Positions 1 through 20,304 of a stretch of 20,304 bases of DNA are shown here, piece after piece. Source of the DNA: a virus; the IMG/VR virus record IMGVR_UViG_3300049783_001274, positions 1-20,304 of that record; one strand, written 5' to 3'. The notes beneath the pieces are model-generated. The model was not told where the DNA came from, made no database searches, and saw only the letters and a program-made list of their open reading frames with translations. Position 1 is the stretch's first letter. Each line of letters opens with the position of its first letter. A program made the translations under genes and the position numbers.

Positions 1-2
1 TT

Positions 3-422
3 GATTCTCACGGCAATGTCGACAGGTCTGTTGTAATTATTCGTAAAGGTCTGATGAAACTTGCTTCGGAATATGGCGGCGATGTCATGGATGAAATGAA
101 ACAGACCTTTGATCCAATGCAATTCATAAATTATGTCGACCACTATTTCCATTATGCAGATAGAACGAGAGATTATAAAATCCCGGATACCCTTTCTACT
201 AATACATCTGGGGATTTCATTGGACTGTTCAAAGATAAGAAAGATGCTTTGGCGTTTGATTATACTTCAATCATTAACTCAATCAAGCCAGACAAATCAA
301 AAATCAGTACCATTAGATCGTCGCAGAGATCAAAACAATCTCGCAGTTACTACGACTATTATACTACATTCGTCGCGGTGAATGAGCCTTCGGAGTATAA
401 TATAACTGATAAAAGAAAGTAA
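3..422 (+). CDS. C-terminal part of an unidentified protein (5' end outside window)
   Basis: The reading frame is open from the first complete codon at base 3, so this is most likely the tail of a longer gene; about 139 residues are visible. A start at 54 behind AAAGG is possible but the spacing is only 4 bases. The tail is mixed and charged: an acidic stretch near YGGDVMDEMKQTF, then a Ser/Arg/Tyr-rich end (SQRSKQSRSYYDYY) that looks disordered. I do not recognise the family. It ends 3 bases before the -35 box of the first promoter, so it closes the preceding transcription unit. Confidence 0.6.
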   Translation, partial: DSHGNVDRSVVIIRKGLMKLASEYGGDVMDEMKQTFDPMQFINYVDHYFHYADRTRDYKIPDTLSTNTSGDFIGLFKDKKDALAFDYTSIINSIKPDKSKISTIRSSQRSKQSRSYYDYYTTFVAVNEPSEYNITDKRK

Positions 423-425
423 AGG

Positions 426-454
426 TTTACAAGGTCTTGAAAGTGGTATATAGT
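426..454 (+). promoter_or_regulatory. Early-type sigma70 promoter P1
   Basis: TTTACA (426-431), 12 bases, then TGG (444-446) and TATATAGT (447-454). The extended -10 element TGGTATA and the preceding GG match the ten other promoters in this window. It lies directly after the stop of the upstream gene and drives the gene at 481. Confidence 0.75.
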
Positions 455-480
455 ATTATTGAACAAAGGATAATAATGAT

Positions 481-672
481 ATGGATTACACTTTCAAGAC
501 TTCTGGTACTGTCGAACCTATCTATAAAGAAGACGGAACATTATTCGGCTATAATGTGGGTCGGAAAGATGCCGGTACCATTTTTCTCTTAGGATGCATC
601 GACGAGTTCTACGAAGCCAATGTTTCCATTTATATAGATAAATGGGGCGGATATTGGGCCAAAAAACATTAA
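481..672 (+). CDS. Small hypothetical protein, 63 aa
   Basis: First gene behind promoter P1. AAAGGA (465-470) lies 10 bases before the ATG; an ATG at 476 in another frame gives only a short peptide, so 481 is preferred. The predicted protein is beta-rich, with aromatic residues spread along it and a W-G-G-Y-W-A cluster near the end. No catalytic motif or membrane segment is visible and I do not recognise the family. It appears to be a single-gene transcription unit, because a new promoter begins 5 bases after the stop. Confidence 0.65.
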   Translation: MDYTFKTSGTVEPIYKEDGTLFGYNVGRKDAGTIFLLGCIDEFYEANVSIYIDKWGGYWAKKH

Positions 673-676
673 CAGG

Positions 677-705
677 TTGACACTGGCAACTGAATGGTAT
701 ATTAT
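677..705 (+). promoter_or_regulatory. Early-type sigma70 promoter P2
   Basis: TTGACA (677-682), 12 bases, TGG (695-697), then TATATTAT (698-705). The -10 can be read as TATATT at 15-base spacing or TATTAT at 17. The leader carries AGGTTGAAAAGGA (715-727), which includes the ribosome binding site of the gene at 735 and recurs behind P6 and, with one extra A, P7. Confidence 0.85.
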
Positions 706-734
706 ATTCATAAGAGGTTGAAAAGGAGATAAAA

Positions 735-902
735 ATGTATCTTATCGTATATCGGTGCTATGACGACAAGGAAGAAGAGGCTTGTTTCTCCGTTTACAAC
801 GCCGATCTAGCTAAAGAATTCCTTGACTGTAATCCTGCTGCTCCTGATGGTTTCGAAGATCGTCCTGGCTATTATTTCTACGAATATCGCGCGAAAGGTT
901 AA
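735..902 (+). CDS. Small hypothetical protein, 55 aa
   Basis: Starts 6 bases after AAAAGGAG in the conserved leader of P2. The 55 residues run MYLIVYRCYDD, then a Glu-rich turn, a VYNADLAKEFL strand-helix element and an aromatic end (GYYFYEYRAKG). It fits a loose class of tiny beta-beta-alpha-beta phage proteins with an 'x-A-x-x-x-A' helix start, several of which occur in this window. Function unknown. Confidence 0.65.
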   Translation: MYLIVYRCYDDKEEEACFSVYNADLAKEFLDCNPAAPDGFEDRPGYYFYEYRAKG

Positions 903-905
903 ACC

Positions 906-1040
906 ATGAACTGGGAAGTAAAATCAACTGGAGTTAACGGAACCGTTCTCGGAACCGTAAATGCACTGACAAAGGCATATGCCACACGCAAAGCAAAAGT
1001 ATATTTTGGGCGCGACGTGTTTGTTCGCCCTATAAAATAA
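906..1040 (+). CDS. Tiny hypothetical protein, 44 aa
   Basis: AAAGG (894-898) sits 7 bases before the ATG at 906, and the previous stop is 3 bases upstream, so it is co-transcribed with its neighbour. The product is basic (MNWEVKSTG at the start, FVRPIK at the end). Its VNALTKAYATRKAKV segment resembles the strand-helix pattern of other small proteins here. No known function. Its short length makes it less certain than its neighbours, but spacing and ribosome binding site support it. Confidence 0.6.
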   Translation: MNWEVKSTGVNGTVLGTVNALTKAYATRKAKVYFGRDVFVRPIK

Positions 1041-1051
1041 CAGGATAAAAC

Positions 1052-1324
1052 ATGACACTTAGTAAAAAGTCTGAAACCGGACACTCAGTTGATCTAGATG
1101 GACCAGACGGAAACGCATTTGTTCTTCTGGGCATTGCTGCAGGTTATGCTCGCCAACTCGAACTCGATGAAGCCATGGTGCTTGATTGGATGAAGTCAGG
1201 CGATTATGATAACCTTCTTGCTGTCTTTGAACGCTTCTTCGGCTCCTTCTGTGATCTGAAATCTCGCAACCAAGAACTTCTTGATCGTGTTGCTGCGATT
1301 GACTTGAGCATGATGGACGACTGA
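1052..1324 (+). CDS. Conserved phage hypothetical protein, 90 aa
   Basis: AGGA (1042-1045) precedes the ATG by 6 bases. The N-terminal third carries SVDLDGPDGNAFVLLG, a Gly/Pro/Asn loop followed by a hydrophobic helix. I associate this pattern with a small conserved protein of unknown function in many large phages. The rest is helical and acidic and ends MMDD. Its stop overlaps the next start (TGATG), indicating translational coupling. Confidence 0.75.
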   Translation: MTLSKKSETGHSVDLDGPDGNAFVLLGIAAGYARQLELDEAMVLDWMKSGDYDNLLAVFERFFGSFCDLKSRNQELLDRVAAIDLSMMDD

Positions 1325-1476
1325 TGTTAGGAATGATAGGAATAATATACCTGTGTGCATCGTGGCTATTCTATGCAGTTTCACCTGATGAAGCTGGGTT
1401 TCGGGCATCTATTTGCTGTGCATTACTAGGTTTGTGCATGATGTTTATACCGATGATCTACTCCCTTTTTACATGA
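1324..1476 (+). CDS. Small membrane protein, 50 aa, two predicted helices
   Basis: The start overlaps the previous stop (TGATG). Two hydrophobic stretches, at about residues 3-20 and 28-48, are separated by a short polar loop SPDEAGF, so the product is probably a two-pass inner-membrane hairpin. Three cysteines lie in or next to the helices. Function unknown; small membrane proteins of this kind are common among phage early genes that act on the host envelope, but nothing here specifies a role. Confidence 0.6.
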   Translation: MLGMIGIIYLCASWLFYAVSPDEAGFRASICCALLGLCMMFIPMIYSLFT

Positions 1477-1487
1477 AAGAATGAACA

Positions 1488-2651
1488 ATGTTTTACAACT
1501 TCCCTAAAATTAAACACATCGACGATGTGCTTCCTGCCGTAGAAGGTCGGAAGGAATTTGTAGTAGCGGAACGAGTCTTCGGTACTGTAATCAATTACAG
1601 TGTAAATATGCCAGACACGTTCGATATCGACGAAGACGATCTGATGTCCAACTACGGCCGAGCTATTCCCAAAGGAATCATGCGACGAGAGTGCCGTGGA
1701 TTGATTTTCTTTCCCGACGGCAAACTTATGAGCCGACCATTCCATAAGTTCTTCAATGTTGGTGAGCGCGAAGAAACTCAGTTTATGAATATTGATATGT
1801 CACGTGATCATACAATCATGGAAAAAATGGATGGTAGCATGATTAGGCCTATCTATAGCGAAGGTAAGTTTCATGTCGCTACGAAGATGGGACTATCTGA
1901 TGTTGCAATTCAATGCCAAGAACATGTGACAGAGGCCCAGCTCAATTGGATGGAAATCATGATGAAGCAAAACGTAACTCCTTTGTTTGAGTTTATCTCG
2001 CCGGAAAACCGTATCGTGATCGACTACTCGAAAACGGAATTAGTTTTGCTCGCAATGCGTGAAAATATCAGCGGCAAATATCTTGACATCGAGGGTATGC
2101 GCGGCAATGCTTTTTTCCCAGTCGTTCCTACTTACGGCTCCGTCGAAGGAAATCTTGAGGAATATATAACACGCCAGCGTGAAGCGGAAGATCGTGAGGG
2201 CGACATTGTTCGGTTTGCCAATGGACATATGTTCAAAGCAAAAAATGACTGGTATGTACGTATTCACAAGACACTGGACCGCGTGCGTTTCGACCGAAAC
2301 ATCGTGGATTTAATCGTCCACGAGAACATGGATGATGTGGTTCCTATGATGCCAGAACACGAGATGAAACGTATCCGTAACTTCGAGAAAAAGTTCTGGG
2401 TTGCCTTCGAGCAAAAACAAAATCGACTTTACGGTATGGGACTTGCAGCTCGCGAATATGACGGCGACCGTAAACGAATTGCACTTGAATTTATACCACA
2501 TCTTCCTAACAGAACAGATGCGCAATTCGTATTCCGAATGGTCGATGGTAACGAACCGCGTGACTTGTTGCTTGATTACATTCGCAAGAATATCACTTCA
2601 AATGTGAAATGGGATGACTGCGCAGAATGGCTGGGAATTAAGAAAGAATAA
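1488..2651 (+). CDS. rnlA: T4-type RNA ligase 1 (Rnl1)
   Basis: ATP-dependent RNA ligase that seals 3'-OH and 5'-phosphate ends through an enzyme-AMP intermediate. It has 387 residues against 374 in T4 Rnl1, and all nucleotidyltransferase motifs are in order. ECRG is at 68-71 and RPFHKFFN at 83-90. Motif I is KMDGS with the AMP-accepting lysine K113. LFEF (E168) is followed by SPENRIV, EGDIV carries E237, and FKAK carries K250 and K252. These match T4 Rnl1 K99, E159, E227, K240 and K242 as I recall that sequence. In T4 the enzyme repairs host tRNA cut by the PrrC anticodon nuclease, together with the end-healing enzyme Pnkp; no Pnkp is visible in this window. The ribosome binding site is weak (GAAAGA). 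Identity is very sure; the biological substrate is inferred. Confidence 0.95.
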   Translation: MFYNFPKIKHIDDVLPAVEGRKEFVVAERVFGTVINYSVNMPDTFDIDEDDLMSNYGRAIPKGIMRRECRGLIFFPDGKLMSRPFHKFFNVGEREETQFMNIDMSRDHTIMEKMDGSMIRPIYSEGKFHVATKMGLSDVAIQCQEHVTEAQLNWMEIMMKQNVTPLFEFISPENRIVIDYSKTELVLLAMRENISGKYLDIEGMRGNAFFPVVPTYGSVEGNLEEYITRQREAEDREGDIVRFANGHMFKAKNDWYVRIHKTLDRVRFDRNIVDLIVHENMDDVVPMMPEHEMKRIRNFEKKFWVAFEQKQNRLYGMGLAAREYDGDRKRIALEFIPHLPNRTDAQFVFRMVDGNEPRDLLLDYIRKNITSNVKWDDCAEWLGIKKE

Positions 2652-2676
2652 TGAAATAATAAAAAAAAGGCAAGAA

Positions 2677-2925
2677 ATGATATCATATAGAGAAGATTTA
2701 GAAGTCGAAGACCTCGCTCACATGACATCGGGCATTCATAAACTTAACCCCGATTTAAAAGAATATGTAATAGTAGCAGTAGAAAATGCTCAGGCGTATG
2801 ACCAAAACTTGACATTTCTCATGGAAAAAGTCGATGGTAAAGATGAAAAAACCGTAATGATATCTTTCGAATATGTATTGGAAGTGTTTGGCGATGCAGG
2901 AAATACAGTTATTCCTGCATCGTAA
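2677..2925 (+). CDS. Small acidic hypothetical protein, 82 aa
   Basis: The ATG at 2677 is chosen because AAAAGG (2666-2670) precedes it by 6 bases; the frame is open further back into the ligase gene but without a good start. The product is acidic and mainly helical (REDLEVEDLAHM near the start). No motif recognised. Its last eleven codons are embedded in a perfect 11-bp hairpin, and promoter P3 follows the stop directly. Confidence 0.65.
   Translation: MISYREDLEVEDLAHMTSGIHKLNPDLKEYVIVAVENAQAYDQNLTFLMEKVDGKDEKTVMISFEYVLEVFGDAGNTVIPAS
2892..2922 (+). other. Perfect 11-bp stem-loop at gene end, just upstream of P3
   Basis: CGATGCAGGAA (2892-2902) pairs exactly with TTCCTGCATCG (2912-2922) across a 9-base loop. 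The stem ends at the stop codon, 6 bases before the -35 box of P3. No T run follows on either strand, so it is not a textbook intrinsic terminator. It could weaken read-through or protect the 3' end of the upstream message. Confidence 0.5.
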
Positions 2926-2928
2926 GGG

Positions 2929-2957
2929 TTGACATGTGCTTATCAATGGTATAATAT
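2929..2957 (+). promoter_or_regulatory. Early-type sigma70 promoter P3
   Basis: TTGACA (2929-2934), 12 bases, TGG (2947-2949), TATAATAT (2950-2957). This is one of the closest matches to the shared architecture, with a full extended -10 TGGTATAAT. It probably serves the long gene string from 2985 to 6592. Confidence 0.88.
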
Positions 2958-2984
2958 AGTTATTATATATTGAAGGAATATAAA

Positions 2985-3275
2985 ATGAAAGTTTCTGAAC
3001 TTGAAAGACTCTACTTTGGTGATGTAATTATTACCTGTATTGATACAAACATCTTCACCGGACAGCCGTTGAAACTCAAGGGCTATTGCGAAGGCGTCGT
3101 GACTTGGGTTCGAACCGAGAACCGAGATGGTCCTCTTGATGAAAATGATCCAACCGACTTTGATGTAATGTTGATGGATAATAACGGAGAAGTTTCACAC
3201 ATCAGAAACCTCAAAGACTTGGACGACTGCGAATATTCTCACAATGCGTTTAAAAGAGGGGCTTGGAGAGAATAA
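2985..3275 (+). CDS. Hypothetical protein, 96 aa
   Basis: The ATG at 2985 follows AAGGA (2973-2977) by 7 bases; a TTG 15 bases earlier overlaps the ribosome binding site and is rejected. The protein starts MKVSELERLYFGDVI and has beta-rich segments (GVVTWVRT, FDVMLMDNNGEV), an acidic middle and a basic end (FKRGAWRE). The strand pattern suggests a small beta-barrel but no family is recognised. The stop overlaps the next start (TAATG). Confidence 0.7.
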   Translation: MKVSELERLYFGDVIITCIDTNIFTGQPLKLKGYCEGVVTWVRTENRDGPLDENDPTDFDVMLMDNNGEVSHIRNLKDLDDCEYSHNAFKRGAWRE

Positions 3276-3622
3276 TGTTTAAAATCAAAAATACAGAAAC
3301 CGGGCTCTTCAGTTCCGGAGGAACTTGGCCGTCTTGGTCCAAAGAAGGCAAAACTTGGAGCAAGCGCGGTCATGTTACATCGCATCTATCTCAACTATCA
3401 GAACGTGAAAAGAAACCATGGTATACTGACTGCGTTGTTGAAGAATATGAAATGATATCTGTCGGAACTGTTTGCTGCGTTCTAGATTGGGCAGAACTTC
3501 CCTCTACAACTCGTGCTAAAGAACTTGAAGAACAGCGGCGTTTGGAAAGATCAGTCGAGTACAAAAATCGACAAATTGAAAAGCTCCAGAAACAACTCAA
3601 CCAATTGAAAAAAGATACATAA
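3275..3622 (+). CDS. Conserved phage protein with C-terminal coiled coil, 115 aa
   Basis: The start at 3275 overlaps the previous TAA, with GGAGAG just upstream. The N-terminal 70 residues (FKIKNTETGLFSSGG, then a Trp-rich W-P-S-W-S-K-E-G-K-T-W) follow a pattern I associate with a small phage protein family of unknown function. Residues from about 85 to the end are Glu/Arg/Gln/Lys-rich and look like a coiled coil (LEEQRRLERSVEYKNRQIEK). It may oligomerise. TAATG coupling to the next gene. Confidence 0.75.
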   Translation: MFKIKNTETGLFSSGGTWPSWSKEGKTWSKRGHVTSHLSQLSEREKKPWYTDCVVEEYEMISVGTVCCVLDWAELPSTTRAKELEEQRRLERSVEYKNRQIEKLQKQLNQLKKDT

Positions 3623-3930
3623 TGAAAAGAATAACTATAACAATTCTCTGGATAGTCATTCCTCTTATTATGATTATTGTTGCGGTTCAAAGTACCAATA
3701 ACGCGCAAATCGAGCTTGAGCAAAGCACGGAACAAACAAATCCTCGAATGCAAAGAAAAGTGCATGGAATGAATTCCATGGAATTCTACGAAGATCAAAC
3801 TACTGGAATGTGTTTCGCAAGGGTATGGGGAGGCTCGGCCAATGGCGGACTGGCGATTGCCCAAGTAGACTGTGAATTGACTAACGGCGGTATTCCTTTT
3901 TGGAGTACTATTAATGAAAATGGAGATTAA
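3622..3930 (+). CDS. Membrane-anchored or secreted small protein, 102 aa
   Basis: The N-terminus is Lys-Arg followed by one hydrophobic helix (residues 4-22), fitting a signal anchor or uncleaved signal peptide. The remaining 80 residues would face the periplasm. There are two cysteines there, C64 (GMCFARVWGG) and C84 (QVDCE), which could form a disulfide. The pattern E-F-Y-x-D-x-x-T-G-x-C-F with a later V-D-C-E looks like a small beta domain seen in other phage envelope proteins. Function unknown. Confidence 0.7.
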   Translation: MKRITITILWIVIPLIMIIVAVQSTNNAQIELEQSTEQTNPRMQRKVHGMNSMEFYEDQTTGMCFARVWGGSANGGLAIAQVDCELTNGGIPFWSTINENGD

Positions 3931-3931
3931 T

Positions 3932-4294
3932 ATGATCAGCGAATTGAAAGCAAAAACTTTGGAATTGCGTAAAGCACGATCCTCTCTTGGGTCCATTATG
4001 CAATTTCACGTGGCAGAAGTGTCGAAGATCGGCAAAAGCAAAAGCCGAGAAACAACCGAAGATGAAGCAATTCAGTACATTAAGAAAACTGTGCAGCGAT
4101 TGAAAGAAGATGAGCACGCCGACATTCAGGAACTCGATGTGCTCGAAGGTCTTTTGCCTACAATGGCAACGCGAGATGAAGTTCGTGATTTCCTTTCCAC
4201 GATAGATACAAGTAACAAAGGCATTGTAATGAAAGCAGTGCGTGAAAAATACGGAGCCCTGGTTGATATGAAAATGGTAGGAGAAATGATATGA
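3932..4294 (+). CDS. GatB/YqeY-like domain protein, 120 aa
   Basis: The ATG at 3932 is chosen over 3914 and 3920 because GGAG (3922-3925) lies 6 bases upstream. The protein resembles the YqeY family: an N-terminal helix (ELKAKTLELRKARSSLGSI), EDEAIQYIKKTVQRLKE at 44-60, the family-like E-L-D-V-L-E-G-L-L-P at 67-76, and a C-terminal KGIVMKAVREKYGALVD. YqeY shares a tRNA-binding type domain with GatB, the amidotransferase subunit acting on mischarged tRNA, but its own role is unsettled. It is about 30 residues shorter than bacterial YqeY, mainly in the segment after the first helix. Assignment is from pattern memory. ATGA overlap with the next gene. Confidence 0.65.
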   Translation: MISELKAKTLELRKARSSLGSIMQFHVAEVSKIGKSKSRETTEDEAIQYIKKTVQRLKEDEHADIQELDVLEGLLPTMATRDEVRDFLSTIDTSNKGIVMKAVREKYGALVDMKMVGEMI

Positions 4295-4485
4295 ATACTA
4301 ATAGCCAAGATTTGCTAAAAATGCTCGAAGACGATGATGCTGTTCTTGTCGTAGATAATGACTCGTGTTATGTTCGATATAATGGTGATGATCGCGAAGA
4401 TGAGGGCGAATCGTTTGACTTCAACCCAACAGAACTCGTGTTTATTCTTGCAGAGGCACTCGAGTTCGAATCGGAAATGCCATGA
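4291..4485 (+). CDS. Small very acidic protein, 64 aa
   Basis: ATGA overlaps on both sides (4291-4294 and 4482-4485) place it firmly within the operon. It is rich in Asp and Glu (LEDDDAVLVVDND, GDDREDEGESFDF) with a hydrophobic C-terminal helix LVFILAEALEF. Such acidic mini-proteins can act as DNA mimics, but no inhibitor family is recognised. Confidence 0.65.
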   Translation: MNTNSQDLLKMLEDDDAVLVVDNDSCYVRYNGDDREDEGESFDFNPTELVFILAEALEFESEMP

Positions 4486-4682
4486 TTAACCTCGCTGTAT
4501 CTTGGTTAATCATGGCATTGGTCATATCTACCTGGGGGATTATCTGTGGTAATAGGACTATAAGCCAGAGAATAAAGCTGAGATTGGACCATAAAATAAG
4601 AACCGAAAATGTTTCTGTGGATTCACACTTCTGGTATCTAATGACTTTCCGAAATCCAAACAAACTATACAAGGATAATTGA
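4482..4682 (+). CDS. One-pass membrane protein, first copy of a tandem pair, 66 aa
   Basis: One N-terminal hydrophobic helix (about residues 2-22) is followed by a basic cytoplasmic or periplasmic tail. The end HFWYLMTFRNPNKLYKDN is identical to that of the next gene. The middle also aligns (I-C-x-N-x-T-x-x-Q-R-I-K-L), so the two are paralogues from a tandem duplication. Function unknown. ATGA overlap with the upstream gene. Confidence 0.7.
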   Translation: MINLAVSWLIMALVISTWGIICGNRTISQRIKLRLDHKIRTENVSVDSHFWYLMTFRNPNKLYKDN

Positions 4683-4687
4683 TATGG
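4626..4687 (+). repeat. 62-bp direct repeat, copy 1
   Basis: Bases 4626-4687 match 4843-4904 at 61 of 62 positions (C at 4631, T at 4848). Each copy spans the last codons of one membrane-protein gene, the stop, the AAGGATAATTGAT ribosome binding region and the start codon of the next gene. Confidence 0.95.
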
Positions 4688-4899
4688 AAACGATGGACGT
4701 TGGTGGTCTCATAACAATTATAATACTAGTTGCCGTTACTTGGGCGGCTATTTGTAATACCAAAACTTTAAATCAGAGAATAAAACTACTGCGTGATGGT
4801 AATGTAAAAATCTATAACATGTATGAGGTATCTTATAATAAACACTTTTGGTATCTAATGACTTTCCGAAATCCAAACAAACTATACAAGGATAATTGA
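4684..4899 (+). CDS. One-pass membrane protein, second copy of a tandem pair, 71 aa
   Basis: Paralogue of the preceding gene with the same 18-residue C-terminus and a similar QRIKL motif after the membrane helix (about residues 8-23). Its middle is 6-7 residues longer (NMYEVSYNK) and more diverged. AAGGA lies 8 bases before the ATG and is inside the first copy of the 62-bp repeat. The retained identical tail suggests that region is functional or was homogenised by gene conversion. Confidence 0.7.
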   Translation: METMDVGGLITIIILVAVTWAAICNTKTLNQRIKLLRDGNVKIYNMYEVSYNKHFWYLMTFRNPNKLYKDN

Positions 4900-4904
4900 T
4901 ATGG
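4843..4904 (+). repeat. 62-bp direct repeat, copy 2
   Basis: Second copy of the repeat at 4626-4687, one mismatch. It supplies the ribosome binding site and start of the 254-residue gene at 4901. Confidence 0.95.
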
Positions 4905-5665
4905 GTTGCTTTAACAAAAGCTGCGTGATAACAGGATTGCAGATTACGGACAACGATCCTATTGTTGGCATCAAGGTAAAGAAAGCCGAGTATTCTCATC
5001 GGTACCGCCGTGGAGTAGATTTTGATCACATTGGCTCCGAATGGTATCCAATCGAATTTCCTGTCCGCGGTACATATGATGATTACGGTCGGATTGAAGT
5101 AGACGGTAAACTATATGAAGGCGACGAGGACCGGGGTGATGATTCCGAACGCTGTGATGATTATATGTTTGTTCATGCATGGGCTTATGATTACGTTTGT
5201 GAGCACTCAGAACAACAGGCCAAAGAGTACAAGGAACGTATGTCAGGAAAGGGATACAAAGATTACGAACAGGAAGATTGGAACTCGATTAAAGAATCCT
5301 TTGATACGATGAATGAGGTGCAAGAAACCCCTCGTCAACAAGAGGTACTAAAATCGATGTGCGAACGTACTATACGTGCCGTATCGGAAAAATGGCTGCA
5401 ATCTTATTTCTCGCTCGAAAATAAAAACTATTGGTTCCAGAAACTTTATGTCGAAGATTATGATAAGTTCAAAGCAAATATGGTTCGCTTCAATAACGAA
5501 TTAGGAGTTCTCGAATCCAATCGATTTGAACTCGGGTTTCAATGGCATCCGTCGTATATCTCAGGTCAATGCGTGGACTATGATCTGCGATTGGGCTTGC
5601 TTAATAAATCTGAAAAGTATCTGCGCGATCAGATGGGCGAATATGGGTTTGATGAAGATGAGTAA
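4901..5665 (+). CDS. Conserved phage hypothetical protein, 254 aa
   Basis: Begins MGCFNKSCVITGLQI, with two cysteines close to the N-terminus and a short Gly turn. This opening is familiar to me from uncharacterised phage proteins and could hold a metal or a disulfide. The middle is rich in Asp, Glu and Tyr (YEGDEDRGDDSERCDDY), followed by long helices and a C-terminal RFELGFQWHPSYISGQ segment. No catalytic motif is evident. It is soluble and probably cytoplasmic. The end overlaps the next start by about 8 bases. Confidence 0.75.
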   Translation: MGCFNKSCVITGLQITDNDPIVGIKVKKAEYSHRYRRGVDFDHIGSEWYPIEFPVRGTYDDYGRIEVDGKLYEGDEDRGDDSERCDDYMFVHAWAYDYVCEHSEQQAKEYKERMSGKGYKDYEQEDWNSIKESFDTMNEVQETPRQQEVLKSMCERTIRAVSEKWLQSYFSLENKNYWFQKLYVEDYDKFKANMVRFNNELGVLESNRFELGFQWHPSYISGQCVDYDLRLGLLNKSEKYLRDQMGEYGFDEDE

Positions 5666-5852
5666 AAAGTGGATGGTATTCTGTAAAAAAGATGTTGATG
5701 AAGAAGAGTGGGTTTACGCTGACAGCAAAGAAGAAGCCATGCAAGTAATTAGAGATAATTTCCATGGACTGACGCCTTGCTACGCAGAAGAGATTAAACC
5801 TAAAATTATAACCAAATATTGCATGGGTTTTGCATATAAGGATTACAAATAA
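5658..5852 (+). CDS. Small hypothetical protein, 64 aa
   Basis: The start could be 5652 (MKMSKKW) or 5658 (MSKKW); neither has a strong ribosome binding site and both overlap the previous gene, so coupling is likely. The sequence is W-M-V-F strand, a short acidic turn, E-W-V-Y-A-D-S-K-E-E-A-M helix start, and a C-terminal strand. This is one of the recurrent small strand-strand-helix proteins in the window. Function unknown. TAATG coupling to the next gene. Confidence 0.65.
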   Translation: MSKKWMVFCKKDVDEEEWVYADSKEEAMQVIRDNFHGLTPCYAEEIKPKIITKYCMGFAYKDYK

Positions 5853-6022
5853 TGAAAAGTTTTTCGCTCAATTGGTCGCGAACAGGTCAACCGAACGGTT
5901 CGGAAATTGTAGAGGCAGCGAATCAAGCAGATGCGACTCAAATGGCACTTTCGAGAGTTCTGCGGGATGCCGGGTATGGTTATTATAAAGCCACTCTGGT
6001 TGATTCGAAGGAGTGTGAGTGA
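5852..6022 (+). CDS. Small hypothetical protein, 56 aa
   Basis: The start overlaps the previous stop (TAATG). The product has the same layout as its upstream neighbour: an N-terminal strand with a Trp (SFSLNWSRTG), EIVEAANQADATQMAL as strand then helix, and a C-terminal strand YYKATLVDS. No catalytic motif. Likely an ancient paralogue or the same small fold. The stop overlaps the next ATG (TGATG). Confidence 0.65.
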   Translation: MKSFSLNWSRTGQPNGSEIVEAANQADATQMALSRVLRDAGYGYYKATLVDSKECE

Positions 6023-6204
6023 TGGATAAACAACTCGCAGATGATTTGGCCGATGCCTTTGAGCAAGGCAGACAGCAAGGTTTTCAGGAAGCCCTCTTAC
6101 GCGTGACAAGATATGCCAATTGCATTACTGGAGAAGATACGGGCAATACTTGCAAGTGGTTCGCTAAGAATTGTCAGGTGTTTATTCCTGTAGTAGAAAA
6201 GTAA
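6022..6204 (+). CDS. Small helical hypothetical protein, 60 aa
   Basis: The ATG at 6022 lies 8 bases after AAGGAG (6008-6013); a GTG one codon earlier is less likely. The N-terminal half is a Gln/Asp/Glu-rich helix (LADDLADAFEQGRQQGFQEA). The second half has two cysteines (NCITGEDTGNTCKWF) and a further C in KNCQVF. Function unknown. Confidence 0.65.
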   Translation: MDKQLADDLADAFEQGRQQGFQEALLRVTRYANCITGEDTGNTCKWFAKNCQVFIPVVEK

Positions 6205-6223
6205 CACACCAAAGGAGTTAAAT

Positions 6224-6592
6224 ATGAATGAAGTAACATCAAAGAGTTTTTTTGAGAACTTGAAAGATAAAAATAAAGAGCGCCAACTCGAATGGCCAGG
6301 TTCTGAGAAAACAGATATGCTTTTTCATGCGGTTGAATTGGGCGAAGAAACTGGCGAAGTTTTGGGTGCTATCAAGAAACTCTACAGATCACTCAATGCT
6401 ATTAAAGGAAACGGACACAACACAGAAAAGTACATTGAAAATCTGAAAGAGGAAATCGGCGATGTTGTAATTGTTCTTTCTCTGTTGACTAATGCCGTCG
6501 AAAAAGAGGGCATTGATATCTCAATCGAGAAATCAGTAACCGATAAGTTCAACCAGACTTCTGAAAAGCACGGCATGAAAACAAAAATGTGA
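6224..6592 (+). CDS. MazG-like nucleotide pyrophosphohydrolase, 122 aa
   Basis: Predicted all-helical NTP pyrophosphatase that hydrolyses (d)NTP to the monophosphate and pyrophosphate. The metal-binding signature is present: E38-L-G-E41-E-T-G-E45 on one helix and E76-E77-I-G-D80 on the next, separated by about 30 residues, as in the MazG superfamily. The length fits single-domain phage MazG-like proteins, whose proposed roles are cleaning dNTP pools or altering host stress signalling. AAAGGAG precedes the ATG by 7 bases. It closes the long P3 transcription unit; promoter P4 follows immediately. Confidence 0.85.
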   Translation: MNEVTSKSFFENLKDKNKERQLEWPGSEKTDMLFHAVELGEETGEVLGAIKKLYRSLNAIKGNGHNTEKYIENLKEEIGDVVIVLSLLTNAVEKEGIDISIEKSVTDKFNQTSEKHGMKTKM

Positions 6593-6627
6593 ATTTAATG
6601 GTTTACAATGCATGTCCAATGGTATAG
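6592..6627 (+). repeat. 36-bp promoter repeat, copy 1
   Basis: Bases 6592-6627 match 7538-7573 at 35 of 36 positions. The repeat covers the end of the upstream gene, the -35 box, the whole spacer and the start of the -10 of P4. Confidence 0.93.
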
Positions 6628-6630
6628 GTT
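6602..6630 (+). promoter_or_regulatory. Early-type sigma70 promoter P4
   Basis: TTTACA (6602-6607), 12 bases, TGG (6620-6622), TATAGGTT (6623-6630). The -10 is weaker than in P5, but the rest is almost identical to it. It serves the genes at 6665 and 6987. Confidence 0.78.
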
Positions 6631-6664
6631 ATATATATAACGGAACCTATTAAGGAATACAACC

Positions 6665-6958
6665 ATGCTAGAATATACAGAATATCTTGTGTACGGATAT
6701 TCCGGTCCTGCGGCGAGTGACTACTGCGAAGAAATTGTTACGGCAAAAACTCCTGAATACGCTAAGTTGTGCTTTATTCGGTCCATGAAACAGGACATGC
6801 CAAGGTGGAAGAATATGGGCGAAGACAATGTTCACGTGCGATTGTTGTATGCACCAGTCATAATGCGAGACGAAATTCCTTCAAAAGTTACTACCAGCAA
6901 AGAAGCAAAAGAGCGTAAAGAATATGCTCGCCTCAAGAAAAAGTTCGGAGATACATGA
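6665..6958 (+). CDS. Hypothetical protein, 97 aa
   Basis: AAGGA lies 8 bases before the ATG, in the leader of P4. The N-terminal half has the small strand-strand-helix layout seen elsewhere here (EEIVTAKTPEYAKLCFIR). The C-terminal third is strongly basic (SKEAKERKEYARLKKKF) and may bind nucleic acid or form a coiled coil. Function unknown. The last codons overlap a possible 11-codon minicistron. Confidence 0.68.
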   Translation: MLEYTEYLVYGYSGPAASDYCEEIVTAKTPEYAKLCFIRSMKQDMPRWKNMGEDNVHVRLLYAPVIMRDEIPSKVTTSKEAKERKEYARLKKKFGDT

Positions 6959-6990
6959 TGGGTTCTTCTTTGAAAAGGCTGTCTAAATGA
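6955..6990 (+). CDS. Possible 11-codon minicistron linking two genes
   Basis: ATG at 6955 overlaps the upstream stop (ATGA), runs 11 codons (MMGSSLKRLSK) and its own TGA overlaps the next ATG at 6987 (ATGA again). It has no strong ribosome binding site of its own. It could carry ribosomes across the 28-base gap and couple translation of the two flanking genes, or be chance. Confidence 0.25.
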   Translation: MMGSSLKRLSK

Positions 6991-7538
6991 CTACGATTAT
7001 TTTTGATGGTAAGAATAAGAAGCTATATACTGACACGCAAATTAGTAACGTGGACGTCGACGGCAAGATTATAGGCACCTTTACCGGCGCCAAGATATGG
7101 AAAAAGAATGGCAACACTTGCGCCGGCACAGGTTCGGTGGTCGTGATTGACTTGATGCGGGATCTGCTTCATGAAATGTCTCTTAAATTTTTAGGCTGGA
7201 CTTTCTTCTGCTTCATTGACAACGACAATGGCAATAGTTTCTCAAACGCCGATGATTCACTATCTCATGTCATAGTCATTCGCAAGTCCAAGCCAAAGGT
7301 CTACGAATTCCATTCCAAAATTAAGAGGTTGCAACTCTTTCGTAAACCTTTCTCTGTAATGTCAATCAAAGCAAAACTCTTGCCAATCAATCATAAATTG
7401 CCTAGGATTTTCATGGGTTCCGGTCAAGACTACGCATGCGACTATATGAAAAAAGGACACGACCCTGTAACTGCAATTAAAATGACATCAGAGCACGACA
7501 GTTTCACCAACGACTTGGTTCATGAAGTAGAAGTTTAA
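6987..7538 (+). CDS. Proteasome/HslV-like Ntn hydrolase, 183 aa
   Basis: The product starts MTTIIFDG; removal of Met would expose a Thr as N-terminal nucleophile, as in HslV and proteasome beta subunits. Other family-like features are a strand with D16 (LYTDTQIS), K36 in TGAKIW, and the C-terminal half I-F-M-G-S-G-Q-D-Y-A then K-K-G-H-D-P-V-T-A-I-K, which matches the conserved Gly-Ser-Gly and Gly-Asp-Pro/Ala helix of this fold. Length (183) is close to HslV (about 175). Related predicted peptidases are found in various phages, with substrate unknown. No HslU-like ATPase is seen nearby, so it may act alone or with a host unfoldase. GAAAAGG (6972-6978) precedes the ATG by 8 bases. Confidence 0.65.
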   Translation: MTTIIFDGKNKKLYTDTQISNVDVDGKIIGTFTGAKIWKKNGNTCAGTGSVVVIDLMRDLLHEMSLKFLGWTFFCFIDNDNGNSFSNADDSLSHVIVIRKSKPKVYEFHSKIKRLQLFRKPFSVMSIKAKLLPINHKLPRIFMGSGQDYACDYMKKGHDPVTAIKMTSEHDSFTNDLVHEVEV

Positions 7539-7573
7539 ATTTAATGGTTTACAATGCATGTCTAATGGTATAG
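7538..7573 (+). repeat. 36-bp promoter repeat, copy 2
   Basis: Near-identical to 6592-6627 (35 of 36). Covers the stop of the upstream gene, the -35 and spacer of P5. Confidence 0.93.
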
Positions 7574-7576
7574 TTT
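7548..7576 (+). promoter_or_regulatory. Early-type sigma70 promoter P5
   Basis: TTTACA (7548-7553), 12 bases, TGG (7566-7568), TATAGTTT (7569-7576). It probably starts the unit from 7614 to 11132, which ends before the hairpin ahead of the RuvC-like gene. Confidence 0.82.
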
Positions 7577-7613
7577 AGTTTATATAATTGAAAATTTTAA
7601 CGGGAGAGATCTA

Positions 7614-8303
7614 ATGGCAAAATGGGATTTGAGCGGCGCGGGACTAGGACCCCGCAAGGGCGAGGAAGAAACATTTCGCGCAGAAGCTGCTAAAGTTGAC
7701 CGCGAAATAGCAGAAGGCCTGGTTGAGAAGCTAACCTTTCAAAACGAAGCCCTGATAGCAAACGCTTTTAAGACTTACAAGGGGAACGGAAATCCCAATC
7801 TACCAAGGTTTGACATGGCCATGAGCGCCATAACTGCTGAGCGCAATGGCAGAGCAGTATCAGATTCGCTTCGCGAGGATTACTTAGCACAAATTGAGGT
7901 TTTGGAAACTACAGTCCGGATGTGCAATACGGCATGGGACCAAGAAACGGCTGAACGTAAAACTGCCGAAGCACGGATTGCGGAACTTCAGATGGAACTT
8001 GTTACCACCAAAGAAATTGGATTGGCTTTCGAAAAAGATGCAGGGCAGCAACGGGAGCGATTCTTAGAGCTTGAGTCGGCTATTACTTCTGTTCTGTCCA
8101 CTATAAATTCCATTCCTGATACAATTCCCGAGCTGGTTTGGACTAAACCATCAGAATGTAATTTTGGACATATATACAGCGGCTTTTATGAAATTGGACA
8201 CCCAGACCCACGCTTATTCTTTAAATCGAGAACAATGGGCGATTTTGACAGCGTGGAACAAGCCGTTAAAGCAGCCAACCGACATAAAGTGGAGAATACT
8301 TAA
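7614..8303 (+). CDS. Coiled-coil hypothetical protein, 229 aa
   Basis: GGGAGAG in the P5 leader precedes the ATG. The N-terminus is Gly-rich and polar (SGAGLGPRKGEE). From about residue 30 to 160 it is a long Ala/Glu/Leu/Arg helical region compatible with a coiled coil (ETAERKTAEARIAELQMEL). The last 70 residues form a separate small domain with aromatic and Pro residues (FYEIGHPDPRLFFKSR), ending with a DSVEQAVKAANRH helix. No enzyme motif. The layout suggests a dimeric scaffold or adaptor. TAATG coupling to the next gene. Confidence 0.7.
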   Translation: MAKWDLSGAGLGPRKGEEETFRAEAAKVDREIAEGLVEKLTFQNEALIANAFKTYKGNGNPNLPRFDMAMSAITAERNGRAVSDSLREDYLAQIEVLETTVRMCNTAWDQETAERKTAEARIAELQMELVTTKEIGLAFEKDAGQQRERFLELESAITSVLSTINSIPDTIPELVWTKPSECNFGHIYSGFYEIGHPDPRLFFKSRTMGDFDSVEQAVKAANRHKVENT

Positions 8304-8632
8304 TGGAATACGAAGAATATCAATCATTGACCCAGGAAGAGAAAACGATCGCCCGAATAAATTCCTTGAGTGCGATCATCAATGCACAATACGGGACGGT
8401 TTCGAACGCGGCGACAGATCTTGAGAACCTGCAAGTCCGGCATGCAGAGCTTGAATCAGCATATGCCAAACTGTTGGTCCAAGCCGAATCAATGTCTGTG
8501 ATGATGCAATGTCCATGGAAGGAAGGCTGCGATGCGCAAGTGGCTTGGCGTAAAACACAAGATAATATTTTTAATGAATTTTGGGATGATGATGAAGTCA
8601 ATGCCCGTGAAGCTTTTAAGGAACAACAATGA
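8303..8632 (+). CDS. Helical hypothetical protein, 109 aa
   Basis: The start overlaps the previous stop (TAATG), with GGAG just upstream. It is mostly helical, with a likely coiled-coil centre (ATDLENLQVRHAELESAYAK), so it may pair with the larger coiled-coil protein encoded just before it. Near residue 70 there is a C-P-W-K-E-G-C pair of cysteines. The C-terminus is acidic. Function unknown. ATGA overlap with the next gene. Confidence 0.65.
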   Translation: MEYEEYQSLTQEEKTIARINSLSAIINAQYGTVSNAATDLENLQVRHAELESAYAKLLVQAESMSVMMQCPWKEGCDAQVAWRKTQDNIFNEFWDDDEVNAREAFKEQQ

Positions 8633-8979
8633 AGATAAGTATTTGGACACGAACAGACGACCTCGGCGACGGTTCATCCACGGTAACCCTGCACGCTACG
8701 GAGTTGGCAGCCCGTAAAGATTTGGACGAAGATGGTTTTGATACAAAGGGACTGATGGAAATGCCTTGCGAGATTGACTGTGTGGAATTTGATATCGGCG
8801 AATGCTCGGTATTAGGAAGCGAGACGGGTGAGTACACTTTTGGTAAGCACACTTTTCTAATCCTAGTAGCAATCCCAGTATTTCTTTGGAAATTTTTTCT
8901 GGCGCAGAGGCAGGCTATCCGTACGGCGAACTCTCTATCATTTGCTATCGTTAACGACATGAAAAGGAAACAAAAATGA
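8629..8979 (+). CDS. Hypothetical protein with C-terminal membrane helix, 116 aa
   Basis: The N-terminal 25 residues (ISIWTRTDDLGDGSSTVTLH) look like a small phage strand-turn-strand module that normally continues as a short soluble protein. Here the second half carries one strong hydrophobic helix at about 75-91 (FLILVAIPVFLWKFFL) and a basic end, giving a C-terminally anchored protein. The join could be a fusion. There are cysteines at 47, 51 and 59. Function unknown. Confidence 0.65.
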   Translation: MKISIWTRTDDLGDGSSTVTLHATELAARKDLDEDGFDTKGLMEMPCEIDCVEFDIGECSVLGSETGEYTFGKHTFLILVAIPVFLWKFFLAQRQAIRTANSLSFAIVNDMKRKQK

Positions 8980-9215
8980 CTGATGATGAAATCCTGAAAG
9001 CAGCTCGTAAAATCCAGATTAGAATTTATAGGGAGGAAAAACTTCACGAAGTAACAGCCGAACGAAAACGCGAAGTAACTCTTACTTTTGAAGCAGTATC
9101 ACCTGCCGCTAGCACAGCTATTAATGCTCGCACGCGACCCTTTCCTGCTGTATCATTTCAGGTTCCGTATGAACTAGCCTGTGCATTTGCCCGCGAAAAT
9201 GAGGAAATTGTTTAA
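8976..9215 (+). CDS. Hypothetical protein, 79 aa
   Basis: ATGA overlap with the upstream gene and TAATG overlap with the Thg1-like gene downstream. The N-terminal half is charged and helical (ILKAARKIQIRIYREEKL); the C-terminal half has F-E-A-V-S-P-A-A-S and F-P-A-V-S-F-Q-V-P-Y elements. No recognised domain. Tight coupling suggests shared timing with Thg1 but proves no shared role. Confidence 0.65.
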   Translation: MTDDEILKAARKIQIRIYREEKLHEVTAERKREVTLTFEAVSPAASTAINARTRPFPAVSFQVPYELACAFARENEEIV

Positions 9216-9985
9216 TGAAAAAGACCGACGAATTTGGCGACAGAATGAAATGGTATGAATCGCAAGGAACATCACCCAAACTTGATGTCTCGTTGCCAAT
9301 CTGTATCCGTATTGATGGTCGCTCGTTTAGTAAATTTACCAAGGGCTGCGAACGGCCTTTTGATTCGCGTATCTCAACTGCGATGCGTGAAACGTGTGCT
9401 TATCTTGTAGAAGAGACTCATGCCAAGGTTGGATATGTCCAATCAGACGAAATCAGTCTAATTCTTTATGCCAACGAGAATGGTTCAATTATCTTCGATG
9501 GTAAGATGCATAAATTGAATAGTGTTCTTGCTTCAATGGCAGCGGTTAAGTTCTATAGCGTTTTTGGCGGAGATAAGTTGCCAGCATTCGATTGTCGATC
9601 ATGGAATGTTCCAACTAAAATGGAAGCATCAAATGCCATTCTTTGGAGAGCACTCGATGCGCGAAAAAACTCCGTGAGCATGGCTTGTAGAGCACACAAT
9701 TCTGCCAAGTCAATGCATAAGAAAAATCGTTTAGATCAAGTTCAGATGCTTGCTGAAAAAGGAATTGACTTCGAAACTGCTTATCCTGATGAAGATAAGT
9801 ACGGCGTATTTTACAAACGAGTTACCGAACCTACATTTATCGAAGATGATATCTGGGACAGAATTCCAAGTAAGAAAAAGCCCGAAAGTAGATATGCCAT
9901 GCGGTCTCGCGTGAAACAAATTCGCATGAAATACTTCGGTGATGTTGCCGATAAAATTGGATTTATTTTTGGAAGGGATGAATAA
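9215..9985 (+). CDS. Thg1-like tRNA(His) guanylyltransferase / 3'-5' polymerase
   Basis: Thg1 family proteins add nucleotides to RNA 5' ends in the 3'-to-5' direction. They add G-1 to tRNA(His) in eukaryotes and do templated 5'-end repair in Thg1-like proteins. Key motifs are present in 256 residues: R-I-D34-G35-R-S-F-S-K-F-T-K with the first metal ligand, V-Q-S-D78-E-I-S-L with the second, then a helix H-K-L-N-S-V-L-A-S-M-A-A-V-K-F. F-D-C-R-S-W-N-V-P and the W-R-A-L-D-A-R-K-N-S region complete the family pattern. The visible catalytic residues are intact. Its gene start overlaps the previous stop (TAATG). With RNA ligase 1 in the same window, a role in tRNA repair or processing is a reasonable inference; the substrate cannot be read from sequence. 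Confidence 0.93.
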   Translation: MKKTDEFGDRMKWYESQGTSPKLDVSLPICIRIDGRSFSKFTKGCERPFDSRISTAMRETCAYLVEETHAKVGYVQSDEISLILYANENGSIIFDGKMHKLNSVLASMAAVKFYSVFGGDKLPAFDCRSWNVPTKMEASNAILWRALDARKNSVSMACRAHNSAKSMHKKNRLDQVQMLAEKGIDFETAYPDEDKYGVFYKRVTEPTFIEDDIWDRIPSKKKPESRYAMRSRVKQIRMKYFGDVADKIGFIFGRDE

Positions 9986-10164
9986 TGGAAATTGAGATAA
10001 TTTGCTCGAATTGTTATTTCTGGCGAAAAGATAGGAATGATGATTACAAGGGCCTATGTCATAGGTATCCTCCAATCCATAAATCGGACAGAGGTTCTGA
10101 TATTTTTCCTTATACTTCACACATTGACTGGTGTGGCGAGTTTAAAGAAAGACATGATAAATAA
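9985..10164 (+). CDS. Small Cys-rich, putative zinc-binding protein, 59 aa
   Basis: The start overlaps the Thg1 stop (TAATG), so the two are coupled. The sequence shows C7-S-N-C10-Y-F-W, then G-L-C25-H-R-Y-P-P and D-W-C50-G-E-F-K. The order CxxC ... CHRYPP ... WCGEF is a pattern I recognise from short uncharacterised proteins in phages and bacteria, and four cysteines (7, 10, 25, 50) plus H26 could bind one zinc. Function unknown. Coupling to Thg1 raises the possibility of a nucleic-acid-binding partner. Confidence 0.78.
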   Translation: MEIEIICSNCYFWRKDRNDDYKGLCHRYPPIHKSDRGSDIFPYTSHIDWCGEFKERHDK

Positions 10165-10205
10165 TAGATAATAGATAAATGGTCATACTCGAGAGAAGGA
10201 CGAAA

Positions 10206-10484
10206 TTGAAATTTACTATAGATAAACGAGATATGCGCCAACCAAATTTATCTGGTGCATTACAGCACGAGCTGAATACCTTGATGGAAGAACACTATCA
10301 GGAAATTATAGGATATTGCCATTTGGTGGATTCTTGGAAGATAGAATGCTCCAAAGGCACTACTCTCGAATGCGTATATCGAGACGGACATGAGTACAAA
10401 TTATGCACGTTTTCACCAGACGGCAAGACAAAAGTCGAATCAGTATATCCTAGATTCGAGCACACAGGATGGGACACTATATGA
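10206..10484 (+). CDS. Hypothetical protein, 92 aa, probable TTG start
   Basis: The first ATG in frame is at 10179 but has no ribosome binding site. GAGAGAAGGA (10191-10200) lies 5 bases before an in-frame TTG at 10206, which gives a typical N-terminus (MKFTIDKRDMRQPN). I therefore prefer TTG. The protein has a helix (ALQHELNTLMEEHYQEI), a Trp/Cys segment and a beta-rich end (TTLECVYRDGHEYKLCTF). Function unknown. ATGA overlap with the glutaredoxin gene. Confidence 0.6.
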   Translation: MKFTIDKRDMRQPNLSGALQHELNTLMEEHYQEIIGYCHLVDSWKIECSKGTTLECVYRDGHEYKLCTFSPDGKTKVESVYPRFEHTGWDTI

Positions 10485-10732
10485 TTAAAATTTACGGCAA
10501 CGAAATGTGCTCTTTCTGCCTAAGGGCAAAGCGACTAGCAGATTCTTATGGTTTAGACTACACCTGGCACGATGTAGATGAACCTGATATTAAAGAGGAA
10601 TTGCTTTCCAAAATCTCATCATATAAAACCATCCCGCAAATTTTCTGGCACGATCGCCACATCGGAGGCTATGAACAATTTGCTTCGGAAATAGAAAATA
10701 CCGCTGGCGGTTTCGGCGACGGTAAGCTATGA
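10481..10732 (+). CDS. Glutaredoxin, 83 aa
   Basis: Small thiol-disulfide oxidoreductase with a thioredoxin fold. It has the strand M-I-K-I-Y-G, active site C10-S-F-C13 (the classical site is CPYC), the cis-proline loop T-I-P-Q (50-53) and the glutathione-binding G-G-Y-E-Q-F (62-67). Length is normal for glutaredoxin. In T4-like phages glutaredoxin supplies electrons to phage ribonucleotide reductase; no reductase lies in this window, so that link is inferred. The ATG at 10481 overlaps the previous stop (ATGA) and is preferred to an upstream ATG at 10469. The C-terminal tail GGFGDGKL is short and Gly-rich. Confidence 0.92.
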   Translation: MIKIYGNEMCSFCLRAKRLADSYGLDYTWHDVDEPDIKEELLSKISSYKTIPQIFWHDRHIGGYEQFASEIENTAGGFGDGKL

Positions 10733-10941
10733 AAGGTCTTAATGTATATGAGGTCGAATGGACCACGGAAAGCGGCGGAAATGTAAGAATGACCGGCGCC
10801 GAGGTAGTAGCCTTGACTGAATATGATGCGATGGAAACAGCCTGGGGCGATTATTACTGTCTCGGACCTGTTACTTGTGAATATTTGAGAGAGCCAACAG
10901 CAGTAGAAATTATACAATGGTTGAAGGATACCGCGACATGA
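10729..10941 (+). CDS. Small hypothetical protein, 70 aa
   Basis: ATGA overlaps on both sides. The N-terminal strand contains Trp (VYEVEWTTESGG), followed by AEVVALTEYDAMETAW, another case of the strand-helix pattern seen in several small proteins here. The C-terminus is a short helix (AVEIIQWLKD). Function unknown. Confidence 0.65.
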   Translation: MKGLNVYEVEWTTESGGNVRMTGAEVVALTEYDAMETAWGDYYCLGPVTCEYLREPTAVEIIQWLKDTAT

Positions 10942-11132
10942 ATGATATCTGCATGACAGTCACTATGACTTTTACTGAAGAGGACATTAACTGCTTTCTG
11001 CATTATGGTGGTACTGATGTCAAAAGCCTGAAACCTGGTGCATTGGAAAAGCTGGCGGCTATTATAGGAAATCGGACTAAAGAACACATGATGGACGAAC
11101 CAGGCTATGTTTTTGACGACTTTATCGCGTAA
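10938..11132 (+). CDS. Small hypothetical protein, 64 aa
   Basis: The ATG at 10938 overlaps the previous stop (ATGA), with AAGGA (10924-10928) 9 bases upstream; an ATG at 10917 is less likely. The sequence is MTVTMTFTEEDINCFLHYGG, then a basic helix LEKLAAIIGNRTKEHM and an acidic end. Function unknown. It ends the P5 unit, followed by the regulatory region of the RuvC-like gene. Confidence 0.65.
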   Translation: MNDICMTVTMTFTEEDINCFLHYGGTDVKSLKPGALEKLAAIIGNRTKEHMMDEPGYVFDDFIA

Positions 11133-11162
11133 TCACAACTTATATCTCGGAAGAAATTAACT

Positions 11163-11170
11163 GATAAATA
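11163..11170 (+). promoter_or_regulatory. T4-type late promoter box, GATAAATA
   Basis: GATAAATA differs from the T4 late consensus TATAAATA only at its first base; relaxed NATAAATA boxes are known in T4-like cyanophages. It lies on the 5' arm of the hairpin at 11166-11199. By T4 geometry the transcript would begin near 11176, inside that arm. Confidence 0.6.
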
Positions 11171-11199
11171 TCTTTATATGAATCAATATAAGGATATTT
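11166..11199 (+). promoter_or_regulatory. RBS-sequestering hairpin ahead of RuvC-like gene
   Basis: Bases 11166-11179 pair with 11186-11199: 14 pairs, one of them U-G (11173/11192), with the 6-base loop GAATCA. The 3' arm contains AAGGA (11190-11194), the ribosome binding site 8 bases before the ATG at 11203. A transcript reading through from upstream would hide the site. One starting at the late box would lack most of the 5' arm and leave it free. Confidence 0.65.
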
Positions 11200-11202
11200 T
11201 CA

Positions 11203-11781
11203 ATGGTTGCTATTATAGCAGGGATAGATTACTCAATGACCAGTCCAGCAATTTGCGTCCATAGCGGCGCAGAATGGTCACTTAAAAATTGCACTTTTCA
11301 CTATATTGTCCACAAAGATAAGCACTTGGTTGTTACAGATCAAGTCAAGGGTTCTCTACATAAAGAATGGAAACAACCAGAGCAAAGATTTGACAACCTT
11401 TCTTCTTGGTCTATTGACATTCTCAATTCCGCAAGCGTCAATGATGTTTGTCTTGAAGGATACGCGTTTGGTGCCAGAGGTCTCGTTTTCCAGATCGGAG
11501 AAAATACTGGCGCATTGAAGCAGAAGATGTTCGAAAAGAATATTCCATTCATCGTGTCTCCGCCCACCGTTATAAAGAAATTTGCAACAGGTAAGGGCAA
11601 TTCCAATAAAGAAAAAATGTGGGACAGTTTCATAGAAGAAACAGGCTTCAATTTATTCAATATATTAGGACAAGAAGAGAAAAAGAATTGGTCTCCCGTA
11701 TCAGATATGGTCGATGCCTATTTCCTTGCAAAATATCTGTTTGAAGAAAAATATGCGGAACAGGTTGACATCACCATGTGA
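11203..11781 (+). CDS. RuvC-like Holliday junction resolvase, 192 aa
   Basis: RNase H-fold endonuclease predicted to cut four-way DNA junctions, clearing branched replicative DNA before packaging. The acidic catalytic set fits RuvC: A-G-I-D9-Y-S on the first strand, C-L-E85-G-Y-A-F-G-A-R-G on the fourth, and D168-M-V-D171-A-Y-F-L-A in the last helix. The segment S-P-P-T-V-I-K-K-F-A-T-G-K-G-N-S-N-K corresponds to the conserved P-x-x-V-K-K-x-x-T-G-x-G-x-A-x-K of RuvC-like proteins. Length is near RuvC (about 170). T4 itself uses the unrelated endonuclease VII (gene 49). The ribosome binding site is buried in a hairpin that overlaps a late promoter box. Promoter P10 lies across the 3' end. Confidence 0.85.
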   Translation: MVAIIAGIDYSMTSPAICVHSGAEWSLKNCTFHYIVHKDKHLVVTDQVKGSLHKEWKQPEQRFDNLSSWSIDILNSASVNDVCLEGYAFGARGLVFQIGENTGALKQKMFEKNIPFIVSPPTVIKKFATGKGNSNKEKMWDSFIEETGFNLFNILGQEEKKNWSPVSDMVDAYFLAKYLFEEKYAEQVDITM

Positions 11782-11793
11782 TTAGTATATATT
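11765..11793 (+). promoter_or_regulatory. Early-type sigma70 promoter P10
   Basis: TTGACA (11765-11770), 12 bases, TAG (11783-11785), TATATATT (11786-11793). Same geometry as the other promoters, with TAG in place of TGG. The -35 lies in the last codons of the RuvC-like gene. It serves 11821 to 12684. Confidence 0.78.
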
Positions 11794-11820
11794 AATCTTA
11801 TAACCAACGAGGATTATAAG

Positions 11821-12129
11821 ATGACCTATAAAGTAACCTTCCGAGACGGCACTGAATCAGTAATGGAAACGCAAGAATTTACAGATTATGTCATTGCGAA
11901 TACAAACCCACTACCACTTGTAGCAGTAAATGTTCTAACAGACGAAGTGGCGTATCAATTTTCTAAAATCTCGCCACCAACTTTTTGGCAGGAAATTAAA
12001 GAATCCTTCCAAGTTCCTGTAAAGCTTTATCTCGCCTATTTGCTCGCTCGTGCATTCTTTACATTGAACCGCCAAAAACGAGACAAAATAATGGACGAGT
12101 ACGCCGGCATCACGCTTAGCATATTTTAA
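11821..12129 (+). CDS. Hypothetical protein, 102 aa
   Basis: GAGG (11809-11812) precedes the ATG by about 8 bases. The N-terminal half is a small beta domain (YKVTFRDGTESVME, LVAVNVLTDEVAYQF). The second half is helical, with an amphipathic or weakly hydrophobic stretch VPVKLYLAYLLARAFFTL followed by NRQKRDK. It could be membrane-associated, but the segment is only moderately hydrophobic. Function unknown. Confidence 0.65.
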   Translation: MTYKVTFRDGTESVMETQEFTDYVIANTNPLPLVAVNVLTDEVAYQFSKISPPTFWQEIKESFQVPVKLYLAYLLARAFFTLNRQKRDKIMDEYAGITLSIF

Positions 12130-12140
12130 AAGGAAATTTG

Positions 12141-12485
12141 ATGATGGATCATATTAATTACTACGACGATGACGCAAAGCGCTGTAGTTTTGTCTGGTGT
12201 GTTTATAATACAATCGAGGTCGAATATCCCAATATCATCGAAGCGGGATTTACCACCGAAAAACTTTCAAAAATTGTCGGTAAGGACTTCGACGAAGATT
12301 GTCTTAATTATCTGCATGATTCTAACGGAGTAATTGAGAATGCAGATTTGCTATATAGTGTTCTTACCACAGTATCAAATTATTACATCGGCGAGGATTG
12401 GTATGTTCGACACGGAGATCGTGCCGCGATGGACCTTTTCGGCTCCAAACTTCTCACTGCAATAGAAAGTGAAACAGATGACTGA
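12141..12485 (+). CDS. Hypothetical acidic protein, 114 aa
   Basis: AAAAGGA lies 6 bases before the ATG at 12141; a TTG one codon earlier is less likely. The protein is acidic and aromatic (MMDHINYYDDDAKR) with a helical middle and a second aromatic block SNYYIGEDWYVRHGD. Two early cysteines flank F-V-W. No recognised family. It overlaps the next gene by 8 bases. Confidence 0.68.
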   Translation: MMDHINYYDDDAKRCSFVWCVYNTIEVEYPNIIEAGFTTEKLSKIVGKDFDEDCLNYLHDSNGVIENADLLYSVLTTVSNYYIGEDWYVRHGDRAAMDLFGSKLLTAIESETDD

Positions 12486-12684
12486 TGAACTTAAAATGAC
12501 TATGACACGCCCGCCCGAATGCTATGAGAATGACATTACACTCACCGCAGATCAACACGTAGACGATGAAAATTATATCATTGATCTGAGTCTATTCGAT
12601 GGTTGGGAAGAACTAACTATTATGCTAACCAAAGACCGAGCGATTGAATTGAAAAATTGGTTAGAAAGCAAATTGGCAGGTTGA
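12478..12684 (+). CDS. Small hypothetical protein, 68 aa
   Basis: ATG at 12478 overlaps the end of the previous gene and is probably coupled; a later in-frame ATG at 12496 is an alternative. The sequence is MTRPPECYENDITLTADQH, then beta strands (YIIDLSLFDG, LTIMLTKD) and a final helix IELKNWLESKLAG. Function unknown. Its TGA stop is part of the TTGACA -35 box of P6. Confidence 0.63.
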   Translation: MTDELKMTMTRPPECYENDITLTADQHVDDENYIIDLSLFDGWEELTIMLTKDRAIELKNWLESKLAG

Positions 12685-12709
12685 CAGCACCATCTAATTA
12701 GTATAGTAT
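12681..12709 (+). promoter_or_regulatory. Early-type sigma70 promoter P6
   Basis: TTGACA (12681-12686), 12 bases, TAG (12699-12701), TATAGTAT (12702-12709). The stop codon of the upstream gene is inside the -35 box. The leader AGGTTGAAAAGGA (12719-12731) is identical to that behind P2. Confidence 0.83.
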
Positions 12710-12738
12710 GTATATATAAGGTTGAAAAGGAAACTGAA

Positions 12739-12978
12739 ATGTCTACTACTCTGAAATCATTAAATAACACTCTGGGGCTGACTCGTTTCTCAGGCGGCGT
12801 ACTGCGCGGCACGTGTGTCCAAGTAACACAGACGAAGCAAAAACCCAATCATGCAAATCCTCTGGGCATGGGCTACCTTCAATTGACCCGCGAAGAAGCT
12901 GGGCAACTGGCGGAACTGCTGAACGCATTTGCTAATTGCGAAGAAGTTGAAGATGAAGATGCTGAATTGGTGGGTTGA
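12739..12978 (+). CDS. Conserved small phage protein, 79 aa
   Basis: Single-gene unit behind P6 with a strong AAAAGGA site. The pattern G-L-T-R-F-S-G-G-V-L-R-G-T-C-V-Q-V-T-Q followed by G-Y-L-Q-L-T-R-E-E-A-G-Q-L-A-E-L-L is one I have seen in small proteins of unknown function from several enterobacterial and other phages. It is a small alpha/beta fold with an acidic tail (EEVEDEDAEL). Its own promoter suggests strong early expression. Its TGA stop lies in the -35 of P7. Confidence 0.78.
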   Translation: MSTTLKSLNNTLGLTRFSGGVLRGTCVQVTQTKQKPNHANPLGMGYLQLTREEAGQLAELLNAFANCEEVEDEDAELVG

Positions 12979-13003
12979 CAAGCCCACCACTTTAATATAA
13001 TAT
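12975..13003 (+). promoter_or_regulatory. Early-type sigma70 promoter P7 with palindromic -35
   Basis: TTGACA (12975-12980), 12 bases, TAA (12993-12995), TATAATAT (12996-13003). The -35 is centred in an inverted repeat, GGTGGG (12969-12974) and CCCACC (12983-12988), extended inward by T-G and T-A. The upstream gene's stop is inside the -35. Confidence 0.85.
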
Positions 13004-13036
13004 ATCTATATCAAGGTTGAAAAAGGAACTTTTACT

Positions 13037-13483
13037 ATGACATACTGGGCAAACAAAGGCACGTACGAGGAAGAAGCTAAGGCATTGAACCTGCTTGTTC
13101 CAGACTCTGGCGAATGCGAAACGCTCAAAGGCGAAATCTGGCGTGCTGCTACAAAAATCTATCACGATTATTTCAACAATGGGTTCGGCAATTTTTGGAT
13201 GGCACCCGCTGCTTATCTCATTACAAACATCGAACTCCCAGATCGTGTGAAGCAAATTCTGTTCGACCACGCCAACGGAAACATGGCATCCGGTAACTTC
13301 GACAAAGATATGGATACAATGATCGATTCGGCAATCGTTGCCCTCCGCGAGATGGAAGATAAACCCAATACCGATGATATGTGGGAATTCGAAGCACCGA
13401 ATTCTATTGACAGGGAATTCCTCGAAGAAGAGCAATACGAAGATGAAGATGACGGATGGGATTACGACGACGAAGATTATTGA
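13037..13483 (+). CDS. Conserved hypothetical protein with very acidic tail, 148 aa
   Basis: The leader resembles those behind P2 and P6 (AGGTTGAAAAAGGA at 13014-13027), 9 bases before the ATG. The N-terminal half (NKGTYEEEAKALNLLVPDSGECETLKGEIWRAA when read across, then Y-H-D-Y-F-N-N-G) follows a pattern I associate with a widespread uncharacterised phage and bacterial family. The middle is helical. The last 30 residues are almost all Asp, Glu and Tyr, possibly a nucleic-acid-mimicking or solubility tail. Function unknown. Confidence 0.78.
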   Translation: MTYWANKGTYEEEAKALNLLVPDSGECETLKGEIWRAATKIYHDYFNNGFGNFWMAPAAYLITNIELPDRVKQILFDHANGNMASGNFDKDMDTMIDSAIVALREMEDKPNTDDMWEFEAPNSIDREFLEEEQYEDEDDGWDYDDEDY

Positions 13484-13509
13484 TCTCGTCGATCAGAAGG
13501 AGAATATAG

Positions 13510-13884
13510 ATGAAGATTATCGCACTGGACTACGACGACACATTCACTTTGGACCCAGAGGGATGGGCGGCCGCGCTACAGCATCTACGCAAGCCCGACC
13601 GTCCCGTATGGGGAGTGACAGCTCGCAACCGCAACCAACTTATAACATGTTCCATCTTTCACGAGGTCTGTGATAAGATTCTGTACTGTTGCGGGCAATC
13701 CAAACTCGATCTTCTCACCGGTCATGGTATTGAAGTGGCCTATTGGATCGATGATAAGCCCCAATATATCCATAAAAGTTACGCGGAATGGCACGGTGCC
13801 GATTATTGGGGACCGTTTCTTGAGGATATTGACGAACATGCATTGGTTCCATGGTTGACAGAACCACCTTTTAGTATAATATAA
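13510..13884 (+). CDS. HAD-like phosphatase, 124 aa
   Basis: Haloacid dehalogenase fold phosphohydrolase. Motif I is L-D7-Y-D9-D-T-F with the nucleophile and acid/base aspartates. Motif II is G-V-T37-A-R. A lysine near 66 could be motif III, and motif IV is Y-W-I-D81-D82. At 124 residues it has a minimal core with no large cap, so the substrate is probably a small phosphate ester or a nucleic-acid end. A match to the phosphatase domain of T4 Pnkp is possible, but no kinase domain is present. AGAAGGAG precedes the ATG by 7 bases. P8 lies inside the 3' end of the gene. Confidence 0.8.
   Translation: MKIIALDYDDTFTLDPEGWAAALQHLRKPDRPVWGVTARNRNQLITCSIFHEVCDKILYCCGQSKLDLLTGHGIEVAYWIDDKPQYIHKSYAEWHGADYWGPFLEDIDEHALVPWLTEPPFSII
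13855..13882 (+). promoter_or_regulatory. Early-type sigma70 promoter P8
   Basis: TTGACA (13855-13860), 11 bases, TAG (13872-13874), TATAATAT (13875-13882). The spacer is one base shorter than in the other members; a second TATAAT register begins at 13880. The promoter lies entirely inside the last codons of the HAD-like gene. Flanking TGGTT and AACCA form a 5-bp inverted repeat around the -35. Confidence 0.78.
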
Positions 13885-13919
13885 TCTTATAACATCAACC
13901 AGTGAAAAGGCTTAGAACC

Positions 13920-14174
13920 ATGGGACGTAAAACTGTTGAAGTAGGCAAACTTCTAAACGCTGCCAATAAATTTCTTGCCACAAAAGATACCAACGAAGAC
14001 GGACGCGAGGCGATATGTTCCTTTATCGAGGGCGTTCTTATGGAAACTAAAAATTATGAAGGTTACCGCTATCTTGAACTCGAAGTTCACGAAGACGGCA
14101 CACTGAAAACCCTCGGCAATGGTTCTCGTCGCCAATATTTCGCAAATGATGCCACTTATTTGGTTGACTCTTGA
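13920..14174 (+). CDS. Hypothetical protein, 84 aa
   Basis: ATG at 13920, 9 bases after AAAAGG; a GTG at 13902 overlaps the ribosome binding site and is rejected. The N-terminal part is helical and basic (GRKTVEVGKLLNAANKFL); the second half is beta-rich (YRYLELEVHEDGTLKTL). Single-gene unit behind P8. Function unknown. Confidence 0.68.
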   Translation: MGRKTVEVGKLLNAANKFLATKDTNEDGREAICSFIEGVLMETKNYEGYRYLELEVHEDGTLKTLGNGSRRQYFANDATYLVDS

Positions 14175-14192
14175 CGGCTTATGGTATATAAT
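14164..14192 (+). promoter_or_regulatory. Early-type sigma70 promoter P9
   Basis: TTGACT (14164-14169), 12 bases, TGG (14182-14184), TATATAAT (14185-14192). It overlaps the end of the upstream gene. A late-type box follows 25 bases later, so the downstream unit could be expressed both early and late. Confidence 0.78.
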
Positions 14193-14216
14193 ATAACTAT
14201 TGAATGCACTAACGCT

Positions 14217-14224
14217 AATAAATA
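14217..14224 (+). promoter_or_regulatory. Possible late promoter box, AATAAATA
   Basis: One base away from T4 late TATAAATA and fitting the relaxed NATAAATA form. By T4 geometry the start would be near 14230, just before AAAGGA (14234-14239). AT-rich surroundings make chance occurrence possible. Confidence 0.4.
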
Positions 14225-14247
14225 TAATAAATTAAAGGAACATGATA

Positions 14248-14451
14248 ATGATTATCAAGCGAAAAAGTGCAATTACGGGTATCACACGCTCGAAAGACAT
14301 TCCAGTAGATCCTAATTCTCTGGCAGAATACGAAATGGGATACTCTTCTATTAACGAGGCCTTGCCTTATCTCACAGATGCTGATAGAGAGTTTATTCTG
14401 TCTGGCATCGTAGAAGGCGAATGGGAAGAAGCATTCTCTGAATTAGTATGA
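14248..14451 (+). CDS. Conserved small phage protein, 67 aa
   Basis: ATG 14248 is preferred over 14242 because AAAGGA is 8 bases upstream of it but only 2 upstream of 14242. The pattern I-K-R-K-S-A-I-T-G followed by I-N-E-A-L-P-Y-L-T-D-A-D-R-E-F-I-L-S-G-I and E-W-E-E-A-F is one I recognise from a small family present in many phages. The function of that family is unknown to me. ATGA overlap with the dNMP kinase gene. Confidence 0.75.
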   Translation: MIIKRKSAITGITRSKDIPVDPNSLAEYEMGYSSINEALPYLTDADREFILSGIVEGEWEEAFSELV

Positions 14452-15098
14452 ATGTAATCTTCAACGGACCACCCGGATCGGGTAAAGATGAAGGTTGCGA
14501 GTTTCTCGCAACCCATTATGGTTATAAGCATCTTTCTTTCAAAGAAGAATTATTCACCGACACTATCAGTTTATTTAGAGTATCAAGAGAATGGTTTTTC
14601 GAGGGCTACGATAATCGGGCAATGAAGGAACGATCCGAAGAAATGTTGGGTGGCTTCTCTCGCAGAGAGGCAATGATCTTTACCTCTGAAAACGTGATTA
14701 AAAAAATATTCGGTAAAGATCATTACGGAAAGAAAACTGCTGAAAATGTTAATAGTGTATCTTCCTATTGTTTCAGCGACGGTGGTTTCATAGAGGAAGT
14801 TATGCCTGTTATAAATAACCTTGGAAAGGAAAATATTTGCATCGTTCAAATATTTCGTGATGGCTGTTCCTTTTCCTCAGACTCTAGAAATTATTTAAAT
14901 GGTCATATCCAAGATAAATTCATTTTAAATCACCAATCTGAAGTACTGGAAAAAGGACATAATGTCCTACCCGTTCGCTCGTATCAGATACATAACAATG
15001 GTACGGTTAACGACTTTCACCAAACAATAAGAAAAATAATACGGAAGGAAGTCAATGCCAAAGAAAAGGAAGGTTATCTTTTTAGAAAATCCCTATGA
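14448..15098 (+). CDS. Deoxynucleoside monophosphate kinase-like, 216 aa
   Basis: P-loop kinase of the type of T4 gp1, which phosphorylates dNMPs, including modified ones, for phage DNA synthesis. The Walker A motif is G7-P-P-G-S-G-K13-D at the very N-terminus. A lid-like basic segment follows, and an I-V-Q-I-F-R-D-G segment sits at about 133-140. The protein is slightly shorter than T4 gp1 (about 241). The assignment to dNMP kinase rather than another P-loop kinase rests on N-terminus, length and context. Its 3' end overlaps the next gene by 44 bases, the longest overlap in the window. Confidence 0.75.
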   Translation: MNVIFNGPPGSGKDEGCEFLATHYGYKHLSFKEELFTDTISLFRVSREWFFEGYDNRAMKERSEEMLGGFSRREAMIFTSENVIKKIFGKDHYGKKTAENVNSVSSYCFSDGGFIEEVMPVINNLGKENICIVQIFRDGCSFSSDSRNYLNGHIQDKFILNHQSEVLEKGHNVLPVRSYQIHNNGTVNDFHQTIRKIIRKEVNAKEKEGYLFRKSL

Positions 15099-15273
15099 CG
15101 TCGAAACAGTATTCGAGTCAATGCAAATAGCAGGGGAACAAGGAAAAGAACTGCTATACATGGACAGATTAATAGCAACAATTCGTCTCGACCCAGAGGC
15201 AGATTTAACAAACTTGAACTATAAGATTTTACACGATTTACAATTACTAGAACTAGAAACAATGGAATATTAA
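15055..15273 (+). CDS. Small hypothetical protein, 72 aa
   Basis: A strong GGAAGGAAG (15041-15049) stands just before the ATG at 15055, within the end of the dNMP kinase gene, which supports this start despite the 44-base overlap. The N-terminus is basic (MPKKRKVIF), followed by a helical, acidic body (VETVFESMQIAGEQGKELL). Function unknown. Confidence 0.65.
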   Translation: MPKKRKVIFLENPYDVETVFESMQIAGEQGKELLYMDRLIATIRLDPEADLTNLNYKILHDLQLLELETMEY

Positions 15274-15285
15274 GGATATTATATC

Positions 15286-15561
15286 ATGGCTAAAAAAGGT
15301 GCTTCCGGGAAAACATACACTTCCAAAGGTGTACATCGCAACACTTCTAGATCTTTGACTAGTGCAATTAGGTCAGATCGTACTGAGGGCGACAAACTTA
15401 TCGCCAAGCAGGCCGCATGGCTCGCAGGCGGCAATCCTTGGGTTACTATCAAAAATCCCAATGAAGCTGAAACAAACAGGAGCCACATCAAAGTGAGAAT
15501 GAATGTTTTGATGCGGGGAACAGCTAAAGATAGAGCAAAAAATAGCTTTTCAATGAAATAA
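15286..15561 (+). CDS. Conserved basic phage protein, 91 aa
   Basis: AAGGA overlaps the previous stop and lies 9 bases before the ATG. The protein is strongly basic and Ser/Thr-rich at the N-terminus (KKGASGKTYTSKGVHRN), then has W-V-T-I-K-N-P-N and T-N-R-S-H-I-K-V-R elements. This layout recalls a small conserved protein of T4-like cyanophages of unknown function. Charge suggests nucleic-acid binding, but no domain is recognised. Confidence 0.72.
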   Translation: MAKKGASGKTYTSKGVHRNTSRSLTSAIRSDRTEGDKLIAKQAAWLAGGNPWVTIKNPNEAETNRSHIKVRMNVLMRGTAKDRAKNSFSMK

Positions 15562-15575
15562 GGAGCGATTATATA

Positions 15576-16547
15576 ATGTCAGTTATATATAAAGGCAAGG
15601 TCATTGACAGTGATCTTACTAGAAATGCAAATGGCGGGACTGAGCAAATGAGGTCCCGCCTCTTAAACAATGTAAACAAAGATTTGCTTGCAAATGTCGC
15701 AATACACTTTTCGCGTCCTGAAGAATTATTCGAGGATGTGCCGAACGTCCTGTATTGTCATGACTTATCGGAAGATCCTGCAGTGCAATCTATCCAACAA
15801 GAATGGAATCTATACGAGAAAATAGTTTTCGTTTCATACTGGCAAAGAGATCAATTCATCAACCATTTCAATATTCCGTACTCGAAGTGTACTGTAATTC
15901 AGAACGCAGTTGAAAAATTGCCTGCTCGTCGCGACAAACCAAGTGATCAAATAAATTTGATTTATCATACAACCCCTCATAGAGGACTTGAATTAGTTCT
16001 TCCTATCTTTGATAAACTATGTGAGCTACACGATAATATTCACATGGACGTCTATTCGTCCTTTGGGGTTTATGGATGGGAGCAGAGAGATGTCCCATAT
16101 CAACCAGTCTTTGATCGGATTAGAGATCATCCGCATATGACATACCACGGCGCAGTAAGCAATGATGAAGTCATGAAAGCACTCGAAAAGGCACATATTT
16201 TTCTTTATCCGTCGATCTGGAAAGAAACAAGCTGCATTGCACTAATAGAAGCAATGCTATCCGGAGTGTTTCCGATTTACCCTTCATACGGCGCATTGCC
16301 AGAAACAGGATCGTTTGTATCTAACGTGGGCATGTATGAATTCTCAGAAGATATGAATGCTAATGCTTCATCCGCGCTAAGTTTTGCAACTCAAATTATA
16401 ACAAAACAGAAAGAAAACCCTCTTTTCATCGAACATGTTATGGCCAATGTCGTCGCAAAGAACAATCTCCATTCAATTGAAAAGTACACGCAAGACTGGG
16501 ATTCTCTGTTAAAATCAGTATTGGAAAGAGTAACAGTAGATGGATGA
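15576..16547 (+). CDS. GT-B fold glycosyltransferase (GT4-like), 323 aa
   Basis: Retaining glycosyltransferase predicted to use a nucleotide sugar. N-terminal G-G-T-E (20-23) is the usual Gly-rich acceptor-side loop. The C-terminal half has H-T-T-P-H-R-G-L-E (131-139) and the E-x7-E signature E217-T-S-C-I-A-L-I-E225-A-M with the G-V-F-P-I strand after it. At 323 residues it is short for GT4 (often 350-400) but complete. Possible acceptors are phage DNA bases, phage virion proteins or host surface sugars; sequence does not decide. Its place after dNMP kinase is compatible with DNA modification, but such enzymes also occur in T4-like cyanophages without known base modification. AAGGAG precedes the ATG by 8 bases. 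Confidence 0.88.
   Translation: MSVIYKGKVIDSDLTRNANGGTEQMRSRLLNNVNKDLLANVAIHFSRPEELFEDVPNVLYCHDLSEDPAVQSIQQEWNLYEKIVFVSYWQRDQFINHFNIPYSKCTVIQNAVEKLPARRDKPSDQINLIYHTTPHRGLELVLPIFDKLCELHDNIHMDVYSSFGVYGWEQRDVPYQPVFDRIRDHPHMTYHGAVSNDEVMKALEKAHIFLYPSIWKETSCIALIEAMLSGVFPIYPSYGALPETGSFVSNVGMYEFSEDMNANASSALSFATQIITKQKENPLFIEHVMANVVAKNNLHSIEKYTQDWDSLLKSVLERVTVDG
15633..15660 (+). other. GC-rich 8-bp stem-loop early in the glycosyltransferase gene
   Basis: GGCGGGAC (15633-15640) pairs perfectly with GTCCCGCC (15653-15660) across 12 bases. It lies at codons 20-29 and has no T run after it. It is unusually GC-rich for this region; it may slow ribosomes or polymerase, or simply reflect the codons for GGTE and the following residues. 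Confidence 0.45.
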
Positions 16548-16938
16548 AAAAAGAGATAATGTTATAAAATTTCCGAAAGAGAAATTCTACGATTCTAGTA
16601 ATATACAATCGCGGGAAGATTTTATTAAACAAATCACCGAATATAAAACTAGTTTCATAAATGATGTTTCCGAATCGCTTTCCGGTTATGTCTTTGAAGA
16701 GCTTGCTCGATCTGGAGTCGATTTTGATGGCAAGTATAACGATCTTTTCACCTCTATGATATTAGTAACAGAATCGATTAAATCTCTTCATTTAAAATCC
16801 TGTGGACTTCACCACCCGTTACAGGATTTCGCAGATGATACTTTCTCGGAAGAAGACGAAGAAACGAATATTTCGGTTGACAGTCCGACAAAAATAGATT
16901 ATAATACTTTATTAGATACAAATAATGAGGATGAATAG
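16540..16938 (+). CDS. Hypothetical protein upstream of RNase H, 132 aa
   Basis: Overlaps the end of the glycosyltransferase gene by 8 bases. The start D-N-V-I-K-F-P-K is followed by helices (REDFIKQITEYKTSFIND, SGYVFEELARSGVDF) and an acidic, probably disordered C-terminus (FSEEDEETNIS). The layout of a short V-I-x-F-P motif, two helices and an acidic tail resembles uncharacterised proteins next to replication genes in T4-like phages. It contains promoter P11 in its last 20 codons. Confidence 0.7.
   Translation: MDEKRDNVIKFPKEKFYDSSNIQSREDFIKQITEYKTSFINDVSESLSGYVFEELARSGVDFDGKYNDLFTSMILVTESIKSLHLKSCGLHHPLQDFADDTFSEEDEETNISVDSPTKIDYNTLLDTNNEDE
16877..16905 (+). promoter_or_regulatory. Consensus sigma70 promoter P11 upstream of RNase H
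   Basis: TTGACA (16877-16882), 17 bases, TATAAT (16900-16905): both boxes perfect. GG precedes the -35 as in the other promoters, and TAG (16895-16897) sits at the same 12-base distance. It lies inside the upstream coding region and 33 bases before the RNase H start. Confidence 0.8.
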
Positions 16939-17799
16939 ATGAGCATTTTGATGGATTATTCCCAGGTAATGTTGGCAACTTTATTTGCCAACATCGGGAA
17001 CCACACTAATATAGAACTAGACGAAAATTTACTAAGACACATGTTTCTAATGTCTCTTAAGCATAATCGTAAAAAATTCACAGAAGAATTCGGCGAGATG
17101 GTAATTTGTTGCGACAGTAAAAATTCTTGGAGACGCGGCGTCTTTCCATATTATAAAGCAAATCGTCGTTCCGGTCGAGAAAAATCAGAACTTGATTGGA
17201 ATTCGCTGTTTGAGATTATGGGCAATATCCGTGATGAAATGCAGGAAAACTTTCCGTATAAGGTTATTACAATCGACCGCTGCGAGGCTGATGATATCAT
17301 CGGCGTTGTTTGTAATGAATTCGGAACTCCGTTGAACACTGGTGCTGAGAAATATCTTGTTCTTTCAGGCGACAAAGACTACATTCAATTGCAAAGACAT
17401 GCAAATGTCAAGCAATATGATCCGGTACGCAAAAAATATATCCGACACGATGATCCGGATAAGTATCTAACCGAACATGTTCTTAAGGGCGATGCAGGCG
17501 ACGGCGTTCCTAATATTCTATCTCCTGATAACTGTTTAGTAGTTGGTGAAAGACAAAAACCAATGACAAAGAACCGCCTTGCTCTCTATTCAGGCACCAC
17601 CGAAAACATGGATGAAGAAACTGAGCGAAGGTTTCTTCGTAATAAGGTACTAATTGATCTCGAGCAAACTCCAGAAGAATACAAAAAGGAAATTCTGGTA
17701 GAATACAACAAAGAAAAAGAAATAGGTCGCTCGAAATTATTTAACTATTTCTTGGAAAAACGACTTAAAAATCTTATCACGGACATTCAAGATTTTTAA
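16939..17799 (+). CDS. rnh: T4-type RNase H (5'-3' exonuclease, FEN family)
   Basis: 5'-nuclease that removes RNA primers and adjacent DNA from lagging-strand fragments. It has 286 residues (T4: 305). Conserved acidic residues are D6 (LMDYSQ), D59 (VICCDS), E116-A-D118-D119, D145-K-D147 (SGDKDY) and D185-x-x-D188 (GDAGDGVPN), as in the two-metal site of this family. W-R-R-G-V-F-P-Y-Y-K-x-N-R and H-A-N-V-K-Q-Y-D-P-V-R-K-K-Y align well with T4 RNase H as I recall it. The C-terminus L-K-N-L-I-T-D-I-Q-D-F matches the end of the T4 protein in position. GAGGA precedes the ATG. An in-frame 16-codon segment with a similar ending follows the stop. Confidence 0.95.
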   Translation: MSILMDYSQVMLATLFANIGNHTNIELDENLLRHMFLMSLKHNRKKFTEEFGEMVICCDSKNSWRRGVFPYYKANRRSGREKSELDWNSLFEIMGNIRDEMQENFPYKVITIDRCEADDIIGVVCNEFGTPLNTGAEKYLVLSGDKDYIQLQRHANVKQYDPVRKKYIRHDDPDKYLTEHVLKGDAGDGVPNILSPDNCLVVGERQKPMTKNRLALYSGTTENMDEETERRFLRNKVLIDLEQTPEEYKKEILVEYNKEKEIGRSKLFNYFLEKRLKNLITDIQDF

Positions 17800-17850
17800 A
17801 TGACCGAAACATATGAAAACTTAAACCTAACCGACATTGGAGACTTCTAA
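17800..17850 (+). CDS. Possible 16-codon micro-ORF resembling the RNase H tail
   Basis: ATG follows the RNase H stop with no gap and in the same frame. The peptide MTETYENLNLTDIGDF ends in T-D-I-G-D-F, against T-D-I-Q-D-F at the end of RNase H. It could be a leftover tail duplication, a readthrough extension or a tiny separate peptide. There is no ribosome binding site of its own. Confidence 0.3.
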   Translation: MTETYENLNLTDIGDF

Positions 17851-17851
17851 G

Positions 17852-18280
17852 ATGAAACTTTCGCTATCCGAAATTGTAAATGGAGCTTGTGAAAAGCCCA
17901 GTAAACAAGAAAAGGTCGATTACTTGAAAGAAAATACAAGCGTACCTTTGCAGACAGTTTTAAATATCATGTACAACCCAGAAGTGGAACTACTGATTCC
18001 TTCCACAGCACCACCGTGGAAAAAGAATGCCTATGTGGGTGTGGAAGGAATGTTGTATAAAGAAGCTCGCCGCTTGCGCATATTTGTCAAGGGTGGTGGG
18101 TATGATCAAATCAAACAAGTAAAGCGTGAACAATTGTTCATTACTCTATTGGAAGATATTGATAACAAAGACGCAGAGTTGCTTGTCAAAATGATAGCAC
18201 AGAAAACACTAAAGGGATTGTCCAGAGCAGTAGTTGCCGAAGCCTTTCCCGAACTCAACCTCAACAATCAAGAGAAGTAA
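17852..18280 (+). CDS. DUF6433-type conserved T4-like phage protein, 142 aa
   Basis: GGAG lies 9 bases before the ATG at 17852; a TTG at 17837 is inside the ribosome binding site. The sequence pattern M-K-L-S-L-S-E-I, K-Q-E-K-V-D-Y-L-K-E-N, L-Q-T-V-L-N-I-M-Y-N-P, L-L-I-P-S-T-A-P-P-W and the late K-T-L-K-G-L-S-R-A-V-V-A-E-A-F-P fits a family I know from T4-like cyanophages and relatives (DUF6433). Function unknown. Its conserved position beside replication genes suggests a role in DNA metabolism or late gene control, which is inference. Confidence 0.8.
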   Translation: MKLSLSEIVNGACEKPSKQEKVDYLKENTSVPLQTVLNIMYNPEVELLIPSTAPPWKKNAYVGVEGMLYKEARRLRIFVKGGGYDQIKQVKREQLFITLLEDIDNKDAELLVKMIAQKTLKGLSRAVVAEAFPELNLNNQEK

Positions 18281-18281
18281 A

Positions 18282-18455
18282 ATGGCCAAATCCTTTAAGA
18301 AATTCCGCGAAGACTACTACGATGATGAATGGAGCAACGACGAGTCCGACATCGACAGCAAAGAAAAGCGATTACAAAACCGGCGCGACAAGAGAAAGAA
18401 AAAAGTAGCTGAACAACATGCTATATTCGATGAAAACGACCAGGATGATGAATAA
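18282..18455 (+). CDS. Small highly charged protein, 57 aa
   Basis: AGAGAAG stands just before the ATG at 18282. The protein alternates basic and acidic blocks: MAKSFKKFRED, then DDEWSNDESDID, then KRLQNRRDKRKKKVAEQ, then an acidic tail. It is probably disordered. Similar short proteins sit at this position in other T4-like phages, by my recollection. Nucleic-acid or partner-protein binding is plausible but unproven. Confidence 0.7.
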   Translation: MAKSFKKFREDYYDDEWSNDESDIDSKEKRLQNRRDKRKKKVAEQHAIFDENDQDDE

Positions 18456-19017
18456 AATAATCTTAGCCGATGTCGATGGTGTTCTTTTAAACTGGATACA
18501 TTCGTTTGAAACATGGATGATCAAGATCGGATATACAGAAACAATAGATGGCGAATATGAAATACATGATCGTTATGACATGAGTCCTGATAAAACATGT
18601 GAATTAATAGACACTTTCAATAAAAGTAGTCTTATTATGTCACTGCCTCCTATTTTTGATTCAATAAAGTACATAAAAAAATTGCATGAAGAACATGGGT
18701 ATGTTCTTCATTGCGTCAGTGCATTTCCCATTGAATCGAAAGCCATGAGACTCAAAAATCTTAAAAATCTTTTCGGGAATACAGTCATCGAACGTCTGGA
18801 ATGCACAGAAACTAGCAAAAACAAGTATCCTATCCTGAAGGAATATCAAGATAGCGGAATACCTTGGGTTGAAGATCATCCTAGCAATTCGATGATGGGG
18901 TATGAACTTGGTCTCGATTGCTATTTGCTAAATCATGATTACAATAAACATCACGAAAACATCGATGATGTAAAAAGAATCAACAATTGGAAAGAATTTT
19001 ACGAATTAGTAGTATGA
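18448..19017 (+). CDS. HAD-superfamily 5'(3')-nucleotidase-like phosphatase, 189 aa
   Basis: Motif I is A-D8-V-D10-G-V-L-L-N-W (nucleophile and acid/base), motif II is C-V-S91-A-F, a lysine near 125 (SKNK) is motif III, and V-E142-D143-H-P is motif IV. The helical insert after motif I (about residues 15-60) fits the cap of deoxyribonucleotidase-type HAD enzymes. Predicted substrate is a nucleoside monophosphate or other phosphate ester. ATG 18448 is chosen; 18445 is an equal alternative. It overlaps the previous gene by 8 bases. This and the smaller HAD protein at 13510 are the two HAD enzymes in the window. Confidence 0.82.
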   Translation: MNKIILADVDGVLLNWIHSFETWMIKIGYTETIDGEYEIHDRYDMSPDKTCELIDTFNKSSLIMSLPPIFDSIKYIKKLHEEHGYVLHCVSAFPIESKAMRLKNLKNLFGNTVIERLECTETSKNKYPILKEYQDSGIPWVEDHPSNSMMGYELGLDCYLLNHDYNKHHENIDDVKRINNWKEFYELVV

Positions 19018-19022
19018 TACAT

Positions 19023-19030
19023 TATAAATA
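19023..19030 (+). promoter_or_regulatory. T4-type late promoter, exact TATAAATA
   Basis: A perfect match to the T4 late -10 element recognised by gp55-containing RNA polymerase. By T4 geometry transcription would start near 19036, just before GGAG (19044-19047) and the ATG at 19053. It lies directly after the stop of the HAD gene and heads a block leading into PhoH and the PAAR gene. Confidence 0.8.
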
Positions 19031-19052
19031 TAGATATAGGAATGGAGAATAA

Positions 19053-19289
19053 ATGCCAATATACAGTATCAAAGATACAACTAATGATAAAATATTTGAG
19101 GTGAATGTTAAATTTGCCGAATTGGATGATTACCTATCCGCAAACCCCACACACAAACAAGTTTTTAACAAATTCCCTGGAGTGTCCGATCCCACTCGTA
19201 TTGGAAAGAAAAAGCCAGACGATGGCTTTAGAGACGTGCTTAGAGAAGTACAGAACCATCACAAACGCGATAATATAAACACTTGGTGA
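19053..19289 (+). CDS. FmdB-like small conserved protein, 78 aa
   Basis: The N-terminus MPIYSIKDTTNDKIFEV has the strand-turn-strand form of the FmdB family, but the Cys pairs of the usual zinc ribbon are absent. The body L-D-D-Y-L-S-A-N-P-T-H-K-Q and G-V-S-D-P-T-R-I-G-K-K-K-P-D-D-G-F-R-D-V-L closely follows a protein I know from T4-like cyanophages next to late genes. Function unknown. GGAG is 5 bases before the ATG, and an exact late promoter lies upstream. Confidence 0.8.
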   Translation: MPIYSIKDTTNDKIFEVNVKFAELDDYLSANPTHKQVFNKFPGVSDPTRIGKKKPDDGFRDVLREVQNHHKRDNINTW

Positions 19290-19331
19290 AAAGCACGTTA
19301 ATCCCTTAAACATTAAATAGGAGAATAACCT

Positions 19332-20072
19332 ATGTCAAAGAAACGTCTTACAAAAACAAAGAGAACTCAAGTAGAAAGAGAAAAAAACTACCTCGTGGAT
19401 ACTAAATTTGCTATGAAGCAAATTAAACCCATGACAGAAAACCAATCGGTTCTATTCGATCTCTACGAACAAGGTAAAAATATTCTAGCAATAGGATCAG
19501 CAGGTACCGGAAAAACTTACATTTCTCTTTATCTAGCTCTCAAAGACGTTTTAGCGAATAACCTATATAAGGAAGTTATCATTATAAGATCATCGGTGCA
19601 AGGCCGAGATCAGGGGCACATGCCTGGAGACGGACCAGAGAAAATGTCAGGTTTTGAACAGCCATATATTGATATAGTAAATGATCTTTTCGATAGAGGC
19701 GATGCTTATTCTATCCTAAAGCAAAAGAAATCAATACGGTTTATGAGTACTTCATTTATCAGAGGCTTGACTTTTAATAATGCTATTATTGTCGTTGACG
19801 AGCCTCAGAACATGAACAGCCAAGAACTTCGCACCATAATGACCCGTGTTGGCGAAAATTCGAAAATCCTTTTCTGCGGCGACACTCGCCAAGATGATTT
19901 AACAGACAGCAAAAATAGAGCAGATGTTTCTGGATTGCAGTATTTCATGCGAGTTGTCAACCGAATGAGCAGTGAATGCTTTGGTACCGTTAAATTCGGC
20001 ATTGATGACATTGTTCGATCTGGTCTCGTGAAACAGTTTATCATAGCGGAAGAATCGCTCGAAGCAGCGTGA
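19332..20072 (+). CDS. phoH: PhoH-like P-loop ATPase, 246 aa
   Basis: PhoH family ATPase. Walker A is G55-S-A-G-T-G-K61-T62, and Walker B is I-I-V-V-D156-E157 followed by P-Q-N. Further family elements are R-S-S-V-Q-G-R (sensor-like), G-D-G-P-E-K-M (the usual P-G-x-x-x-E-K loop) and G-D-T-R-Q-D-D near the end. Length is normal for phage PhoH (about 240-260). PhoH proteins are very common in T4-like phages; proposed roles are RNA handling or response to phosphate stress, and none is settled. TAGGAGAA precedes the ATG. A strong hairpin follows the gene. Confidence 0.93.
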   Translation: MSKKRLTKTKRTQVEREKNYLVDTKFAMKQIKPMTENQSVLFDLYEQGKNILAIGSAGTGKTYISLYLALKDVLANNLYKEVIIIRSSVQGRDQGHMPGDGPEKMSGFEQPYIDIVNDLFDRGDAYSILKQKKSIRFMSTSFIRGLTFNNAIIVVDEPQNMNSQELRTIMTRVGENSKILFCGDTRQDDLTDSKNRADVSGLQYFMRVVNRMSSECFGTVKFGIDDIVRSGLVKQFIIAEESLEAA

Positions 20073-20081
20073 TATAAAAAT

Positions 20082-20113
20082 TGCCTAGCTGGATATTCAA
20101 TTTCAGCTAGGCA
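20082..20113 (-). terminator. 10-bp hairpin after phoH; terminator-like only on the minus strand
   Basis: TGCCTAGCTG (20082-20091) pairs perfectly with CAGCTAGGCA (20104-20113), and G-U and A-U pairs can extend it inward. On the + strand it is followed by CAACCACC, not by T. Read on the minus strand it is followed by ATTTTTATATC, as in an intrinsic terminator. It may stop antisense transcription, or serve as an RNA stability or processing hairpin for phoH. Confidence 0.55.
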
Positions 20114-20141
20114 CAACCACCCACCAAGGAAAGAATTATAC

Positions 20142-20304
20142 ATGCCAGGAGTAGCAAGAGCGGGAGTAGATTCTATAGCGACTGGACATCTTTGCGATGC
20201 AACAGCGTTAATAGCGACAGGCGGATCGTCGTCAAAGGTCTTCATAAATGGTTCTAGAGCTGCCTTAGTAGGAACTCTTATAGCCCCGCACACAATAAAG
20301 TCAG
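20142..20304 (+). CDS. PAAR-domain spike-tip protein (3' end outside window)
   Basis: AAGGAAAG precedes the ATG. The visible 54 residues M-P-G-V-A-R-A-G-V-D-S, then G-H-L-C-D, then S-S-K-V-F-I-N-G-S-R-A-A-L-V-G-T and A-P-H-T carry the repeated PAAR pattern. PAAR proteins cap the tail spike of contractile injection systems (T4 gp5.4) and bind a metal through His and Cys; C18 and the visible histidines could take part. It marks the start of structural genes. The run continues past the window edge. Confidence 0.85.
   Translation, partial: MPGVARAGVDSIATGHLCDATALIATGGSSSKVFINGSRAALVGTLIAPHTIKS

Follow-up and report, generated by a model that had tools for sequence, protein, structure and literature searches.

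Late promoters within ribosome binding site hairpins

A switch combining a late promoter with a hairpin over the ribosome binding site (RBS) has been described for T4 genes e, soc, 49, I-TevI and segB and for Aeh1 mobE (PMC3014915, PMC2988022). For instance, the early read-through RNA of gene e (lysozyme) is folded and poorly translated, and its late RNA is devoid of the 5' strand of the hairpin (PMC3014915), as in the model that we propose here for a RuvC-like resolvase gene; however, e is a lysis gene that has neither sequence nor function in common with this resolvase gene. Likewise, I-TevI/II/III, segB and Aeh1 mobE have a late (or middle) promoter inside or beside a hairpin that sequesters the RBS, but they encode homing endonucleases of mobile elements (PMC2988022). 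I-TevI also autorepresses its own late promoter (PMC2988022).

Gene 49 is among the T4 messages inhibited by structure (PMC3014915). In its leader (AATAAATACCCTTATCTATTTAAGGTAAGGGTTTATTATG), the late box AATAAATA runs into the 5' arm of a stem that covers the Shine-Dalgarno sequence (SD), and its product has the same junction-resolution job as the RuvC-like protein, but is endonuclease VII, an enzyme of unrelated fold. Reportedly, Barth et al. dealt with this gene in 1988. Of eight further endonuclease VII leaders, all from Straboviridae-type phages, seven also combine a TAAATA box with a stem that hides the SD or the start codon; the start codon is the hidden element in phiAS4 and SW69-9, where the SD loop is left free. 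The eighth (ValKK3) has neither box nor stem, and its upstream gene lies on the opposite strand. The arms of the Proteus phage Pm5461 endonuclease VII leader (CCTCTATA/TATAGAGG) are common to RuvC leaders. All 12 records tested encode either phrog_423 (endonuclease VII) or phrog_159 (RuvC-like), never both; a search of related phrog_159 genomes returned no phrog_423 and detected that of T4.

The resolvase gene and its leader

The window, i.e., the whole 20,304-nucleotide stretch of viral DNA analysed here, carries on its + strand a gene (11203-11781) for a protein of 192 aa that matches phrog_159 (E=1.9e-29). D9, E85, D168 and D171 are identical in all four proteins of alignment A1 and occupy the places expected from RuvC enzymology for the D-E-D-D site. 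Furthermore, a family profile (A2, seven members, relatives included and window protein left out) finds the RuvC crystal structure 7w8d at E=1.1e-4. The profile match and the acidic residues identify a RuvC-like Holliday junction resolvase, predicted to cut four-way junctions. A search for endonuclease VII (phrog_423) gave no match for this protein, which matched just phrog_159 and, weakly, phrog_18320; its closest relative from an isolate (47%) is that of Stenotrophomonas phage DLP6. The neighbourhood, including T4-type RNase H, PhoH, RNA ligase, DUF6433 and a glutaredoxin gene located two genes upstream of ruvC (10469-10732, + strand), is that of a T4-superfamily phage. Thioredoxin/nrd genes are also found near T4-type endonuclease VII genes. 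A homologue of the tRNA-His guanylyltransferase Thg1 is encoded at 9215-9985 (Pfam 3.5e-26, phrog_4717 1.1e-67).

The late-type promoter box of the leader, GATAAATA (11163-11170, + strand like all the following elements), has a G at position 1 of the T4 late promoter consensus, which is TATAAATA; we counted this against a switch. The 5' arm of the hairpin (11166-11179) begins within the box and is followed by a GAAUCA hexaloop (11180-11185; GAAUUA in L001/L008, a relative with 100% protein identity) and by the 3' arm (11186-11199). The arms form 14 consecutive pairs, one of them U-G, and the SD AAGGA (11190-11194), located 8 nt 5' of the ATG at 11203, lies within the 3' arm. This anatomy had been given in the initial annotation, whose coordinates proved exact. 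In T4, late transcripts start about 6 nt after the box. By this geometry, the candidate start would be 11176, the sixth base past a box that overlaps the 5' arm, and transcription from it would remove this arm.

The isolated RNA from box to AUG has a computed folding energy of -13.4 kcal/mol, versus -1.2 for an RNA starting at 11176. With starts no later than 11160, opening the SD would cost 10.5-11.3 kcal/mol, falling to 2.6 for a start at 11175 and 1.8 for one at 11176; for T4 gene 49, the computed costs are 9.1 versus 1.6 kcal/mol. The folding of long and short leaders that the initial annotation had proposed thus predicts an SD closed on the long RNA and open on the late-start RNA. The opening cost of 10.5 kcal/mol and the covariation described below point to an SD that read-through RNA sequesters in a stable stem.

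The window sequence could by itself owe this arrangement to chance, its significance being weak. The 111-nt fold has a z-score of only -1.5, two 14-bp stems were found in the 20-kb window versus 0.35 expected from shuffled sequences, and the TAAATA core is not above chance (13 seen versus 20.7 expected). The second inverted repeat of 14 pairs (10009-10045, loop of 9, G-U allowed) is located near the start of a 59-aa ORF (9985-10164). Our verdict of more than chance comes from the relatives, since they have the same box and an SD-covering stem written in different letters.

Conservation and covariation of the hairpin

A megablast search of the phage collection with this region returned no match, so relatives were gathered by protein searches, and the leaders of 111 distinct proteins from IMG/VR scans and selected phage records were compared. 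Taking stem scores of 6 or more, and with L111 and L114, missed by the SD list, assigned by eye, the box and an SD-covering stem were found in 50 of the 53 distinct uncultured T4-superfamily resolvases of the window's clade (protein tree, support 99) and in 8/8 rows of the Vi01-like Ackermannviridae clade; the three remaining members of the former have the box and a weak stem. In nearly every leader of the window's clade, TAAATA precedes an arm, a loop, an SD-bearing arm and the start codon, the letters differing from one leader to the next, for instance AATAAATACCTCTATAGAAAATGTAGAGGTATTTTATG (L080), GAATAAATAGTTCCAAAAGGAGCTATTTTATG (L017) and CATAAATACTCCGAAAAGGAGTGTTTAAATG (L070). Arms, loops and neighbour genes vary among relatives.

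The ruvC leaders of Ackermannviridae (Vi01, Magnus, phiD3, 3M; TAAATACCCATAAC...GTTATGGGTATTT) resemble that of the window in having a phrog_159 gene, a TAAATA box and a stem of 13-15 bp in the SD region, but they belong to a distant clade, their stem extends further and their SD is weak. In Vi01 (Vi01_072c; L090, position 2980) and phiD3 (HQ80_0054; L092, position 1980), the ruvC ATG as annotated is part of the hairpin's 3' arm; the in-frame ATG located 12 nt downstream, as annotated in Klebsiella phage Magnus, is the likelier start. In the ViI-like genome papers PMC3184105 and PMC3121705, no description of such a switch on ruvC was found. None was found for RuvC-type genes in the open-licence literature, a scope that falls short of proving absence.

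Several observations were counted against the switch. The closest non-identical relatives (L003 and L009/L005, 69% identity) keep the box and have lost the SD-covering stem, with SD opening costs of 1.9 and 2.2 kcal/mol, and the stems of L031, L034 and L042 are weak. In addition, box and stem are both absent from 35 distinct rows of the wider family, and many of these distant members look translationally coupled to the upstream gene.

Other arrangements were also encountered. In L136, L173, L178, L188, L189 and L190, only 4-5 nt separate the end of TAAATA from the ruvC start codon and the SD is unrecognisable; by T4 geometry, their late RNA would begin at the start codon or beside it and thus have no leader, which may be a further way of restricting expression to late infection. 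SD-covering stems without TAAATA are found in L095 (1927-1975, GR28A), L007 (7990-8006, DLP6), L121 and L055, where TACATA, TAGGTA or TATAGCTA occupies the position of the box; these variants are perhaps diverged late promoters.

The stem is specific to the resolvase gene. A stem score of at least 8 over the SD was reached by 20 of 29 non-redundant box-bearing ruvC leaders, versus 0/48 genuine controls, i.e., other late-box genes from the same contigs. A 49th control leader scored strongly and was discounted, being the antisense of L015's own ruvC leader; even with it included, ruvC and control stems differ (Mann-Whitney p about 1e-10). Moreover, the median predicted cost of opening the SD of ruvC leaders is 8.1 kcal/mol on RNAs starting upstream versus 1.4 on those starting 6 nt past the box (1.7 and 1.3 kcal/mol, respectively, for control genes).

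An alignment of the leader in related phages, also suggested in the initial annotation, revealed compensatory base changes between the arms. A whole-leader MAFFT alignment misplaced the arms, which were registered by their own stems instead. In this register, 71 cells carry a change in each arm, versus 16.9 +/- 5.4 after shuffling (0/500) and 9-23 when slid; the count ignores shared ancestry and is biased towards structure by the stem-set register. A check is provided by swapping arms between phages, which scores each pair anew and also ignores shared ancestry: pairing falls from 9.1 to 6.8, 0/20,000 permutations reach the cognate value, and swapping still lowers pairing from 5.9 to 4.7 when the box is masked.

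The inverted repeat might alternatively work as DNA, forming a cruciform to which the resolvase would bind, or which it would cut, to autoregulate its own promoter. Four-way junctions are the substrate of the enzyme family, a promoter overlaps the repeat and I-TevI offers a precedent for autorepression at a late promoter (PMC2988022), but a cruciform would suffer equally from both kinds of mismatch. Outside the box, 29 U-G cells were seen versus 44.5 expected under swapping, and only 3 C-A cells versus 21.8. C-A cells correspond to wobble pairs on the opposite strand only. This asymmetry points to the sense RNA as the selected molecule, rather than a DNA cruciform or an antisense RNA, because U-G is tolerated and C-A depleted. 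The SD is, besides, always under the 3' arm, and the same plan is found on the unrelated endonuclease VII genes and on T4 gene e; hence, we consider regulation by a cruciform very unlikely.

Late transcription and predicted read-through

Homologues of gp55 (phrog_234), gp33 (phrog_254) and gp23 are encoded by large related contigs; no gp55 was seen within the 20-kb window contig, so that late transcription of the T4 type is attested via these related contigs. In seven related contigs, a TAAATA box is located just 5' of the gp23 SD. In the window, TAAATA also stands ahead of an SD and a start codon, with no strong stem, at 14219-14242 and 19025-19053, which are candidate ordinary late genes.

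Upstream genes are usually co-oriented and without terminator. Among the 36 relatives in which the distance could be measured, 32 have a co-oriented ORF, from varied genes, that stops no more than about 12 nt from the box; in the window, the upstream ORF (10917-11132, + strand), which encodes 71 aa of unknown function, stops 32 nt before the box. In most relatives, the stop is so near the box that the terminating ribosome could partly melt the stem, which we counted against the switch. No terminator-like element was found within 150 nt upstream of the 54 box-plus-hairpin leaders, and 7 of 51 leaders of other classes have one. Intrinsic terminators directly 5' of ruvC (L088, L089, L096, L097, L171, L179, L187 and L007) are confined to leaders lacking the box-plus-hairpin, as if terminator insulation replaced it. 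In DLP6, a terminator immediately precedes ruvC (PMC5349666).

Leader stem-loops can in general act as transcription attenuators or RNase processing sites. For this one, either role seems extremely improbable: no U-run follows the stem (AUUUUC AUG), a tool scan of window positions 8900-12200 found no terminator on the + strand, at the leader included, and the register of the stem is tied to the SD and not to a cleavage motif. The stem might also lower translation at all times, with an incidental box or a weak promoter and no temporal switch. Such constant damping would fit the unenriched TAAATA of the window and the relatives in which the box accompanies a weak stem. However, in essentially all relatives with a stem, the 5' arm has the box at its base, and the complement of the box follows the SD, and gp23 of the same phages has the same box. 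Moreover, the missing stem of ValKK3, whose upstream gene is on the other strand, and the confinement of upstream terminators to leaders without the box-plus-hairpin are as read-through predicts. Constant damping is therefore unlikely.

The proposal of the initial annotation, that a late promoter overlaps an RBS-hiding hairpin on a RuvC-like resolvase gene, is supported by conservation, compensatory change, gene specificity, predicted opening, the gp55/gp33 homologues and the read-through context. We consider that the leader is a promoter-embedded late-promoter/RBS-hairpin switch of the T4 type, with a probability of roughly 0.85. RNA reading through from upstream early or middle genes, for which the 71-aa ORF would be the source in the window, would carry both arms, and its stem would hide the SD and lead to poor translation of the resolvase. 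Late in infection, a gp55-type sigma factor would direct a start about 6 nt past GATAAATA, inside the 5' arm; the resulting RNA would lack about 10 of the 14 bases of this arm, its SD would be free and the resolvase would be made. The likely purpose would be to limit junction cleavage for as long as branched DNA is required by recombination-dependent replication, then to supply resolvase for debranching at packaging. We infer the actual start site, the early read-through, the timing of the protein and this purpose; cleavage would likewise presumably be off until packaging, as the initial annotation had it.

A proposed timing device of junction resolvases

These data suggest that a known T4 mechanism is, on good comparative evidence, present at a previously unreported site, a resolvase of another fold. 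The initial annotation had proposed an independent origin; the leaders of endonuclease VII and RuvC genes resemble each other so much in plan that the leader may also have been retained while the enzyme was swapped. Look-alike leaders would be expected anyway, because the late box and the complement of the SD constrain any leader of this kind. The T4 timing device would extend to uncultured T4-superfamily phages and to Ackermannviridae, for neither of which was an earlier report found. That two unrelated enzymes with one job have the same switch implies a cost of early junction cleavage for these phages. Late-only translation may be a conserved requirement of the junction-resolvase slot of the wider T4 superfamily, whether filled by endonuclease VII or by a RuvC-fold enzyme, the switch being present wherever read-through would cause early expression and the leader being re-evolved or retained across enzyme exchange; we would give this broader proposal even odds. 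Why T4 delays endonuclease VII is an old question that can now be tested in cultured Ackermannviridae. Furthermore, the box-plus-stem signature would predict the late timing of genes in uncultured phages.
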